From Natrialbaceae archaeon (lineage in GTDB: Archaea > Halobacteriota > Halobacteria > Halobacteriales > Natrialbaceae): DNA of 64,000 nt. The stretch spans positions 1-64,000 of the forward strand of contig PWMF01000192.1 of the NCBI GenBank assembly GCA_003559215.1, read 5' to 3'. Position 1 is the first letter of the stretch; every line of letters begins with the position of its first letter. Below, in pieces: positions 1-64,000 of the stretch. A program made the position numbers and the translations under genes. The notes below the pieces were generated by a model that was given only the letters and a program-made list of their open reading frames with translations, was not told where the DNA came from and did no database searches.

Positions 1-268
1 CCTCTTCAGCTTCTTCCTCCTCTTCCTCCTCTTCGTCCTCTTCAGCTTCTTCCTCCTCTTCGTCCTCTTCAGCTTCTTCCTCCTCTTCGTCCTCTTCAGC
101 TTCTTCCTCCTCTTCCTCCTCTTCGTCCTCTTCAGCTTCTTCCTCCTCTTCGTCCTCTTCAGCTTCTTCCTCCTCTTCGTCCTCTTCGGCTTCCTCCTCC
201 TCTTCGTCCTCTTCAGCTTCCTCCTCCTCTTCGTCCTCTTCAGCTTCCTCCTCCTCTTCGTCCTCTTC
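1..268. repeat. 27-bp (and 36-bp) coding tandem repeats
   Basis: On the plus strand the unit reads cctcttcagcttcttcctcc followed by tcttcgt, 27 bp in all. Some copies are 36 bp because a 9-bp tcttcctcc block is doubled. About ten units are visible and they continue past the left edge. Unit lengths are multiples of three, so the reading frame of the acidic protein is kept. The copies near position 190-268 carry third-position changes (tcggct, gcttcctcc), so they are older than the near-identical copies at the edge. Confidence 0.9.
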
Positions 269-406
269 GAGTTCGTCCTCGCCGCCATCAGTCATCACTC
301 GGCGCGGTTCGCCCTCGTCGTCGGTCAGCGTCGAACGGAAACCGACGTTCTCGAGCCCGGAATCCGAACGGTCTTCAGAGTCGTCACGCTCTCTCGTCTC
401 TGTCAT
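1..406 (-). CDS. Acidic Glu-rich repeat protein, C-terminus beyond window
   Basis: The frame starts at an ATG (404-406) and runs off the left edge without a stop. The first 45 or so residues are polar (begins MTETRERDDSEDRSDSG, later VGFRSTLTDDEGEPRR). After that the protein is almost pure Asp/Glu/Ala, built from a nine-residue unit DEEEEEAEE encoded by 27-bp tandem repeats. No signal peptide or membrane segment is visible in the part present. I do not recognise the family. Such a tail could be a disordered, highly charged linker or appendage. It reads away from the B12 operon's last gene with about 110 bp between, on the same strand, so it may be a separate transcript. Confidence 0.6.
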   Translation of the reverse strand, partial: MTETRERDDSEDRSDSGLENVGFRSTLTDDEGEPRRVMTDGGEDELEEDEEEEEAEEDEEEEEAEEDEEEEEAEEDEEEEEAEEDEEEEEAEEDEEEEEEEEAEEDEEEEEAEEDEEEEEAEEDEEEEEEEEAEE

Positions 407-519
407 TATCTGGAAAAACAGACGAGAGTGTCCATTGTGGGGATTTGCCTTGCGTGTGCGACTCGCGGCACAGTTACGGCGGTGAGCGATAAACCGAAGC
501 CTCCCGATCCCGCGCAAAA

Positions 520-1791
520 TCACTCTCGAGGAGCGATCGCTCCGGCGACGAGAGCGTACTCGCCGCGTGTCAGTCCCTCGTCGTGGTAGGTAACGGGTTC
601 CTCGATCGCCGCGATCGTTCCGCCCTCGACCGCCGCGGCGGTAGCGATCCCCTCGAGTCGATCGATCTCGAGGGGTCCGGACTCGAGGTCGAACCGGCGA
701 ACTGCATGGGTCTCAGGCTCCCGGATCCGGAAGTTCTGCGCGCAGGGGACAACGACCCGCGAGCCGTCGGTCGCGAGGTCGTGGACGAACCCGCACAGGG
801 CGTCGTCCCACAGCGGCCGACCGTCGTCGTCGAAGACGGCGATCCGGTGTTCGTTCGGGTGGCAGCTCTCAGTCTCCCGGTTCTCGACGGCGTAGGTGTT
901 CCCCGTGAGAAACGCCACCCGCCCGTCGTTCGCGTAGGCGTGGTTCGGGTACGCGTACAGCCGTTCGCCGTCGATCTCGGTCTCGGTCGCGAGATCTACC
1001 CGCCACCGTTCGGCGCCGCTCGACTCGAGCAGGTAGCCCCGTTTATCGCCGTGGCTCGCGACCGCCAGACGCCCGGCATCGAAGGAAATGTCGCCGACCC
1101 GGCGGTCGCCCTCGGTTCCCGGATCCCAGGTCCAGGCGAGGTCGCCGGTGGCAGCCTCGAGGACGACCAGTCCGTTGTCGTGCTCGCCCGCACAGCGGTT
1201 GTAGCCGACCGCCAGGCGCTCCCCCGACTCGTTCAACTCGAGGGCGATCGGCGAGGCGTCGGTTTCGTACCGCCAGCGGACCGTACCCTCGGAATCGAAC
1301 GCGAGGACGGCGCTGTTCCACCGTCGGCTCTCGCCGTCGCGCTCGTAGCGCCGCGTCGCCGCGTACAGTCCGTCGCCGTCGGTCTCGAGCGCGACGACGT
1401 ATGGGAGGGAGAAGACGTTGTCGTCGGTCGGCTCGCCGATGTCGGCTGCGGTCTCGTACCGCCAGCACGACTCGCCCGTTTCGAGATCGTAGGCCCCGAC
1501 GGTCCCCCTCTCACCGCGTCCGGCGACGACGACCCTGTCCGGGCGTCCGGGGGAACCTCGTTCGAGCGTCGCGATACCGACCGCGTGATCCGGATCGTCG
1601 ACCGACCATCGGGGTTCGAGCGAATCCGCCTCGAAGGCCGTGACGGTCCCGTTCCACCGACCGGCGACGACGACGTCGCCGATCATGTGGACGGCCGATC
1701 GGCTCCACATGTGTCGACTGCGTGCGCTCTCGATATCGCCGAGTGACCGCCGACGGAACCCCGCGTCCCGTTCGATATCTGTCTCGACCAT
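520..1791 (-). CDS. PQQ/WD40-like beta-propeller protein of the cobalamin operon
   Basis: The 423-residue protein is made of repeated blades with the pattern G-x-V-x-A-(Y/F)-(D/E)-x-E-(T/S)-G, for example VVVAGRWNGTVTAFEADS and GTVGAYDLETGESCWRYET, typical of PQQ-binding-like propellers. No signal peptide is seen, so it is probably cytoplasmic and a binding or scaffold protein rather than a quinoprotein enzyme. I chose the ATG at 1791, 2 nt after the stop of the DUF3209 gene. A GTG at 1797 is the alternative. It is the last gene of the cbiT-to-propeller operon. Its role in B12 synthesis is unknown; that it has one is inferred from its position. Confidence 0.75.
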   Translation of the reverse strand: MVETDIERDAGFRRRSLGDIESARSRHMWSRSAVHMIGDVVVAGRWNGTVTAFEADSLEPRWSVDDPDHAVGIATLERGSPGRPDRVVVAGRGERGTVGAYDLETGESCWRYETAADIGEPTDDNVFSLPYVVALETDGDGLYAATRRYERDGESRRWNSAVLAFDSEGTVRWRYETDASPIALELNESGERLAVGYNRCAGEHDNGLVVLEAATGDLAWTWDPGTEGDRRVGDISFDAGRLAVASHGDKRGYLLESSGAERWRVDLATETEIDGERLYAYPNHAYANDGRVAFLTGNTYAVENRETESCHPNEHRIAVFDDDGRPLWDDALCGFVHDLATDGSRVVVPCAQNFRIREPETHAVRRFDLESGPLEIDRLEGIATAAAVEGGTIAAIEEPVTYHDEGLTRGEYALVAGAIAPRE

Positions 1792-1793
1792 CG

Positions 1794-2165
1794 TCACTCC
1801 GCTACGGGGAACGTCTCGTGGAGTGTGTCGTGGGCCTCGCCGAGTCCGTCGACGATGCTCGAGCCCTGCGTCCGTAGCCGCTGGATCGCCCGCTCGGCGT
1901 TTCGAACCTCGAGCAGGCGACCGCGCGTGTAGTCGTACTCGGGGTCGGCCGCATCCATCGTGGCGACTTCCTCCTCGAGATCGACTAAGGCGGCGTCGAG
2001 GTGACGTTCGATCTCCGCGAGGCTCTCGGCCTCGACGAGTCCCTCGATCGGTCCCTCGAGGTGCCCTTCGAGTTCTTTTTCCGCGTGTTCGCGCGCGTTC
2101 GCATCCTCGACGCCGAGGACGTTCATCAGTCCGAGTCGTACTGCTTCGATTTCGTGACAGCTCAT
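1794..2165 (-). CDS. DUF3209 family protein of the cobalamin operon
   Basis: This 123-residue, mostly helical and acidic protein begins MSCHEIEAVRLGLMNVLG, which I recognise from memory as the DUF3209 family associated with B12 loci. The N-terminal Cys3-His4-Glu5 could bind a metal; this is inference. It lies between cbiX (47 nt upstream) and the beta-propeller gene. No enzyme motif is visible. Candidates for its role are cobalt delivery or a structural partner of CbiX, but nothing in the sequence decides this. Confidence 0.75.
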   Translation of the reverse strand: MSCHEIEAVRLGLMNVLGVEDANAREHAEKELEGHLEGPIEGLVEAESLAEIERHLDAALVDLEEEVATMDAADPEYDYTRGRLLEVRNAERAIQRLRTQGSSIVDGLGEAHDTLHETFPVAE

Positions 2166-2214
2166 CGTTAGTTTCGTGGTTTCGAGTGTGTAGTCGGTCG
2201 GTTACAGCACGATG

Positions 2215-3447
2215 CTACAGGATCTGGTCGACGAGATCGCTCACGAGCCGATCCCTGTCGAGGTGGTCGGCGACGATTCGATCGGCGTCCTCGGCTCCGA
2301 CATCGCCGTACCAGATCCCGTCCGGGTAGACCGCGACCATCGGACCGTCGCCACAGCGTCCGAGGCAGGACGACCGTGTGATTCGAGGGTCACACTGCTC
2401 GGAATCCCGGGCCGCCTGCCGGAGTTCCTCGAGCAGCGCTGGCGAACCCATATCGGCGCAGGTCCGGTTCGTACAGACCGCGACGTGCTTTTCGGGCGCG
2501 TCGTGGGTGTGTGGCTCGTCGTCGACGTCCTCGCGGTCGGCGTGAGCGTCCCGATGTGCGAGCGCCCGCAACATTGCCCGGGCGCCGCCGACGTCTTCCT
2601 CGTAGCCCTCGAGGTCGACTTTGTACTTACAGGTGTCACACGACATCTCGACGCTTTCCGTGCGGGCTTCCTGCCAGCGGTCGGCGAAGACGTCGAGCAG
2701 CCGCGAGTCCGTACCGAGCGGATCACCCGCCAGTGCGTCGACGTAGGGGTACTCCGCGTCGAACTCCGCCGTCCGGTCCCGGATTCGCTGGGTGAGGACG
2801 CCGTCGCCGAGCATGTAGGGGAGCACGACGGCGGCGTCCGGACGGTGTTTCGAAAGTCCGTGGAGAGTATCCTCGACGGTGGGTTCGGTGACACCGATGA
2901 AAGTCGCCTCGACGCGGTCGAATTCGCGGCCCTCGTACAGTAGTCGAGCGAGCTTGTGGACGTCGCCGTTGGCGTCCGGATCGCTCGAGCCACGGCCACA
3001 GAGGACGACCGCGACGTCGTCGCGGTCCCGATCGACACCCAGCTCGGACTCGACGGTCGCCGCCCGGTCGTCGAGCAGGTCGAGTAGGGCGGGGTGGATC
3101 CCGAGGTGGGCCCCGTTGTCGATCTCGAGGTCGTGGGTCGCCCGCGCCCGCTCGATCGCCAGCGGCACGTCGTTTTTGACGTGGCTCGCGGCGAACAGCG
3201 AGCAGTGGACGACGGTCACCCGCGAGGTGAGCGGGGCGAGGCTCGCGAACGCCTCGTCGATCGACGGCGCCGCGAGTTCGAGGAACGCGGCGTCGACCGG
3301 GATTTCGAGGCGATCCTCGAGGCCGGCCGCCAGTTCCCGCACCTGTTCGTTCGACTTTTCGCGCCGGGAGCCGTGGCCGACCAGCAGGATCGCCTCGTCG
3401 TCGAAGGCGGAGGCGGCCGCGGCGGGCGTCTCGTCGGGTGTGCTCAT
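2215..3447 (-). CDS. cbiX: Sirohydrochlorin cobaltochelatase CbiX fused to a [2Fe-2S] ferredoxin domain
   Basis: This 410-residue protein inserts Co2+ into sirohydrochlorin, the early metal step of the anaerobic B12 route. Residues 18-125 form the first chelatase half with LLVGHGSRREKS (His25). Residues 145-260 form the second half, where the HGS motif is replaced by CGRGSS. A linker holds MSCDTCKYK (Cys270, Cys273) and a His-rich stretch (EPHTHD). From about residue 320 there is a thioredoxin-like [2Fe-2S] domain with CTNRTC (325, 330) and CLGRC (361, 365). It sits in the cbi operon between the LAGLIDADG-like gene and DUF3209. A second CbiX is encoded at 45700. Confidence 0.9.
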   Translation of the reverse strand: MSTPDETPAAAASAFDDEAILLVGHGSRREKSNEQVRELAAGLEDRLEIPVDAAFLELAAPSIDEAFASLAPLTSRVTVVHCSLFAASHVKNDVPLAIERARATHDLEIDNGAHLGIHPALLDLLDDRAATVESELGVDRDRDDVAVVLCGRGSSDPDANGDVHKLARLLYEGREFDRVEATFIGVTEPTVEDTLHGLSKHRPDAAVVLPYMLGDGVLTQRIRDRTAEFDAEYPYVDALAGDPLGTDSRLLDVFADRWQEARTESVEMSCDTCKYKVDLEGYEEDVGGARAMLRALAHRDAHADREDVDDEPHTHDAPEKHVAVCTNRTCADMGSPALLEELRQAARDSEQCDPRITRSSCLGRCGDGPMVAVYPDGIWYGDVGAEDADRIVADHLDRDRLVSDLVDQIL

Positions 3448-3489
3448 GTGGTTCGTGAGTGATCGTGGTCGGCGGTCGTTCAGGCGGCG

Positions 3490-4209
3490 TCAGGCATCGT
3501 CGTAGGCGTCGGCCCGTTCGAGGCTGCGCTCGAGCTTGCGTCGTCGGCTCGGGGCGAAACAGCCCGTCTCCTCGCAGGTCTCGTAGAGCCAGGCACCGAA
3601 AGCGGGGGCAGCGTCGTCGTCGACGCCGAACCAGTACCCACCCGAGGAGGTCTCCGAGAGCGCGCCCGTCGGGGCGTCGACGGGACAGTCCGCGATCAGC
3701 TCGCGGGTCAGCTCGAGCAGCTCCCGGTCGTCGTGGACGAACGAGATCCCGACGGTGCCACTCGAAGACTTGAAGCAGATCGTGCCACAGCCCTCGAGCA
3801 GCCCGCGGAGCAGCTCCCGATCGTGCTCGCTGAACGCCCCGAACCGGTAGTTTCCACGGCCGTCGACGGGAAGCCCGAGCGCGCCGCTGCGCCCAAGCAG
3901 CCCTGTGTCGTTACCCTCGTCGTCGCCGTCGATCGAGAGCGTGTACTCGTCTTCTGTCCGTGTGATTGACGTGTCGTGGGCGTACTCCCGGCTCGTCGTG
4001 TCGTACTCGAGGTCCCCGCCAGCGACGGTCGCGATGACCTGTGCCGAGACCTCATCGTTCGTCACGACCTCGATCGCCTCGTCGGAGACGTCGCCGCTGC
4101 CGGCGACGTGACCCCAGAAGTACGCCGTCGTGGGATGACCAGCCAGCGGGTCCGCGGGCACCTCGATCTCGAGTCTGTCCTCGTCCTCGTGTCCGGCGGA
4201 CTCGCTCAT
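3490..4209 (-). CDS. LAGLIDADG-fold-like protein of the cobalamin operon, catalytic Asp lost
   Basis: The 239-residue protein has two motifs at the spacing of a monomeric two-repeat LAGLIDADG homing endonuclease: YFWGHVAGSGDVS (residues 30-42) and LLRGLLEGCGTICF (133-146). The second is followed by a strand GTVGISFVHDDRELLELTRELI and later by AFGAWLYETC, like the tail helices of those enzymes. The acidic residue that would bind Mg2+ is Ser in the first motif and Cys in the second, so DNA cleavage is unlikely. It overlaps the ferredoxin gene by 4 nt (ATGA). The fold assignment is mine from motif reading; a role in corrin synthesis is inferred from the operon. Confidence 0.6.
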   Translation of the reverse strand: MSESAGHEDEDRLEIEVPADPLAGHPTTAYFWGHVAGSGDVSDEAIEVVTNDEVSAQVIATVAGGDLEYDTTSREYAHDTSITRTEDEYTLSIDGDDEGNDTGLLGRSGALGLPVDGRGNYRFGAFSEHDRELLRGLLEGCGTICFKSSSGTVGISFVHDDRELLELTRELIADCPVDAPTGALSETSSGGYWFGVDDDAAPAFGAWLYETCEETGCFAPSRRRKLERSLERADAYDDA

Positions 4210-4472
4210 TCGCTCACCTCCTCGACGACGATGGCGTCGGTCGGGCAGGCCACTGCGGCCTGTCTGGCCTCGTCGATGCGGTCGTCGTCGAACGTGGCGA
4301 CGACCCGCCGTTCGGTGTCGGTCACCTCGCCCTCGCAGTCGTAGATCGGGTCCGCGTCGGGATCGATCGTCGCGAGGCCGTCCTCGCCCTCGACGAATCG
4401 AGGATCGCGCGTCAGGCAGGCGAAGATGCCGTCGCAGGCGTCCTTCTCGATGGTGATTTCGTAGCGTGGCAT
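4206..4472 (-). CDS. Ferredoxin of the cobalamin operon
   Basis: This is an 88-residue single-cluster ferredoxin. Cysteines lie in CDGIFAC (13, 19), around DCEG and in ACPTDAI near the C-terminus, the layout of mono-cluster [3Fe-4S] or [4Fe-4S] ferredoxins with an insert between the halves. It ends in an overlap with the LAGLIDADG-like gene and starts 15 nt after the cbiH1 stop, so it is translationally tied to corrin synthesis. It probably supplies electrons to a reductive step such as reduction of cobalt-precorrin-6A, for which no CbiJ is seen, or to the Fe-S domain of CbiX. The partner is inference. Confidence 0.85.
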   Translation of the reverse strand: MPRYEITIEKDACDGIFACLTRDPRFVEGEDGLATIDPDADPIYDCEGEVTDTERRVVATFDDDRIDEARQAAVACPTDAIVVEEVSE

Positions 4473-4487
4473 TGGTGTGTCTCGTGG

Positions 4488-5498
4488 TCAGTAGTCGTAC
4501 TTCGTCTCGTAGCCCCGCGGCGTGACCATCCGGTCGTCCCAGACGTAGGTGTCCTCGGTGCCGACGAGGATCGTCGTCGTCATGTCGATGATCTCGCTCT
4601 CGCCGAGTTCCTCGAGTTCGCTCAGTTCGGTGATCAGCACCTGCTCATCCTCGCGGCCGGCGCCGTGGACGATCCCGACAGGCGTGTCGGGATCGCGGTG
4701 GGTCAGCAGGATCTCACAGCACTTCCGGAAGTTCTCCCGGCGCTTACGGCTCCAGGGGTTGTAGATCGTGATCGTGAAGTTCTCGCTGGCGACCGCGTGG
4801 AGCCGGGACTCGATCTCGGGCATCGGCACGAGGTGATCCGACAGCGAGACCGAGACGGTGTCGTTCACCAGCGGGGCGCCCAGTCGCGCTGCACAGGACT
4901 GGGCCGCCGGAACGCCCGGCACGACGTCGAACTCGACCATCGACGCGGTCGCACCCTTGGACTCGAGGATCTCGAGTGCGAGCCCCGCGAGCGCGTAGAC
5001 GTTCGGGTCGCCGCTGCCGACGATGGCGACGTCGTTGCCCGCCAGCGTCCGGTCGATCGACTCCTCGGTGCGCGAGACTTCGCCGCACATCGGCGTGTCG
5101 TAGATCTCGTCCGCTTGCTCGGTGATCTCGTCCGGAATGAGCTCGATGTAGGTCGTGTAGCCGACGATGTGATCGGCCTCGAGCAGCGCCGCCTTCGCGC
5201 GTTCGGTCATCCCCTCGGCGTGGCCGGGGCCGAGGCCGACCGCGGTTAGCTGGCCGGGGTCGGCGTCGAAGTCCGCGACGGTGGCGCCGACCTCCTGCTC
5301 GTGGGAGTCGCTCTCGTCGTCGGAACTCGAGGCGCCGCATTTGCTTGAGGACGAACTCGAGTCGTCCGTCGTGCTCGTGGCGCCGCACTTCGATTCCGAG
5401 GAGGCGTCCGTTCCGGTTTCGGTTTCGCTCGCGTCCGTCGACGCGCCACACTTCGATGTCGATTCGTCGTCCGTCTCCGCGTTCGTGTCCGTACTCAT
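4488..5498 (-). CDS. cbiH: Cobalt-precorrin-3 (C17)-methyltransferase CbiH, copy 1
   Basis: This 336-residue SAM-dependent tetrapyrrole methylase shows TAVGLGPGHAEGMTERA, the GSGDPNVYALAG motif, VVPGVPAAQ and NPWSRKRRENF, typical of CbiH/CobJ, which methylates C17 and contracts the ring. The first 80 or so residues are a Ser/Asp/Thr-rich extension holding SKCGA three times, which other CbiH proteins need not have. It lies 8 nt downstream of a second cbiH-like gene. Which of the two is the true C17 enzyme cannot be decided here. Confidence 0.9.
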   Translation of the reverse strand: MSTDTNAETDDESTSKCGASTDASETETGTDASSESKCGATSTTDDSSSSSSKCGASSSDDESDSHEQEVGATVADFDADPGQLTAVGLGPGHAEGMTERAKAALLEADHIVGYTTYIELIPDEITEQADEIYDTPMCGEVSRTEESIDRTLAGNDVAIVGSGDPNVYALAGLALEILESKGATASMVEFDVVPGVPAAQSCAARLGAPLVNDTVSVSLSDHLVPMPEIESRLHAVASENFTITIYNPWSRKRRENFRKCCEILLTHRDPDTPVGIVHGAGREDEQVLITELSELEELGESEIIDMTTTILVGTEDTYVWDDRMVTPRGYETKYDY

Positions 5499-5506
5499 GG
5501 CTGTGA

Positions 5507-6403
5507 TCAGAAGTCCTCGACGTCACGCCCGCCGCGCGGGGTGACGAGGTACGTTCGGTCGTCGTTGCTCCAGGTCTCGGTCTCGTGATTGCCGACGATC
5601 AGCGAGGTGCCCATCCCCGAGACCTTGTCGTCGTGGTCGGCGGCCTCGCCGAGGGTGGTGATGAACTCGCTCTCGCCGTTGCGACCCGCGTCGGCGCGGC
5701 CGGCGTCGTTGACGATCGCGACGCGGGCGTCGTCGGTCCGTTCCTCCCGAACGATCTCGACCGCCTTCTCGTAGTTGCGCCAGCAGTTGTAGAGGACGAT
5801 CACGAAATCCGACACTGCGGCCGCGCGCAGTTTCTCCTCGATCTCGTCCCAGCCGCGCCACTTATCGGACAGCGAAACCGTACAGAAGTCGTTACACAGC
5901 GGCGCGCCGACGTTCGCCGAGCCGCCGAGCGCGGCCGTCATTCCGGGGACGATCTCGATGGGAACGTCCGTGGCTTCGTCCTCCTCGGCCATCTTGAAGA
6001 TCAGGTCCGACTTACCGTACACCGAGGGGTCGCCGCCCGAGACGTGGGCGACGTCTTTTCCCTCGCGAACGTAGTCGAACGCCGCCCGGGCGAGTTCGAT
6101 CTGCCGGCCCATCGTCGAGCGGACGATTTCCTGCTCGAACCCGTCGTCTCGAGTCGCGATACCGTCCTCGTCCGTTCGCTCCTCCGAGGGGATCGTCCCG
6201 TCGGCCCGCAGGAACTCCTGGTAGAGACTCGAGGCGATGACAACGTCGGCGGTCTCGATGACCCGTTTCGCTTTCAGAGTCATGTGCTCGGGCAGTCCGG
6301 GGCCGATGCCGACCACCGAAAGGGTGCCGTGGTCGTCGGGGGTCCCGTCGGGCGCGGCGTCCGCCGCCGCACCGAGTTCACCGGCGTCGGCGTCCGAACT
6401 CAT
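5507..6403 (-). CDS. Cobalt-precorrin C17-methyltransferase-like protein CbiH, copy 2
   Basis: The start at 6401-6403 gives 298 residues and overlaps the end of cbiG by 4 nt (ATGA). Motifs of tetrapyrrole methylases are SVVGIGPGLPEHMTLKA, SGGDPSVYGKSDL, VPGMTAALGGSANVGAP, SLSDKWRGWDEIEEKL and YNCWRNYEKAVEI; the last two resemble the CbiH branch. It is a diverged paralogue of the gene just downstream. Because no CbiD-type C1 methylase is seen in the locus, a changed methylation position is possible. That is inference. Confidence 0.85.
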   Translation of the reverse strand: MSSDADAGELGAAADAAPDGTPDDHGTLSVVGIGPGLPEHMTLKAKRVIETADVVIASSLYQEFLRADGTIPSEERTDEDGIATRDDGFEQEIVRSTMGRQIELARAAFDYVREGKDVAHVSGGDPSVYGKSDLIFKMAEEDEATDVPIEIVPGMTAALGGSANVGAPLCNDFCTVSLSDKWRGWDEIEEKLRAAAVSDFVIVLYNCWRNYEKAVEIVREERTDDARVAIVNDAGRADAGRNGESEFITTLGEAADHDDKVSGMGTSLIVGNHETETWSNDDRTYLVTPRGGRDVEDF

Positions 6404-7395
6404 CGACCGACCGCCACCGTGACCTCGTTCTCGTAGCCGATCTTCTCGAGAACCAGCTCCCGTTCGGCGCCGCCTGCGATCGCGCTGGCCTCGGAAACGC
6501 CGGGCCAGCCGATCAGCTCCTTGGACTTCGAGGGCGTCGGCCCCTCGTGTTCGAGGAGGGTTTCCTTGTCGAAGACGACGACGCCCAGATCGAGCTCCCG
6601 TGCGGCCTCGAGCAGCCCCTCCTCCTCGGCCTTCCGGGTCGCGGTGGCGACGAACTCGACGTCCTCGAGTTCGTACTCGGTCCGCTCGAGGGCCTCCTCC
6701 CAGGCGGCGAGGAACGCCTCCGTGTCGGCTCCGGAGACGCTGCCCGTACCGAGGACGACGCCGTCGTCCGTGTTGCGCTTGAGGACCGTGACGTCGTCGC
6801 CGACCAGCACGGCTCGCGGTCCCTCGAGCCGCTCGACAGGGCCGAGCTCGTCGTCGAGCACGGCGAGGTTGGTCTTGACCGTCGAGTCGCCGTTGACGAC
6901 GTGGGCGTCCATCGCCTTGGCCTTCGACTCGACGCCCTGCTTGCCCGCCGCCTCGCTGGCGGTGGTCATCGCCGGCACGGCGCCCATCGTCGCAAGGTCC
7001 TGGGCGACCTGGTTGGCGCCGTGGTGGCCGCCCGTGATCGGGATCGCCCACGTCAGCTCCTCGTCGACGACGCAGATCGCGGGATCCTCCCACTTGTCGT
7101 CGAGCAGGTGAGCCGTCTTCCGCATCGCGATTCCCGAGGCCATCAGACCGACGAAGCAGTCGTACTCGCCCCAGTGCTCGGCGAAGACGTCGCCGTGGTA
7201 CTCGAGGATCTCGATCGACTCGTAGCGAGCCTCGAGTTCGTCCCTGATCTCCTCGGCAGTCTCCATCTTCCGCTCGAAGGAGACGATCGCGATCTCCTCG
7301 GCCACCTCGCCGTCCGAATCCGGCGTCGAACAGTGGCCGCCGGAATCTGTACTCGAGTCGTCCGTCTCGTCCGCGTCTTTCGTTCCTGAACTCAT
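6400..7395 (-). CDS. cbiG: Cobalt-precorrin-5A hydrolase CbiG
   Basis: CbiG opens the delta-lactone of cobalt-precorrin-5A and releases acetaldehyde. The 331-residue protein starts at ATG 7393-7395; an open frame upstream gives a basic, non-homologous extension and was dropped. After a disordered start with GGHCSTPDS come the CbiG N-terminal region (VGLMASGIAMRKTAHLLDDK, ITGGHHGANQVAQDLA) and the C-terminal CbiG domain (SATATRKAEEE-type stretch FVATATRKAEEEGLLEAARE, GVSEASAIAGG). It lies between cbiF and the second cbiH-like gene. Confidence 0.92.
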   Translation of the reverse strand: MSSGTKDADETDDSSTDSGGHCSTPDSDGEVAEEIAIVSFERKMETAEEIRDELEARYESIEILEYHGDVFAEHWGEYDCFVGLMASGIAMRKTAHLLDDKWEDPAICVVDEELTWAIPITGGHHGANQVAQDLATMGAVPAMTTASEAAGKQGVESKAKAMDAHVVNGDSTVKTNLAVLDDELGPVERLEGPRAVLVGDDVTVLKRNTDDGVVLGTGSVSGADTEAFLAAWEEALERTEYELEDVEFVATATRKAEEEGLLEAARELDLGVVVFDKETLLEHEGPTPSKSKELIGWPGVSEASAIAGGAERELVLEKIGYENEVTVAVGR

Positions 7396-7503
7396 TGTGA
7401 ACTCTCTCTCGTCGCAACTCGGTCCGTTCCACGCCGAATCGACCCGTCCGGTCCACCGTGGGGCTGGCCCCTTTCGCCGTGTCCGCAGTGACTGCACTGC
7501 GGT

Positions 7504-8433
7504 TCAATCATCGCTTGCCTCCGGCTCGCTCGTGTTTTCGGCCGAACTTCCCGACGATCCCCGATTCGCCCAGTCACCGTACAGATACGAGCGCTCGTAG
7601 CCCGCACCGGTGACGGCGTCGCCGATGACGACCAGCGCTGAGGCCCGATACCCCGCATCCTCCACCTTATCGGCGATGTCGCCGATCGAGCCGACGATCA
7701 CGTCCTCGTCCGGCCAGGAGGCGTGGTAGATCACGCCGACAGGCGTCTCGGGGTCGTGACCGTCCTCGAGCAGTCGATCCATCGTATCGCGAACCGCGTG
7801 GGTTCCGAGGTAGATGCAGGTCGTCACGTCGCCCATCCCGACGAACTCGGAGATGTGGTCCTCCGCCTCGCTCAGGGTCTTGCCCTGCGGGCGGGTGAAG
7901 GCGACGTGGTTCGCGACCTCGTTGAGCGTCAGCTGCGTCCGCAGGGTCGCGCTCGCGGCGAACGCCGAGGTGACGCCGGGCACGAAGTAGGTCGGCACGC
8001 CCTCGTGCTCCAGGGCGTCCATCTGCTCGAGTGCGGCCCCGTAGATCGCAGGATCGCCGCTGTGGAGTCGGACCACGTTTCGTCCCTCCTCGTGGGCGTC
8101 CCGCATCAGCGGAATCAGCTCCTCGAGGTCCTTCCCTACGGAATTGACGAGTTCCGCGTGGTCACAGTACGCTTCAAACAGTTCGCTGTTGACCAACGAC
8201 CCCGCGTGGACCACGAGGTCGCTTTCCTCGAGCAGCTCCTTCCCCGCAACCGTTAGCAGCCGCGGGTCGCCGGGGCCGGCACCGACGAACGGGATCCCCG
8301 TCTGTTCGTCGCCGGCACTGTGGTCGAAGATCCGGGCGTCCAGTTCCTCTCGACGACAGTCCCCCTGCGCGTCGATTGCGCTCTGGGGGTCGCCGTCTCC
8401 GGTATCGCCGTCCGTTTCGGTCGTCTCACTCAT
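7504..8433 (-). CDS. cbiF: Cobalt-precorrin-4 C11-methyltransferase CbiF
   Basis: The 309-residue tetrapyrrole methylase shows PFVGAGPGDPRLLTVAG, VVHAGSLVN, LHSGDPAIYGA, FVPGVTSAFAASATL and TRPQGKTLSEAE, a set that is specific to CbiF/CobM. It uses SAM to methylate C11 of cobalt-precorrin-4. The first 45 residues and the last 30 are acidic, low-complexity additions. The ATG overlaps the stop of cbiL by one base (TGATG), so translation is probably coupled. Confidence 0.94.
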   Translation of the reverse strand: MSETTETDGDTGDGDPQSAIDAQGDCRREELDARIFDHSAGDEQTGIPFVGAGPGDPRLLTVAGKELLEESDLVVHAGSLVNSELFEAYCDHAELVNSVGKDLEELIPLMRDAHEEGRNVVRLHSGDPAIYGAALEQMDALEHEGVPTYFVPGVTSAFAASATLRTQLTLNEVANHVAFTRPQGKTLSEAEDHISEFVGMGDVTTCIYLGTHAVRDTMDRLLEDGHDPETPVGVIYHASWPDEDVIVGSIGDIADKVEDAGYRASALVVIGDAVTGAGYERSYLYGDWANRGSSGSSAENTSEPEASDD

Positions 8434-9371
8434 CAGTACCAGTGCTCGCTACAGTCGCCGTGTTCACAGCCTTCGGCGCGCTCGAGGTCGACGAGTGTGC
8501 CCTCGGCGTCCGAATCCTCCGGCAGGGACCGAAACTCGACGCCCCGGTCGCGGTCGAACGACGTCCCGTCTTCCGACGGTTCTCCCGTGATCGACGGCTC
8601 GCCGCCGCCGTCCGCGATCGACTCGCCGCTCGACATCGCGTCGTCGGACGCGGTATCGCCGTCGCTCGAGGGATCGTCCGTTCCGTCGGTCCGGAACGCC
8701 GCCGTCGCTCGCTCGATCTCGAGGTCGGCCTTCTCGGCGTAGGCCAGCGTGTAGTAGTCGCGCTCGTCGATCTCGGCGGGATCGTCGGTCACCAGGGTCT
8801 CGCCCTGTTCCATGAACAGCCGGCGGCCGTAGGTCACCTCGTAGCCCGCCTCGACGAGGCCCGCGTGGGTCGCCGGCGCGTCGGTGACCTTGAACAGGAT
8901 CATCCGATCGGGTCCCGTTGGACTGGCCCCACCGGCCGCCTCCCGCAGTGAAAGGCCGGCGCCGGCCTCGATCTCGACGCCGAGCGCGGTCGCGAACGCC
9001 GTCACCGCGCTCACGCCGGGAACGATCTCGAGATCCACGTCGGGGTGGAAGGCGTCGATCGTCCGGCGCAAGTGTCCGAAGGTCGAGTAGACGTTCGGAT
9101 CGCCAAGCGTGACGAAGGCGACGTCGCCCTCGCGGGCGTTGGGCGCGATCTCCGCGGCGGCCGCCTTCCATGCGTTCCGCAGTTTCTCCTCGTCTCTCGT
9201 CATCGGAAACTCGAGGTCGCCGATCCGCTCCTCGGAAACGTGCTCGAGCGCGACGCTTCGGGAGAGTCGCCCCGGCGAGTAGACCACGTCACACTCCTCG
9301 AGCACTCGCCTCCCGCGGACGGTCACGAGGTCGGCCTCGCCGGGGCCGAGCCCGACGCCGTAGAGGGTCAT
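8433..9371 (-). CDS. cbiL: Cobalt-precorrin-2 C20-methyltransferase CbiL
   Basis: The 312-residue protein begins MTLYGVGLGPGEADLVTVRG and shows FVTLGDPNVYSTFGHL and VPGVSAVTAFATALG, characteristic of CbiL/CobI, which methylates C20 of cobalt-factor II or precorrin-2. After about residue 235 there is a disordered acidic tail ending in GCEHGDCSEHWY, a Cys/His cluster outside the methylase fold that could hold a metal. The gene overlaps cbiT by 4 nt upstream and cbiF by 1 nt downstream. Confidence 0.93.
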   Translation of the reverse strand: MTLYGVGLGPGEADLVTVRGRRVLEECDVVYSPGRLSRSVALEHVSEERIGDLEFPMTRDEEKLRNAWKAAAAEIAPNAREGDVAFVTLGDPNVYSTFGHLRRTIDAFHPDVDLEIVPGVSAVTAFATALGVEIEAGAGLSLREAAGGASPTGPDRMILFKVTDAPATHAGLVEAGYEVTYGRRLFMEQGETLVTDDPAEIDERDYYTLAYAEKADLEIERATAAFRTDGTDDPSSDGDTASDDAMSSGESIADGGGEPSITGEPSEDGTSFDRDRGVEFRSLPEDSDAEGTLVDLERAEGCEHGDCSEHWY

Positions 9372-10042
9372 CCGTCGGCACCTCCGGTCTTCGAATCGCG
9401 TCCGGCGATTCGACCGACGTCGGAGCTTTGCTCCGACGAGGATCGCTCACCGTCCGCGGCGACCGTCCTGCTGTCGTCTCCACCGTTTCCGTTCGCGGTC
9501 GCGCTGCCGACCAGCATGTACACCGGGTTCTCCGAGTCGAAACTCGTCGCACCGGCGAGTTCGTAGCCGTGGCTCACCTGGAACTGGACGACCTCCTCGA
9601 GGAGATCGTGCTCGCGGAACGCCTCGGTCGCCCGGCCGGCGACCTCGAGCCGCGAGACGTTCATCACGATCCGATCGACGCCGGTCGCGGCGGCGTGGTC
9701 GAGCACCGCCTCGAAGTTGCGGCTCCCGCCGAGAAAGAGCGCGTCGGCGTCCTCGGGCAGTCCTTCCGGGGCCTCGACGTTGCGCAGCTCGACCTCGGCC
9801 CGGAGCGAGTCCTCGTTCGCAGCGAGATTCTTTTCGGTCGTCTCGAGCCGGTCGGCCTTCCGCTCGAGGGCAGTGACCCGACCGGCTCGCCGGGCGGCCT
9901 CTATCGTGACGGCACCGGTACAGGAACCGACCTCGACGAAGTGATCCTCTGCCGAAAGCGCGAGCTTCGACCCGACGACGGCCCGGACTTCCGACTTCGT
10001 CGGCCCGGCTCTTGCGTCGTGTGGCAGCGCGATGGGTGGCAT
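9368..10042 (-). CDS. cbiT: Cobalt-precorrin-6B (C15)-methyltransferase/decarboxylase CbiT
   Basis: This Rossmann-fold SAM methyltransferase has GPTKSEVRAVVGSKL near the start, motif I VEVGSCTGAVTIEAARR and DADALFLGGS. It methylates C15 and decarboxylates the C12 acetate. Of the two adjacent ATGs I used the one giving MPPIALPHDARAGPTK, the usual CbiT start; the other is 3 nt upstream, and the 18 residues before it look non-coding. A purine-rich GGGAGGG lies about 20 nt upstream. It is the first gene of the long minus-strand cbi operon. A low-complexity tail follows residue 190. Confidence 0.93.
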   Translation of the reverse strand: MPPIALPHDARAGPTKSEVRAVVGSKLALSAEDHFVEVGSCTGAVTIEAARRAGRVTALERKADRLETTEKNLAANEDSLRAEVELRNVEAPEGLPEDADALFLGGSRNFEAVLDHAAATGVDRIVMNVSRLEVAGRATEAFREHDLLEEVVQFQVSHGYELAGATSFDSENPVYMLVGSATANGNGGDDSRTVAADGERSSSEQSSDVGRIAGRDSKTGGADG

Positions 10043-10069
10043 CATCCGGTGGATCAGCGCCCTCCCGTA

Positions 10070-10105
10070 AAACAATTTTGTTTGGTGTAGAACAAGCAAG
10101 CTTGC
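10070..10105. promoter_or_regulatory. Palindromes in the cbiT upstream region
   Basis: Two perfect inverted repeats lie between cbiT and the glycosyltransferase gene: AAACAA-TT-TTGTTT at 10070-10083 and GCAAGCTTGC at 10096-10105. The first is an AT-rich island about 28-41 nt upstream of the cbiT ATG, where an archaeal TATA box would sit, so a protein bound here would compete with the basal factors. No regulator is known to me for this motif. Confidence 0.45.
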
Positions 10106-10172
10106 CCATCCGAAATTGCAGTAGCGAACCTGAGGTTGTAGTACTCGGCGAGAACGTCGGCTCGTTGCGAAC

Positions 10173-11111
10173 TCACTCCGGCGACACGCGCTCCGCTCGC
10201 TCGACCGTCACGTCGAACTTGTCGTGCCACCGGTAGCGCCGGCCGCCCCAGACGAACGACCGACGAGCCAGTCCATAGACGAAGAGCGGAACCGCGGCCA
10301 GAACGACGGGGTACGCCGCGAGGAAGGTCGACCGCCGAATTCCGAACGTGGCGTAGATCCCGGCCATACAGAGCGTCGTCAGCGCCAGCGCGGGGAGCGG
10401 AAAGAGGACGCAGCCGACGGTCAGCACGCCGGTCACGAGTGCCTGAAGAGCGGTGCTCGCCGGCGCGTGCCAGCGCAGGATCTGCGTGAACCGAACCTGG
10501 TTTTCCAACGTTTCCCGCGTCGATCCGCCCATTTCGACCCGGCGCGTCCGCTTGACCGGGGTGACCTCGACGTACTCCATGAGGAGCCCGTCGTCGCTCA
10601 CCGTCCGACGAAGATCGTCGAGAAACGCCGCCTCGTCCTCGAGGTCGCGCCGATCGAAAACGAGGGACCCCGCCCACGGCACGTTTCCGACGTAGACACC
10701 GAGCGTCCCGCTGACGGCGTATGCGGGCTCGAGTGCGACGCTCAAGGGGTCCTGGCCGACGAATACCGGCACCTCGGTGGTCGGACCCTGCCGCTCGTAG
10801 TCCACGCGTAGCCCCTCGAGCCAGTCCGGTGGGTGGAAGAAGTCGTCGTCGGTCCAGACGATCCGCTCCGTTTCGGCGGCCTCCATCCCGGCCGCGATCG
10901 CGTTGGCCTTGCCGGAACAGCCCTCGGGTTCGCCGGCGACGACGAGCTCGACGTTTGGGTAGTCGTCGGTCCGAGCGGCGACGGGCTCGACCCGCTCGTC
11001 ACAAACCACGAGCAGTTCGTCGGTCGGGCGGAGCTGTTCGGCGACCGCCTCGCAGGCGTCGTTCCAGCCGGTCGTCGGGAGGATAACGGTCGTCGGCGCG
11101 TCGTCTGCCAT
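10173..11111 (-). CDS. GT2-type glycosyltransferase with C-terminal membrane segments
   Basis: This 312-residue family-2 glycosyltransferase shows TTVILPTTGWNDA, a DDD motif (IVWTDDDFFHPPDW, around residue 90), a second acidic site (SDDGLLMEYVE) and QILRW near residue 208, which matches the Q/RxxRW signature of processive or ceramide-glucosyltransferase-like enzymes. Two or three hydrophobic segments follow (residues 220-285), so it is membrane bound with the active site in the cytoplasm. It may glycosylate a lipid. It is placed between cbiT and cbiA on the same strand, but nothing links it to B12. Confidence 0.8.
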   Translation of the reverse strand: MADDAPTTVILPTTGWNDACEAVAEQLRPTDELLVVCDERVEPVAARTDDYPNVELVVAGEPEGCSGKANAIAAGMEAAETERIVWTDDDFFHPPDWLEGLRVDYERQGPTTEVPVFVGQDPLSVALEPAYAVSGTLGVYVGNVPWAGSLVFDRRDLEDEAAFLDDLRRTVSDDGLLMEYVEVTPVKRTRRVEMGGSTRETLENQVRFTQILRWHAPASTALQALVTGVLTVGCVLFPLPALALTTLCMAGIYATFGIRRSTFLAAYPVVLAAVPLFVYGLARRSFVWGGRRYRWHDKFDVTVERAERVSPE

Positions 11112-11159
11112 GATACCCCGTTCGTCCCGGTCGTACTCAAACAGTGGGGCGGATGGCCG

Positions 11160-12473
11160 TCAGTGGCCGGTCCGCTCGAGGAACCGATCGAACGCCCCGC
11201 TCTCGGGGTGGACGTGGGCGTAGGTGCCCAGCGACTCGTACTCGAGGAGGCCGTCGTGCTCGCCGTCGATGCCGTCGCCCCGAACGGTCTCGAACGCGAA
11301 GCGGGCGTCGCCGTCGACGTCGGCCCTCGAGTAGTGGAACTCGTGGCCCCGGATCGATGCACCCGCTGTTGCGGTGGGCCCGTCGGCGACCGCCTCGAGT
11401 TCGACGTGATCGAGCGCCTGGTACCGATCGTGCATCGTCACGTCCGCCGGCAGGATACCGGCCATCTCCGCGCGTTCACCGTCGGCGGTCGTCAGCGACC
11501 GACTCATCGCCATCAGCCCGCCGCACTCGCCGAACACCGGCAGACCCTCGCTCGCGCGCTCGCCGAGCTCCGCGAGGGTGCCGGCGGCCTCGAGTTCGTC
11601 GGCGTGGAGTTCGGGGTATCCCCCCGGGAGGTAGACGCCGTCACAGTCGGGGACCGGGTCGCCGGCAACCGGCGAGAACGTCGCCAGCTCCGCCCGTTCA
11701 CGGAAGCGCTCGATCGTCGCGGGGTACCGAAAGCAGAAGGCCGCGTCGCTGGCGACCGCGATTCGGGCGTCGACGGGATCGACTGCCGCGCTGTCTGTGG
11801 CGGATTCCGGCGGGGCGGGCTCGCTCGCGAGCGCGGCCAGCCGCTCGGCATCGAGCGTTTCGGCGGCCTCCCGGAGCGCCTCCCGCGGAAGCGCCGCCTC
11901 CTCGCCCATCTCGAGCCCCAGATGGCGATCCGGGATCTCGAGGGCCTCGTTGGGCGGAATCCGGCCGAAGTACTCGAGGTCCTCGGGCAGCGCGTCCCGG
12001 ATACCCTGCTCGTGACGGCCGCCGTGGGCACGCTGGGCGACGATCCCCGCGACCTCGACGTCCCGGCCGATCCGGGACGCGTACTCGCGGAAACCGAGCG
12101 CCGTCGCCGCGACGCTTTCCATGCCCGCGCTGGCGTCGACGACGAGGACGACCGGAACGTCGAGCGCCTCGGCGACCATTGCCGTGCTCGAGCCGTCGCC
12201 GTCGTACAGTCCCATGACACCCTCGACAACACAGACGTCGCCCTCGCCGCGGTGGTAGTTGCGCCGCAGACCGTCGGTACCACAGAGCCACAGGTCGAGC
12301 GTGCGGGAGGGTCGTCCCGCGATCGCCTCGTGGTGGCTCGGATCGATGAAGTCCGGCCCCGCCTTCGCGGGCTGGACGTCGTAGCCGGCGTCCTCGAGCG
12401 CCTGAACGATTGCAAGCGTCGCGACCGTCTTCCCGACGCCGGAGCTGACGCCGCCGAGGACGAATCCGTTCAT
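11160..12473 (-). CDS. cbiA: Cobyrinate a,c-diamide synthase CbiA
   Basis: The 437-residue enzyme amidates the a and c side chains of cob(II)yrinate with glutamine and ATP. It starts at ATG 12471-12473 with MNGFVLGGVSSGVGKT (P-loop). An upstream in-frame extension is not homologous. Other marks are AKAGPDFIDPSHHE, VVEGVMGLYDG and, in the class I glutaminase half, GGYPELHADEL, the nucleophile Cys in FGECGGLM and GHEFHYS. It precedes the glycosyltransferase gene by 48 nt. Confidence 0.94.
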   Translation of the reverse strand: MNGFVLGGVSSGVGKTVATLAIVQALEDAGYDVQPAKAGPDFIDPSHHEAIAGRPSRTLDLWLCGTDGLRRNYHRGEGDVCVVEGVMGLYDGDGSSTAMVAEALDVPVVLVVDASAGMESVAATALGFREYASRIGRDVEVAGIVAQRAHGGRHEQGIRDALPEDLEYFGRIPPNEALEIPDRHLGLEMGEEAALPREALREAAETLDAERLAALASEPAPPESATDSAAVDPVDARIAVASDAAFCFRYPATIERFRERAELATFSPVAGDPVPDCDGVYLPGGYPELHADELEAAGTLAELGERASEGLPVFGECGGLMAMSRSLTTADGERAEMAGILPADVTMHDRYQALDHVELEAVADGPTATAGASIRGHEFHYSRADVDGDARFAFETVRGDGIDGEHDGLLEYESLGTYAHVHPESGAFDRFLERTGH

Positions 12474-12623
12474 GAGTGAGGGTTGCAAGCATCGCGACTT
12501 GAAAACATCGGTGATGGCGGCGCGACCCTCGTCGGCCGTCCGGGACGCCCTCGAGTCCGAGTGGCCAATGCGGCCGCCGACGAACTTAACAGTCACACGA
12601 CCCTATGCTCTCCGCTGGTCCCC

Positions 12624-12788
12624 ATGACTGAGGAGAACGATCATCCGACCGAGCACCACCTTCGGGAGGCGCTTCGACACCTCGGCGAGGCACAGGACGG
12701 CGACCTTCGCAAGACGAACGCCGCCGCCATCGAGGAGGTCTCGGACACCGTCTCGGCGGTCCTCCGCGAGCGGGAGCGAGACGAGTAG
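12624..12788 (+). CDS. Small haloarchaeal hypothetical protein, 54 aa
   Basis: Begins MTEENDHPTEHHLREALRHL and ends in a charged helix with VSDTVSAVLRERERDE. The frame continues upstream without being protein-like, and an AT-rich CTTAAC element at 12585-12590 fits a promoter for the start chosen. There is no known domain. It diverges from cbiA, is on the opposite strand from all neighbouring B12 genes, and is followed by another small gene. Function unknown. Confidence 0.55.
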   Translation: MTEENDHPTEHHLREALRHLGEAQDGDLRKTNAAAIEEVSDTVSAVLRERERDE

Positions 12789-12862
12789 CGGGTCCCTCGA
12801 TTCGAGGCGCCCGTTCGAACGACGGCCACAAGGTTATCACGCCTCTTCTCCAGTAGTACGAT

Positions 12863-13093
12863 ATGAGCGACGAAAGCACGGCCGCCGGCTCGCCGGGAGA
12901 GTGCCACCGACGCGGCTGCGACGACCCGGCCCAGTTCGTCGTCCTCGAGCGGTACCAGGAGGAAACGGGTAAGGGAGCCGTCGAGGCCGAAGCGGCCCTC
13001 TGTCCAACCCACACCGACGAGGAGAGTCCCGCGAACCTCGACGGCGCGTACGACGACTACGTGTTCCGGGTCGAGCCGATCTCCGGAGAGTGA
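12863..13093 (+). CDS. Small Cys/His protein, possible zinc binding, 76 aa
   Basis: The protein contains CHRRGCDDPAQFVVLE followed by ALCPTHTDEE, that is Cx4C and a CxxH pair about 30 residues later, a plausible single zinc site. TATA-like GGTTATCAC at 12832-12840 lies 23-31 nt upstream of the ATG, so the message is probably leaderless. It converges with cbiE. Similar small Cys/His proteins are common in haloarchaea; the role is unknown. Confidence 0.65.
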   Translation: MSDESTAAGSPGECHRRGCDDPAQFVVLERYQEETGKGAVEAEAALCPTHTDEESPANLDGAYDDYVFRVEPISGE

Positions 13094-13108
13094 TCGGGCC
13101 GAGCGGGG

Positions 13109-13888
13109 CTACACCGGTCGCCGCACCGCGAGCACCACCAGGTCGGAGAAAGGCGTCTCCTCCGGTCCGTCGCCGCCGGCGTGTTTCGACAGGTCGTCGA
13201 GCGTGAACCGGTGGATCGTCTCGTCGGCGTGTGTCAGTTTCTCACAGACCAGCGCCTCGAGCTCCGGCTCGGCACCCTGCTCGAGCAGGAACTGCGCGAG
13301 ATCGCCGGGCATCCGGTCGTACGGTCGTGGGAGCACGAGGAGATGCCGATCGCCGACGGCTTCGGCGAGGCGATCCATGTCCGCCTCGAGGTCGCCGCTT
13401 TTGTGCAGCGTGACGAACTCGGCGTCCTCCATCGGCGTCCGGGCGCGACTTGCGGCCACCTGGAGCGAGGAGATGCCGGGAACCACGCGAACCGGCCGAG
13501 CCGAAACGCGCCCCACCGAATCCTGGACCTTCCCGACGAACTGGTAGCCCGAGTGGTTCGGATCACCCATCGCGACGGCGGTGCCGGCCTCGCCGGCGGC
13601 GACGCGCTCGCCGAACGCCTCGAGGGCTGCGGCCTCGTCCTCGTACCCGCAGGTCAGCAGGTCAGCGTCCGTCAGCTCCGCGACGAACTCCACGACCGTC
13701 GTGAAGCCGACGACGACGTCGGCCTCCCGGATCGCGCGCTCGCCCCGTGACGTGAGATACGCCTGATTTCCCGGGCCGACACCGACGGCGTAGACGGGGT
13801 CTGCGTCCTCGTCGATGTCCGGCTCCGGGTTCCCGGCCGCGAACATTGCCGGGTCGGGGCCCGCATCGAGGTTGTACTCGCCGCTCAT
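13109..13888 (-). CDS. cbiE: Cobalt-precorrin-7 C5-methyltransferase CbiE
   Basis: This 259-residue tetrapyrrole methylase shows VYAVGVGPGNQAYLTSRGE, VVVGFTTVVEF, VAMGDPNHSGYQF and VVPGISSLQVAASR, characteristic of CbiE/CobL-N, which methylates C5. The ATG at 13886-13888 overlaps the end of cbiC by 4 nt. It ends the cobN-cbiC-cbiE operon and is separate from cbiT, whose product acts with it. Confidence 0.92.
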   Translation of the reverse strand: MSGEYNLDAGPDPAMFAAGNPEPDIDEDADPVYAVGVGPGNQAYLTSRGERAIREADVVVGFTTVVEFVAELTDADLLTCGYEDEAAALEAFGERVAAGEAGTAVAMGDPNHSGYQFVGKVQDSVGRVSARPVRVVPGISSLQVAASRARTPMEDAEFVTLHKSGDLEADMDRLAEAVGDRHLLVLPRPYDRMPGDLAQFLLEQGAEPELEALVCEKLTHADETIHRFTLDDLSKHAGGDGPEETPFSDLVVLAVRRPV

Positions 13889-14658
13889 TCGTCCTCCCGG
13901 GCCGCTCGATCGGACGCCGTACGATCCAGTTCGAGTTCGTCGGTGCGAACGTCTTTCGCGACGTGAATCAGCTCGTTCGTCAGCGCGGCGGCGAGCCCGC
14001 TGCCGCCGCGGCGACCGACGTTGGTGATCGCCGGCACGCCGTACTCCTCGCTGACCTCGCGGATCCGCTGGCGGCTCTCCTCGGCCTTCACGAAGCCGAC
14101 GGGCGTCGCGACGATCGCCGCTGGACGGGTGCCGTCCTCGATGCAATCGGCGAGCGCGAACGCTGCCGTCGGCGCGTTGCCGACGACCGCGATCGCCTCG
14201 TCGTAGACGCCCCGCTTGTCGAGTTCGAGCACCGACGCCGCGGTCCGGGTCATTCCCGTCTCCTTTGCGAGTTCGGCACCGTTGCCGATCGCCTTGCGGA
14301 CCGCACAATCGTGACCCCGACCAGTGATGCCGGCTTTCGCCATCGTGATATCGGTGACGATCGTCGCCTCCTCGAGGACCGCGTGGGCGCCGGCTCGAAC
14401 CGGCGCGTCCTCGTCGTCGCCCACCGCGTCGCTCCCGGTGAACTCGAGCAGGTGCTGGAACTCGATGTCGCCCATCGAGTGGACCGATTTCTGGCGGATC
14501 CGATCGGCGAGCGTCTCGTCGGGAACGAACTCCCGGACGATGTCCATGCTCGTCTCGGCGATCTCCATCGCGTTCTGCGTGGTTGCGCCCAGATCGGCGT
14601 ACTCCTCCTCGAAGTCGGAGCCCTCCTCCGCGCCGGTCGGCTGCGCGCCGTCAGTCAT
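13885..14658 (-). CDS. cbiC: Cobalt-precorrin-8 methylmutase CbiC
   Basis: CbiC moves the methyl group from C11 to C12 to give cobyrinate. The 257-residue protein has the catalytic histidine region RQKSVHSMGDIEFQHLL, then TDITMAKAGITGR and the glycine-rich VGNAPTAAFALADCI and PVGFVKAEESR, all typical of the family. It overlaps cobN by 8 nt at its start and cbiE by 4 nt at its end. Confidence 0.94.
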   Translation of the reverse strand: MTDGAQPTGAEEGSDFEEEYADLGATTQNAMEIAETSMDIVREFVPDETLADRIRQKSVHSMGDIEFQHLLEFTGSDAVGDDEDAPVRAGAHAVLEEATIVTDITMAKAGITGRGHDCAVRKAIGNGAELAKETGMTRTAASVLELDKRGVYDEAIAVVGNAPTAAFALADCIEDGTRPAAIVATPVGFVKAEESRQRIREVSEEYGVPAITNVGRRGGSGLAAALTNELIHVAKDVRTDELELDRTASDRAAREDE

Positions 14659-17600
14659 CGTTCGTCACCCCCGCGCCGACGGCCTCGTTGGTCGTCCGCG
14701 CCTCGAGATCGCCCTCCACGGAGAGGTTCAGGTCGCGCAGCCGGTCGACGGTCTCGTCGTCGGCGTCCCAGAGGTCGCGCTCGATCGCCTCGAGCAGCGT
14801 GTCCGTGATGGACTCGAGCGCCCACGGATTCACGTCGCGCATCCACTCCTGGCGATCCTCCTCGAAGGCGAACTTCTCGGCGACCTCGTTCCAGAGGGTG
14901 TCGCTGACTACTCCCGCGGTGGCGTCCCAGCCGAGCGTCACGTCGACGGTCGTCGAGAGATCCCCCGCACCCTTGTAGCCGTGCTCTTCCATGGACTCGA
15001 GCCAGTCGGGGTTGAGCACCCGGGCGCGCATCGCCTTGCGGACCTTCTCCTCGTTCGTATAGACCGAGACGTTGTCCGGGTCCGAGGAGTCGCCGACGTA
15101 GGAGGCGGGCTCCTCGCCCGCGATCTCGCTCACGGCCGAGATGAAGCCGCCGTGGAACGCGTACCAGTCCGAGGAGTCGAACTCGTCTTGCTCCATCGTG
15201 TCCTCGATCTTCACCGTGGCGTCGACGCTCGAGAGACGACGCTCGAAGGCGTCGTGGGCGTCCGACACGCGGCCGCGAGAGCCCATGGCGTACCCGCCCC
15301 ACTGGACGTAGACGCTCGCGAGATCGCCGCGGTCGTCCCAGTTCCCCTCGTCGACGGCCTTGTTCGTGCCGGCACCGTAGCCGCCGGGTTTGGTCGTGAA
15401 GACGCGGTGTTTCGCCGCGTTTCGGGCATCGGATTCGTCGAGTCCGTCCTCGTCCCGCAGCTGTTCGGCTTCGTCCTCGACGTGCTTTTTGACGTAGTTC
15501 AGCTCGTGGGGCTCGTCGAGGTCGACGACGGCGTCGACGGCGTCGTGGATGACGCCCGCCGCAGCCGGGAAGGCGTCCCGGAACAGGCCTGAAACCCGGG
15601 TCGTGACGTCGACTCTCGGTCTGTCGAGTTCCTCGAGGGGAATCGGCTCGACGTCGTCGATCCGACCCGCATCGGTCCACCGGGGCTCGACACCCATCAT
15701 CGCGAGCACCTGGGCGATCGTCTCGCCGCGAGTGCGGACGGTAGGCGTTCCCCAGGCGACGACGCCGATCTCTTCGGGGTACTCGCCCGCTTCGTTCCGA
15801 TGTCGCTCGAGGACCCCCTCCGCGACCTCGCTGCCGACCTGCCAGGCGGGCTTGGCGGGCACCTTCCGGGGATCGAGCGTGTAGAAGTTCCGTGCGGTCG
15901 GAAGCAGGTCGACACCGCCGCGGGTCGGCGCGCCGGAACCGCCCGGCGGGACGTACTCGCCCGACAGCGCGTCCGCAGTGCGGGGCACCTCGTCGACAGC
16001 ACCCTGGACGCGGGGCTGGGCCTCCTCACAGATATACGAAAGGACCTCCCGGAGGTCGTCGTGAGCGCCCGATTTCGCACGGGCGTCGCCGATCGTCTCG
16101 AGGCCGACGACGAGCAGGTTCATGTTGACCTCTTGGGCCGGCCCGGCCTCCCGCTCCGAGTCGGGCACGTCGAACTCGTGTGCGGCGAGCGTCTCGACCA
16201 GTTCGAGACTCGTCTCCCGAACTCGATCGGCGGCCTCGGCGTAGGTCATGCCGAGCGCGTCGTCGTACGCTCCCGGCGAGTCGAGCATTGTCTGATAGTC
16301 GACGCCCAGCGCGCCGGCGACGCTCTCGCGCAGGCTCGGGGCACCGGGGTTCTCGAGGCGGGTGAGCGCGACGAGATACTCGACGAGCCGCTCGTCGGCT
16401 GGCGGCTCGGACATCGTATGGAGTCCCAGTCGTATCTGGGTCGATTTGACGTCGGTGAGGTACTCGTGGACGCGTTCGACGAGGTCGTCGATCTCGAGAC
16501 CGTCCCCGCCTACCTCGCCTTCGGCGAGCGTGGATCCCGCTTCGTCCGGCCCTCTGACGTCGGCTTTCTCGTCGATCGTTCCCGAAACGCCGAGTTCGAC
16601 GGCGAGATCCAGCTCGTCGACTTTCTCGCGGATCAGGTCCTCGAGGTGCTCGCCATCGTCGGCGCGGGCGTCCTCCATCCCGGCCTCCCGATACTGATTC
16701 GCGAGTTCCTCGAGATCCGAGAGTTCGTCGTAGGTGCCGGCGGCCCGCATAACGGGGGTGAGATAGTCGACGATGGCGGCGTAGGAACGGCGCTTCGCCT
16801 GGGTTCCCTCCCCCGGATTGTTCACGATGTAGGGGTAGACGTTCGGCAGGTCGTCGATCAGCTGATCCGGCGCGCTCTCGCCGTTCAGGCCGACGGTCTT
16901 GCCGGGGAGCCACTCGAGGCTGCCGTGGGTGCCCAGGTGGACGACCCCGTCGGCGTCGAACTCGTTGCGAAGCCAGCCGTAGAAGGCGTAGTAGTCGTGG
17001 GGCGGCTGCAGGTCCGAGTCGTGGTACACCTTCGAAGGGTCCATGCCGAACCCGCGCGGGGGCTGGACGGTGACGAGGACGTTGCCGAACTCGACGCCGG
17101 GAATCGCGAACGGGCGGTCTGGGATCTCGCCCCACTCCTCGAGGACGTGCTCCCGAAAGCGCTCGTCGGCGTTCGAGAACCAGTCCGCGTAGGTTTTCGG
17201 TGAGACGATATCGACCGAGAGGTCGCGGACGTCCTCCGGGGCGACCCAGCGGTCCTCGAGGGTCAGCTGCGAGGTGAGTTTCTCGACGAGCGTCTGTCCG
17301 TCGTCGGGAGTCTTCCCACCGAGATCGTAGCCTCGAGCGTCGAGCTCCTCGAGCAGGTTCACGGTACTCTCGGGCGAATCGAGCCCGAAGGCGGTCCCGA
17401 TCCCGTCGTCGCTGGGCGGGTAGTTGTGCAGGACGACGGCCACGTTCTTCTCCTCGTTGGGCGTGTGACGAAGCCTCGCCCAGTTGACCGCGAGTCGGGT
17501 CGCGTGGTCGACCCGGTCCTCGATCGGGAAGTGGTGTTTCGGCGCCGACCCGATGCCGGCCGTGTCGTCGGTGCGTTCCTTGCCCGAGATCGGATGGGTG

Positions 17601-18592
17601 ATGACGTTGCCGTCGAACTCCGGCAAAGCGACCGACAGCGCGAGTTCGAACCCCATCACGCCCGTGTCACTGGATTCGTAGCGCGACCGGGAGCGCATCG
17701 TGGTGATCGTCTGCAGGACGGGGACGCCGAGTCGGTCGAGGAAGACGTCCTCGGCCGAACTCCCCTCGTCGCTGGCCGAACGGCCGCGCTCGTCCATCGA
17801 CAGCGAGAACATGAACGAAGAGAGCACGGCGTCGACGATCGGTTCGCCGGCGTCGGCGGTTTCAACGCCGTCTCGAGGCGTCTCCGACGCCTCGCTGTCC
17901 TTTACGAGCCAGTTGTCCGTCACCCACTCCGCGTCCTCTTGTTCCTCAGTATCCGTCGCCGGATTGCAGAAGATCGGCAGGGCGTTGGCCCCCTGCTCCT
18001 CGAGCGCCCGGACCTGGGCGTCGACGTACCGAGTGTTCTCGTGAGTCCAGTGGGACTCGTAGAACCAGACCGCTACGGTCGGCTTCGCGGGGTCGTGGAC
18101 CGCCAGCAGTTCCTCGTAGCCGATCCCCGGATGGTCGGGGTGGTAGACGCCCTCCGTGGGGAGTTCGGTCGGCCCCTCGTAGTCGAAGTCGCGGTCCGCG
18201 TACTCGCTTGCGAGGAACCGACACAGGTTCTCGACGTTGATCGTCCCACCCTTCTCGAGGTACTCACAGACCTGCTCGCGGTGCCCGGTGGCGACCGTCG
18301 TATCCTCGAGAGCGAAGGCGTCGCCAGTGGCTTTCACGATCAGCGGAACGTTTGCGTCCTCGAGCGCCCCCGTCGCGTACTCGTAGCCGGGCATGCTGTC
18401 CTCGGCGCCGTGCAGCCAGAAGACCGCCGCCGCGGCGTCGCGTAGCTTCTCGACGAACGCCTCGACGTCGGCCTCCTCGTTGAGGTCGCTCTCGGAGCGA
18501 ACGACCAGTTCCACGTCCTCGAGCCGCTCGGCGGCCCGTCCGATCGATCCGAGTTCGTTCTCCGTCGCAGTGTAGATCCCGATGCGTGTCAT
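14651..18592 (-). CDS. cobN: Cobaltochelatase large subunit CobN
   Basis: The 1313-residue protein starts at ATG 18590-18592 (MTRIGIYTATENELG). It carries CobN/BchH motifs such as VQPPRGFGMDPSKVYHD, VHLGTHGSLEWLPGKT and NNPGEGTQAKRRSYAAIVDY. In the aerobic pathway CobN with an AAA+/VWA pair inserts cobalt late, using ATP. Here the partner would be the divergent chlID product. It is the first gene of the cobN-cbiC-cbiE operon. Its presence beside CbiX, the early chelatase, is odd and is discussed in the findings. Confidence 0.93.
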   Translation of the reverse strand: MTRIGIYTATENELGSIGRAAERLEDVELVVRSESDLNEEADVEAFVEKLRDAAAAVFWLHGAEDSMPGYEYATGALEDANVPLIVKATGDAFALEDTTVATGHREQVCEYLEKGGTINVENLCRFLASEYADRDFDYEGPTELPTEGVYHPDHPGIGYEELLAVHDPAKPTVAVWFYESHWTHENTRYVDAQVRALEEQGANALPIFCNPATDTEEQEDAEWVTDNWLVKDSEASETPRDGVETADAGEPIVDAVLSSFMFSLSMDERGRSASDEGSSAEDVFLDRLGVPVLQTITTMRSRSRYESSDTGVMGFELALSVALPEFDGNVITHPISGKERTDDTAGIGSAPKHHFPIEDRVDHATRLAVNWARLRHTPNEEKNVAVVLHNYPPSDDGIGTAFGLDSPESTVNLLEELDARGYDLGGKTPDDGQTLVEKLTSQLTLEDRWVAPEDVRDLSVDIVSPKTYADWFSNADERFREHVLEEWGEIPDRPFAIPGVEFGNVLVTVQPPRGFGMDPSKVYHDSDLQPPHDYYAFYGWLRNEFDADGVVHLGTHGSLEWLPGKTVGLNGESAPDQLIDDLPNVYPYIVNNPGEGTQAKRRSYAAIVDYLTPVMRAAGTYDELSDLEELANQYREAGMEDARADDGEHLEDLIREKVDELDLAVELGVSGTIDEKADVRGPDEAGSTLAEGEVGGDGLEIDDLVERVHEYLTDVKSTQIRLGLHTMSEPPADERLVEYLVALTRLENPGAPSLRESVAGALGVDYQTMLDSPGAYDDALGMTYAEAADRVRETSLELVETLAAHEFDVPDSEREAGPAQEVNMNLLVVGLETIGDARAKSGAHDDLREVLSYICEEAQPRVQGAVDEVPRTADALSGEYVPPGGSGAPTRGGVDLLPTARNFYTLDPRKVPAKPAWQVGSEVAEGVLERHRNEAGEYPEEIGVVAWGTPTVRTRGETIAQVLAMMGVEPRWTDAGRIDDVEPIPLEELDRPRVDVTTRVSGLFRDAFPAAAGVIHDAVDAVVDLDEPHELNYVKKHVEDEAEQLRDEDGLDESDARNAAKHRVFTTKPGGYGAGTNKAVDEGNWDDRGDLASVYVQWGGYAMGSRGRVSDAHDAFERRLSSVDATVKIEDTMEQDEFDSSDWYAFHGGFISAVSEIAGEEPASYVGDSSDPDNVSVYTNEEKVRKAMRARVLNPDWLESMEEHGYKGAGDLSTTVDVTLGWDATAGVVSDTLWNEVAEKFAFEEDRQEWMRDVNPWALESITDTLLEAIERDLWDADDETVDRLRDLNLSVEGDLEARTTNEAVGAGVTNDD

Positions 18593-18626
18593 CGAATTTT
18601 TAAACCTCTGTTGTATTAGCGCAACT
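18593..18626. promoter_or_regulatory. 34-bp divergent promoter region between cobN and chlID
   Basis: Only 34 bp separate the two start codons. The AT-rich TTTTTAAAC (18597-18605) lies 22-30 nt upstream of the chlID ATG and fits its TATA box. On the other strand a CTAATAC-like element (about 18612-18618) lies 20-26 nt upstream of the cobN ATG. Both transcripts are therefore probably leaderless, and polymerase binding to one promoter may block the other. Confidence 0.6.
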
Positions 18627-20822
18627 ATGGTTGCAGACGGCGGGCGTAAAAAGGTATCGTCGCTTCCCTTTCCGGCGATCGTCGGCCAGTCGGAGCTCAA
18701 ACGCGTGCTACTGGCGATCGCGGCGAACGACGACCTCGACGGCGCGCTGATCGTCGGCGAGAAGGGGACCGCGAAGTCGACCGCGGTTCGGGGACTCGTC
18801 GACCTCCTGCCCACCCAACGGGCCGTGGCGGACTGCCCGTACGGCTGTGCGCCCAATAACCCGAGCCTGCAGTGTGGAGACTGCCGGGAGCGCGACCCGA
18901 ACGAACTTCCCGTCGAGACCCGACCCGTTCCGCTCGTCACCCTGCCGCTGGGAGCGACCCGCGATCGCGTCGTCGGCACCCTCTCGGTCGAGGACGCCCT
19001 GGCCGGCGCGGCCGACTTCGATCCCGGGTTACTGGCTCGTGCTCACCGCGGGATCCTTTACGTCGACGAGGTCAACCTGCTCGAGGACCACCTCGTCGAC
19101 GTCGTCCTCGACGCCGCGGCGGGCGGCGTCAACACGGTTGAGCGCGACGGCGTCAGCGTCTCCCATCCCGCCGAGTTCACGCTGATCGGGACAATGAACC
19201 CCGAGGAGGGGGAGCTTCGACCCCAGCTGCGGGACCGATTCGCCCTCCGGGCGACCGTCGAAGGCTGTCGGGAGATCGACGACCGCGTCGAGATCATCGA
19301 CCGGGCGCTCGAGGCCGGGGAGACCGATCCATCGGCCGAGTACGCCGACGACCTCGAGACCCTTCGCGAGGAACTCGTCGGCGCTCGCAGGCGCCTTCCG
19401 GACGTCTCGCTCCCGGCCGATTTCAAGGCTGAGATCGCCGAATGCTGCCTCGAGGCCGGCGTCGACGGCCACCGCGGCGACGTAGCGACGGCTCGGACCG
19501 CCATGACTATCGCCGCCCTCGAGGGGCGGACGACGGTGATCGGCTCCGACGTCCGGGAGGCTACGAGCTACGCGCTCCCCCACCGCCTCCGAAGTACACC
19601 CTTCGAGGACGAGCCCGACCTCGAGGAGCTGCTCGAGGATCGGTTCGACGAGGAGCGAAGCGAGAACGAAAACGCGAGCGACGACGATACCGACGGTGAC
19701 GGCGACGAAAACGCGGCCAACCCGGACGAGCACGGTCCGGAACCGGACGCCGGGAACGAATCGGAAGGCGGGAGTGGGGACGACGATGGAAACGACGGGG
19801 AGACGAGAGATGAGGGGATGTCCCGGTCCGACGAGGAGGCTGGGGCCGATACGGGCGGTTCCGGCTTGTCGACGAGAGACGACTGCTCCGCCGATCCCAG
19901 TCAGAACGGCAACCCGTCGCCGGCGGACGTCGACGGGGGTAGCGGGGACGACCGGGCGGAAGACGACGGCTCGAGCGACGGTGGCGACGGCAGCGAAAGC
20001 GACGAAACGGGTCAACCGCTCGTTCCCGGTCAGCGACGAGCTGCCGTCGGAGAGGCGACGGCACCGGAACTCGAGGAGCCGACCGTCGACACCGCTGGAG
20101 TCGGTTCCCGGGCGAGCACGTCCCCGAGCGCCGACAATCGGGGTGTCCGGGTTCGGACCGAGCCCGTCTCCGAGGACGGGTCGATCGACGCCGCGGCGTC
20201 GGTCCGCTCGGCCGCGGCTCGAGGCAGCGACAGCGTCGAGCGCGGGGACCTCCGGCAGTCGGTTCGGACGGGCGAGATGTCGGCGACGATCATCTTCGCC
20301 GTCGACGCGAGCGCCTCGATGCGACCCGCAATGGAGACCGCGAAAGGGGTCGTCCTCGAGTTGCTGCGGGATAGCTACGAGCACCGCGACGAGGTCGCGT
20401 TCGTCGCCTTCGCGGGCGAGGACGCCGACGTCCTGCTGCCGCCGACCGACAGCGTCTCGCTGGCTGCCCGTCACCTCAAGGAGCTCCCCTCGGGCGATCG
20501 GACGCCGCTCCCGGCGGGGCTCGAGACCGCCGGCAAAGTGCTCGATCGAGCGGACTCCGACGCCGCGGTCGTCGTTCTCGTGACGGACGGCCGAGCGAAC
20601 GTGGCGGACGGGAGTCCAACCGAGGCGACGCGACGGGCGGCTCGGCGACTCGCAACGGCGGGAACGGGGCCTCGAGTCCTCGTCGTCGAGGCGGGCGAAC
20701 ACTCCCGCGCGGGGCTTTCGCGGCTCGTCGCCGAGGAGACCGACGGGCGGCTGATCGACCTCGCCGCGCTCTCGACCGGGACGGTCCGGACGGCCGCCGA
20801 GCAGTCCAGGTCGGACCGATAG
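18627..20822 (+). CDS. Fused ChlI-ChlD type chelatase subunit (AAA+ plus VWA)
   Basis: The 731-residue protein joins a ChlI-like AAA+ ATPase (Walker A GEKGTAKS at 44-51, Walker B LYVDEVN at 144-150, arginine-finger region LRPQLRDRFALR), a long acidic low-complexity linker (about 345-500) and a C-terminal VWA domain with MIDAS residues VDASASM near 560 and VTDGRAN. Four cysteines at 70, 74, 83 and 86 (CPYGC, CGDC) form an inserted metal site as in BchI-like proteins. It probably powers CobN. I used ATG 18627 rather than an upstream in-frame ATG that lies inside cobN. Confidence 0.9.
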   Translation: MVADGGRKKVSSLPFPAIVGQSELKRVLLAIAANDDLDGALIVGEKGTAKSTAVRGLVDLLPTQRAVADCPYGCAPNNPSLQCGDCRERDPNELPVETRPVPLVTLPLGATRDRVVGTLSVEDALAGAADFDPGLLARAHRGILYVDEVNLLEDHLVDVVLDAAAGGVNTVERDGVSVSHPAEFTLIGTMNPEEGELRPQLRDRFALRATVEGCREIDDRVEIIDRALEAGETDPSAEYADDLETLREELVGARRRLPDVSLPADFKAEIAECCLEAGVDGHRGDVATARTAMTIAALEGRTTVIGSDVREATSYALPHRLRSTPFEDEPDLEELLEDRFDEERSENENASDDDTDGDGDENAANPDEHGPEPDAGNESEGGSGDDDGNDGETRDEGMSRSDEEAGADTGGSGLSTRDDCSADPSQNGNPSPADVDGGSGDDRAEDDGSSDGGDGSESDETGQPLVPGQRRAAVGEATAPELEEPTVDTAGVGSRASTSPSADNRGVRVRTEPVSEDGSIDAAASVRSAAARGSDSVERGDLRQSVRTGEMSATIIFAVDASASMRPAMETAKGVVLELLRDSYEHRDEVAFVAFAGEDADVLLPPTDSVSLAARHLKELPSGDRTPLPAGLETAGKVLDRADSDAAVVVLVTDGRANVADGSPTEATRRAARRLATAGTGPRVLVVEAGEHSRAGLSRLVAEETDGRLIDLAALSTGTVRTAAEQSRSDR

Positions 20823-20909
20823 CCGAGTCACGACTCGAGTGGCGTTGTGGAGTCCGGGCCGGATCAGTACCCATTTGGGCGCGCTCCCTCCTTGTGCTAG
20901 CAGAGACGG

Positions 20910-22493
20910 ATGACGGAGGACGATACGGCCGGCAGGGAGGAAGCCGACGGGATCGAGTACGGGATCGAAGACCGGCCGCCGCTGGGCGAGTCGACGGTGC
21001 TCGGGATCCAGCACTACCTGACGATGGTCGGGGCGAACATCGCGGTGCCGCTGATTCTGGCCGACGCGATGGGGATGCCCGGCGACGTCACGGCCCAGTT
21101 CATCGGGACGTTCTTCGTCGTCTCGGGGATCGCGACGCTGGCCCAGACGACCTTCGGGAACCGGTACCCGATCGTCCAGGGCGCACCGTTTTCGATGCTC
21201 GCGCCGGCGCTCGCGATCATCGCTGTCGTGACGGCGGGCGGGGTACAGGGCCAGCCCGACTGGCAGGCCGCGCTGGTCCAGCTACAGGGCGCGATCATCG
21301 TCGCCGCGGCGGTCCAGGTCGCGATGGGGTACTTCGGGCTGGTCGGCAAACTCCGGCGATTCCTCTCGCCGGTCGTCATCGCGCCGACGATCGCCCTGAT
21401 CGGGCTGTCGCTGTTCGACGCCGGCCAGATCACCGGCACCGACCAGAGCTGGCTGCTGCTCGGGCTCACCCTCGGGCTGATCCTGCTGTTCTCCCAGTAC
21501 CTCGACCTCAAACACCGGGCGTTCAGACTGTATCCTGTATTGCTGGCGATCGGCATCGCCTGGGTCGGCGCCGCGGGCCTCTCGGTCGCGGGCGTCTTCG
21601 GTGGCGGCCATCCGGGCCACGTCCCGCTCGGGGACGTCACCGACGTCGATCCCCTGCTGCCGATCCACCCGCTGCAGTGGGGCGTTCCCGAGTTCACGAC
21701 GGCGTTCGTCGTCGGGATGTTCGCCGGGGTGCTCGCCTCGATCGTCGAGAGCATCGGCGACTACTACGCGGTGGCGAACCTGACCGGTTCGGCGGCGCCC
21801 AGCGAGCGACGAATCAACCACGGGATCGGAATGGAGGGGCTGATGAACGTCTTCTCGGGCGTGATGGGGACCGGCGGGTCGACCTCCTACTCCGAGAACA
21901 TCGGCGCGATCGGTCTGACCGGCGTCGCCTCGCGGTACGTCGTCCAGATCGGCGCCGCGGTCATGCTGGTCGCCGGCTTCATCGGCTACTTCGGCCAGCT
22001 GATCGCGACCATCCCCGATCCGATCGTCGGGGGGCTGTTCGTCGCGATGTTCGCTCAGATCGTCGCCGTCGGGATCTCGAACCTGAAACACGTCGATCTG
22101 GACTCCTCGAGAAACGTGTTCGTGGTCGGCTTCGCGCTGTTCGTCGGCCTGGCGGTACCGGAGTACATGGCCAACTTCGCCGATCCGATCGCGTTCCGGG
22201 AGGCGATCGAGCTGGCGGCGACGATCGCCCCATTGGTCGAGGCCGAGCCGATCGCCGGCACCGCGGCCGCGGTCTGGATCGAGGCGACCGCCCAGGCGCT
22301 CGCGGACTCGGTGTTCATCATCGGCTCGACGGGGATGGCCGTCGGCGGGCTAGCCGCGCTCGTCCTCGATAACACGATCCCCGGAACCCGCGAGGAGCGG
22401 GGGCTGGCTCAGTGGGAACGTCTCACCGAGGACGAGTCGGAGTTCGACTCCGCCTGGGACCGCTGGATCGGCTCGGGCCGAGACGGCGACTGA
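20910..22493 (+). CDS. NCS2-family nucleobase (uracil/xanthine) permease
   Basis: This 527-residue membrane protein has about 12-14 hydrophobic segments and NCS2 marks: LGIQHYLTMVGANIAVPLIL at the start, GAPFSMLAPALAII, FVVGMFAGVLASIVESIGDYYA in the substrate region and NVFSGVMGTGGSTSYSENIG. It would import a purine or pyrimidine base with H+ or Na+. A long hydrophilic start and an acidic tail are haloarchaeal additions. Substrate cannot be set from the sequence. It follows chlID by 87 nt and is not obviously linked to B12. Confidence 0.9.
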   Translation: MTEDDTAGREEADGIEYGIEDRPPLGESTVLGIQHYLTMVGANIAVPLILADAMGMPGDVTAQFIGTFFVVSGIATLAQTTFGNRYPIVQGAPFSMLAPALAIIAVVTAGGVQGQPDWQAALVQLQGAIIVAAAVQVAMGYFGLVGKLRRFLSPVVIAPTIALIGLSLFDAGQITGTDQSWLLLGLTLGLILLFSQYLDLKHRAFRLYPVLLAIGIAWVGAAGLSVAGVFGGGHPGHVPLGDVTDVDPLLPIHPLQWGVPEFTTAFVVGMFAGVLASIVESIGDYYAVANLTGSAAPSERRINHGIGMEGLMNVFSGVMGTGGSTSYSENIGAIGLTGVASRYVVQIGAAVMLVAGFIGYFGQLIATIPDPIVGGLFVAMFAQIVAVGISNLKHVDLDSSRNVFVVGFALFVGLAVPEYMANFADPIAFREAIELAATIAPLVEAEPIAGTAAAVWIEATAQALADSVFIIGSTGMAVGGLAALVLDNTIPGTREERGLAQWERLTEDESEFDSAWDRWIGSGRDGD

Positions 22494-22627
22494 TACGGAC
22501 TCTCGTCCGTCAGTTCCGAGGACCGGGAGCCGTCCTGCGGTCGTTGCGTGAAATCGGGGCAACAGTCGTCCAAGCGAGCCGCGAACGCCAGCCGGGGATC
22601 TATTACCGAGCGGTCCCAGACGGAAGT

Positions 22628-23455
22628 ATGGCAGAACTCTCGCTCGACGACGGCACGCTCTGGTACGACGCGCGCGGCGACGGCTCGCCGCTGGTGTTCG
22701 TCCACGGCGGCTGGCAGAACGGCCGCGCCTGGGGTCCACAGGTCGACCGGTTCGAATCGACACACCAACCCGTCACCCTCGACGTGCGCGGCCACGGCAA
22801 CACGGGCGCGACCGACGCCGACGAGTACTCGATCGATCTCTTTACCGACGACCTCGAGGAGCTGCTCGACCACCTCGGACTCGAGCGACCCGTCCTGTGC
22901 GGGCTCTCGCTGGGCTCGATGGTCGTCCAGAACTACCTCGATCGCCACCCCGACCGCGCGGCGGGGGCGATCCTCGGCGGCGCCGTCAGATCGATGCCGC
23001 CCGTCGAGCTACCGATGGGCGCGAAACCGCTCCTGTCACCGATGCCCGCCCTGACCGCGTCGCTGTCGATGACCGGACCGGAGGCGACGTTTCGTTCGAT
23101 GCTAACCTCGATCCAGGCGACGACGGGCCAGCGGTGGCTCTCGGTCAACCCCGAGGTCCGATCGATGGCGATGGACGCCGTCAGCGAGGTCGACGACGAG
23201 GAGTACCGGAAGATCTTCGACGCGCTCTACCGGTTCGACCCGCCCGAACTGACCCACGTCGAGACGCCGACGCTGGTCGTCCACGGCGACCAGGAGGCGC
23301 CTCCCGTAAAACGGCAGGGTCGAGCGATCGCCGGCGAGGTCAACGACGGCGCGTGGCTCGAACTGGCCGACTCCGGCCACCTGGTCAACCAGGACCGTCC
23401 GGCGGCGTTCAACGAGGCCGCGGCCGAGTTCCTCGAGCGACGAGTCCGCGTCTGA
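22628..23455 (+). CDS. Alpha/beta hydrolase
   Basis: The 275-residue protein shows the oxyanion-hole stretch PLVFVHGGWQNGRAW, the nucleophile elbow GLSLGSM, the acid in VVHGDQEAP and the final histidine in LADSGHLVNQDRP. This is the complete triad of a soluble alpha/beta hydrolase. The start is ATG 22628; a long upstream extension over the permease tail is not homologous. The substrate is unknown. The next gene, a MaoC hydratase, could be a functional neighbour in acyl-CoA or ester metabolism, but the two have separate starts and 90 nt between. Confidence 0.87.
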   Translation: MAELSLDDGTLWYDARGDGSPLVFVHGGWQNGRAWGPQVDRFESTHQPVTLDVRGHGNTGATDADEYSIDLFTDDLEELLDHLGLERPVLCGLSLGSMVVQNYLDRHPDRAAGAILGGAVRSMPPVELPMGAKPLLSPMPALTASLSMTGPEATFRSMLTSIQATTGQRWLSVNPEVRSMAMDAVSEVDDEEYRKIFDALYRFDPPELTHVETPTLVVHGDQEAPPVKRQGRAIAGEVNDGAWLELADSGHLVNQDRPAAFNEAAAEFLERRVRV

Positions 23456-23545
23456 AGACGGTCACGGATCGATGGGGGTAGCGATGTCATCAAGAGGATG
23501 GGAACCCTACGCATAGTCGATCACGATCGGTTCCGGCTACTACCT

Positions 23546-24169
23546 ATGAGTTCGAACACCATTCCAACGGACGCCGCCGACGTCGTACCGAGTCCCGAAC
23601 GCTGGGCGACGATCTCGCAGCACGTTCTCAACAGCTACGCCGAGGCGAACAGCGCGATGCTGGCCGCGATGGGGCTCCGGTCCTCGAGCGAGGCGACCAG
23701 GGTCGAGCCGATGGTCCCAGAGGTCACCTACGGGGACGCCGACTGGACGACCGAACGCTCGACGGACAGCCTCGAGGAACTCTCGGTCGGCGACGCCGTC
23801 CGGTTTACCAAATCGGTCGAGGACGCGGACGTCGCCGCCTTCGCCCAGGTCTCGGGCGACACGAACCGGCTCCACCTCGAGCACGACTTCGCCGAGGCCA
23901 CCCGCTTCGGCGGCTCGATCGTCCACGGCACGCTCGTGGCCGGCGCCATCAGCGCGGCCCTCGCGCGGTTCCCGGGGCTGACGGTGTACCTCTCCCAGGA
24001 CCTCGAGTTCCAGGGCCCCGTCGAGATCGGCTCGACGATCACCGCCGACTGCGAGATCGTCGAAGAGCTGGGCGGGGACCGGTACCGGCTTCGAACGACC
24101 GTCGACTCCGAGGGCGAGCGCGTGGTCGACGGCGAGGCCGTCGTGTTGATCGAGGACGCACCCGAGTAA
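23546..24169 (+). CDS. MaoC-family (R)-specific enoyl-CoA hydratase-like protein
   Basis: The 207-residue protein has a hot-dog fold with the hydratase-2 signature QVSGDTNRLHLEHDFA, where Asp and His would be catalytic (the usual Pro before the His region is Arg). The first 55 residues (PSPERWATISQHVLNSYAEA) form a helical, phasin-like extension seen in haloarchaeal MaoC proteins near polyhydroxyalkanoate genes. I chose ATG 23546; another in-frame ATG is at 23498. The likely reaction is reversible hydration of trans-2-enoyl-CoA. Confidence 0.85.
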   Translation: MSSNTIPTDAADVVPSPERWATISQHVLNSYAEANSAMLAAMGLRSSSEATRVEPMVPEVTYGDADWTTERSTDSLEELSVGDAVRFTKSVEDADVAAFAQVSGDTNRLHLEHDFAEATRFGGSIVHGTLVAGAISAALARFPGLTVYLSQDLEFQGPVEIGSTITADCEIVEELGGDRYRLRTTVDSEGERVVDGEAVVLIEDAPE

Positions 24170-24193
24170 GGAAACTCGGCGATCGGGAGCTGC

Positions 24194-24829
24194 TTACTCC
24201 TCCCCGTCGAAAACGCCGTACACCATCGCGGCCGATTCGGGGTCTTCGATATCCTCCTCGAGACCGACCTCGATCACGCGAGTCCAGGTCCCCTCCGCGG
24301 GCGCGTTCCACACCTCGTCGATACAGTAGCAGTTGAGCACGAGTCCGTCGTCGAGTTCGTACGGCTCCCCTTCGGGAACGTGTGCGTCGAAGGTCACGTC
24401 CTCGTCGCCCCGGACGACAAGCGCCATCGTCCGGGTCTCACCCGGCGCCAGCTCGAGCGCGTAGAGCGTGATATCGTCGGTATCGAGGGTCGGCAGCTCC
24501 TCGACCGGGTCGGCGACGAGGTCGACGTCGTTCAGCTCCTGGGTGTCGTACTGTTCGGTGTCGCTGATCTCGGCGTCGGGATCCGGTTCGTACAGTTCGC
24601 TCGTCATCGGGAGCGGGTCGTCCGCGAACCCGACCCCCAGCGTCACCGATCCGTCGGGAGCCTCGGACTGCTCGGCGACCGTCTCCCGGAGGGCGTCGAT
24701 ATCCAGCTCCTCGAGCTGGGGGTGGGAGTCGTCGTCCTCTGCGTCCGCACAACCGGCCGCGCCGACGACGAGCGCGCCCGCCGTCGCCTGGAGGAGTCGG
24801 CGTCGCTCGAGATCGGGGTTTCGTTCCAT
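24194..24829 (-). CDS. Tat-exported lipoprotein of unknown function
   Basis: The 211-residue protein starts MERNPDLERRRLLQATAGAL, a twin-arginine signal, with lipobox GAAGCADAED, so it is likely anchored on the outer face of the membrane by Cys. The mature part is very acidic and ends in a beta-rich domain with LNCYCIDEVWNAPAEGTW, where a CxC pair could bind a metal such as copper. No family was recognised. TATA-like CCTAAATAC lies at about 24850-24858 on the minus strand. Confidence 0.7.
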   Translation of the reverse strand: MERNPDLERRRLLQATAGALVVGAAGCADAEDDDSHPQLEELDIDALRETVAEQSEAPDGSVTLGVGFADDPLPMTSELYEPDPDAEISDTEQYDTQELNDVDLVADPVEELPTLDTDDITLYALELAPGETRTMALVVRGDEDVTFDAHVPEGEPYELDDGLVLNCYCIDEVWNAPAEGTWTRVIEVGLEEDIEDPESAAMVYGVFDGEE

Positions 24830-25018
24830 ACCACCATCCGACGGTTGGGCGTATTTAGGAGTTGAGATACCCCACATAGCTCGTTTCCAGCCCGTCGAAG
24901 GATCGGTGCTCGAGTTTTCGCGCGGGCGCTACCGTGAGACGTAGTCGGCGTCTCGGCAGGGAGGACTCGAGAACGCGTTTACTCCGGTAAACCAGGAGCG
25001 AAGCTCGAGGAGAAGCTG

Positions 25019-25036
25019 CTGCAGGATTTGAACCAC
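25019..25036 (-). repeat. Copy of the tRNA-Arg 3' tail
   Basis: On the minus strand GGTTCAAATCCTGCAGC repeats the T-arm and acceptor part of the tRNA-Arg gene at 25123-25197. The copy lies about 90 nt beyond the tRNA 3' end in the same orientation. The remaining tRNA is absent here, so this is a tail fragment, not a second gene. It may be an attachment-site remnant. Confidence 0.75.
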
Positions 25037-25081
25037 GCGAACGACTCGCAGTGCTCGCCGTTCTCTACTCCCAATCCTTTG

Positions 25082-25107
25082 CGGACGTGATCTGCTCCTC
25101 ACGTCCG
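25082..25107. repeat. Inverted repeat downstream of tRNA-Arg
   Basis: A perfect 9-bp stem CGGACGTGA / TCACGTCCG encloses an 8-nt loop. It lies between the tRNA-Arg gene and the copied tRNA tail. A similar hairpin is found between tRNA-Gly and its tail copy at 55672-55707. Confidence 0.8.
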
Positions 25108-25122
25108 TTCGTCGTAAAATCA

Positions 25123-25197
25123 TGGGCGCTGCAGGATTTGAACCCGCGGCAGCTTGGTCCGAAGCCAAGTACTCTGTCCAGACTGAGCTAAGCGCCC
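25123..25197 (-). tRNA. tRNA-Arg (anticodon UCG)
   Basis: The minus-strand sequence folds as a full cloverleaf: acceptor GGGCGCT/AGCGCCC with discriminator A, anticodon stem CTTGG/CCAAG with loop CTTCGGA giving UCG, and T-arm GCGGG-TTCAAAT-CCTGC. No intron and no encoded CCA. It reads CGA codons. A TATA-like element (ACTTATAC on the minus strand, about 25223-25230) lies 26-33 nt upstream. Confidence 0.96.
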
Positions 25198-25222
25198 TCA
25201 CTCCTTGGTTTCCGTCGGCTCC

Positions 25223-25230
25223 GTATAAGT
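25223..25230 (-). promoter_or_regulatory. TATA element of tRNA-Arg
   Basis: Minus-strand ACTTATAC stands 26-33 nt before the mature tRNA 5' end in an otherwise G+C-rich context, the expected place for TBP binding. Confidence 0.6.
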
Positions 25231-25337
25231 CACTCGATTTCAGACAACCTCGAGACCCCCCGCCACACCCGCAGTCGTTCTCACGGCGTGGCAATCGCCT
25301 CGAGCACTCTTTACGTCCCGAGACCAAACCCCTACGC

Positions 25338-25529
25338 ATGACGGTACGCGAGCGGCCCGAATCCAGTGCCGACGAGGAATCGTCCGAGGGACGTCCCCTC
25401 GAGCTGTGCGGTGACGACGAGGCGGACGTCTGGATGGCGGTCCCGCTCGACACCGACGAGGGCGAGCGAGCGGGCGCCTGGCTCTCGGTCGCCGACGCCG
25501 ACCTCTGTGATCTCGAGCAGTGGCGGTAG
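25338..25529 (+). CDS. Small acidic haloarchaeal protein, 63 aa
   Basis: Begins MTVRERPESSADEESSEG and contains LCGDDEADVWMAVPLDTDEG and a C-terminal LSVADADLCDLEQWR. A TATA-like CTTTACGT about 25-30 nt upstream supports this start and a leaderless message. It is soluble, acidic and of unknown function. It precedes the UbiA-type gene by 41 nt. Confidence 0.65.
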   Translation: MTVRERPESSADEESSEGRPLELCGDDEADVWMAVPLDTDEGERAGAWLSVADADLCDLEQWR

Positions 25530-25570
25530 AGATCGGACCGTTTATCCTCGCCGCCTGAGCAGAGTCGGGC

Positions 25571-26422
25571 ATGACTGCGGGGGAGACGGTTCGTGGGTTG
25601 CTCGAGCTGACGCGACCGGTGAACGTGATCGCCGCCAGCGTGTTGACGTTTATCGGCGCGTTCGTTGCCAGTGGGGTGACGGCCTATCCGCTCGAGGTGG
25701 TGGCCGCCGTTGCAGCGACGGGGCTGGCGGTCGGTGCGGGAAACGCGATCAACGACTACTTCGATCGCGAGATCGATCGGATCAACCAGCCCGAGCGAGC
25801 GATCCCGCGGGGCGCGGTGAGCCCTCGCGGCGCGCTCGCGTTCAGCGTCGTGCTGTTCGTCGGCGCGATCGGGCTGGCCCTGGTGCTTCCGCGGCTGGCG
25901 ATTGCGATCGCCGCGATCAACCTCCTCGCGCTGGTGGCGTACACGGAGCTCTTCAAGGGCCTTCCGGGGCTAGGTAACGCCCTGGTCGCCTACCTCGTCG
26001 GGAGTACGTTCCTGTTCGGTGCCGCAGCCGTCGGCGAAGTCGGCCCCGCCGCCGTGTTGTTCGTCCTCGCGGGCGTCGCCACGCTGACCCGTGAGATCAT
26101 CAAAGACGTCGAGGACCTCGAGGGCGACCGCGAGGAGGGATTGAACACGCTGCCGATCGCGATCGGCGAGCGACCCGCGCTGGCGGTCGCGACGGCGCTG
26201 CTCGTCGCGGCCGTGCTCGCGAGTCCGTTGCCGTACGTCCTCGGCGAGTTCGGGGTCGCCTACCTGGCCCTCGTGCTGCCGGCGAATGCGATCATGCTGT
26301 ACGCGGCCTACGAGAGCTTCGACGATCCGACGGCCGGCCAGTCCCGTCTCAAGTACGGGATGTTCCTCGCCGCCGTTGCCTTCATCGTCGGCCGCGCGCT
26401 CGAGGGCGGCGCGGTCGTCTGA
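25571..26422 (+). CDS. ubiA: Digeranylgeranylglyceryl phosphate synthase (UbiA family)
   Basis: The 283-residue integral membrane prenyltransferase has seven to nine hydrophobic helices and both Asp-rich sites: NAINDYFDREIDRINQP and KDVEDLEGDREEGLNTLPI. In archaea this family adds the second geranylgeranyl chain to make the di-ether lipid core. The close spacing and length match haloarchaeal DGGGP synthases. Other UbiA members act on quinones or heme, but the motifs after the second site favour lipid synthesis. Confidence 0.88.
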   Translation: MTAGETVRGLLELTRPVNVIAASVLTFIGAFVASGVTAYPLEVVAAVAATGLAVGAGNAINDYFDREIDRINQPERAIPRGAVSPRGALAFSVVLFVGAIGLALVLPRLAIAIAAINLLALVAYTELFKGLPGLGNALVAYLVGSTFLFGAAAVGEVGPAAVLFVLAGVATLTREIIKDVEDLEGDREEGLNTLPIAIGERPALAVATALLVAAVLASPLPYVLGEFGVAYLALVLPANAIMLYAAYESFDDPTAGQSRLKYGMFLAAVAFIVGRALEGGAVV

Positions 26423-26541
26423 GTCGACCGAGCGGAACACATCAATCAAAAGATCTATACGCGCGTTGGTGCATCGTCTTATCAGATGCTTCAGTCCCGG
26501 AGTGCCGTCGGGATGGAGCGCTTCGATGAGGAACGCCAGGT

Positions 26542-27153
26542 ATGTACGATCTCGCTGCCGTCGGTCCGGACGTCGAAGTCGCTCCCGGAACGAACGTGCT
26601 CGTGTCGGGACCGCCGCTGACCGGAAAGCGCGGGCTCGCGCTCGGCCTGCTCGAGGACGGGGCGGCCCGTAGCGAGGGGTCGATCGCGGTGACCACGAAG
26701 GACAGCGCCGAGGCGATCCTGCCGAACTTTCCTGCGGACGCCGACGTCGGTGTCGTCGACTGCGTGACCGAACAGCGCGGCGTCGGAGCCGTCGAGGACG
26801 ACCCCCGCATCAAGTACGCCGCCTCCCCGGTGGACATGACCGGAATCGGGATCAAGCTCTCCGAGTTCCTCCAGGAGTTCTACGACGAGCGCGGGCTCGA
26901 GCGAAATCGCGTCCTCGTATCCTCGATCTCGACGCTGCTCATGTACGCGGATCTCCAGACCGTGTTTCGATTCCTCCACGTCTTTACCGGCCGGATTCAG
27001 AGCGCGAACGCGCTGGGTATCTCCGTCATCGACTCGACGGCCCACGACGAACAGACGATGAACACGCTCAAACAGCTGTTCGACGGCCTCATCGAGGTCC
27101 GAGAAGGAGACGACGGCGAGCCGGAGATCCGCACGACCGGACTCGGAACCTGA
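26542..27153 (+). CDS. RecA/KaiC-superfamily ATPase-like protein
   Basis: The 203-residue protein carries a P-loop VLVSGPPLTGKRGLALGLL and the fold order of KaiC/Rad55-like ATPases (VLVSSISTLLMYADLQTVFRFLHV, ISVIDSTAHDEQTMNTLKQL). It has a single domain and no clear catalytic Glu motif, so it may act in signalling rather than recombination. Haloarchaea hold many such stand-alone proteins. The upstream region at 26443-26460 is AT-rich and may hold the promoter. Confidence 0.75.
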   Translation: MYDLAAVGPDVEVAPGTNVLVSGPPLTGKRGLALGLLEDGAARSEGSIAVTTKDSAEAILPNFPADADVGVVDCVTEQRGVGAVEDDPRIKYAASPVDMTGIGIKLSEFLQEFYDERGLERNRVLVSSISTLLMYADLQTVFRFLHVFTGRIQSANALGISVIDSTAHDEQTMNTLKQLFDGLIEVREGDDGEPEIRTTGLGT

Positions 27154-27195
27154 ACGCGCCGCGTAACGTTTAGGGCCGGCGACCTTAGGCCGGAT

Positions 27196-27606
27196 ATGCC
27201 AGAGTCCGAACTCGACCGGATCCGCGAGGCCCTCGAGAGCGAGACGATCGCCGTCGTCGGCTGCTCGAGCACGCCCGGGAAGGCCGCACACGACGTTCCC
27301 CGATACCTTCTCGAGCAGGGGTACGACGTGATTCCAGTCAACCCGAACGCCGAGGAGATCTTCGATCGACCGGCGGCCGACGCGCTATCGGACGTCGACC
27401 AGGAGATCGACGTCATCTGTGTCTTCCGGCCCAGTGAGGAGGTCGCCGGCATCGTCGAGGAGGTCCTCGAGCGCGACGACATCGAGACGGTCTGGACCCA
27501 GCTGGGGATCCGTGACGACGAGGCGGCGGAACGCGTCGAGGAGAGCGGGCGAGCCGCCGTCCAGGATCGGTGTATGAAGGTACAACATCGGCGACGCCTC
27601 GCCTGA
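27196..27606 (+). CDS. CoA-binding domain protein (YccU type)
   Basis: The 136-residue protein is a stand-alone Rossmann CoA-binding domain: TIAVVGCSSTPGKAAHDVPRYL, YDVIPVNPNAEEIFDRPA, DVICVFRPSEEVAGIV, WTQLGIRDDEAA and an end with DRCMKVQHRRR. These match the YccU/succinyl-CoA-ligase-like family of uncertain function. A TATA-like stretch (GTTTAGGG) is about 30 nt upstream of the ATG. Confidence 0.88.
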   Translation: MPESELDRIREALESETIAVVGCSSTPGKAAHDVPRYLLEQGYDVIPVNPNAEEIFDRPAADALSDVDQEIDVICVFRPSEEVAGIVEEVLERDDIETVWTQLGIRDDEAAERVEESGRAAVQDRCMKVQHRRRLA

Positions 27607-27705
27607 TCGTGGACGGTTTCGTCGGCTCGCTGACGACGGTATCGCCGCTCGCAGAAACCCCAATCACCGACAAAGACTTACCGACCAGAGGAATACGGGA
27701 ACACA

Positions 27706-27885
27706 ATGTGTGATCGGTCCGGGGACTGTTCGAACGAAGGGACCTGCCAGCTCGTACTCAGAAACGAGCGGACGGGGATGGAGATGGTGGAGTACCACTG
27801 CAAGGCGCATCTCGTCGTTCGGGTGTGGGAGGCCGAACAGGACGAGACCCTGGACGTCGTCGACGCGAAGAAGCTCTATCAGTAA
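27706..27885 (+). CDS. Small Cys/His protein, possible zinc ribbon, 59 aa
   Basis: The frame starts MCDRSGDCSNEGTCQLVL and continues MEMVEYHCKAHLVVRVWEAE to end in DVVDAKKLYQ. Four Cys and one His lie in the first 37 residues (CDRSGDC, GTC, HCKAH), fitting a treble-clef or zinc-ribbon site. CTTACC at 27677-27682, about 25 nt upstream, fits a promoter and leaderless start. Unknown function; it converges with the cysteine synthase gene. Confidence 0.7.
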   Translation: MCDRSGDCSNEGTCQLVLRNERTGMEMVEYHCKAHLVVRVWEAEQDETLDVVDAKKLYQ

Positions 27886-27918
27886 GCCAGTCACGCGGCA
27901 ACTGGCCGATCGGCCCCG

Positions 27919-28899
27919 TCAGGACGTCCACTCTTCGAGCGAGCGGTAGATCCCCTTCGAGAGGTAGCGCTCGCTCGAGTCCGGAAACACCGTGACGACG
28001 GTATCGTGGGGGGTCTCGAGGTCGCCGTCGGCGATCGCCCGGGCGACTCGATCCGCGGCGACGCTCGCCGCGCCGGCGCTCGAGGCTACCAGGTGGCCCT
28101 CCTCGCGGGCGAGGCGGGCGAGCTCCTCGTGGGCCGCCCGGTCGGAGACGGCGTGAACCGCATCGACCAGCTCCGGATCGAACAGCTCGTTGGTCGAGTG
28201 GTCGTGGGTGCCGATCCCCTCGATCTTGTACTCGCCTTCCTCACGCTCCTCTTCGAGCAGCTCGCCGTACACCGACCCCTCGGGTTCGACGGCGGCGACG
28301 TGGGTCGTCTCGTCCCGTTCGAGGGCGTAGCGGGCCAGTCCCATCAGCGTGCCGGCGGTTCCGCAGCCGGCGACGACGGCACCGACCTCATCGTTGAGGG
28401 CCTCGTAGATCTCCGGGGCGGTCGTCTCGTAGTGGGCCTCGGTGTTCAGGGGGTTCGAGAACTGCTGGGGGACGACGGCGTCGTCGAGTTCGGCGGCGAG
28501 CTCGTGAGCTCGGTCGATCGCCCCGCCCATCCCGTCGTCCGACGGCGTGTTGATAACTTCCGCACCGAGGGCGGCCATCAGCTGCTGTTTCTCGACGCTG
28601 AAACGCTCGGGAACGACGAACATCGCGTCGAGACCGAGCTGCTGGGCGGCGATAGCGAGGCCGATACCCGTGTTGCCGGCGGTCGGTTCGATCACCGTTC
28701 CGCCGGCTGGCAAGTCCCCGCGCTCGAGCATCCGCTCGAGCATGTAGCGGCCGATCCGGTCCTTGATGCTCGCGCCGGGGTTGAACGATTCGAGCTTGGC
28801 GTAGATCTGCACGTCGCCCGGCGACTCCTGGAGGCGAACGAGCGGCGTCCGACCGATCGTCTCGAGCACCGAGTCCACCGGTCGCTCGTGGGTCGTCAT
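27919..28899 (-). CDS. cysK: Cysteine synthase (O-acetylserine sulfhydrylase family)
   Basis: The 326-residue PLP enzyme has TPLVRLQ, the PLP lysine in NPGASIKDRIGRYML, EPTAGNTGIGLAIAA, and the glycine loop VAGCGTAGTLMG. This matches CysK/CysM. It would make cysteine from an activated serine and sulfide. Cystathionine beta-synthase-like activity is possible, as archaeal members are often mixed. An AT-rich element CCTAACAAC about 25 nt upstream on the minus strand may be the promoter. Confidence 0.9.
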   Translation of the reverse strand: MTTHERPVDSVLETIGRTPLVRLQESPGDVQIYAKLESFNPGASIKDRIGRYMLERMLERGDLPAGGTVIEPTAGNTGIGLAIAAQQLGLDAMFVVPERFSVEKQQLMAALGAEVINTPSDDGMGGAIDRAHELAAELDDAVVPQQFSNPLNTEAHYETTAPEIYEALNDEVGAVVAGCGTAGTLMGLARYALERDETTHVAAVEPEGSVYGELLEEEREEGEYKIEGIGTHDHSTNELFDPELVDAVHAVSDRAAHEELARLAREEGHLVASSAGAASVAADRVARAIADGDLETPHDTVVTVFPDSSERYLSKGIYRSLEEWTS

Positions 28900-29002
28900 C
28901 GTGCTGGCAAATGTTGCCCCTGTTGTTAGGTTTTGCTATTGCGAGGGGGCCGGTCACGGCGCTGTGTGGGGGATTTCGTCCCGGTAAAAGAGTCTGTCGG
29001 CG

Positions 29003-29323
29003 CTACTCCGCGGTCCTCTCCTCGCGGCGACGCTTCGCGTCGGTCTCCTCCGCCGAGCTGTTCCCGCCCTCGAGTTCGGCCTGGTCGATCGCGGCGTCCG
29101 CGAGGATCTCCTCGCCGTCGATTCCCTGCTGCTCGGCCATCGCGAGCAGTAGCTCGCGCTGCTCGGTCAGCTGGTGGTCCATCCGGTTGACGGTGTCGTG
29201 CGTGTCGTCGACCTCCTCTTCGAGGTTCGTGATCCGCTGTTGGAGCTCCTGTACCTGCTTGTACATCGCTTCCGCGCGTTCGGACAACCCCTGGATCTTC
29301 TTTGCAGTGCTTCCAAGTCCCAT
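29003..29323 (-). CDS. DUF5798-type coiled-coil protein
   Basis: The 106-residue protein starts MGLGSTAKKIQGLSERAEA and continues with a heptad-rich coiled coil to about residue 75, then a charged tail. I recall this N-terminus as the haloarchaeal DUF5798 family. I moved the start 39 nt inside the open frame to the conserved MGLGS. Function unknown. It diverges from the hsp20 gene. Confidence 0.72.
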   Translation of the reverse strand: MGLGSTAKKIQGLSERAEAMYKQVQELQQRITNLEEEVDDTHDTVNRMDHQLTEQRELLLAMAEQQGIDGEEILADAAIDQAELEGGNSSAEETDAKRRREERTAE

Positions 29324-29380
29324 GTTCGATCCTTGGGGGCGCTCCCAATTGGTCCTTTTCACTAGCCAGTCCGATGTTGG

Positions 29381-29431
29381 CCGAAAGATTTATATAGAAC
29401 CGCGAACAATCAACTAATGCACACGAGGTGA
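29381..29431 (+). promoter_or_regulatory. Strong promoter and Shine-Dalgarno of hsp20
   Basis: BRE-like CCGAAAG (29381-29387) is followed by TTTATATA (29389-29396), a near-consensus archaeal TATA box. A transcript would begin near 29420, then GAGGTGA (29425-29431) stands 6 nt before the ATG. The combination of an excellent TATA and a clear Shine-Dalgarno is unusual in this window and fits a strongly induced heat-shock gene. Confidence 0.75.
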
Positions 29432-29437
29432 CCACCC

Positions 29438-29818
29438 ATGGTGCTCCGACCGACAGCAAGCACCTGGACGCAGAACCTCGAGATGCCGTCTCGGCTGTTC
29501 GGACAGCAGGGAAGCAGCGACTACGAACTGTACGAGGAAGAGGGCGAGTTCGTCCTCACGATCGACATGCCGGGGTTCGAAACCGACGAAATCGACCTGG
29601 CGTGGGACGACGGCGTACTGAACGTCGCCGCCGAACACGTCGACGACGATCGTGGACGGAAGAAGACCTACCACCGTCGATTCCGTTTCCCAAAGATCGT
29701 CGACGACGAGGAGATCGCGGCCACGTACACCAACGGCGTCCTCGAGGTGACGCTCCCGACCGCGGGTCCCGAGACTCGCGGCAGGGAGATCCCCCTCGAG
29801 GGTGAAACAGCCGACTAA
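29438..29818 (+). CDS. Small heat-shock protein Hsp20/alpha-crystallin family
   Basis: The 126-residue chaperone has the alpha-crystallin domain from about residue 28: YELYEEEGEFVLTIDMPGF, VLNVAAEHVDD, RRFRFPKIVDDEEIAATYTN and GVLEVTLPT. It lacks the usual C-terminal IxI motif in clear form (REIPLEGE is the closest). It holds unfolding proteins in an ATP-independent way. It stands next to the Cdc48 gene in the same orientation, 120 nt upstream. Confidence 0.92.
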   Translation: MVLRPTASTWTQNLEMPSRLFGQQGSSDYELYEEEGEFVLTIDMPGFETDEIDLAWDDGVLNVAAEHVDDDRGRKKTYHRRFRFPKIVDDEEIAATYTNGVLEVTLPTAGPETRGREIPLEGETAD

Positions 29819-29938
29819 CCCCCGACCGAATCGGCATCCCGAACGACGTCGTACCGATACCCGGCTTCGCCGGCGAACCGACCACCCGGCCGGACGCGCG
29901 TTCGCGCCGGCCGACAGCGACAGCTATCACTGATACGT

Positions 29939-32191
29939 ATGCAACTTCGAGTAAAACCACTCAAGCGGAAAGACGCGGGCAGCGGTCTGGCATCGATCGA
30001 CAGAGAAGCGATGGACGAACTCGGCGTCTCCAGCGGGGAGTTCGTCGCCATCGAGGGCGGCGAGGGCCGAGTCATCGCACGGGTCTGGCCCGGCCGCTCC
30101 CAGGACACGGGAAGAGGTATCGTCCGTATCGACGGCCAGCTTCGAAAGGCTGCAGGCGCGCGGATCGACGACGCCGTCTCCGTCGAGGCGGCCGACGTCC
30201 AGCCAGCCGAGCGCGTCCGGGTCGCCCTTCCCGAAAACGTTCGCATCCAGGGTGACCTCGGCTCCTACCTGCGGGGTAAGCTCTCCGATCGGGCCGTCAG
30301 CCCGGGCGACACGCTCTCGGTATCGCTCGGCTTCGGCCTGCTGACGAGCCGTTCGGGCCGTCAGCTCCCGATCACCGTCGTCGACACCGAGCCCGCTGGA
30401 ACGGTCGTCGTCGGCAATCGGACCGACGTCGAACTCGTCGACCGCACCCCGGACCAGCTCGAGATCGAGGCTCGAGGCCCGATCGAGGGTGGCGACGGCG
30501 AGGAGGGCGAGACGCCGACGGTCACCTATGAGGACGTCGGCGGATTGGACGACGAGCTCGAGCAGGTCCGCGAGATGATCGAGCTGCCGATGCGCCACCC
30601 GGAGCTGTTCCGGACGCTCGGCATCGAGCCGCCCAAGGGCGTCCTGCTGCACGGGCCACCGGGCACCGGGAAGACCCTCATCGCACGGGCGGTCGCCAAC
30701 GAGGTCGACGCCCACTTCGTGACGCTCTCCGGCCCGGAGATCATGTCGAAGTACTACGGCGAGAGCGAGGAGCAGCTCCGAGATATCTTCGAGGAGGCCG
30801 CCGAGAACGAGCCCGCGATCGTCTTCATCGACGAACTCGACTCGATCGCACCCAAACGCGAGGACGTCCAGGGCGACGTCGAACGACGCGTCGTCGCCCA
30901 GCTGCTCAGCCTGATGGACGGTCTCGAGGACCGCGGCGAGATCACCGTCATCGGGACGACGAACCGCGTCGACGCGATCGACCCCGCGCTCCGGCGGCCG
31001 GGTCGGTTCGACCGCGAGATCGAGATCGGCGCCCCCGACGCCGACGGTCGCGAGGAGGTCCTCCAGATTCACACCCGCGGGATGCCCCTGGCCGAGGACG
31101 TCGACCTCGAGCGCTTCGCCGAGAACACCCATGGCTTCGTCGGCGCCGACCTCGAGAACTTAGCGAAGGAGGCGGCGATGACTGCCATGCGACGGCTCCG
31201 CCCCGAACTCGACCTCGAGGCCGACGAGATCGACGCCGAGATCCTCGAGAAGATCGAGGTCACCGCGGCGGACTTCCGGAGCGCGCTCCGGGGGGTCGAA
31301 CCCTCGGCGATGCGGGAGGTCTTCGTCGAGGTCCCGGACGTCACTTGGGAGGACGTCGGCGGGCTCGAGGAGGCGAAGGGACGGCTCCGCGAGGCGATCC
31401 AGTGGCCGATGGAACACGCCGACGCCTACGAGCAGGTCGATCTCAGCCCCGCGAAGGGCGTGTTGCTCCACGGCCCACCGGGGACCGGGAAGACGTTGCT
31501 CTCGAAGGCCGTCGCGAACGAGTCCCAGTCGAACTTCATCTCGGTCAAGGGACCGGAGCTGTTCGACAAGTACGTCGGCGAGTCGGAGAAGGGGGTCCGC
31601 GAGGTCTTCGAGAAGGCCCGCGCGAACGCCCCGACAATCATCTTCTTCGACGAGATCGACGCCATCGCGTCCAAGCGCGGCAGCGGGGGCGGCGACTCGA
31701 ACGTCGGCGAACGGGTCGTCTCGCAGCTGCTGACCGAACTCGACGGCCTCGAGGAGCTCGAGGACGTCGTCGTCGTCGCGGCCTCGAACCGGCCCGAGCT
31801 GATCGACGACGCCCTGCTTCGACCCGGCCGGCTCGACCGCCACGTCGAGGTCGACGAGCCTGACGAGGCCGCCCGCCGCGAGATCTTCCGGATCCACACC
31901 CAGGACCGGCCCCTGTCCGCGGACGTCGACCTCGATACGCTGGCCGAAGAGACCGAGGGCTACACCGGTGCCGACGTCGAGGCCGTCTGCCGCGAGGCCG
32001 CGACGATCGCCGTCCGGGAGCACGTCGAGCGCGAGGCCGCCGGCGAAGACTCCGACGTCGAGGCGATCGAGCTCACCGCCGACCACTTCGAGCGCGCGCT
32101 CGAGGAGATCTCGCCCGACGCGGTCGCCGACCTCGAGTCCGGGCTCGAGACGGGCGGGTTCGACGAGTTCGACCCGACCGACGCGGCCTGA
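29939..32191 (+). CDS. Cdc48/VCP-type AAA+ ATPase
   Basis: The 750-residue protein has an N-domain (1-190, double-psi barrel start [14 protein letters not shown]) and two AAA modules. D1 has Walker A GPPGTGKT at 238-245 and [16 protein letters not shown]2 has Walker A near 512 and [18 protein letters not shown] arginine fingers are seen in both ([26 protein letters not shown]). It unfolds or extracts proteins, often for the proteasome. Directly after the stop a 13-bp copy of the final codons and stop occurs. Confidence 0.95.
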
Positions 32192-32205
32192 TCGACGCGG
32201 CCTGA
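32179..32205. repeat. 13-bp direct repeat over the cdc48 stop
   Basis: CGACGCGGCCTGA occurs at 32179-32191, ending with the stop codon, and again at 32193-32205. The copies are 14 bp apart, so the second lies in another frame and only the first ends the protein. Confidence 0.9.
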
Positions 32206-32213
32206 ACCGGTTC

Positions 32214-32222
32214 GATTTTTCG
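32214..32222 (+). terminator. T-tract after cdc48
   Basis: ATTTTTC follows the cdc48 stop by about 25 nt. A short T run in G+C-rich DNA is the usual archaeal termination signal. It is weak. Confidence 0.35.
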
Positions 32223-32287
32223 TGCTCCGTTCGCGTACCGACGGTTGAAGTCCCGCGAGCGCCTGCGATCCCGTAGTCGCCTCCACG

Positions 32288-32800
32288 ATGCTCCACCTTA
32301 CCTTTCCGACACATCTGGCGATAGGGTATCTGCTCGGGGTCTACAGCCGGTTTCCGGTCGCGTACCTCGTCCTCGGCTCGGCGCTGCCCGACCTCGTGGA
32401 TCGGCCGCTGTACTGGCTCGGCCTGACGCCATTTACCCACACTGTCGCGCACTCGGTCGCGGTCGCCGTTCCCGCGAGTCTCGCGCTCACGCAGCTGTTC
32501 GGCCGTCGGGGTGCAGCGCTGTCGCTGGGGTGGCTGGTTCACATCGGGACCGACTTCCTGAACGTGGCAACGACCCAGGGACTCTCCGCGACGCCGTACT
32601 ACGTGCTCTTCCTCGGGCCACCCCCGGACGAGCGGGAGGCGTTCGAGACGGTAACGATCGTCCTCCCCGTGACCGACGTTACGCATACGCTCCACCCGGT
32701 CGTGCTGGCGCTCGAGCTCACGGTTCTCGGCTGGGCCGTCGTCACGATACTCCGAGAGCGAAACGTCCTGGCCAGGGTTCGTGGCGCCGAGGCCGACTGA
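32288..32800 (+). CDS. YdjM/DUF457-type membrane metal-dependent hydrolase-like protein
   Basis: The 170-residue membrane protein has about four hydrophobic helices and the conserved His/Asp positions of the YdjM family: FPTHLAIGY, GSALPDLVDRP, PFTHTVAHSV and WLVHIGTDFLN. The family is predicted to bind a metal within the membrane; substrates are not known to me. It lies after cdc48 and before the K+ channel gene in the same orientation. Confidence 0.8.
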   Translation: MLHLTFPTHLAIGYLLGVYSRFPVAYLVLGSALPDLVDRPLYWLGLTPFTHTVAHSVAVAVPASLALTQLFGRRGAALSLGWLVHIGTDFLNVATTQGLSATPYYVLFLGPPPDEREAFETVTIVLPVTDVTHTLHPVVLALELTVLGWAVVTILRERNVLARVRGAEAD

Positions 32801-32987
32801 TCGACGTCGCCGCTCGAGTCTTCGAGGGCGAACCCCGAACCGCGATCCGAGAGTTCTCGCCGAGCCCGCGGCTCGACCGGTCCGTCTCGGCGGGCAAGAA
32901 CGATATCCCCTGGGGTGATCGATCTCGTATGCTTCGCGCGCGCCGTTCGGATCGCGCCCCCTCGAGACGAGCCGCGGGTGGCCGACC

Positions 32988-34625
32988 GTGGTGAAACTCA
33001 CCCGTCGGCTGGCGGTGTACGTCGGCTCCCTCCTCGCCCTGATCTCGCTGTACACGCTCACCTACCGGTGGGGAATGGCCGTCTACGAGGGCGAGTCCCG
33101 AACCTGGTTCCAGTCGCTCGAGCTCGTCGTCCAGTCGATGACGACGACGGGGTACGGACAGGACGCCCCCTGGGAGAGCCTCGAGATGACCGCGCTGGTG
33201 TTGCTGGTGCAGGTCACCGGGATCGCCTACATCGCCGTCGCGATCCCGCAGTTCGTCGTCCCCTGGATCCAGACGCTCGTCCAGCCGACGCCGCCCGAGG
33301 AGATCGATCGGATCGAGGATCACGTCGTCGTCGTCGGCTACACCGCCCTCTGTGACACGCTGGTCGACGAACTCGAGGCGGACGGCACGCCGTACGTGAT
33401 CCTCGAGGCCGACGAGGACCGCGCCCGGCGGCTCCACGAGGACGGGCTCGCGGTGCTGTACGGGGACGCGGACGACGACGAGGTACTCGAGGCGGTACGG
33501 CTCGAGGACGCGGTCGCCGTCGTCGTCGACGCGACCGAACGCGAGTTCATCAACGCCGTCCTCGCGATCGAAGACCGTGAGCCGGACGCCGACGTGTTCG
33601 TCCTCGTCACCGACCCCTCGCGGGCGCGGTACTTCCGGTACGCCGGCGTCGACGAGGTGCTCTCGCCGAAACACCGCCTCGGAAAGGCGCTCGGCGACCG
33701 GGTCAGGACGATCGTCGCGCCGGCTCCCGAAGGGGAGTTCACGCTCGGCGACGACATCGATCTCGCCGAGTTCTACGTCGATCCCGAGAGCGAGTTCTTC
33801 GGCGAGACGATAGACTCGACGCGGGCGCTCGAGGAGACCGACGCGACCGTCGTCGGTGCGTGGGTCCGGGGAGATTTCGTCACCGAACTCTCGGAGCAAG
33901 TTCACGTCGACGAGAACACGTCGTTGCTGGTCGCCGGCACCGAACCGGCACTCGAGGCCGTCGCGGACCGGACCCGTTCCTCCCGAAGTCCGTACCGAAC
34001 GGCCGAGGAGCCGGTCGTCGTCGTCGGCGCCGGACTCGTCGGGCGGACGGCCGCCGGCACCCTCGAGCGCGCCGGGCTCGAGACTACCGTCGTCGACCGC
34101 GAGGACGACGAGATCGTCGACGTCGTCGGCGACGGAACGGACGAGGAGACGCTGCTTGCGGCCGGCATCGAGGATGCAGGAACGGTGGCAATCGCGCTCG
34201 AGAGCGACGACGATGCGGTCCTGGTAACGCTGACGGCGAACGCTCTGCATCCGGACGTCGAGATCGTCGTCGGCGCCGATACCGCGGACAGCCTGCGGGC
34301 ACTGCGGACCGCGGGCGCCGACCACGCCCTCGCCCTGCCGAACGTCGCGGGTCGGATGATCGCGCTGCGGGCGTTCGAACGTGAGGTGATGCCGCTCAGC
34401 GACCAGCTCCGGTTGCGACAGCTCGCCGCTCCGGGGCTCGTCGACTCGAAACTGGAGACGGCGACGATCCGAGAGGAAACCGACTGTATCGTCGTCGGAC
34501 TCGAGCGAAACGGGGAGTACCGCTCGGATGTCGAGGGGACACGTCTCGAGCGCGGCGGCTCGATCGTGATCGCCGGCACGGACGAGCAGCTCGACCGGTT
34601 CCGAGAAGCGTACGGCGACGAGTAG
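32988..34625 (+). CDS. K+ channel with two TrkA-N (RCK) domains
   Basis: The 545-residue protein begins with two membrane helices around the selectivity filter TTTGYG (52-57). Then come a first nucleotide-binding RCK domain (HVVVVGYTALCDTLVDEL, near 112), a TrkA-C region, a second RCK (VVVVGAGLVGRTAAG, near 344) and a final TrkA-C. It would form a ligand-gated K+ channel, important for haloarchaeal osmotic balance. The start is GTG 32988, with GTG 32991 the alternative; no in-frame ATG precedes the first helix. Confidence 0.9.
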   Translation: MVKLTRRLAVYVGSLLALISLYTLTYRWGMAVYEGESRTWFQSLELVVQSMTTTGYGQDAPWESLEMTALVLLVQVTGIAYIAVAIPQFVVPWIQTLVQPTPPEEIDRIEDHVVVVGYTALCDTLVDELEADGTPYVILEADEDRARRLHEDGLAVLYGDADDDEVLEAVRLEDAVAVVVDATEREFINAVLAIEDREPDADVFVLVTDPSRARYFRYAGVDEVLSPKHRLGKALGDRVRTIVAPAPEGEFTLGDDIDLAEFYVDPESEFFGETIDSTRALEETDATVVGAWVRGDFVTELSEQVHVDENTSLLVAGTEPALEAVADRTRSSRSPYRTAEEPVVVVGAGLVGRTAAGTLERAGLETTVVDREDDEIVDVVGDGTDEETLLAAGIEDAGTVAIALESDDDAVLVTLTANALHPDVEIVVGADTADSLRALRTAGADHALALPNVAGRMIALRAFEREVMPLSDQLRLRQLAAPGLVDSKLETATIREETDCIVVGLERNGEYRSDVEGTRLERGGSIVIAGTDEQLDRFREAYGDE

Positions 34626-34728
34626 TTCGGGCCGCGTTGGCCGTCAGCAACGGCAGCCGAGGGGACAGTCACGTGTCGGAACCGGTGCAAACAGCGATTT
34701 TGTCGGGAGCGTACCAGTTGTTAGCAAC

Positions 34729-34896
34729 GTGGGTGATGGTATTCAGTTCGAGGGCGCCGCCCTCCTGGACGTCGACGGTACCGTCGTTACGGCCGCCATC
34801 GGCCTCTACTACGCGATCTCGCTCGTCCTCGCGGTACCGCTCTCGTCGAAGGAGCGCGGCGAGTCCGGCGAGGCCGACCACGCCGGCATCGACTGA
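34729..34896 (+). CDS. Possible small membrane protein, 55 aa
   Basis: From GTG 34729 the frame encodes VGDGIQFEGAALLDVDG, then a hydrophobic helix VTAAIGLYYAISLVLAVPL and a charged end SSKERGESGEADHAGID. The single membrane helix followed by a polar tail looks protein-like. The antisense frame is Arg-rich and much less so. No ATG is available and no clear promoter was found. I could not assign a family. Confidence 0.4.
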   Translation: MGDGIQFEGAALLDVDGTVVTAAIGLYYAISLVLAVPLSSKERGESGEADHAGID

Positions 34897-34970
34897 GCGC
34901 TCGTACGTCCGCGAGGTCCGCCGTCGTCGCGCCCTCGAGCGGTTTTCGGGCGGTGCTCGAGACGAAAGGC

Positions 34971-34979
34971 CCTTAAGTT
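34971..34979 (+). promoter_or_regulatory. TATA element of the SRP RNA gene
   Basis: CCTTAAGTT lies about 25-30 nt before the supposed 5' end of the SRP RNA. A second candidate, CCTATACTG at 34987-34995, would shift the start by about 16 nt. Confidence 0.5.
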
Positions 34980-35000
34980 CCAGCCTCCTATACTGAGATG

Positions 35001-35312
35001 GATAGGTCGGGCAGTTTGGCCCTGCTCGTCACCCGCGCTATGGTCATTAGCGGGGACCGAACGCCGCGGGCGTCCGGTCAGACCGGCCGGGGCCCCGGGA
35101 GCCAACAGAGAAGCCTCGTCCGTCGGGGACAGCGGTCCACGGTGGCCGTCCGCAGGGACGCCCCATCGTGGTTAGTCGGCGACAGCCCATCAGGCGCGGA
35201 AGCGAGCAGTGGACCGCCGGACACCTGTCGCTCGACGGGTCGCGGGGTGGAGAAGGCAACCGGGATTCCCCCGGCCGGAACGCCGGGCAACCGCGGCCCT
35301 CCACATTCATAA
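35001..35312 (+). ncRNA. 7S signal recognition particle RNA
   Basis: This gene-free, G+C-rich stretch has SRP RNA structure. The SRP54-binding helix 8 is at 35190-35209 (CAGGCGCGGAAGCGAGCAG), preceded by GTCGGCGACAGCCC. CGGCCGGGG near 35090 pairs with CCCCGGCCG near 35270, and GCCGCGG near 35063 pairs with CCGCGGC near 35291, giving the long helix 5. Small hairpins GCTA/TAGC at 35037-35053 fit helices 3 and 4. Ends are approximate; helix 1 is not obvious. The RNA binds Srp19 and Srp54 to target membrane and secreted proteins. Confidence 0.88.
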
Positions 35313-35317
35313 CCACC

Positions 35318-35334
35318 GATCTTTTCCTCTCCGC
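35318..35334 (+). terminator. T-rich stop after SRP RNA
   Basis: GATCTTTTCCTCTCC follows the last paired segment of the SRP RNA by about 15-20 nt and contains the only T run there. Confidence 0.4.
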
Positions 35335-35498
35335 GAGCAGCGGCGCTACGTGCCTCGCTCGACAGAATCGTCAAAAGAGGGTGCTCTTCCATTGAGTCGC
35401 ACAGCTCTCGCGATGTTCGAGCCCCGCTCCCGTCCACCGAACCGGTCGCTCTCGAACGGATGAGATAGATCGCCGGGAGGAAACCGTTCAATACCGCG

Positions 35499-36392
35499 CT
35501 ACTCGGCGGCTTCGGCGACGTGCTGTCGGTCCTCGAGTTCGAGGCCGCCCTCGAGCGTCCGAACCGGGTAGGGGATGTCGATTCCTTCCTCGTCGAAGCG
35601 CTGCTTGACGGCGGTGATGAACTCGCCTTTGGTGCGGACGAAGTCGGCTCTCGAGGGATCGGAGATCCAGATCCGCGACTGGAGGCCGACGTCGGAGTCG
35701 TTGAGTTCGGTCAGTCGGACGGCCGGCTCGGGGTCGTCCATGATTCCGGGGTGGCGTTTCGCCTCCTCGACGATGATGTCGGTCGCCTGCTGAATGTCGT
35801 CGCCGTAACCGATACCGAAGACGAACTTCAGCCGGAGCTTGTCCCCGTCGACGGGGTTTTTGACGACCCCGCCGGTGAGCGCGGAGTTCGGGACCGTCAA
35901 CAGCTCGTTGTCGAACGTTCGGACCCGCGTCACGCGAAGGCTGATGTCCTCGACGACGCCGGAGTAGTCGCCGCCGTCCCACTCGATCCAGTCGCCGATC
36001 CGGAACGGCTTGTCGGCGTAGATGAAGATTCCCGCGACGAAGTTCGAGATGACGTTCTGCATCGCCAGCCCAACCGCGAGCGCCCCGGCCGCGGCGATAC
36101 CGGCCAGCGACACGAGGAAGTTCTCGAACCCGGCGAAACCGAAGGCGCCGGCGACGGCGACGAAGAGGATGCCGAACCGCGTCAGCATCAACAGCGGGTT
36201 CCTGACGTGTTCGTCCAGTTCGCGTCGATCGAACGCGCGATTGACCAGGGGAAGGAGGACGAGTCGGCCGATCATCACCACGACGACGAACGCGACGAGG
36301 AACCGGAGTCCGGTGATCGCGAGATCGACGAGCGCCGCCGTCTCGAGCGCGTCGATATCCCCCACCTGGGCGAGCGTTCCTGCGTTGTTCAT
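35499..36392 (-). CDS. Small-conductance mechanosensitive channel, MscS family
   Basis: The 297-residue protein has three N-terminal membrane helices. The pore helix is Gly/Ala-rich (LAGIAAAGALAVGLAMQNVISNF) and continues into the beta domain FIYADKPFRIGDWIEW and GVVEDISLRVTRVRTFDNELLTVPNS, typical of MscS. It opens on osmotic downshock. It follows the CRM-domain gene with an overlap of 4 nt. Confidence 0.93.
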   Translation of the reverse strand: MNNAGTLAQVGDIDALETAALVDLAITGLRFLVAFVVVVMIGRLVLLPLVNRAFDRRELDEHVRNPLLMLTRFGILFVAVAGAFGFAGFENFLVSLAGIAAAGALAVGLAMQNVISNFVAGIFIYADKPFRIGDWIEWDGGDYSGVVEDISLRVTRVRTFDNELLTVPNSALTGGVVKNPVDGDKLRLKFVFGIGYGDDIQQATDIIVEEAKRHPGIMDDPEPAVRLTELNDSDVGLQSRIWISDPSRADFVRTKGEFITAVKQRFDEEGIDIPYPVRTLEGGLELEDRQHVAEAAE

Positions 36393-36637
36393 CGGTACAG
36401 AACCGCCGTGTGTCCGCGCGAGTCGACGAGTTCGGCGTTAACTCGTTCGGCGAGATCGGCCGCCTTATCGTCGGTGGAGCTCCCCGCTCGAGCGGCTCGC
36501 AGGAACTTCACCTTTACCAGTTTCTCGTTCGAGAGCTGGTCGTCGAGTTCGTCGACGACGGCCTCGAGCCCGCTCTTGCCGACCCAGACGGTGACGTCGA
36601 GATCGTGGGCCTTTCGCTTGCGCTCTTCGATATCCAT
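36389..36637 (-). CDS. CRM-domain RNA-binding protein (YhbY family)
   Basis: The 82-residue protein is a single CRM domain: ERKRKAHDLDVTVWVGKSGL with the GxxG-like loop WVGKSG, then LVKVKFLRAAR and a final HTAVLYR. The family binds ribosomal or intron RNA. The start was moved to ATG 36635-36637 because the upstream part of the frame is basic and non-homologous. Next to it is the RNase P subunit gene, so the pair makes an RNA-processing cluster. Confidence 0.88.
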   Translation of the reverse strand: MDIEERKRKAHDLDVTVWVGKSGLEAVVDELDDQLSNEKLVKVKFLRAARAGSSTDDKAADLAERVNAELVDSRGHTAVLYR

Positions 36638-36689
36638 ACCCCCGCATAGCAACGCAACCCGTTTGAATCTTAGCAATATCGAACGGGAC

Positions 36690-36968
36690 CTACTCCTCGT
36701 AAGGGTATCGCGACTGGGCGCCGCAGTCACACGTGATGACGACGTGGCCGTCTCGGGTCCGGACGCGGGCGTTCCGGCCGGGTCTGAGGTACGCGTCGCA
36801 GGCGTCGCAGGTGAACCGACGGAACTCGCGAGGAAGCTCGAGCCGGTTTCGCTCCGCGACCCGGCGCGCGAGACGCACGTAGTACCGGGCCCGCTCTCGC
36901 TCGTCGTCCGCGGCCGCCGCTCGAGCCAGTTCGTGAAGACGGTCGATCCGCTCGGCGGCGACAGTCAT
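36690..36968 (-). CDS. rnp4: Ribonuclease P protein component 4 (Rpr2/Rpp21)
   Basis: The 92-residue protein has the Rpp21 layout: an N-terminal helical part (RIDRLHELARAAAADDERERARYYVRLARRVAERNRL) and a zinc ribbon with CDAC and CDCG separated by LRPGRNARVRTRDGHVVIT. It is an RNase P subunit for 5' tRNA processing. It lies 52 nt upstream of the CRM gene on the same strand. Confidence 0.93.
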   Translation of the reverse strand: MTVAAERIDRLHELARAAAADDERERARYYVRLARRVAERNRLELPREFRRFTCDACDAYLRPGRNARVRTRDGHVVITCDCGAQSRYPYEE

Positions 36969-37127
36969 GGCTGCGTGTTTCGCGCATCTCTACATTGATG
37001 TTACGGAACGACCCGGACTGATGAAACGGGGATTATCGGCCGTATATGTCCTCAGCCAGCCCGTTTAGGACGTACATAGAGCACAAAGTTGTTATGTAGC
37101 TATACCAAATCGAGGTAGCGAAGCGGA

Positions 37128-38906
37128 ATGAATCGTCAGTCAACTACTCGACCATACGGCGTCGATCGGCGCTCAGTGCTGGCTGCGGGTGCCGCCGGAT
37201 TCGCCCTCGCGACCAGCGGCTGTATCGATCGCGTCGAGAGCGCCGTCGGACAGGATACGGACCGCCTTGCCCTCTCTATCACGACGGTCCCCGCGGACGG
37301 CGACAGGGAAGCCGTCCGGATCGCCCGCCACTTGGAGGCCCACCTCGAGGCGGTCGGAGTCGACGTCTCGATCGACATGCGTTCGCGCTCGAACTTTCTC
37401 GAGACCGTCCTGATCGACCACGAGTTCGATCTCTACGTCGGACGGCACCCAGCCGACTACGATCCCGACTTCCTCTACGAAACCCTGCACTCGAGGTACG
37501 CGAACGAATCGGGGTGGCAAAACCCCCTCGGCTTCTCGAGTATGCCCGTCGACGATCACCTCGAGGCCCAGCGGCGCGTCGACGGGGAGCGCCGACAGGA
37601 ACGGGTCGCAACGTTGCTCGAGGCGCTGGTCGAGAAGAAGCCGCTCGATCCGATCTGCTTTCCCGAGGAACACCGCGTGGTTCGAACCGATCACTTCGAC
37701 GGCTGGAGCCCCGACCACCCCGAGAGCCGCCACGGCTATCTCGGCCTCGAGCCGAACGAGGACGTCGATCGACTTCGCGTGCTGGTCACCGACGCCCGGA
37801 TCTCGCGGAACCTGAACCCGCTATCGGCGACGCTTCGCGAGCGGGGCTCGACGATCGATCTGCTGTACGACTCGCTTGCGACCGAACACGACGGCGAACT
37901 CGTCACCTGGCTGGCCGAGAACTGGGAGCTGACGGCGATCGAGGGAACGGAAGACGGTGACGCGAACACCGAAGCAGTGGTAACGCTCCGAGAGGACTGT
38001 CGGTTCCACGACGATGAGCCCGTTACCGCCGACGACGTCGCCTTCACGTATCGGTTCCTCGAGGATACGGCGCTCGGCCGGACCGAGTTCGCGTCACCGG
38101 CCCCTCGCTACCGGAGCCACGTCTCGACGCTCGAGGACGTCACCGTCGAGAGCGATCACGAACTCCGCCTCGAGTTCTCGGCCGGCTTCGAGGCCGCCGA
38201 ACGCGCCCTCACCGTACCGATCCTCCCCGAACATCGGTGGCGCGAACAGGTAGACGCCCGCGCCGAAAACGCCGAGGCGTTCACCGCGACGCAGGGTCAG
38301 TGGGGGCTCGTGACGATGGACAACGTCCCGGCGATCGGTAGCGGCCCGTTTCGCTTCGAGAGCCGGAGCGAGCGCGAACACCTCGCCCTCGAGCGCTACG
38401 ACGATCACTTTACCCGCCGCGAGGACGTCGACCTTCCCTCGGTCGGGGTCGAGCAGCTGCAGTTTGGGATCGATCCCGGCAGCGCCTCCTCAATCGAGCG
38501 CGTCGCGAACGACGGCGCCGACGTCACGGCGTCGATGCTCGAGGCCCACGCGCTCGATACGATCCCCGACGATCCGGTGGTCGACCATCTCGAGTCGCCG
38601 TCGCGATCGTTCTACCACGTCGGATTCAACGCGCGAATCGAGCCGTTCAGCAACCCCCACGCCCGACGGCTGGTTTCCGGACTGCTCGACAAGGCGTGGA
38701 TCGTCGAGGAGGTGTTCGACAGCCACGCCACCCCAACTGCGACGCCGCTTCCCGAGGAGTGGGTCCCCGACCGACTGGTATGGGACGGCGAGGATCCGGT
38801 CGCACCGTTTTTCGGTGCCGACGGCGAACTCGACGCCGAGGCCGCCAGGGATGCCTTCGAGGCCACCGGCTACCGGTACGACGATCAGGGGCGGCTCCGT
38901 CTGTAA
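37128..38906 (+). CDS. Family-5-like solute-binding lipoprotein, circularly permuted, copy 1
   Basis: The 592-residue protein has a Tat signal (DRRSVLAAGAAGFALATS) with lipobox Cys32. Residues 46-193 resemble the usual C-terminal part of family-5 peptide/nickel-binding proteins (AHLEAVGVDVSIDMRS, EFDLYVGRHPADYDPDFLY, then EAQRRVDGERRQERVATLL). Residues 214-592 match the usual N-terminal and middle parts (LNPLSATL, LYDSLATEHDGELVTWLAEN, LREDCRFHDDEPVTADDVAF, GSGPFRFESRSEREHLALER, FNARIEPFSNPHARRLVSGL). The protein ends at EATGYRYDDQGRLRL, where ordinary members go on. TATA-like GTAGCTATAC lies 24-33 nt upstream. It is 4 nt from a PAP2 gene. Confidence 0.85.
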   Translation: MNRQSTTRPYGVDRRSVLAAGAAGFALATSGCIDRVESAVGQDTDRLALSITTVPADGDREAVRIARHLEAHLEAVGVDVSIDMRSRSNFLETVLIDHEFDLYVGRHPADYDPDFLYETLHSRYANESGWQNPLGFSSMPVDDHLEAQRRVDGERRQERVATLLEALVEKKPLDPICFPEEHRVVRTDHFDGWSPDHPESRHGYLGLEPNEDVDRLRVLVTDARISRNLNPLSATLRERGSTIDLLYDSLATEHDGELVTWLAENWELTAIEGTEDGDANTEAVVTLREDCRFHDDEPVTADDVAFTYRFLEDTALGRTEFASPAPRYRSHVSTLEDVTVESDHELRLEFSAGFEAAERALTVPILPEHRWREQVDARAENAEAFTATQGQWGLVTMDNVPAIGSGPFRFESRSEREHLALERYDDHFTRREDVDLPSVGVEQLQFGIDPGSASSIERVANDGADVTASMLEAHALDTIPDDPVVDHLESPSRSFYHVGFNARIEPFSNPHARRLVSGLLDKAWIVEEVFDSHATPTATPLPEEWVPDRLVWDGEDPVAPFFGADGELDAEAARDAFEATGYRYDDQGRLRL

Positions 38907-38910
38907 CACG

Positions 38911-39774
38911 ATGTACGCCGAGGTTCTCACCCGGGTCCTGACGCAGGTCGCAGTCGTCGTCGGAATCCTGCTTCTGGTGGCGATCGCGCTGTTCGTCGGT
39001 CGCGGCCGCCTCGTCACAACCGCGCGGGAGTGGCGATCCAGACTCCGAATCACGGCACCCGCGATCTCGGTTCTGGCCGCCGTCCTGGTGCTCAACCGCG
39101 TCGTTCGCTGGCGTGGCGACGAGATCGAGGGCGCGATCGGGTTCCACATGACCGAGACGTTCTACGATCTGGAGGGGGAGTTCGTCCTGCTCTTCCAGTC
39201 GATCGCGACCGAGGAGCTGACCGCCTACTTCTCGTTCGTCTACGTCTACGGTTACGCGTTCCTCCTGATCTTCCCCGGAATCGCGTACTTCGCGCTGTCG
39301 AATACGCGGACCTTCCGCCGGCTGCTGACGGCGTACTCGCTGAACTACGTGCTCGGGCTGGCGTTTTACCTGGTAGTCATCGCCTACGGACCGCGAAACG
39401 TGATGCCCGAGGAGCTGACGGTGACGATGCTGTACGACAACAGCCCCGAGTACCAACACCTCACCCGCGAGGTCAACCGTAACACGAACGTCTTTCCCTC
39501 GCTGCACACCTCACTCGCCGCCACCGTCGGCATTTTCGCTTACCTGACGCGCTCGAGCTACCCCTACTGGTTCCCGGTCGCGGCCGCACTCGCGGTCAGC
39601 GTCGCGATCTCGACGATGTACCTGGGGATCCACTGGGCGATCGACGTCGTCGCGGGGCTCGCGCTCGCTGCCGTCTGCGTCCGGCTCTCGGGGATCCTCG
39701 TCGGCCGACGGCCGGTCGGCCGGCTCCGTCGGTACCTCGACCGGCGGTTGGTCTCGCGGGACGACCGGGAGTGA
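38911..39774 (+). CDS. PAP2/AUR1-like membrane phosphatase or transferase, copy 1
   Basis: The 287-residue protein has about six membrane helices. Catalytic parts of the PAP2 family are NVFPSLHTSLAATVG (PSxH) and AISTMYLGIHWAIDVVAG (R/S-x5-H-x3-D type), with the first motif reduced to AYGPRNVMPEE. This matches the inositol-phosphoceramide-synthase-like PAP2_3 branch, which moves or removes a lipid phosphate group with a His-His-Asp site facing outside. The start is ATG 38911, 4 nt after the solute-binding protein gene. Confidence 0.86.
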   Translation: MYAEVLTRVLTQVAVVVGILLLVAIALFVGRGRLVTTAREWRSRLRITAPAISVLAAVLVLNRVVRWRGDEIEGAIGFHMTETFYDLEGEFVLLFQSIATEELTAYFSFVYVYGYAFLLIFPGIAYFALSNTRTFRRLLTAYSLNYVLGLAFYLVVIAYGPRNVMPEELTVTMLYDNSPEYQHLTREVNRNTNVFPSLHTSLAATVGIFAYLTRSSYPYWFPVAAALAVSVAISTMYLGIHWAIDVVAGLALAAVCVRLSGILVGRRPVGRLRRYLDRRLVSRDDRE

Positions 39775-39828
39775 GCCCGAACGCAATACTGTTATACAGG
39801 CACTGGCTGAATTGAAGGTATCCACCGA

Positions 39829-41574
39829 ATGACCGACGGAACGCCGGCACCGTCCGAACGGCCACGAAGTCGGCGCGCGGTTCTCGCCGGAACGGCCGGG
39901 CTCGCCGTCGCGACCAGCGGCTGCGTTCGCCAGGTTCGAACCGTCGTCAACCGCGAGTCGGTCGACCAGCTCTCCGTGACCATCGTCACCCTGCCGGCCG
40001 ACGGCGACCGCGAGGGGATCCGCCTCGCACGGGAGGTCGCCGCCGTCCTCGAGGCGGTCGGGGTCGACGTCTCGATCGACATGCGTTCGAACGAGGAGTT
40101 CCTGCGAGCGGTCCTGATCAACCACGAGTTCGACCTCTACGTCGGACGCCACCCCGGAAGCACCGATCCGGACTTCCTCTACGAGGCGCTGCACTCGATC
40201 TACGCCGAGGAGTCCGGCTGGCAGAACCCCTTCGGCTACGCGAACCTGCAACTCGACGACCTGCTCGAGGCCCAGCGCCGGGCCGACGGCGAGGAGCGGG
40301 AGGCGGCCGTCGCGGAGCTACTCGAGGAGCTGGCCCGCGAACAGCCGTTCGTCCCGATCTGCGTGCCCGAAGAGCACCGCTTCGTCCGGACCGACCGCTT
40401 CGACGGCTGGGGCGAGGCCCACCCGGCAACCCGGCTGGGCTACCTCGAGCTCGAGGCCGGTGACGACGTCGACCGGCTGCGAACGGCCCACACCGACGCG
40501 CGCATCTCCGAGAACCTCAATCCGCTGACGGCCGAGTACCGCGATTACGAGCCGTTCCTCGAGCTGGTGTACGACTCGCTGGCGACCGAACGCGGCGGCG
40601 AGATCGAGCCCTGGCTCGCCGATGACTGGACGTACGACGACGGCACCCTCCGAGTACGGCTCCGCGAGGACTGCCGGTTCCACGACGACGAACCGCTCGA
40701 CGTCGACGACGTCGAGTTTACTTACCGGTTGCTGCAGGACACCGAACTCGAGGGCGGCGAGTCGCCGTCGCCCCCGCCCCAGTACAGAGGGCTGGCGGCG
40801 GCCGTCGAAGCGATCGACGTCGACGGTCGCGACCTCGAGTTCGAACTCGATGCGGGCGAGGCCGTCGCCGAACGGGTCCTCACCGTGCCGATCCTCCCGA
40901 AACACGTCTGGGAGGACCGAGCTGCGCCCGCAAATATCAGGGGCGTCAGCGTCGCCCAGGGAGCCACCGAGGCGGTGACGACGGACAACGTCCCGCCGGT
41001 CGGCAGCGGGCCGTTTCGTTTCGAGGGACGAACCGAGCGCGAACACGTGACCCTCGAGCGCTACGACGATCACTTCACCCGCCGCGAGGGCGTCGAGCTC
41101 CCCGAGGCGAGCGTCGAGGAGCTTCGGATACAGATCGATCCGCGGAGCACGTCGGCGATCGAACTCGTCAACACCGACGGCGCCGATATCACGAGCGCGA
41201 TCCTCGAGACGTACGTCCTCGACGACATCGAGTCGACCCCGGAGACCGCGATGCTCGAGTCGCCGTCGTGGACGTTCTACCACCTCGGGTTCAACACCCG
41301 TCGGGCGCCGTTCGCCAACGCCCGGTTCCGACGCGCGGTCGCAGGACTGCTCGACAAGGACTGGCTCGTCGAGAACGTCTTCCACGGCTACGCCGCGCCG
41401 ACCGCGACGCCGGTTACCGAGGAGTGGACGCCCGAGGAACTCGCCTGGAACGGTGAGGACCCGGCGACGCCGTTTTTCGGTACCGACGGGGAGCTCGACG
41501 TCGACGCCGCCAGGGACGCCTTCGAGGACGCCGGTTTCAGCTACGACGACGGAGCGCTCCGGGTGAGACGCTAA
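39829..41574 (+). CDS. Family-5-like solute-binding lipoprotein, circularly permuted, copy 2
   Basis: The 581-residue paralogue of the gene at 37128 has the same build: Tat signal SRRAVLAGTAGLAVATS with Cys32, a C-terminal-type segment first (EVAAVLEAVGVDVSIDMRS, EFDLYVGRHPGSTDPDFLY), then the N-terminal-type segment (ISENLNPLTAEY, LVYDSLATERGGEIEPWLAD, LREDCRFHDDEPLDVDDVEF, GSGPFRFEGRTER). It ends DAGFSYDDGALRVRR. TATA-like GTTATACAGG at 39791-39800 shows it can be transcribed separately. Its stop overlaps the next PAP2 start by one base (TAATG). Confidence 0.85.
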   Translation: MTDGTPAPSERPRSRRAVLAGTAGLAVATSGCVRQVRTVVNRESVDQLSVTIVTLPADGDREGIRLAREVAAVLEAVGVDVSIDMRSNEEFLRAVLINHEFDLYVGRHPGSTDPDFLYEALHSIYAEESGWQNPFGYANLQLDDLLEAQRRADGEEREAAVAELLEELAREQPFVPICVPEEHRFVRTDRFDGWGEAHPATRLGYLELEAGDDVDRLRTAHTDARISENLNPLTAEYRDYEPFLELVYDSLATERGGEIEPWLADDWTYDDGTLRVRLREDCRFHDDEPLDVDDVEFTYRLLQDTELEGGESPSPPPQYRGLAAAVEAIDVDGRDLEFELDAGEAVAERVLTVPILPKHVWEDRAAPANIRGVSVAQGATEAVTTDNVPPVGSGPFRFEGRTEREHVTLERYDDHFTRREGVELPEASVEELRIQIDPRSTSAIELVNTDGADITSAILETYVLDDIESTPETAMLESPSWTFYHLGFNTRRAPFANARFRRAVAGLLDKDWLVENVFHGYAAPTATPVTEEWTPEELAWNGEDPATPFFGTDGELDVDAARDAFEDAGFSYDDGALRVRR

Positions 41575-42410
41575 TGTTGGTCCAGGTGCTGCTCCAGCTG
41601 GCCGTCGTCGTCACCCTGCTGACGCTCGCGGGGATCGCCGTCATCGTCGGTCGGTACCGACTCCGGGACACGCGCCACGAGTGGACGTCCCGGCTTCGCG
41701 CGGCCACCCCGATCACGGTCGTGCTCGCCGTCGTGTTGCTCGGCAACGGCGTCGCCAGACAGATCGTCCCCGACCTCTCCTGGATGATCGGCTGGAATCT
41801 CACGTGGGCGATCTACGACCTCGAGGGGCAGTTCATCCTCTGGCTGCAGTCCTTCGAGACGCCGGCGCTGACCGCCTTCTTCTCGTTCGTCTACATCTAC
41901 GGCTACGTCTTCCTGCTGATCTTCCCCGTGATCGCGTACTTCGCGCTGTCGAACACGCGACCGCTGCGGGAGCTGCTGACCGCGTACACGCTCAACTACG
42001 TGCTCGGAATAGTGTTGTACACGTTCGTCATCGCCTACGGCCCGCGAAACATGATGCCCGAACTCGTCGACGCGCTGATGTACGACACCTATCCACGCTA
42101 CCAGCACCTCACCCGGCAGGTCAACCGCAACACGAACGTCTTCCCCTCGCTGCACACCTCGCTGGCTGCCACCGTCGGTATCCTGGCCTACCAGACCCGG
42201 GAGGTCTACCCGCGCTGGGCCGTCGTCGCGGTCCCGCTCGCGATCAGCGTCGCGATTTCGACGATGTATCTGGGGATCCACTGGGCGATCGACGTCGTCG
42301 CGGGGATCGTCCTCGCGTACGTCTGCGTTGAACTCGCGGGCGTCCTCGTCGGTCGGTGGTCCGTCACCGAACGGTTCGACGTCGGAAGCCCACTCTCCCG
42401 GCTGCGCTGA
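41574..42410 (+). CDS. PAP2/AUR1-like membrane phosphatase or transferase, copy 2
   Basis: The 278-residue paralogue of the gene at 38911 has the same six-helix layout and motifs NVFPSLHTSLAATVG, AISTMYLGIHWAIDVVAG and AYGPRNMMPEL. The two copies are similar through the whole length, including FFSFVYIYGYVFLLIFPVI. Translation overlap with the upstream lipoprotein suggests that the products act together at the membrane surface. Confidence 0.86.
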   Translation: MLVQVLLQLAVVVTLLTLAGIAVIVGRYRLRDTRHEWTSRLRAATPITVVLAVVLLGNGVARQIVPDLSWMIGWNLTWAIYDLEGQFILWLQSFETPALTAFFSFVYIYGYVFLLIFPVIAYFALSNTRPLRELLTAYTLNYVLGIVLYTFVIAYGPRNMMPELVDALMYDTYPRYQHLTRQVNRNTNVFPSLHTSLAATVGILAYQTREVYPRWAVVAVPLAISVAISTMYLGIHWAIDVVAGIVLAYVCVELAGVLVGRWSVTERFDVGSPLSRLR

Positions 42411-42489
42411 GGGGGAGAGCGATTTCGACTCTGAAAGTGACGAACGCACGGCTATCCGAGCGAAGAGAGCGTCGAAAAAGGCGGAGTCG

Positions 42490-42852
42490 TTACTGGTCCT
42501 CGAGCGCGTCGGCGATGCGCTTGAGCGCGCGGGTCTGGTCGCGCATCTCGTCGCGGAGCTGTCGGACCTCGCGGACGAGTTCCTCGTTACCTTCGTCCTG
42601 GCCGCCGGGGCCGCCCGGACCGCCGCCGGGGCCGCCGCCCATCATGCCGCCCATCATCTGCGCGAACGGGTTGCCGCCGCCGCCGCCCATGCCGCCGGGG
42701 CCGCCACCGCCGCCGCCGAACGGGCTCTCAGGGGGCTCGCCCTCGCCTTCGCCCTCCTCGGCGCGCTTCTCGCGGATCTCCTCGACTCGCTCTCGGAACG
42801 ACTTCTCCTCGCCCTCGTCGCCGACGTCCTCGGGTTCGTTTTCGTCAGCCAT
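42490..42852 (-). CDS. Gly/Met-rich haloarchaeal hypothetical protein
   Basis: The 120-residue protein has a charged helix (SFRERVEEIREKRAEEGEG), a low-complexity stretch of Gly, Met and Pro (PFAQMMGGMMGGGPGG) and a final coiled coil (ELVREVRQLRDEMRDQTRAL). I used ATG 42850-42852; the longer frame upstream overlaps the next promoter region. The Met/Gly run is unlike its neighbours. Function unknown. Confidence 0.7.
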   Translation of the reverse strand: MADENEPEDVGDEGEEKSFRERVEEIREKRAEEGEGEGEPPESPFGGGGGGPGGMGGGGGNPFAQMMGGMMGGGPGGGPGGPGGQDEGNEELVREVRQLRDEMRDQTRALKRIADALEDQ

Positions 42853-43075
42853 ACCTTCGGGTTCCGTAGCGCAGCGGAAAAGGATTGCCATGTTCCCGAC
42901 CGCCGACGCGTTTATCGGGCTCCTCGAGCCCGGGTAGCCGGCACGAAGGTGCGAGACGCCGCCCCGTCGATCCGTCCACGAACACTCAAGCCGCACGCTT
43001 CTTGCGAACCTCGCCGAACGGCCTGGCGTGCAACCGAACGTCGAGACGACCCCCTCGAGGAGTCGGTGACCGCCC

Positions 43076-43705
43076 GTGGATCGAAACCCCACCAGACGGC
43101 AGGCGATCGCGGGGATCGGGAGCGCGGTCGCCGTCGGTGCAGCGAGTACGAGTGCGAGCGCGCAGCCGACCGACGCGGTCGTCGACGCCGACCGTGATAG
43201 CGAGGACGACTATCCGCTGTGTCTGTACAAACCGAACGACGACGGCGAGTGGCAGCCCGCACTGCCGATCAACGTCCACGCCCGCGCCGACGGCCCCGAG
43301 TCGGCGCTCGAGGCCGTCGAGGACGGGTTCACCGGGCTGGGAAACCTCGAGTGGACGCCCGCGCTCCCCGACGCGACCGCGAAGGCGTGGGATCCCGAGG
43401 CGGCGGAACTCGTCCCGCCTGACGCCTCGTACCGGCGACCGAAGGCGGGCGACGAGTGGGACCACGTCCACGTCTGGCGCGTCGACGACGACCGGGCCGC
43501 GATCCACGCACACCTCGACGTGTTCGACCTCACCGCCTCGCACTTCCACCGGGGTGCTCAGTACGGCGACGCGGCCGCGGACGTCGTGGCTCACCTAACC
43601 GGTGAGGGATGGACCGAGCGAACACCGTACGACATCGACTACGGCGTCGAGGACGCCCGCCTCGAGCGCTGGGGAGAGACGGGCGACGCGAAACTGGAGT
43701 ACTGA
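43076..43705 (+). CDS. Tat-exported protein of unknown function
   Basis: From GTG 43076 the 209-residue protein begins with a twin-arginine signal (NPTRRQAIAGIGSAVAVGAA) ending in an ASA-Q cleavage site, so it is secreted. The mature part has LPINVHARADGPESALEAV, WDHVHVWRVDDD and HLDVFDLTASHFHRGAQY, with several His that might bind a metal. No family recognised. The start codon is GTG; no ATG lies in a better place. Confidence 0.7.
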   Translation: MDRNPTRRQAIAGIGSAVAVGAASTSASAQPTDAVVDADRDSEDDYPLCLYKPNDDGEWQPALPINVHARADGPESALEAVEDGFTGLGNLEWTPALPDATAKAWDPEAAELVPPDASYRRPKAGDEWDHVHVWRVDDDRAAIHAHLDVFDLTASHFHRGAQYGDAAADVVAHLTGEGWTERTPYDIDYGVEDARLERWGETGDAKLEY

Positions 43706-43759
43706 CGGCTCTCGAGGTGTCGAAGCGCCTAGTCGGGGAAGCGAGATCGCAGGACCCGG

Positions 43760-44512
43760 TCAGCCGAACGATCCCAGCGACGACTGGAGATTCTGACTCG
43801 GCTCTCCCTCCGTGATCTCGTAGCCCACGAGGCCGCGCATGTCGACGGCGTAGGTCGTTCCGCCCGTCTCGAGGACCAGCAGCCGCCCCTTCACCCCGCG
43901 GACCGTCCCCGAGGCCACCGTCTCCCGAACCGGTCGGCTCTCGAGGTCGAGCCCGTACTCGAGGTCGAACCGGTCGATGACGTCGAACTCGTCGAGGACC
44001 GTCTCCCAGGCAGACTCGTCGACGGTGCTGGCCAGCGAGGCGACCTTCCGGCCCGTTCGGACGCGATCGACCAGCCAGTCGGCGATCTCGGCCTCGAGCT
44101 CGCGGGCGATTCGGCCGTTCGAGACCGTGTGGACGTGGGCCGCCCGGTCGGCGCCCTGCTCGCGGAGGCGGGTCTCGAGACGGCGGGACTTGGTGACGCC
44201 GACCTTGAACGTGTCCGGGGCGAACGCGGCGAGGTAGACGGCGTGTTCCTGGTAGCAGTCCATCTCCGGTTTGAGGCAGGTGCCCGTACAGCGGGCGCAG
44301 ATCCACGTGCTCGTGTGGTACTCGCAGTAGGGCGCCCTCGAGCGGTCGCAGGAAACGTGTTCGCCGTCGTCGATCGTGCCCGCACAGCGTCGCGAACCGA
44401 GGGCGTACGAGAGGGGTTCGCCGGGCTCGAGCGGAACGGACTCGACAGTGTTGTCGTCGCTCACCAGCAGGGCCGACCCGCGTCCGCTCGGCTCGTAGCC
44501 GACGAATTGCAT
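43760..44512 (-). CDS. DUF2797 protein with GIY-YIG-like segment
   Basis: The 250-residue protein has a Cys-rich start (RRCAGTI, HVSCDRSRAPYCEYH, ICARCTGTCLKPEMDC) that could bind two zinc ions. Then a segment HAVYLAAFAPDTFKVGVTKS-RRLETRLREQGA resembles the GIY-YIG nuclease fold, followed by an OB-like C-terminus. From memory this is the DUF2797 family. Whether it cuts nucleic acid is unknown. It is transcribed convergently with the Tat-exported protein gene. Confidence 0.78.
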   Translation of the reverse strand: MQFVGYEPSGRGSALLVSDDNTVESVPLEPGEPLSYALGSRRCAGTIDDGEHVSCDRSRAPYCEYHTSTWICARCTGTCLKPEMDCYQEHAVYLAAFAPDTFKVGVTKSRRLETRLREQGADRAAHVHTVSNGRIARELEAEIADWLVDRVRTGRKVASLASTVDESAWETVLDEFDVIDRFDLEYGLDLESRPVRETVASGTVRGVKGRLLVLETGGTTYAVDMRGLVGYEITEGEPSQNLQSSLGSFG

Positions 44513-44560
44513 GCGACGGGGTTGGCGCCGGGTGCGGATAGGCGTACCGTTCCCGGGTAC

Positions 44561-45157
44561 TCACTCGCGTTCGAAGACCAGTCCGTAGTGGTACGGCGGA
44601 AGCTCGAGCGCGCGGTCGGCGGCGAACTCGCCGTGTCCGAGGACGGCCTCGCGGGTCTCCTCGGGACCGACCCGAAGCTCGGTGGGTGGCCCGCGGGCCT
44701 CCCCCGCGACGGTCGTCTCCTCGCGCGGGCGCTCGGCCCAGTTGACGACGACGAACGAGCCGCCCGGACGAAGCGAGTTCGCGACAGCCTCGAGGAGTCG
44801 CCCTCGGTCGTCGACGCCGTGGAAAGCGTTCGCCAGAAGCACCGTCTCGACCGGTTCGGGGAGGATCCCGTCCAGATTGCGGGCGTCGCCGTGGATCGTG
44901 TGCACGTTCTCGATCCCCTGCATGGAAGCGATGTCCTCGAGGTCCGCGAGCAGGTCGGCCTCGAGGTCGACGGCGTACACCGGCGCGGGCGCGACGATCC
45001 GGGCGGCCGGCAGTGCGAGATAGTCGTCGCCGGAGCCGACCTCGGCAAGGGTCGTCCCGCACTCGACCCCAAGTTCGCGAAGCGTCGCCCCCGGCGTCGG
45101 CCAGAGCCTGCCCCACCAGCTCCAGTCGGGTTGGCCCGTGTTCCGAAACGAGTCCAT
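44561..45157 (-). CDS. Class I SAM-dependent methyltransferase
   Basis: The 198-residue protein has motif I LAEVGSGDDYLALPAAR, the acidic ribose-binding residue in VYAVDLEADLL, VHTIHGDARNLDGIL and ETVLLANAFHGVDDRGRLL with LRPGGSFVVVNW. The substrate is unknown. It lies upstream of the DUF2797 gene on the same strand with 48 nt between. Confidence 0.83.
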   Translation of the reverse strand: MDSFRNTGQPDWSWWGRLWPTPGATLRELGVECGTTLAEVGSGDDYLALPAARIVAPAPVYAVDLEADLLADLEDIASMQGIENVHTIHGDARNLDGILPEPVETVLLANAFHGVDDRGRLLEAVANSLRPGGSFVVVNWAERPREETTVAGEARGPPTELRVGPEETREAVLGHGEFAADRALELPPYHYGLVFERE

Positions 45158-45262
45158 ACCGGAACTCGCGTCCGCGCGTTCGTATGCGTTCCGTTCGTGC
45201 GCGGTCGCCGGTCGATCGATGCCGGCTGAAAAACTATACGGCGGGCCGGCGCAGGTCCGCGT

Positions 45263-45610
45263 ATGGCACTCGAGGGACGACTCGAGGTGGAGGTATCGTC
45301 GAACGGAGAGGCCGAGACAGTTCGGTTCGAGTTCGCCGTGAGGAACGCGGGCACCGACCCCGTCGAGCTCCAGTTTTCCGACGCCTGCAAGGCGGAGTTC
45401 GTCGTCGAGGAGGAGGGACGGGAGGTATGGCGGTACACCGACGGACGGATGTTCGCCCAGATGATCAGCTCCGAGCGGATCGCTCCCGACGAGACCGCGA
45501 CCTACGAGGCCGAGTGGGAGGAGCCCCGCTCCGGCGAGTACACCGCCGTCGCGGAGCTGCGCGCCCAGGAGGCGACGTGCGATGCCCGCACCGGCTTCTC
45601 GGTCCAGTAA
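45263..45610 (+). CDS. BsuPI-type intracellular proteinase inhibitor domain protein
   Basis: The 115-residue all-beta protein has RFEFAVRNAGTDPVELQFSD, a VWRYTDGRMFAQMISSERI segment and a closing ETATYEAEWEEP, matching the BsuPI/IPI fold. No signal peptide, so cytoplasmic. The role is uncertain; the family is named for a Bacillus protease inhibitor. Confidence 0.8.
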   Translation: MALEGRLEVEVSSNGEAETVRFEFAVRNAGTDPVELQFSDACKAEFVVEEEGREVWRYTDGRMFAQMISSERIAPDETATYEAEWEEPRSGEYTAVAELRAQEATCDARTGFSVQ

Positions 45611-45699
45611 CCGAGAGCCGAACCGTCGCAGGGGTTCGGCCGACGACGACCCGTGCCCCCAGCGAAGTCCCTAAACGGCACCCCTCCTAACGGCCGCGT

Positions 45700-46602
45700 A
45701 TGCAAGCGCTGGTCGTCGCGGCACACGGATCGCACCTGAATCCGGACGCCTCGGATCCGACCTACGCCCACGCCGACACCGTCCGCGAGACGGGGGCGTT
45801 CGACGAGGTCCGCGAGGCGTTCTGGAAGGAGGAACCACACTTCCGCGAGGTGATCCGCACCCTCGAGTCCGAGGAGGTGTTCGTCGTTCCGCTCTTTATC
45901 AGCGAGGGCTACTTCACCGAGCAGGTCATCCCTCGAGAGCTTCGCCTCGAAGGCTGGGACCCTGCGAAGTGGGACTCGGACGGAACCGACGCCTCGCAGG
46001 TGACTCTCGAGGCCGGAGACGTCGACAAGACGGTCCACTACTGCGGTCCCGTCGGTACCCACGACGCGATGACCGACGTGATCGTCCAGCGCGCCGAGAG
46101 CGTCACCGAGAACCCTGACGTCGGCGAAGGTGTCGGCCTCGCGGTCGTCGGCCACGGCACCGAGCGAAACGAGAACTCGGCGAAGGCCATCGAGTACCAC
46201 GCCGACCGCATCCGCGAGCGAGACCGCTTCGACGAGGTGAAAGCCCTGTTCATGGACGAGGAGCCGGAAGTCGACGACGTCACCGACTTTTTCGAAAGCG
46301 GCGACGTCGTGGTGGTTCCGCTCTTCGTCGCCGACGGCTACCACACCCAGGAGGACATCCCCGAAGACATGGGGCTGACCGAGGACTACCGCCTGGGGTG
46401 GGACGTCCCGACGGAGGTCGACGGCCACCGGATCTGGTACGCCGGCGCCGTCGGCACCGAGGGACTGATGGCCGACGTCCTCCTCGAGCGGGCGGCCGAC
46501 GCCGGCGCGGAGCTGGGTGACGCCATCGAGCGCGTTCGCGCTGTGACCGCCGGGAGCGACGACGCAGCGACCGACGAGCCGGAACCGACGGCGGGGAACT
46601 GA
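45700..46602 (+). CDS. CbiX-type chelatase, second copy
   Basis: The 300-residue protein has two chelatase halves, each with a His site: VVAAHGSHLNPDASDPTYAH at the start and AVVGHGTERNENSAKAIEYH near 147. Further marks are VFVVPLFISEGYFTEQVIP and VVVVPLFVADGYHTQEDIP. Unlike the CbiX at 2215 it lacks a fused ferredoxin. It is followed after 2 nt by a DR2241-type Fe-S gene, and in Deinococcus the two are one protein. The substrate may be sirohydrochlorin with Co2+ or Fe2+. TATA-like CCTAAACG is at 45670-45677. Confidence 0.87.
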   Translation: MQALVVAAHGSHLNPDASDPTYAHADTVRETGAFDEVREAFWKEEPHFREVIRTLESEEVFVVPLFISEGYFTEQVIPRELRLEGWDPAKWDSDGTDASQVTLEAGDVDKTVHYCGPVGTHDAMTDVIVQRAESVTENPDVGEGVGLAVVGHGTERNENSAKAIEYHADRIRERDRFDEVKALFMDEEPEVDDVTDFFESGDVVVVPLFVADGYHTQEDIPEDMGLTEDYRLGWDVPTEVDGHRIWYAGAVGTEGLMADVLLERAADAGAELGDAIERVRAVTAGSDDAATDEPEPTAGN

Positions 46603-46604
46603 GC

Positions 46605-47735
46605 GTGGCGGACCCGACATCCGATCTCGAGCCCCTATTCGCCGCCGCCGACGAGGGAGTCGCTCTCGACGGCCTCGTCCTCGAGCGGGCAGCCGACGGA
46701 ACGTACGCGCTCGAGACGCCGACCGCCGATCACAGCGCCCTCGCGGAGGACGAACTCCGGAGCGCTCTCGAGTCGGTTCCGGCCCTCGTCTCGAACTGGC
46801 GCTACTGGGACGCGATCGGCGGTGAGGGGACGGCGCGACGGGCCTTCCTGCGATGGTGCGAGCGGGCACCCCTGGCCGACGCGACGACCGCGAACCGGAC
46901 GCTCGAGGACGATCCGCTCGAGGTGCCCGAGCGCTACGACGCGCTCGATGAGGGCATCGTCCGAGAGTGGGGACAGCTCCGGATCACCGCCCGGTTGGTC
47001 GACGGTGGCGAGGGCGAACGCCGGTACGAACTTCGCCACGTCGACGATGCCGACCGCGCCCGCGAGGAACTCGAGCCCTGCGAGGATCCCCGCGACGCCC
47101 GCGAACTCTCGACGGACGACGGGGACGGACGCTACCGACCGCTGAAGACCGCCCCGACGCTGCGGTCAGGGTGGATCTTCTCCGAGCTCTCGGGCCGAGC
47201 GCTCGTCGACGCGGTCGAGTTCTTTTACCCGGCGACGATCGCCAACTGGCACCGCGAGCTGCGCGGCGAGCTCGACGTCGACCACTGGCTCGAGACCGCC
47301 GAGCGCCAGACGGGGATCTACGACGTGATCGACGAGCTCCCCCGCGAGGCCGTCGGCTGGATGGCCGAGGCCTGCTGCGTCGACTCGCAGTGTCTCCGTC
47401 GTCGGGAGTGGCAGTACGACGAGGACGACGACCTCGAGCCGCCGGGCGGCGACGGCCCGTTCCCCTGCCGGGAGCCCTGTTCGCTCGTCGTTGCGGCCGC
47501 CCGCAAGTGGGCGATCCTCGAGTCCGAAGAAGAGCGCACGTACGAACTCGAGCTAACGACGAGTGAGCTCAACCAGCTCGCCGAGCTGATCGACGCGGTC
47601 GCGGACGGTCGCACGGGCGAGATCCGCGAGGCCGACGTCAACGACGGGGCGAACCGCTACCGGGCGCGGTACCTCCGGGCGAAGCGGTTCGACGAGAACG
47701 GCGGGCTCGAGGCGACGGAGCGGGAACGGAACTAG
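46605..47735 (+). CDS. DR2241-type iron-sulfur partner of CbiX
   Basis: The 376-residue protein starts at GTG 46605, 2 nt after the chelatase stop. It corresponds to the non-chelatase part of Deinococcus DR2241 as I remember that family. Cysteines in EACCVDSQC and FPCREPCS (around 257-297) are the candidate 4Fe-4S ligands. Conserved aromatic stretches are LVSNWRYWDAIG and VEFFYPATIANWHRE. It may stabilise the chelatase or carry out redox chemistry on the tetrapyrrole; both are inference. Confidence 0.82.
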   Translation: MADPTSDLEPLFAAADEGVALDGLVLERAADGTYALETPTADHSALAEDELRSALESVPALVSNWRYWDAIGGEGTARRAFLRWCERAPLADATTANRTLEDDPLEVPERYDALDEGIVREWGQLRITARLVDGGEGERRYELRHVDDADRAREELEPCEDPRDARELSTDDGDGRYRPLKTAPTLRSGWIFSELSGRALVDAVEFFYPATIANWHRELRGELDVDHWLETAERQTGIYDVIDELPREAVGWMAEACCVDSQCLRRREWQYDEDDDLEPPGGDGPFPCREPCSLVVAAARKWAILESEEERTYELELTTSELNQLAELIDAVADGRTGEIREADVNDGANRYRARYLRAKRFDENGGLEATERERN

Positions 47736-48337
47736 GGTCGAAAGCGCAACGCGACCGCGGCGACGACGGTGACCGCGACGACGGCGAAGGCAGCGATGGC
47801 GGCCGTCCCGCCGGCCACCGCGGCGACAGCGAGGGCGAACGCAAGCGCGACGACGACGGCCCCGAGCGCGAGCGCGGCGAAGGCCGCCGGTCCGACATCG
47901 CCGGGCAGTCCGAGATCGCCGAACAGCGGCTCGGACGGCTCCGGCGACTGGTCAGTCGGGGACCGTTTTGGCTTCGCGAGGGATTCGTCGATCTCGACCC
48001 GATCGGGACCGGGCTCGACGGTGACGGCGATCGCGGCCGACTCGGCGCCGTACCCCGTCGAGACCTCGAGGAACCCCTGGACCGCCTCCTCGAGCCCACC
48101 TGCGTCGACGTCGATCGGGACCGGCGTTCGCGCGTCGGCTTCGACGTAGTAGTTCGACTGGGGAAGCGAGGCGACGCGAGCGAGTTCCTCGTCGAGCCAG
48201 CAGTGGACGTGAGTCGGGGAGTCGTGGCCCTCCAGCAGCAGCGTGAACGGCTCGGAGGTCTCGAACGTAGCGGTCGCTGCCTCGAGTCGCTCGGGCGAGT
48301 CGCGGTTGACGTGGACGGTGACCGCTGGGGTGAACAC
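47732..48337 (-). CDS. Haloarchaeal protein with C-terminal membrane helices
   Basis: The 201-residue protein starts at GTG 48337 (FTPAVTVHVNRDSPERL). The first 110 residues are a soluble beta-rich domain, then a Ser/Pro linker, then two Ala/Val-rich membrane helices (PAAFAALALGAVVVALAFAL, AAIAAFAVVAVTVVAAVAL). It is probably anchored at the inner face. No family name I can support. It overlaps the DR2241 gene end by 4 nt on the other strand. Confidence 0.7.
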   Translation of the reverse strand: MFTPAVTVHVNRDSPERLEAATATFETSEPFTLLLEGHDSPTHVHCWLDEELARVASLPQSNYYVEADARTPVPIDVDAGGLEEAVQGFLEVSTGYGAESAAIAVTVEPGPDRVEIDESLAKPKRSPTDQSPEPSEPLFGDLGLPGDVGPAAFAALALGAVVVALAFALAVAAVAGGTAAIAAFAVVAVTVVAAVALRFRP

Positions 48338-48352
48338 GGTTCAGTGAGGCGT

Positions 48353-48547
48353 TCAGGCGGGGGATTTGTCGCGCATGTCCGGCGGCAGCAGGTTCGGAAT
48401 GCCGTCCTCGATGGGGTAACGCTCGCCGCACTCGGTACAGGTCAGCGTTCCGCTGATAACCTCGTCGCCCTCGTATTCGGGGTCTTCGAGCTCCAGTTCG
48501 TGTTTGTCGAGTGGACAGCAGAGGATCTCCAGCAGCGACTCCTTCAT
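48353..48547 (-). CDS. Trm112-family methyltransferase activator
   Basis: The 64-residue zinc protein begins MKESLLEILCCPLDKHELEL and has LTCTECGERYPIEDGIPNLLP, the Trm112/YcaR layout with Cys10-Cys11 region and CxxC. Trm112 activates methyltransferases acting on tRNA, rRNA and release factors in archaea. Two class I methyltransferases are encoded in this window (44561, 54899), but partnership is not shown. Confidence 0.88.
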   Translation of the reverse strand: MKESLLEILCCPLDKHELELEDPEYEGDEVISGTLTCTECGERYPIEDGIPNLLPPDMRDKSPA

Positions 48548-48669
48548 ACTACGACAGGCGAACGCATACAGCAAAAGGCTTCGGGAACGCCGCGGCGACG
48601 GCCGGATTCCCTCGAGCACGGTGGACCGACTCGAACGCGACTCCCGTGATCGCCCGTGCCGACGGAACG

Positions 48670-50034
48670 CTACTCGTAGGGGTTCTCGACGACGACGGTC
48701 TCCTCGCGACCGGGACCGACGCCGATCGCGTAGATCGACGCCCCGAGTTCGTCGGCGACGTACTCGAGGTAGGTGCGGGCGTTCTCGGGGATCGCCTCGT
48801 ACCCCTTCTCGGCGACCTCGCTCCAGTCGACGTCCGCCCAGCCATCGAAGGACTTCAGGTTCGCCTCGCAGTCGCCCCACTTCTCGGTCGTCGGCGGCAT
48901 CGTAAGGACCTCTTCGCCTTCGAGCTCGTAGCTGTGGCCCACTCGTACCTCCTCGAGACCCGCGAGGACGTCGATGTGGTTGATCGCGAGCCCGGTGAAG
49001 CCGTTCGCGCGGGCGGCGTGGCGCAGCATGGGCATGTCGAGCCAGCCGACCCGGCGGGGACGGCCGGTGACGGTACCGTACTCCCCACCCTCGTCGCGGA
49101 TGTAGGTCGCGAGCTCCTCTTCATCCTCGCCCGCGCCTTGGTCGCCGTCGTAGTCGGGCGTCTGACCCTCGACGCCGCCGAGTTCCGTCGGGAGCGGCCC
49201 CGTTCCGACCCGGGAGAGATAGGCCTTAACGATCCCGATGACCTCGCCCTGCCCGACGACGGTCGGGCCGAGCCCGGTACCGACCGTCGCTCCGCCCGCG
49301 GTCGGGTTCGAGGACGTGACGTAGGGGTAAATCCCGTGGTCGATGTCGATCGAGGTTCCCTGTGCGCCCTCGAGCATCACGTTGTCGCCGTCGTCGATGC
49401 GCTTCTGGAGGTAGGTTCCGCAGTCGACGGTCATCCCCTCCTCGGCGAGCCGTTCGCCGTACTCGCGGTAGGTCTCGAAGAGATGATCGACGTCGAACGC
49501 CTCGTCGGGGTCGGCGCCGAAGACCTCCTTGGCCAGCGCGCGCTTCTGGGGGACGACGTACTCGAGGCGCTCGCGGAGGGTGTCGGGATCGAGCAGGTCG
49601 CCGACGCGGATTCCGCGACGGCCGGCCTTGTCCTCGTAGGTCGGGCCGATCCCGCGTTTGGTCGTGCCGGCCGCGAGGTCCTCCTTCTCGTCCTCCTCGA
49701 TCCCATCGAGCGCGCGGTGGTAGGGGAGGATGACGTGTGCCCGCTCGGCGACCCGCACGTCGGGCTCGAGCCCGCGTTCGCGGAGCGTATCGATTTCGTC
49801 GAACAGCGTTTCGGGATTAACGACGCAGCCGTTTCCCAGCACGCCGACTTTCCCCCGGACGGCGCCGGAGGGAACGAGCGACAGCTTGTACTTCTCGCCG
49901 CCGTGAACGACGGTGTGGCCTGCGTTGTCGCCTCCCTGATAGCGGGCGACGACGTCGGCGGCGTCGCCGTAGAGATCGACGACGCCACCCTTGCCTTCGT
50001 CGCCGAGTTGGGACCCGACGATTGTGACGGTCAT
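48670..50034 (-). CDS. purA: Adenylosuccinate synthetase PurA
   Basis: The 454-residue enzyme joins IMP and aspartate using GTP in AMP synthesis. Marks are GSQLGDEGKGGVVDLYG (P-loop), GGDNAGHTVVHGGEKYKL, TTKRGIGPTYEDK, EGAQGTSIDIDHGIYPYVTSSN and GRPRRVGWLDMPML. An acidic insertion (residues 295-312, DYDGDQGAGEDEEELATY) is haloarchaeal. On the minus strand TTTATC at 50060-50065 lies 26-31 nt upstream of the ATG, so the message is probably leaderless. Confidence 0.96.
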   Translation of the reverse strand: MTVTIVGSQLGDEGKGGVVDLYGDAADVVARYQGGDNAGHTVVHGGEKYKLSLVPSGAVRGKVGVLGNGCVVNPETLFDEIDTLRERGLEPDVRVAERAHVILPYHRALDGIEEDEKEDLAAGTTKRGIGPTYEDKAGRRGIRVGDLLDPDTLRERLEYVVPQKRALAKEVFGADPDEAFDVDHLFETYREYGERLAEEGMTVDCGTYLQKRIDDGDNVMLEGAQGTSIDIDHGIYPYVTSSNPTAGGATVGTGLGPTVVGQGEVIGIVKAYLSRVGTGPLPTELGGVEGQTPDYDGDQGAGEDEEELATYIRDEGGEYGTVTGRPRRVGWLDMPMLRHAARANGFTGLAINHIDVLAGLEEVRVGHSYELEGEEVLTMPPTTEKWGDCEANLKSFDGWADVDWSEVAEKGYEAIPENARTYLEYVADELGASIYAIGVGPGREETVVVENPYE

Positions 50035-50362
50035 AACAGCGGCGGATTCTTGCCCGGCCGATAAACAGATTACGGTCTGTGCGGACGATCAACGGGGACG
50101 ATATCCACGAACGCGAATAGGTACCGCGGCCGAGCGGCCCGCGCGCCGATCGTACTTCCACTTCCGTGCAACGGCCGCGTGGCCGTCCCCTCTCCCTGCC
50201 GAACCAGTTCGGCGGACCGAACAGGTTCCCGGCGGTGACCGCCTGCAAGCACGTGCGACCGGAAGCGTTAACTACTGACAGGAATTGACACACTGTTGAG
50301 AGTGGTCGTTTCACTCGCAGAGAGTAACTTTTAAAAGCCCCAAAGACAAGTTAACAAATGCC
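50035..50362. other. Divergent intergenic region, purA and winged-helix gene
   Basis: The 328-bp gap holds the purA TATA (TTTATC, 50060-50065, minus) and, for the gene at 50363, CTTTTAAAAG at 50329-50338 (plus), a palindromic near-consensus TATA preceded by a purine-rich BRE. No coding frame or RNA structure in the middle 200 bp could be supported. Confidence 0.6.
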
Positions 50363-50668
50363 ATGATAGACCGACTTGAGAAGGAAGTCGATATGTTGGA
50401 ACGACATCTGCAGGTGCTGAAGATGGTTATCGAGAACGAGCCGATCGGGATCGTCAAGATGTCGAACGAGACGGGCTACCCCCACCACAAGGTGCGGTAC
50501 TCGCTGCGGGTCCTCGAGGAGGAGAACCTCATCGAGCCCTCGAGCCAGGGTGCGATCAAGACCGAGCGCACCGCCGAGTTCGTCGACGACCTCGACGGCA
50601 AGATCGACGACATCGTCGACAAGCTCGAGGGAATGAAGATCGAAGACGTCGCCGAGATCGAAGGGTAA
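50363..50668 (+). CDS. Winged-helix DNA-binding protein
   Basis: The 101-residue protein has an N-terminal helix (MIDRLEKEVDMLERHLQVLK), a winged helix (ENEPIGIVKMSNETGYPHHKVRYSLRVLEEENLIEPS) and a C-terminal dimer helix (FVDDLDGKIDDIVDKLEG). It is a small haloarchaeal transcription regulator of unknown target. The very strong TATA and the T6 stop suggest high, monocistronic expression. It is not part of the purA operon. Confidence 0.85.
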   Translation: MIDRLEKEVDMLERHLQVLKMVIENEPIGIVKMSNETGYPHHKVRYSLRVLEEENLIEPSSQGAIKTERTAEFVDDLDGKIDDIVDKLEGMKIEDVAEIEG

Positions 50669-50690
50669 TCTCTTTTTTCTCGTCGTTTTG
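50669..50690 (+). terminator. T6 terminator of the winged-helix gene
   Basis: The stop is followed at once by CTCTTTTTTCTCG, with six T at 50673-50678 and another TTTT at 50686-50689. This is the clearest intrinsic archaeal terminator in the window. Confidence 0.7.
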
Positions 50691-50746
50691 CCCGCGGCGA
50701 TAGCGACGCGAACGGCCGTCGTCGAGCGACGACGGATCGTTCGAGA

Positions 50747-52597
50747 CTACAGTTCGGGAACAGTCATGTGGAACCCCTCTGACCGCGACTCGGCGAGACA
50801 GAGGTGGTATCCCGGGTTGTTGACGTAGCTCAGGCGCGAGCCGCGGCTGAGAAAGCCGCTCTTGGTCGCTTCCTCGACGACCTCGAGCGCGCCGGGCTCG
50901 AAGTAGCTCCGGGTGACAACGAGCGCGGCTGCCAGCTCCGAGTGGCGGTCGGCGACAGCCGACGCGTCGGCCGCGACCGCCTCGAGGCGGTCGCGCGAAA
51001 CCGGCTCCCGGGTGTCGTTCAGCGCCGCCACGAGCAACGGGTGACCCATCTTGTCGTAGGCGACGACGTCGAACGCGACCGTCTCGGTGCCGTCCTCGGC
51101 GTCGGTTCCGGTCGGAACCTCGCTTCGAAGCTCGACGCGGTCGATCCGCGTGATTCCCTCGTAAAAGTCGCCGAGCGCGTCCGCACGACCGGTGTCCCGG
51201 ATCTCGAAGAACAGCTCCGTCGTGAGCCACTCGAGGAACCGAAACTCCATCGAGTCGGTCAGCGCCTCGGCGAAGGGGACGCCGTCGACGGTGGCGCCGA
51301 CGTCTTCGAACCGCGTGTGGTACTCGAGTCGCAGGTTCGCATCGACCTCGCTGCGGTCGACGCGGTCCTCGTGGGCCGTCCCGAGCGTGGGCTGACTCCG
51401 CGATTCGTACCGGACGAAGAGGTTCGTCTGCGAGAGCGCCTCGTCGATCCCGAGGTCGGGCCCGGGCGAGGGCGACTGGCCGCCGCGGGCCCCCTCGAGT
51501 TCCGCCTCGAGGCTCTCGATCCGGGTTCGAAGTTCGTCGACGGTCGCCGACAGCTCCTGATTTCGCGCGCGAAGCCGCTCCCGTTCGGCCTCGAGTCGCT
51601 CGATAGGGGCCTCAGGATCGCGCTCGGCACCGGAATCGGACCCCTCCGCGGGCGTTGTCGTCTCGGCCGCACCGTCGGCTGCGGACGGCTCCTCGGAGTC
51701 CGACGGGGCGTTGGCGTCCGGTTCCGGAGCATCCGGTGGGGACGCCGACGGCTCCTCGGCGGCGACAGCCCCTTTGTTCGGGGCGTTCGCGACGTCATCG
51801 TCCGGCTCCGAATCGACCGAGGGAACGGTCCGCGACTCCTGCCATCGCGTCTCATCCGCCTCGAGGTCGTCCGTCTCGGCCGGTTCGTCGTCGTCGTTTG
51901 TACTCCGGGTCCTTGCGGGGGCTGTCGCGGCCGCGTTCGATCCAGCCGGCTCCGGCCCGACGGTCGCCCGCTGCTCGCGATCGGGCTCCGGACCCGACTC
52001 GTCGGTCCGTGTGTCGCTCTCCGGTACGCCGGCGTCTCCGGCGCCAGCCGCCGACGGCGCGTCGACCGCATCGGCGACGTCCGTGACCTCGACCTCGACG
52101 TCGATCACGTCGTAGATGCCGACCTCGTCTACCGCTCGCTCGAAAGCCTCCTCGCCGACGAGCAGCCGTTCGGCGTTGCCGATATACGCGATCGCCATCC
52201 GTCGACCGCCGTAGTAGACCAGGTAGTAGTCTCCGCTGAGTACGTTCTCGCTCAGTTCGACGTAGCCGGTGAACGCCCCCTCCTGAAGGGTGTCATCGAC
52301 CTCCTCGAGGGGCGTCTCGTTCGTGTAGTACTGGCCACGCGGCGCACCGCGCTGGGCCTCCATCGAGCAGAGCAGTGGGAGCGCCCGGTGGGGGGCCTCG
52401 TAAACGGTTCCGGAGCCGCCCACGACCTCCTCGATCTCGCCGTCGATAACGCCGACGATACGCCCTCCGAGCAAGAACAGCCAGGTGCCGTCCGCGACGA
52501 CGGCACCGGAGAAGTCGGCGCCGGCCAGCGCGTGAAGATCCCCGTCGAACGGGCGAGAATCCCAGCGTTCTACGCGCTCTTGCGTGCGCGAGTCCAT
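50747..52597 (-). CDS. Large haloarchaeal protein with coiled coil and nuclease-like C-terminus
   Basis: The 616-residue protein has a conserved N-terminal domain (1-170, beta-rich; GDYYLVYYGGRRMAIAYIG), an acidic disordered region (175-335), a coiled coil (about 335-380, IERLEAERERLRARNQELS) and a C-terminal domain (400-616). The last contains VAFDVVAYDKMGHPLLVAALND, which resembles the core strands of PD-(D/E)xK nucleases, but the ExK residues are missing. I recall a haloarchaeal DUF of this layout (DUF7527) but am not sure of the number. Function unknown. Confidence 0.72.
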   Translation of the reverse strand: MDSRTQERVERWDSRPFDGDLHALAGADFSGAVVADGTWLFLLGGRIVGVIDGEIEEVVGGSGTVYEAPHRALPLLCSMEAQRGAPRGQYYTNETPLEEVDDTLQEGAFTGYVELSENVLSGDYYLVYYGGRRMAIAYIGNAERLLVGEEAFERAVDEVGIYDVIDVEVEVTDVADAVDAPSAAGAGDAGVPESDTRTDESGPEPDREQRATVGPEPAGSNAAATAPARTRSTNDDDEPAETDDLEADETRWQESRTVPSVDSEPDDDVANAPNKGAVAAEEPSASPPDAPEPDANAPSDSEEPSAADGAAETTTPAEGSDSGAERDPEAPIERLEAERERLRARNQELSATVDELRTRIESLEAELEGARGGQSPSPGPDLGIDEALSQTNLFVRYESRSQPTLGTAHEDRVDRSEVDANLRLEYHTRFEDVGATVDGVPFAEALTDSMEFRFLEWLTTELFFEIRDTGRADALGDFYEGITRIDRVELRSEVPTGTDAEDGTETVAFDVVAYDKMGHPLLVAALNDTREPVSRDRLEAVAADASAVADRHSELAAALVVTRSYFEPGALEVVEEATKSGFLSRGSRLSYVNNPGYHLCLAESRSEGFHMTVPEL

Positions 52598-52634
52598 AAG
52601 CTCACAAACAGGATCCGGGACAAATACGTTTCGT

Positions 52635-52913
52635 CTATATCTTCGACTCGGCGTCCTCGGCCAGCTCCTTCATGCGTTTGCCGATCCGACCGGCGCTCGA
52701 GAACTCGTCCTCGCTCATCGCCTTCGCCAGCGCGTTGCCCAGCACGAAGACGGCGTGTTTGTGCTCGCTCTTCGATTTGTGGACGTGCGAGGGATCGACA
52801 TCGAGCTGGCGGTACGGATCGAACAACTCCTCGTCGACCTCCTCGCGCTCCGAGAAGTACTCCATGATGACAACGAGTTCTTCGTGGAGTTCGAGGAGTT
52901 CGTCCTTGTGCAT
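52635..52913 (-). CDS. UPF0058 family protein
   Basis: The 92-residue helical protein starts MHKDELLELHEELVVIMEYF and has YRQLDVDPSHVHKSKSEHKHAVFVLG, the His/Lys-rich stretch typical of the archaeal UPF0058 family. I chose the ATG at 52911-52913 rather than the upstream frame. The family is small and uncharacterised; a nucleic-acid or ribosome link has been guessed but is not supported here. Confidence 0.82.
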   Translation of the reverse strand: MHKDELLELHEELVVIMEYFSEREEVDEELFDPYRQLDVDPSHVHKSKSEHKHAVFVLGNALAKAMSEDEFSSAGRIGKRMKELAEDAESKI

Positions 52914-53003
52914 ACCCACCTGTAGGGAGGGTTTCGGTTTAAGCATTGTGTGGCGACGCGTCGCAAAACCGCCGCGTCGGACAGAGAGGGGCGTAAACGG
53001 GAC

Positions 53004-54176
53004 TCAGTCGGCCGCGACCGCGGGTGCTCGCTCGCGCTGGCCGGCGGGGAACCAGGCCAGTTCGTGGTCGGCGGTGACCCGGACGGCGACACGTTCGTCC
53101 AAGTCGATCCGATCGGAGTGGTTGTGCATGCACTCGATCGTCTCGCCGGTGTCGAGTTCGACCCGGTAGAGCACCGTCGGCCCGAGATATCGGCGGTAGA
53201 CGACGGTGCCGTCGGCCGCGGCGTCGGTGTCTGCGGCCGGGTAGGCCGTCACGTCGTCGGGCCGAACGAGCAGGTCGACGGCGGTTCCGTCGTACTGCTG
53301 GGCGAGGCCGTTGACGTTGTCGCGTAACACCCGTCCGAGCGCGGTGTCGACGTGGTCGCCCCGGACGTCACCGGAGAGGAAGCTCGCGTGGCCGAGAAAC
53401 CCCGCGACGAAGCGGGACTCGGGCTGCTGAAAGACCTGCTCGGGCGTGTCGATCTGTTCGATGTTGCCGTCGTTCATCACGGCGACCCGGTCGGAGATCG
53501 ACAGCGCCTCCTCCTGATCGTGGGTGACCGAGACGGCGGTGACGCCGGCGGCCTTGATGATCCGGCGAACCTCCTCGCGCATCTCGACGCGCAGGTCCAC
53601 GTCCAGGTTCGAGAACGGTTCGTCCAGCAGTAACATCTCGGGTTCGGGCGCCAGCGAGCGGGCGAGCGCGATCCGCTGTTGTTGCCCGCCGGAGAGTTCG
53701 TCCGGGTAATCCTCGCCGTGATCCTCGAGGCCGACGAGCTCGAGCAGTTCGGCGACTCGCGCCTCGCGGTCGGGTTCGTCCCACTCCTGCAGTCCGAACG
53801 CGACGTTCTCGCGGGCCGTGAGGTGTGGAAACAACGCAAACTCCTGAAAGACGACTCCCGTTCCGCGTTCCTCCGGCGGGACGAACCCACCCTCGCCCGC
53901 GACCGGCGTCTCCTGGAGTCGGACCGCGCCCGCGTTCGGTCGCTCCAGCCCCGCGATCAGTCGCAGTGTCGTCGTTTTTCCGCAACCTGAGGGGCCCAGC
54001 AGCGTGAGAATTTCGCCGTCGCGAACGGACAGCGAGAGGTCCGAGATCACGTCCTCGGTACCGTACCGCTTCGCGACGCCGTCGAGTTCGAGCACGATGT
54101 CCTTGCCGGAGTCCGAAGAGGGGGTTCTCGACTGCCTTGCGTCGGTCGCCGACGTGAGTAGTTGTCCGTTCGCCAT
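53004..54176 (-). CDS. ABC transporter ATP-binding protein, iron(III)/polyamine type
   Basis: The 390-residue ATPase has Walker A LLGPSGCGKTTTLRL, Q-loop VFQEFALFPHLTA, signature LSGGQQQRIALARSL, Walker B MLLLDEPFSNLD and the H-loop VTHDQEEAL, followed by a C-terminal TOBE domain. This is the FbpC/PotA/CysA-like group. An iron-type operator overlaps its promoter, which favours Fe3+ uptake. No permease or binding protein is in the window, so it works with distant subunits. Confidence 0.88.
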   Translation of the reverse strand: MANGQLLTSATDARQSRTPSSDSGKDIVLELDGVAKRYGTEDVISDLSLSVRDGEILTLLGPSGCGKTTTLRLIAGLERPNAGAVRLQETPVAGEGGFVPPEERGTGVVFQEFALFPHLTARENVAFGLQEWDEPDREARVAELLELVGLEDHGEDYPDELSGGQQQRIALARSLAPEPEMLLLDEPFSNLDVDLRVEMREEVRRIIKAAGVTAVSVTHDQEEALSISDRVAVMNDGNIEQIDTPEQVFQQPESRFVAGFLGHASFLSGDVRGDHVDTALGRVLRDNVNGLAQQYDGTAVDLLVRPDDVTAYPAADTDAAADGTVVYRRYLGPTVLYRVELDTGETIECMHNHSDRIDLDERVAVRVTADHELAWFPAGQRERAPAVAAD

Positions 54177-54210
54177 AATCGATTTCCGGCGTCAGCCGGC
54201 GCACATTCGA

Positions 54211-54240
54211 TTTAGGTGTGCCTAAAATACTTATAATTGC
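54211..54240 (-). promoter_or_regulatory. DtxR/IdeR-like iron box and TATA of the ABC gene
   Basis: TTTAGG-TGTG-CCTAAA (54211-54226) is a perfect 6-bp inverted repeat with a 4-nt spacer, close to the TTAGGnnnnnCCTAA box of DtxR-family iron regulators. On the minus strand it lies directly after the TATA-like ATTATAAGTA (about 54227-54237). A repressor bound there would block transcription start, so the gene is probably shut off when metal is plentiful. Confidence 0.75.
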
Positions 54241-54262
54241 CGGTCGGTTCCCGCGGAGTGGG

Positions 54263-54730
54263 TCAGAGTTCGATACCGCTGGGGATGAGGCTGTGCTGGC
54301 GGAGGAGGTTCCCGTCCTCGTCGTAGACCAGGAACGTTCCCTTGTCGTAGCTGACGAACTCCTCCCCGTCGAACAGGATCTCGATCTCGTACCGACCGTC
54401 GTCGCTCCCGTCCTCGCCGTAGCCGCGTGCGGCCCGAATGAACCGCAGGACGTTGTCGGCGTCCTCGTTGAGTTCCAGCAGGAACTCGCCCGTGGTTCGG
54501 TTGGCGACGCTCACGACCCCGACGGTCTCCTCCCCGAGCGGCCCCTGAAGGCGGAGGGAAGCGTCGGTCTCGCTCGCCTCGAGGACATCGCCGTCGGGAC
54601 CGGTAAGGCGCTCGCGGAGTGCCGTCGCTGGGCCGGTAAAGTCGATCGACACCGATGGTTTCGCCGGTTCGCCGTCGGTCTCGACCCAGTCGACGTTGCT
54701 AACGTCCAGTGTGAAGTGCTCGCGCCTCAT
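54263..54730 (-). CDS. DUF5793-type haloarchaeal protein
   Basis: The 155-residue protein begins MRREHFTLDVSNVDW and shows KPSVSIDFTGPATALRERLTG and ELNEDADNVLRFIRAARGYG. I recall it as the haloarchaeal DUF5793 family. It is beta-rich, soluble and acidic. The open frame continues far upstream but without protein-like content, so the conserved start was used. Function unknown. Confidence 0.78.
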   Translation of the reverse strand: MRREHFTLDVSNVDWVETDGEPAKPSVSIDFTGPATALRERLTGPDGDVLEASETDASLRLQGPLGEETVGVVSVANRTTGEFLLELNEDADNVLRFIRAARGYGEDGSDDGRYEIEILFDGEEFVSYDKGTFLVYDEDGNLLRQHSLIPSGIEL

Positions 54731-54898
54731 TCCGTACTCTGGCTTGGTACTCCCACCGTATGAACGTAACGCAAAACTACTCGGGGGCTCGACAGATCCG
54801 TTGGTGGAGCCGGTACGCGTGGGCAAACGTGGTCGGGGTCGCCGACCGGTCGTGCCATCGAACGCTTTTTGCGCGCTCGCGCTCTCCGTGCGACCGAG

Positions 54899-55570
54899 AT
54901 GGACCACCGGCGGGCCGTCCGCGACACGTATGATCGGATCGCGACCCACTTCGCCTCCACCCGCGAGTACGCCTGGCCAGAGGTCGAAACCTTCCTCGAG
55001 GAGTCGACCCCGAGAGGAGCCGTCGGGCTCGATCTGGGCTGTGGCAACTGCCGCCACGCCCAGCTGCTGGCCGACGCCGACGGGATCGACCGCGTGATCG
55101 GCCTCGACGTCAGCCGCGGCCTTCTCGAGACCGGCCTCGAGCGAGCCCGAGAACGCGATTTCGACGTCTCGCTGGTCCAGGGCGACGCCGCAACCCTGCC
55201 GCTGGTCGACGGCAGCGTCGACGTCGCCGTCTACGTCGCGACGCTCCACCACCTCCCGACGCGAGCGAGCCGACTGGCGAGCCTGGATGAACTCGCGCGC
55301 GTCCTCGCCCCCGACGGCCGCGCGCTGGTCAGCGCCTGGTCGACCGCCCACGACCGGTTCGACGAGACCAAGGGGTTCGACACGACCGTCGAATGGACTC
55401 TCCCCGGCGGTGAGGCTGTCGACCGGTTCTACCACATCTACGACCCCGCAGAGTTCGAGCGCGACCTCGAAGAGAGCGACCTCGAGGTCGCGGAGTGGGA
55501 GCTCTCGAGCGGGAACTGCTACGCGACCGTCGCGTGCGGAGACCGCGTCTCCCGAGCCGAAACGGAATAG
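54899..55570 (+). CDS. Class I SAM methyltransferase, Trm9/ALKBH8-like
   Basis: The 223-residue enzyme has TYDRIATHFASTR at the start, motif I GLDLGCGNCRHAQLLAD, VIGLDVSRGLL, LVQGDAATLPLVDGSVDVA and YVATLHHLPTRASRLASLDELARVL, like the tRNA wobble-uridine methyltransferase Trm9 family. That substrate is a guess. The start is ATG 54899; about 30 nt of upstream frame were dropped. tRNA-Gly begins 31 nt after its stop. Confidence 0.82.
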   Translation: MDHRRAVRDTYDRIATHFASTREYAWPEVETFLEESTPRGAVGLDLGCGNCRHAQLLADADGIDRVIGLDVSRGLLETGLERARERDFDVSLVQGDAATLPLVDGSVDVAVYVATLHHLPTRASRLASLDELARVLAPDGRALVSAWSTAHDRFDETKGFDTTVEWTLPGGEAVDRFYHIYDPAEFERDLEESDLEVAEWELSSGNCYATVACGDRVSRAETE

Positions 55571-55579
55571 CCTTAAACG
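55571..55579 (+). promoter_or_regulatory. TATA element of tRNA-Gly
   Basis: CCTTAAACG stands 23-31 nt upstream of the tRNA-Gly 5' end, right after the methyltransferase stop codon. Confidence 0.6.
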
Positions 55580-55601
55580 AGGAACGAAAACGGAAGAGTG
55601 C

Positions 55602-55672
55602 GCGCGGATGGTCTAGTGGTAGGACCTGAGCCTTCCAAGCTCATGGCCCGGGTTCAAATCCCGGTCCGCGCA
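55602..55672 (+). tRNA. tRNA-Gly (anticodon UCC)
   Basis: The 71-nt gene has acceptor GCGCGGA/TCCGCGC with discriminator A, anticodon stem TGAGC/GCTCA around loop CTTCCAA (anticodon UCC, reads GGA) and T-arm CGGG-TTCAAAT-CCCG. No intron and no encoded CCA. Confidence 0.96.
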
Positions 55673-55707
55673 TTCCTGTCGCGAACAAATTCGTGAGCGA
55701 CAGGAAT
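55672..55707. repeat. Inverted repeat downstream of tRNA-Gly
   Basis: ATTCCTGTCGC (55672-55682) pairs perfectly with GCGACAGGAAT (55697-55707), an 11-bp stem with a 14-nt loop. The first base is the discriminator position of the tRNA. Confidence 0.85.
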
Positions 55708-55739
55708 CGTACGAGGGATTTGAAGGAGCGTTTCGCGTA

Positions 55740-55759
55740 GTTCAAATCCCGGTCCGCGC
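55740..55759 (+). repeat. Copy of the tRNA-Gly 3' tail
   Basis: GTTCAAATCCCGGTCCGCGC repeats the last 20 nt of the tRNA-Gly acceptor and T-arm in the same orientation, 68 nt beyond the tRNA end. In between, GGATTTGAA (55716-55724) is a reverse complement of TTCAAATCC. Confidence 0.85.
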
Positions 55760-55867
55760 CCCCCGTCATCCCGAGAGTTACCCACCCGAATCCGCTCACT
55801 CACCCGGAATCCACCCCTTGCAGCTCCCGGCACCGCCACTACTGAACCCGGCGTCGGAGAACCGGGT

Positions 55868-56338
55868 ATGGGAACCAGATACGGGGAAGGCGACGTCGTC
55901 GCGACGCCCGACGGACGCGGCGTCGTCGCGGCCGTGCTGACCGAATCGTTCGAGTTTCCGCAGGGAGAAGACGAGTTCGTCGACATCTCCGCGAGCGACG
56001 ATCAACCGGCGTACGTCGTCGGCCTCGAGACCGTCGGTTCGGCGGTCTACCGGGCGTCGGCCCTCGAAACGATCGACCTCGAGGACGAGGATGCGACCGA
56101 ATCCACTGACGAGGAGACGCTGACCGAAATCGTCGACGAAGACGTCAACGGGTTCGACGGCCTCCCCGAGGGATGGGACCGGAACAGCGTCCTCGAGTTC
56201 TGGTCGTCGGTCGGCGGCTCCTGGGAGTCCTGCGTAGAGGACATGACCGACGAATTCGAGGAGGAGCGCGCAAAAGAACACTGCTCGGCGATGAAGGACG
56301 AAATGATCCGAAGCGAGCGGTGGCGAAACCGGTTCTGA
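55868..56338 (+). CDS. Haloarchaeal hypothetical protein with Cys-containing C-terminal domain
   Basis: The 156-residue protein has an SH3-like start (RYGEGDVVATPDGRGVVAAVL), an acidic linker and a C-terminal domain LPEGWDRNSVLEFWSSVGGS ... SCVEDMTDEFEEERAKEHCSAMKDEMI. The last resembles a domain (W-x-R-x-S-x-x-x-FW) that I have seen in haloarchaeal plasmid and virus proteins. Two Cys lie in that domain. Function unknown. It follows the tRNA-Gly repeat element by 108 nt. Confidence 0.7.
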   Translation: MGTRYGEGDVVATPDGRGVVAAVLTESFEFPQGEDEFVDISASDDQPAYVVGLETVGSAVYRASALETIDLEDEDATESTDEETLTEIVDEDVNGFDGLPEGWDRNSVLEFWSSVGGSWESCVEDMTDEFEEERAKEHCSAMKDEMIRSERWRNRF

Positions 56339-56605
56339 GCCGTCGGTCGTCCCGTCGACCGAAATGGACCCAATCTGTTTTGGGGCCAGGGATATCCGGG
56401 AACGACTCCTCGTACCGAGTGTGGAGTAACGAGCTCCCACTCTTCATAACCACCTTCAGTATTCGACAGCCGGAGCTATCGCATCTTGTCGCTGTCGAAC
56501 CGTGAGAGCAATGAAAAGACGCGCGGCTATCGTCCTCGAAAGCGAAGCGCCGTAAAGACGGCTGCTGTCGCGGGTGGTACTGCCGTGATCCCGCGGATCT
56601 ATCCG

Positions 56606-56887
56606 TTACTCCTCGTCGGCGTCCGAACTCGGAACGAGCCACTCGAGTTCGATCTCGAGTTCGATCTCGTCGTGGTCGTCGTCTTCGGGCTCGCGCTCGA
56701 GTTCGACCTCGAACTCGAGGTTGTCCTCGGGCAACGCGACCGTCACGGAGTCGTCGTCGGTCGATACCGTTAGCTCCTCGCCGTCCTCGAGTTCGTCCGC
56801 GAGGTTGCGCAGCCAGTCGGCGGCCTGTTCGGGCGACTGGTCGAGCTCTGCCTCGAGAAGTTCCTCCTCGTAATCTTCGTCCGACAT
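56606..56887 (-). CDS. Amphi-Trp domain protein
   Basis: The 93-residue protein starts MSDEDYEEELLEAELDQSPE and has AADWLRNLADELEDGEELTV and an ending ELEIELEWLVP, matching the small amphi-Trp domain family named for its two Trp positions. Very acidic. Function unknown. The start was placed at ATG 56885-56887. Confidence 0.78.
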   Translation of the reverse strand: MSDEDYEEELLEAELDQSPEQAADWLRNLADELEDGEELTVSTDDDSVTVALPEDNLEFEVELEREPEDDDHDEIELEIELEWLVPSSDADEE

Positions 56888-56960
56888 CACCCGTGTATTG
56901 GCTCCGAGAGCGGAAAAAGCCGTCCGTTGAATTCGCCAGATCGGGAATCGTCGTTCCGTC

Positions 56961-57509
56961 CTACGCTGCGGGGCACTCCGCAACGCGATCGGAGAGGTCG
57001 ACCAGCGTCGCGAACACGAGCCCGAGACCGGTCCCGAAGAGGAGGTGTCCCAAGAGGCTCTCGGCGGCGAAGACGGGAAACTCGCCGGCAGGATCGGCGC
57101 CGAGAGTCTCGGCCCAGACCGGGAGGACGATCACGGGAAGGATCGCCCAGACCGCGAGTCCGAAGACGAATCCGGCGGCGACGACGCGGATCCAGACACC
57201 GGTCCTCGAGAGCGCGTCGGTTTCGACGGTCATCCGCAGCGTGCCGAGGATCAGCTCGCGCGTGATCAGGAAGCCGAAGACGACTCCGAGAGCGATCCCG
57301 TGAGCGACGTGGATTCCCCAGCCGGCGACGCCGACGGCCTCGAGCCCGTAGATCTCGGGAATTGTCGTTTCGACGACCGCAGGATCAAGGAGCCAGACGA
57401 GCGCCCCGAACGCGATCGCACCAATCGCACCGCCGACTGCGCCCCCGAGAACCCATCCGACACGTCCGCCGCTCACAATCGTCGCCGTTTCGCTTTGTTC
57501 GGTGCTCAT
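56961..57509 (-). CDS. Integral membrane protein, unknown function
   Basis: The 182-residue protein starts MSTEQSETATIVSGGRVGW and has four hydrophobic segments (GGAVGGAIGAIAFGALVWLL, VAHGIALGVVFGFLI, VVAAGFVFGLAVWAILPVI, LLFGTGLGLVFATLV). No charged catalytic motif. The upstream frame was discarded because the conserved-looking start is here. Haloarchaeal membrane proteins of this kind are common and unassigned. Confidence 0.75.
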   Translation of the reverse strand: MSTEQSETATIVSGGRVGWVLGGAVGGAIGAIAFGALVWLLDPAVVETTIPEIYGLEAVGVAGWGIHVAHGIALGVVFGFLITRELILGTLRMTVETDALSRTGVWIRVVAAGFVFGLAVWAILPVIVLPVWAETLGADPAGEFPVFAAESLLGHLLFGTGLGLVFATLVDLSDRVAECPAA

Positions 57510-57593
57510 AGCGTCGCGTGCTCCCACGAACAGCTTCAAAAAGGACCCCCCGGAACAGGCCACCCGCTCACAAAGAAGACGAACCGACACGTG

Positions 57594-58193
57594 ATGCTTA
57601 GTACCTGGCTTCGCAACCGTCCCGTCGTGGAGTACGAACTGCTGGGCTGGCCGCCGGACGGACCGAAACTGCGCCTCGACCACGAGCGGTTCAGCTACGC
57701 CGGGAAGTTCGTCATGACGAACACCGGCAAGGCCGTCGCATGCGAGGACGGCGATCTCGTCGCGGCGATCGCGTTCAACGAGGATCGCACCGACGAGGCG
57801 ACCCTCTGGCTGCGGTACGTGACGGTCGCCGGCGACCGCCGCGGCGAGGGGATCGGCCCCGAGCTCGTCCGACTTGTTCGAGACCGTGCGACTGAACGGG
57901 GGTACGACCGATTACGGATCGCGGTCAACAACCCCTTCGCCTACGAAGCACTGTACCGAGCGGGCTTCGTTTACACCAATGAGACGACCGGAATCGCGGA
58001 GCTAATCCTCGAGTACCCCGCACCCGCCGACGATACGAGCGACGAGGGCGCGAACGACGGGCGCGCGAGCCGCGAGCGCTACCAGGCGGGGCTCGAGGAG
58101 TTCCGCGAACGCGACCTCTCGACCGAGGAGGAGGCGTTCCTCGAGGCGCGGCGGGACCGCGATCCGCCCGACACGAGCGCATCCGACCTATGA
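57594..58193 (+). CDS. GNAT-family N-acetyltransferase
   Basis: The 199-residue protein carries the GNAT core: DLVAAIAFNEDRTDEATLWL, the acetyl-CoA motif RYVTVAGDRRGEGIGPELVRL, then YDRLRIAVNNPFAYEALYRAGF. The C-terminal 50 residues are an acidic helical extension (SRERYQAGLEEFRERDLSTEEE). The substrate is not known. The start is ATG 57594 next to a GTG. Confidence 0.85.
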   Translation: MLSTWLRNRPVVEYELLGWPPDGPKLRLDHERFSYAGKFVMTNTGKAVACEDGDLVAAIAFNEDRTDEATLWLRYVTVAGDRRGEGIGPELVRLVRDRATERGYDRLRIAVNNPFAYEALYRAGFVYTNETTGIAELILEYPAPADDTSDEGANDGRASRERYQAGLEEFRERDLSTEEEAFLEARRDRDPPDTSASDL

Positions 58194-58562
58194 ACGGTCC
58201 CGCAGACAGTTCTCGTCAGCCCGGTTCTCACGGCCCGCGGATCGTCCGTTGCGTCGGCGCGCGGCGGCGCGGCGAGTGCAGCGAGACGCGCCGCGAACCG
58301 CGAGGGGGCGAGCGAGCGGTCCACGCGAGCGAGCCGGCTGGGGAGGGTGTGGTGTTCACCGTGTCCGGAGGTGTCGCGTCGTTTCCTGAGGTGTCGTATC
58401 ATCGGCGGCGTCGTCCGACGACGTCGTTCCGCACGTTCTCGCCCATATCCGAGGCGAGGGGACGCGAGCTGTGCCTCAAGAGAATTATCGACTGGCTCCG
58501 ACCGTCGGCGGCCACGATCCGGAAGCCAACGATTCAAACCCCGACGCGCCCAACGACCAGTA
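58194..58562. other. 369-bp gap upstream of fen1
   Basis: No supported gene or RNA. Frames here are Arg/Ser/Pro-rich and look like shadows. A repeated GAGGTGTCG occurs at about 58368 and 58388. The fen1 promoter is probably the AT-richer GATTCAAACCCC at 58531-58542. RNase P RNA was considered, but its conserved core was not found. Confidence 0.5.
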
Positions 58563-59540
58563 ATGGGTAACGCTGCACTGCGGGACATCGCGGTCATCGA
58601 GGACGTGCCGTTCGACGAGATCGAGGGAACGATCGCCGTCGACGCCCACAACTGGCTCTACCGCTACCTGACGACGACGGTCAAGTGGACCGCCAGCGAG
58701 AAGTACACGACGCCCGACGGCACCGAGGTCGCGAACCTCATCGGCATCGTCCAGGGCGTCTCCCGGTTCTTCGAACACGAGGTCACCCCCATCATGGTGT
58801 TCGACGGTGGCCCCTCCCAGCTCAAGGAAGACGAGATCGAGTCTCGCCGGGAGCAGCGCCGAACGTACGAAGAACAGCTCGAGACCGCCCGCGAGGAAGG
58901 TGACGAGGTCGCCATCGCCCAGCTCGAGTCCCGGACCCAGCGGCTGACCCCGACGATCCAGGAGACGAGCCGCGAGCTGCTCGAGCTGCTCGACGTCCCG
59001 GTCGTCGAGGCGCCCGCCGAGGGTGAAGCCCAGGCGGCCCACATCGTCAAGCGGGGCGACGCCGACTACGTCGGCTCGGAGGACTACGACGCCCTGCTGT
59101 TCGGCGCGCCGCTGACGCTGCGCCAGCTGACCAGCAAGGGCGACCCCGAGCTGATGGACCTCGAGGCGACCCTCGAGCGCCACGACCTCACGCTGGAGCA
59201 GCTGATCGACGCCGCCATCCTGATCGGGACGGACTTCAACGAGGGCGTGTCGGGGATCGGTCCGAAGACGGCGATCAGCGAGATCACCGAGCACGGCGAC
59301 CTCTGGAGCGTCCTCGAGGCCCGCAGGGACACCGTCGAGCACGGCGACCGGGTCCGGCAGCTGTTCCGAGAGCCGAACGTCACCGACGACTACAGCCTCG
59401 AGACGACGATCGAACCGGACCTCGAGGCCGCGCGCGCATACGTCACCGAGGAGTGGGGCGTCGCGGCCGACGAGGTCGAGCGCAGTTTCGAACGCATCGA
59501 GGAGCAGGCGACCCAGACGGGACTGGATCGCTGGACGTGA
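58563..59540 (+). CDS. fen: Flap endonuclease 1 (FEN1)
   Basis: The 325-residue nuclease starts [19 protein letters not shown] and has the N-region [25 protein letters not shown], the internal [20 protein letters not shown] and [20 protein letters not shown] with a helix-hairpin-helix. It removes 5' flaps in replication and repair. The end QTGLDRWT looks like a PCNA-binding PIP box (QxxLxxW). A longer open frame upstream was dropped. Confidence 0.95.
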
Positions 59541-59592
59541 GTCGACGCGGCGTGTATGGGTTGACGGCGCTACCCGTCCCTCTGCGACGACT

Positions 59593-59627
59593 GTTTCGAT
59601 GATCGAACGACCGGTTTCGATCGAAAC
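59593..59627. repeat. Paired palindromes downstream of fen1
   Basis: GTTTCGATCGAAAC at 59614-59627 is a perfect 14-bp palindrome. Just before it, GTTTCGATGATCGAAC at 59593-59608 is an imperfect relative. They sit in a 261-bp gap between fen1 and the next gene. Confidence 0.8.
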
Positions 59628-59801
59628 GTGCCGGACGTACGCAGGAATTCGCACTAATTATCACGAAGAATAATCGCAGAGTTTCGACGATCAGATCGCC
59701 GTTAGCAATCGGATAGGCAGCTCGAGACGGCTCGGGGCGGTCGCCTTACCTGAGACATAATAATGCGTGGCGTGGCGGTATCCCTGGTCGGGTGAACGTC
59801 T

Positions 59802-60107
59802 ATGTCCGAACAGACCGAACGCGGTGGCTCCGAGTCGAACGAGAGTCGTCCGCCGGAGGAACAACCGCGCGGCTCCCGGTTCGCTCCCGGGGCGTGGATG
59901 GCCTCGACCGCCGTCCAGATGGTCGTCATCCTCGTCGGTCTCGCAGTCGTCCTGTTCGCCGTGGGGCAGGCGGTCGGCGCCGACCTCCTCGGGATGGTCG
60001 GCGACGCGCTCGCCACACACACCGGACAGTGGCTCGCGGTGGCGGTGCTCGCGTTGATCCTCGTCATCGCGGCGCTGCGAGCGATGAGCTTCGCGCGGCC
60101 TCGGTAG
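59802..60107 (+). CDS. Small membrane protein, two helices
   Basis: The 101-residue protein has a polar start (MSEQTERGGSESNESRPPEE) and two hydrophobic helices (VQMVVILVGLAVVLFAVGQA and WLAVAVLALILVIAALRAM). AT-rich ACATAATAATG at 59754-59764 may be its promoter, with a 40-nt leader. Unknown function. Confidence 0.68.
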   Translation: MSEQTERGGSESNESRPPEEQPRGSRFAPGAWMASTAVQMVVILVGLAVVLFAVGQAVGADLLGMVGDALATHTGQWLAVAVLALILVIAALRAMSFARPR

Positions 60108-60222
60108 CGCGCCGAGTCCGATCCGATCGACGTAGTCGTCGCTCACCCAATTTTTACGCGCCCGATCTCGAGAAACGGCGGCTCCGTGCGGCAGCCGATC
60201 GATCCTCGAGCCGAGGGACCGA

Positions 60223-61200
60223 TCAGAACAGGTGGTCGTCGACGGTCCGCGCCGGCCCGCCAACCTCCCAGACCATCGTCTCGACACCGCAGTCGCTCAC
60301 TTCCTCCTCGATCCGGTCGGCGTACTCCTCAGTAGTGTTGACGTAGACGCTCGCGCCGGTGTCAGTCGAGAAGTAGACCGGCACGTCCTCCTCCTCGCGG
60401 AGCCGCCGCACTCGGTTGAAGATCTCGAGGGTGGCCGGCTGCCAGTAGACCCACCCCTTCGGGCCGGTCATGGTCGTCGCGGCCAGCGACAGCGAGTCGT
60501 GCTCGGCGAGTTCGAAGACCCGATCGAAGTCGTTGCCGCGAAGCGCGTCCCGCATCTCCGCGATCTGGCCGTGGATGTGGGCGTTGCGGGCCTGGAACAT
60601 GTGGCTGTCGGCGGCCTCGTCGTGGGCGTCCTCGGTCTCCTTGTGGTAGGGAACGAGCCCGACGACTATCCTGACGTCCTCGTCGAGCTCGCTCGGAATT
60701 TCCCGGGAGCGACAGTCCTCGTCGTTCAGCCCGGTGTGAAGCTGGGAGAACGAGCCGGTCACCGCGCGGGCGGCCGAGGCCGATCCCACGCGGGCGATCG
60801 TTGAGACCGTCTCCAGATCCGCCTCGAGGCCCGCGGCCTCGGAGAGCGCCATCGCTGCGGCCGCAAATCCCGAGGATGAGGAGCCCAGCCCGACGTTCGT
60901 CGGGAAGCTGTTCTCGCTCTCGAGGCGGACGGGATCGGCGGCGTGGTCGGCGTCAGCCTGCTCTCGAACCTTCGCGACAACGCTGTCGACCCGCTCGGCG
61001 GCCCGGCCCTCGAGGGTCTCGCCGTCGACGACGAAGGTGTCGGCGTCGAGCTCGCTCGAGAACTCGACGGTCGTCTTCGTGTGGCTCGGTGCCGTACAGA
61101 GGCTGATGCTGTCGTGGTACGGCAGGCGCTTCTCGTCGTCGCGCATCCCGTGGTACTTGACGAGTCCCTGGATGGGGTGGGCGATCGCGGTCGCTTTCAT
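60223..61200 (-). CDS. mvaD: Phosphomevalonate decarboxylase MvaD
   Basis: The 325-residue GHMP-family enzyme has AHPIQGLVKYHGMRDDEKRL at the start, PTNVGLGSSSSGFAAAAMAL (ATP loop), GSASAARAVTGSFSQLH and FSTDTGASVYVN. In haloarchaea this gene product decarboxylates mevalonate 5-phosphate to isopentenyl phosphate in the modified mevalonate pathway. It fits with the isoprenoid lipid enzyme at 25571. Confidence 0.92.
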   Translation of the reverse strand: MKATAIAHPIQGLVKYHGMRDDEKRLPYHDSISLCTAPSHTKTTVEFSSELDADTFVVDGETLEGRAAERVDSVVAKVREQADADHAADPVRLESENSFPTNVGLGSSSSGFAAAAMALSEAAGLEADLETVSTIARVGSASAARAVTGSFSQLHTGLNDEDCRSREIPSELDEDVRIVVGLVPYHKETEDAHDEAADSHMFQARNAHIHGQIAEMRDALRGNDFDRVFELAEHDSLSLAATTMTGPKGWVYWQPATLEIFNRVRRLREEEDVPVYFSTDTGASVYVNTTEEYADRIEEEVSDCGVETMVWEVGGPARTVDDHLF

Positions 61201-61323
61201 ACCGGATAGCTGGCCGAAGCGCGCTTAAAACCCACGGCATCCGGGTGCTCGCCGAGTCGGGTGATCGGGTCGAGGGCCGCGGAACCGAACCCCTGAAATG
61301 GACGCCATCGAAAGGTCACCGTA

Positions 61324-62007
61324 ATGGGAACCCCGCTCGAGACCCCCGAGAAGCAGGCCGCCGAGGTCGTCGACCGGCTCGAGGCCGAGTACCCTGATTC
61401 GACGATCTCGCTGCGGTACTCGAACCGACTCGAACTGCTGATCGCAGTGATCCTCTCGGCGCAGTGTACGGACGAGCGCGTCAACGAGGAAACCGAGCAC
61501 CTCTTCGAGAAGTACGACGGCGCCGAGGAGTACGCCGCCGTCTCCGAGGAGGAACTCGCCGAGGACCTGAACTCGATCACCTACTACAACAGCAAGGCCG
61601 GCTACATCACGAGCACCTGCGAGACGATCCTCGAGGAACACGACGGCGAGGTGCCCGATACGATGGACGAGTTAACCGAACTCTCCGGGGTCGGCCGAAA
61701 GACGGCCAACGTCGTGCTCCAGCACGGCCACGACGTCGTCGAGGGGATCGTCGTCGACACCCACGTCCAGCGGCTCTCCCGCCGGCTCGGGCTCACGGAG
61801 GAGGAACGGCCTGAAGCGATCGAGCAGGAGCTGATGGAGCTCGTTCCGGAGGGGTACTGGCAGCAGTTCACCCACCTCTGTATCGACCACGGACGGGCGA
61901 CCTGTACGGCCCGCAGTCCGGACTGTGGCGACTGCGTGCTCGCGGATATCTGTCCCTCCGAGCGGGGGGAGAGCGAGGTCGATCTCGCCTCGGGCGACCC
62001 CTGGTAA
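61324..62007 (+). CDS. nth: Endonuclease III
   Basis: The 227-residue base-excision enzyme has LLIAVILSAQCTDERVNEET, a helix-hairpin-helix with catalytic Lys (LSGVGRKTANVVL), catalytic Asp (GIVVDTHVQRLSRRLG) and a C-terminal 4Fe-4S loop CTARSPDCGDCVLADIC (C-x6-C-x2-C-x5-C). It removes oxidised pyrimidines and cuts at abasic sites. Confidence 0.96.
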   Translation: MGTPLETPEKQAAEVVDRLEAEYPDSTISLRYSNRLELLIAVILSAQCTDERVNEETEHLFEKYDGAEEYAAVSEEELAEDLNSITYYNSKAGYITSTCETILEEHDGEVPDTMDELTELSGVGRKTANVVLQHGHDVVEGIVVDTHVQRLSRRLGLTEEERPEAIEQELMELVPEGYWQQFTHLCIDHGRATCTARSPDCGDCVLADICPSERGESEVDLASGDPW

Positions 62008-62096
62008 TCAAGCCGACGGAACCCGCTCGATCGTAGCCGTCCGTTGCAAGCCGAACCCCTTTTCGCCGTCCGTGTGAATCCGGAGGCGAGATCACT

Positions 62097-62342
62097 ATGT
62101 CCGATAACGACGAAACCGGCAAGGACGAGCACGGACGGGACGTCGAGCTGACCCACGAGGACGCCGACGCGGAAGACGAGGACGAGGAGGGGCTGACCGA
62201 GGAAGAAAAGGAGGCTCGCGAGGAGCAGGCCGAGGAGCAGCGACGCCAGGACATCGAGCACAAGTCCGACGACCGCGAGGACGACGCCCTCGAGCACCAG
62301 AACCCGGACAACCACCGCGACGAAGAACCCTTCGAGAGCTAA
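62097..62342 (+). CDS. Acidic hypothetical protein, 81 aa
   Basis: Begins MSDNDETGKDEHGRDVELTH and consists almost wholly of charged residues, with a long Glu/Arg/Lys helix (EEGLTEEEKEAREEQAEEQR). No Cys and hardly any hydrophobic core, so it is likely disordered or a single helix. A short-leader ATG follows ATCACT. Function unknown. Confidence 0.65.
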   Translation: MSDNDETGKDEHGRDVELTHEDADAEDEDEEGLTEEEKEAREEQAEEQRRQDIEHKSDDREDDALEHQNPDNHRDEEPFES

Positions 62343-62448
62343 CGTTCGTTTCCCCGTCTCCCGCGTTCGCCCCGTTTTCGTCCCGTCGTCCGAGCCGTAG
62401 TGTGCGAAAAGCTATAAATTTCTCCGACTGGTTCGTGTAGCTATACGA

Positions 62449-62715
62449 ATGCTCTCGGCACTGACGACAGATCCGATCGCGACGTATCTGGCGGTGCTGG
62501 CAGTGCTCGCGGTGCTGTACGCGACGCTGGGCCGGTGGCTCTACCGCGACGCGAGCCGTCGGGGGAGCGAGTGGGCGTGGCAGTGGGCTACCGGAATCCC
62601 CGCGCTGTTGCTTCTCGGTGTCGTGCCCGGCCTGCTGATCCTGATCGTCTACCTGCTCGTTCGCGGGGACGACCTCGAGCGGTCGGAACCCGAGACCGAC
62701 GCTCGAGGCGGTTAA
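62449..62715 (+). CDS. Small membrane protein, two helices
   Basis: The 88-residue protein has two helices (YLAVLAVLAVLYATLGRWLY and GIPALLLLGVVPGLLILIVYLL) and a charged end. TATA-like GCTATAAATTT (62411-62421) gives a start near 62445. The motif TGTAGCTATAC at 62436-62446, just before the ATG, also occurs upstream of the lipoprotein gene at 37128. Unknown function. Confidence 0.7.
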   Translation: MLSALTTDPIATYLAVLAVLAVLYATLGRWLYRDASRRGSEWAWQWATGIPALLLLGVVPGLLILIVYLLVRGDDLERSEPETDARGG

Positions 62716-62726
62716 ACGAGCTATCG

Positions 62727-63491
62727 TCAGCAGTCTGCCGGCAGAACCAGCGTTCGGAGTTCGTCCTCGAACGCCAGCCCGACCGGCGAGCCCACGGGAA
62801 CGGATCGAACCGAGCGGTCGTCGACGACCAGCGCGACAGGGCCCTCGTCGCGTTCGACCCGCAGTTCGAACCCGGGAGGGATCACCCATTGACGAGTGTG
62901 CGTCGCGAAGGGCGCGATCGGGGCGACGGCGACGGCCTCGAGCGCGGGCGAGAGTTCGGGCGCATCGACGGCGCTCGCGTAGCCGTGAGTGCCAGCAGCC
63001 GTCGCCGCGACGACGCCGTCCGAGCGAAACGAGCCAACCGGCTCGTCGCCCGATCGAACGCTGTACTCCGAGATCTTGGCTGGCTCCGCGGTCACCAGCG
63101 TGACGTCGAACAGTCCGCGGTAGCGCTCTCCCTCGAGCGTGACCTCGAAGATCGGACGCGGACGGACACGGGCGGTATCCGAGAGGATCACCCCGAGTGC
63201 GTCCGCGACCGATTCGACCGCGACCGACTCGAGGCCGACGTTCTCCCCGACCGGGAGTATCGGAACGTCGGGGCTCTCGCGGGCGAGCGCCGACAGCGCG
63301 CGCTCGCCAACGGCGACCAACACCGAGGCGTCGGCCTTCGACAGCGTCGCGGCCGATCCCCTGACGACCGTCCGGCCGCGGTCCTCGAAGGAGGCCTCCA
63401 GCGAGTCGGCGACGGCGCTCCGACGGTCGGCCTCCTCGGCGACGACCCCAACGACGGCATCGTCCTCGGGCGGTTCCCACGCGGCGTCCAT
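62727..63491 (-). CDS. NAD-kinase-like protein lacking the GGDGT motif
   Basis: The 254-residue protein has the C-terminal half of NAD kinases (RSDGVVAATAAGTHGYASAV, then SPALEAVAVAPIAPF), but where GGDGT should stand in the N-terminal half there is LVAVGERALSALARES, followed by PILPVGENVG instead of the usual NxGxxGFL. ATP binding and catalysis may therefore be lost or changed. I used ATG 63489-63491. Its neighbour is an M28 peptidase on the same strand. Confidence 0.78.
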   Translation of the reverse strand: MDAAWEPPEDDAVVGVVAEEADRRSAVADSLEASFEDRGRTVVRGSAATLSKADASVLVAVGERALSALARESPDVPILPVGENVGLESVAVESVADALGVILSDTARVRPRPIFEVTLEGERYRGLFDVTLVTAEPAKISEYSVRSGDEPVGSFRSDGVVAATAAGTHGYASAVDAPELSPALEAVAVAPIAPFATHTRQWVIPPGFELRVERDEGPVALVVDDRSVRSVPVGSPVGLAFEDELRTLVLPADC

Positions 63492-63534
63492 GGCTCGGCG
63501 TTCGCGCGGCCGATGCAAAAGGATACGGTTCCCG

Positions 63535-64000
63535 CTACTCGTCGTACGGCCAGTCGCCGGTCATCTTCATCCCCTCGGCGAGGTCCTGTGCCTCGAGGTC
63601 GGCGGCGATCTCCTCGGGCGGGCGGTACTCGACGGTCGCCCCCTCGTCCGCGAGGTCGACGACGAGAGCCGTCAGGAGAATTGCCTGTTCGCGCAGATTC
63701 CGCTTCTCGAGCTTGTCGAGCGTGTCGGCGAAGGTGTGACCCCAGCCCCGTCCCACGTCGTCGGAGGTCGACATCACGTGGTAGCCGGGAACGCCCCACT
63801 GGACGAACGGCCAGTGGTCGCTGTGGGGTCCGAGTCGCGGGATGACGTCAACGGGGTGACCGTACCGATCGGCGACCGTCTCGACGGCGTCCTCGAGCCC
63901 GTCGAAGCCGTGGGTCGTGAACTCGAGAGTACGGCCCCGAACGACGCCGTCGTTGTTGACGATCGCCGTAATCGAGTCGTGGTCGGCCGCCTCGGCGTGG
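63535..64000 (-). CDS. M28-family metallopeptidase, start beyond window
   Basis: The frame enters from the right edge and ends at 63535. The visible 154 residues include AIVNNDGVVRGRTLEFTTHG, LGPHSDHWPFVQWGVPG (a zinc-ligand region) and RGWGHTFADTLDKLEKRNL, typical of the C-terminal half of M28 amino- or carboxypeptidases. No signal can be judged as the N-terminus is missing. Confidence 0.85.
   Translation of the reverse strand, partial: HAEAADHDSITAIVNNDGVVRGRTLEFTTHGFDGLEDAVETVADRYGHPVDVIPRLGPHSDHWPFVQWGVPGYHVMSTSDDVGRGWGHTFADTLDKLEKRNLREQAILLTALVVDLADEGATVEYRPPEEIAADLEAQDLAEGMKMTGDWPYDE

Follow-up and report, generated by a model that had tools for sequence, protein, structure and literature searches.

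Sequence evidence for recurrent circular permutation of family-5 solute-binding lipoproteins in Halobacteria

Two solute-binding lipoproteins encoded in a stretch of 64,000 nucleotides from a Natrialbaceae archaeon (contig PWMF01000192.1; the whole stretch is referred to here as the window) are, with high confidence, genuine family-5 (cluster C) solute-binding proteins (SBPs) in which the chain has been circularly permuted. The initial annotation had proposed a real circular permutation for this pair. That observation is correct but understated, as the rearrangement is common in these archaea and has more than one origin. At the level of sequence, the chain order, the cut site, the breadth within the Halobacteria and the recurrence are established.

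Both reading frames lie where the initial annotation had placed them, and the encoded proteins are 59% identical (Table 1). Reading of the sequences showed a twin-arginine (RR) signal and a lipobox cysteine at the same residue in each copy; judging from the RR motif and Cys32, both proteins are exported lipoproteins. Each copy is followed by a gene for a PAP2-type protein, so that one such gene sits between the two SBP copies; the initial annotation made no mention of these genes. A scan of the window for consensus promoters and terminators gave nothing useful for an archaeon.

Table 1. Features of the two gene pairs in the window
Feature	Position	Strand	Basis
Copy 1, permuted family-5 solute-binding lipoprotein, 592 aa	37128..38906	+	ORF and profile matches
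Copy 1, Tat-type (RR) signal and lipobox through Cys32, retained N-terminally	37128..37223	+	sequence; Cys32 invariant in alignment
Copy 1, C-terminal third in its new place, residues 43-188 (positions 363-502 of the ordinary profile)	37254..37691	+	profile match
Copy 1, linker from old C-terminus to old N-terminus, residues 189-218	37692..37781	+	gap between profile matches
Copy 1, N-terminal two thirds of the ordinary chain, residues 219-583 (positions 45-361 of the ordinary profile)	37782..38876	+	profile match
PAP2-type integral membrane phosphatase/phosphotransferase, copy 1, 287 aa	38911..39774	+	4 bp past SBP stop
Copy 2, permuted family-5 solute-binding lipoprotein, 581 aa	39829..41574	+	ORF and profile matches
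Copy 2, Tat-type signal and lipobox through Cys32	39829..39924	+	read from sequence; alignment
Copy 2, C-terminal third in its new place, residues 46-192 (positions 362-505 of the ordinary profile)	39964..40404	+	profile match; PDB profile search
Copy 2, linker, residues 193-210	40405..40458	+	gap between profile matches
Copy 2, N-terminal two thirds of the ordinary chain, residues 211-573 (positions 38-363 of the ordinary profile)	40459..41547	+	profile match
PAP2-type protein, copy 2	41574..42410	+	PF14378, 2.9e-20; start codon shares one base with SBP stop

The reference for the usual order was a profile built from 24 ordinary family-5 proteins. Each window protein covers it in two pieces (positions 38-505 by copy 2 and 45-502 by copy 1), and in both the C-terminal third stands before the remainder, the usual N-to-C order being absent. 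The front and rear matches reached 1.2e-15 and 2.7e-51 for copy 2, and 5.8e-12 and 4.8e-38 for copy 1. The Pfam family PF00496 gave the same picture. Its positions 1-284 of 368 match residues 257-588 of copy 1 and positions 1-283 match residues 258-575 of copy 2, with scores (130.9 and 162.5 bits) above the gathering cut-off of 32.4 bits. Searched separately, the front segments match the end of the family, at positions 288-360 for copy 1 (E 1.2e-4 to 1.8e-4) and 290-359 for copy 2 (E 0.0057), both under that curated cut-off. The swap was reproduced by searches of the PDB (5u4o; 5isu). The claim that the segment behind the lipobox is the usual last third, and the rest the usual first two thirds, is borne out by these searches, and the swapped order leads us to file the proteins as a permuted variant of SBP_bac_5 (PF00496).

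Neither of the two results that the initial annotation had named as refuting was obtained. A colinear alignment to family 5 is ruled out by the ordinary-profile and PDB searches. That a colinear family-5 protein has merely acquired an unrelated extra N-terminal domain has nothing in its favour and is as good as excluded by the PDB and Pfam matches of the first segment, which go to family 5, and by the fact that the ordinary core stops at the cut. At E<=0.01 a profile of the first segment finds 20 different sequences in the PDB, always from chain residue 315 or later; by name they are family-5-type binding proteins, together with LpqW and one unnamed entry (3rqt).

Structure prediction supports the view that the permuted chain would close into one family-5-like fold. 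The whole-protein model has a pLDDT of 86.9 and a pTM of 0.84, and the 10-residue blocks between residues 51 and 200 lie at 83-97. Modelled alone, the front segment reached a pLDDT of 69.6 and a pTM of 0.52, far weaker than in the whole model, and it therefore seems to depend on the rest of the chain. Sequential Foldseek comparison aligned 381-414 columns of the 581 residues in most of the 50 matches listed, with family-5-type structures, and the low-confidence model of the front segment alone also matched family-5 structures.

The permuted order is widespread. The permuted family is strongly matched in 262 of the 391 genomes of Halobacteria, and among the 65 family-5 genes of 13 Halobacteria genomes 27 are permuted. 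The best 62 loci of a genome scan (L009-L070), labelled haloarchaeal save for one labelled Euryarchaeota alone (L056), all show the chain order of copy 2 when aligned to it; truncation or interruption affects three of them (L061, L064 and L068), of which the interrupted L068 was dropped. The permutation is therefore older than the Natronococcus/Natrinema duplication, in line with the proposal that it was fixed before the local duplication. The window genome is a draft of 222 contigs, which might raise the suspicion of an assembly or annotation artefact. This has a negligible probability, as the swapped order recurs in many independent assemblies, including complete chromosomes (L019, L025, L036, L044 and L070), the reading frames are open, and copy 2 differs from its L009 ortholog by 41 amino-acid versus 95 synonymous codon changes over 581 codons. 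By a simple pattern search, 96 of the 117 permuted entries carry a lipobox, as do 51 of the 63 labelled ordinary, the latter including a Bathyarchaeota protein with another cut (L077); some entries are therefore not clear lipoproteins by this test. In this classification L184, at first classed as 'other', was reassigned by hand to the permuted type, and one tandem gene was counted twice (L162 and L192).

The closest comparisons between the two orders come from outside the window type. A single clade contains the permuted L096 and the ordinary L114, which are 72.7% identical in each segment and both head complete dppBCDF operons. Segment identities are 66.7% and 62.4% for the permuted/ordinary pair L193/L138, 63% and 57% for P0003/L112, and, less evenly, 43% and 31% for the more remote L183/L140. 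The signal peptides of same-family permuted/ordinary pairs are 49-82% identical. These pairs bear on the possibility of a chimera, in which one SBP gene supplied the C-terminal third and another the N-terminal part that now follows it. Haloarchaeal genomes can hold several family-5 genes (65 in the 13 genomes), and a close ordinary ortholog for comparison is lacking in the window clade. Yet in L096/L114 and L193/L138 the two segments are similar to one and the same ordinary gene to much the same degree, the signal peptide also matches it, and L096 and L114 head equivalent operons, which makes a chimeric origin quite improbable. The ordinary relatives nearest to the window clade are remote; permutation of one gene, as opposed to assembly from two SBP genes, is therefore demonstrated in the Dpp-linked clades only.

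Judging from the tree and the cut sites, the permutation in haloarchaeal family-5 proteins arose more than once. Parsimony counts 10 changes of order in the tree, at least 6 of which are forced by starred branches; the tree stems from a quick search, with a program warning that long branches meet, permuted entries among them. To limit near copies it kept 19 of the 65 loci of L005-L007 and L009-L070, and it left out L077 and six P0003-type loci (L092, L099, L100, L105, L107 and L111). A single origin of all permuted forms as one clade was rejected by the AU test (p-AU 4e-39). In addition, the cut lies before the helix in L193 and L183, and after it in the window and P0003 types. Rejection of the single clade together with the differing cut sites thus argues for recurrence. 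A crude count places the earlier cut in 10 of the 117 permuted entries, eight of them of the window type, and the claim of an earlier cut relies on L183 and L193 only. Among the entries cut after the helix, an early permutation followed by several reversals may also account for the pattern.

The likely route to a permuted chain would be a tandem gene duplication with in-frame fusion, after which the first copy would have lost its front and the second its back. The gene L192, in which two SBPs of 70% identity are fused in a single frame, looks like the expected intermediate. In the window proteins the Tat/lipobox signal has been kept N-terminally with the former C-terminal third directly behind it, a short linker bridges the old C-terminus and the old N-terminus, and the new C-terminus is at the point where ordinary members pass from a helix into the C-terminal third. 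The two-lobed ligand clamp would presumably still work, with the lipid anchor now hung from the lobe opposite to the usual one.

The genomic context divides the permuted proteins. Permuted proteins of related haloarchaeal families lie within dpp operons and very probably serve transport; 32 permuted entries adjoin Dpp genes. Among the 85 without Dpp neighbours, an absence that holds by definition since Dpp-type and window-type were separated by Dpp-like matches, 73 have a PAP2 gene within 400 bp downstream, 11 directly follow one and a single entry lacks it. PAP2 is found downstream of none of the 63 entries labelled ordinary. The tree offers an independent check on this split: in the window clade 30 of 31 entries adjoin PAP2 and none adjoins Dpp genes. 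The window PAP2-type product matches PAP2_3 (PF14378) and retains the PSLHT and H..D motifs of PAP2_3 and PgpB-like phosphatases, although it scores far under the NCBIfam cut-offs for PgpB, undecaprenyl-diphosphatase and SepP.

Gene order suggests a possible non-transport, perhaps LpqW-like, partner role for the window type. Tentatively, the lipoprotein could sense a ligand for the PAP2-type enzyme or deliver one to it. An orphan transport protein, feeding an unlinked ABC permease with PAP2 as a passive neighbour, is a realistic possibility at somewhat less than even chances: the predicted fold and the anchor are as in transport SBPs, other permuted proteins are located in dpp operons, and further Dpp systems are present in the window genome. 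Against it, 69 of the 70 window-type loci retain the pairing of SBP and PAP2, with genes that often overlap or nearly touch, no Dpp permease-like match was found within the window, and the sole Dpp-like match there is an ATPase-like stretch about 11 kb off. A history in which the chain was re-cut several times near one site, both orders head equivalent dpp operons and one branch quit transport as an obligate PAP2 partner is likewise a realistic possibility at somewhat less than even chances.

The window proteins share the sequence family, the lipoprotein-type signal, the predicted fold and the profile coverage of the SBP_bac_5/cluster C proteins (OppA, DppA, NikA, AppA), but differ in that the two parts are swapped and that the window type is not beside ABC permease genes. 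An ABC-type binding lipoprotein of Treponema pallidum, Tp0684 (TpMglB-2, 'Type Ic / Cluster Bc'), is reported to be naturally permuted in a circular manner, as are many of its relatives, and to have retained ligand binding (PMC4990184). That protein is bacterial, of cluster B (type I) and differently cut, whereas the window proteins are archaeal and of cluster C; their sequence and structure matches go to family 5 and not to the cluster B (type I) fold. Haloarchaeal family 5 also differs in having had more than one event and in that ordinary orthologs are still extant. No natural permutation in family 5 was found in the open PMC papers searched.

LpqW has a family-5 fold; to our knowledge it has no transporter, and we know of no report of its being permuted. 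Like the window proteins it is a lipoprotein, and its residues 409-482 are matched by the window first-segment profile (E 1.2e-5). In mycobacteria LpqW (PDB 2grv) steers a membrane glycolipid pathway, acting at the branch with PimE rather than with a PAP2 protein (PMC3229680; PMC10928101).

How a natural circular permutation came about, and what it does, is not easily tested where it goes back to one ancient event. Haloarchaeal family 5 offers closely related permuted and ordinary proteins (73% identity) at the head of equivalent operons, a rearrangement that arose independently more than once, and a tandem fusion gene resembling the expected intermediate. A family match alone conceals the chain order of haloarchaeal binding proteins. 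The lipid anchor is apparently movable between the lobes while the gene remains with its transporter, and the PAP2-paired branch represents a candidate non-transport role for the binding-protein fold.

The initial annotation had proposed that the front segment of both lipoproteins is the usual last third of family-5 binding proteins and the remainder the first two thirds, and this is borne out in both copies by the tiling of an ordinary-order profile, built from 24 proteins (20 haloarchaeal and four bacterial; a fifth bacterial protein was omitted for its length). Residues 46-192 and 211-573 of copy 2 align with profile positions 362-505 (1.2e-15) and 38-363 (2.7e-51), and residues 43-188 and 219-583 of copy 1 with positions 363-502 (5.8e-12) and 45-361 (4.8e-38). 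The ordinary chain is thus covered by two swapped pieces nearly free of gaps and overlaps, the hallmark of circular permutation. The full proteins score 130.9 (copy 1) and 162.5 bits (copy 2) with PF00496 (cut-off 32.4); their C-terminal parts cover profile positions 1-284 and 1-283, and the front segments alone positions 288-360 (E 1.2e-4) and 290-359 (E 0.0057), both below the cut-off. The same swap is found against the solved structures 5u4o and 5isu (residues 224-549 to 31-321, 54-187 to 353-483). A search of the PDB with a first-segment profile of 51 sequences found 20 different sequences with E<=0.01. To judge from their names these are family-5-kind binding proteins, LpqW and one unnamed entry (3rqt), and all best stretches begin at chain residue 315 or later (e.g. 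1xoc 369-495, 1dpp 357-487).

The AlphaFold2 model made on A2, the alignment of permuted relatives, reached a pLDDT of 86.9 and a pTM of 0.84; the pLDDT drops below 50 at residues 1-44 and 372-374. Foldseek, which aligns in sequence order, aligned 381-414 columns to family-5-type structures for most of the 50 matches listed, with TM-scores by target length of 0.37-0.52; this is what would be expected if only the larger piece of the chain can be aligned sequentially. Folded alone the first segment was poor (pLDDT 69.6, pTM 0.52), yet residues 51-200 score 83-97 per block within the whole-protein model, so that the segment seems to need the rest of the protein to fold. Each copy opens with an RR signal and a lipobox, and the lipobox Cys (residue 32) is present in all 63 rows of A2. 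On DppA the cut maps a little ahead of residue 357, which, judging by the lobe boundaries, we take to be in the lobe without the termini; the lobe crossings would be unchanged in number and the lipid anchor shifted to the opposite lobe. The single natural permuted ABC binding protein found in the openly licensed PMC literature was TpMglB-2, whose authors propose that the permutation may have been caused by anchoring to the membrane (PMC4990184). No report of permuted family-5 proteins was found among the titles and abstract openings listed by searches of that literature.

Coordinates of the genes and proteins discussed (in the window unless a locus, genome or contig is named)
Feature	Location	Strand or direction
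Lipoprotein copy 1	37128-38906	same as other three cluster genes
PAP2-type membrane protein, first	38911-39774	same as other three
Lipoprotein copy 2	39829-41574	same as other three
PAP2-type protein, second	41574-42410	same as other three
ABC ATPase-like stretch	53391-54107	-
P0004, permuted, same genome	contig C144	
P0003, permuted, same genome	contig C184	
dppB-C-D-F operon starting with P0003	L090:5309-11750	
Bathyarchaeota permuted protein	L077:5221-7488	+
Bathyarchaeota permuted protein	G702:C16:4676-6538	
Tandem family-5 ORF	L192:5111-8989, G002	-
Family-5 fragment	L125:11217-12290, G006	+

In the window, lipoprotein and PAP2-type genes alternate in a cluster of four, separated by 4 bp, 54 bp and, in the last pair, a 1-base overlap; the two lipoproteins are 59% identical. 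In the genome scan, copy 2 came closest to Natronococcus proteins (91-93% identity), which suggests that the window derives from a close relative of that genus. The scan gave 74 loci, 62 of which (L009-L070) are haloarchaeal by title (one merely 'Euryarchaeota') and aligned in copy-2 order, only partially so in L061, L064 and L068. Two further protein clusters recur near the pair, often on its upstream side: multi-pass membrane proteins that weakly match DUF6798/PTPS_related (22 loci) and arylsulfotransferase-like proteins (21 loci), each cluster named from one representative; possibly this is a surface-sugar or lipid context.

At E<=1e-3, A2 found matches in 381 of the 391 Halobacteria genomes; as tallied by eye, the best E was <1e-100 in 262, weaker in 119, and ten had none. 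Of 392 genomes drawn from across the phylum, in which remote permuted families would escape A2, at least 96 matched at 1e-20, including at least 32 of the 311 outside Halobacteria, where all matches listed start at model position 205 or later and thus comprise the ordinary first part only. Seven family-5 genes occur in the window genome, and four are permuted (both copies, P0003 and P0004). Thirteen Halobacteria genomes contain 65 PF00496 genes (36 ordinary, 27 permuted, one tandem fusion and one fragment), with two or more permuted genes in eight genomes and none in five. Pooling all loci, a set partly picked with permuted queries, gave 184 distinct ORFs: 116 permuted, 63 labelled ordinary (including L077, which is permuted at a different cut) and five other (including L184, actually permuted). 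Near one permuted copy, on the opposite strand, lies the 357-aa fragment in L125, for which the family search reported an in-frame TAG.

Permuted and ordinary forms can be close relatives. P0003 gave 21 matches spanning the whole permuted protein in 194 Halobacteria genomes; in further genomes residues ~226-646 matched first and ~42-224 directly after, i.e. in ordinary order. The permuted L096 (in L124) and the ordinary L114 (in L129) are 72.7% identical over 414 and 72.7% over 183 residues (signal peptides 82%), and each is the first gene of a dppBCDF operon, whose products match their window-genome counterparts at 82, 73, 82-83, 68% and 83, 73, 81, 69% identity, respectively. Segment identities are 63% and 57% for P0003 versus L112, 67% and 62% for L193 versus L138 (signal peptides 76%), and 43% and 31% for L183 versus L140. 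The cut lies before the helix preceding the C-terminal third in L193 and L183, and after it in the window and P0003 types. A tree was built by a quick search from 119 proteins (57 permuted, 62 ordinary), all set in ordinary order; the program warned of long branches, and permuted rows are among these. On this tree the minimum was ten order changes, at least six forced by starred branches (shuffled mean ~40); the count alone does not separate gains from reversals. A single permuted clade cost 1136 log-likelihood units and is rejected (p-AU 4e-39). Together with the differing cut sites, this indicates that the rearrangement happened repeatedly.

A second, differently cut permutation is present in a Bathyarchaeota MAG and its kin, where the portion starting at roughly PF00496 position 141 comes first and the portion up to it second. 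P0005 was matched in 13 of the 61 genomes of this class, with clear junction-spanning matches in seven besides G702 (G740, G751, G727, G755, G722, G761 and G726). The L077 protein has a weak dockerin-like tail. As to the route, the ORF in L192, from a one-contig haloarchaeal genome, runs for 1292 aa and joins two family-5 proteins that share 70% identity over 521 residues. This layout is what would be expected of a duplication-fusion intermediate; L192 illustrates that type of gene and is not ancestral to the window genes.

The gene neighbours divide the permuted proteins by Dpp matches, with a tree clade as independent check. Dpp-like genes adjoin 32 permuted rows, all four genes in 11 and two in 21 (short loci). 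The window type comprises 85 rows, with a PAP2 gene within 400 bp downstream in 73, directly upstream in 11 and none in one (L054); PAP2 was downstream of 0 of the 63 rows labelled ordinary. P0004, too, is followed by a PAP2 gene. In the clade with the window genes PAP2 adjoins 30 of 31 rows and Dpp genes none. The one Dpp-like match within the window is the ATPase-like stretch, 30-34% identical to the DppD/DppF of the same genome. The GPRN, PSLHT and H..D motifs are kept in at least 95% of 85 PAP2 sequences (79 distinct), and these proteins are therefore probably active enzymes. Since permuted proteins also adjoin Dpp genes, the permutation alone is compatible with transport, and it is the partner of the window branch that differs. 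It is possible, if somewhat doubtful, that the window-type lipoprotein serves an unlinked transporter. A role as partner of the PAP2 enzyme is about as likely and may be put forward tentatively; its nearest precedent is LpqW, a lipoprotein which steers a glycolipid intermediate to lipomannan and away from the PimE product (PMC3229680, PMC10928101).
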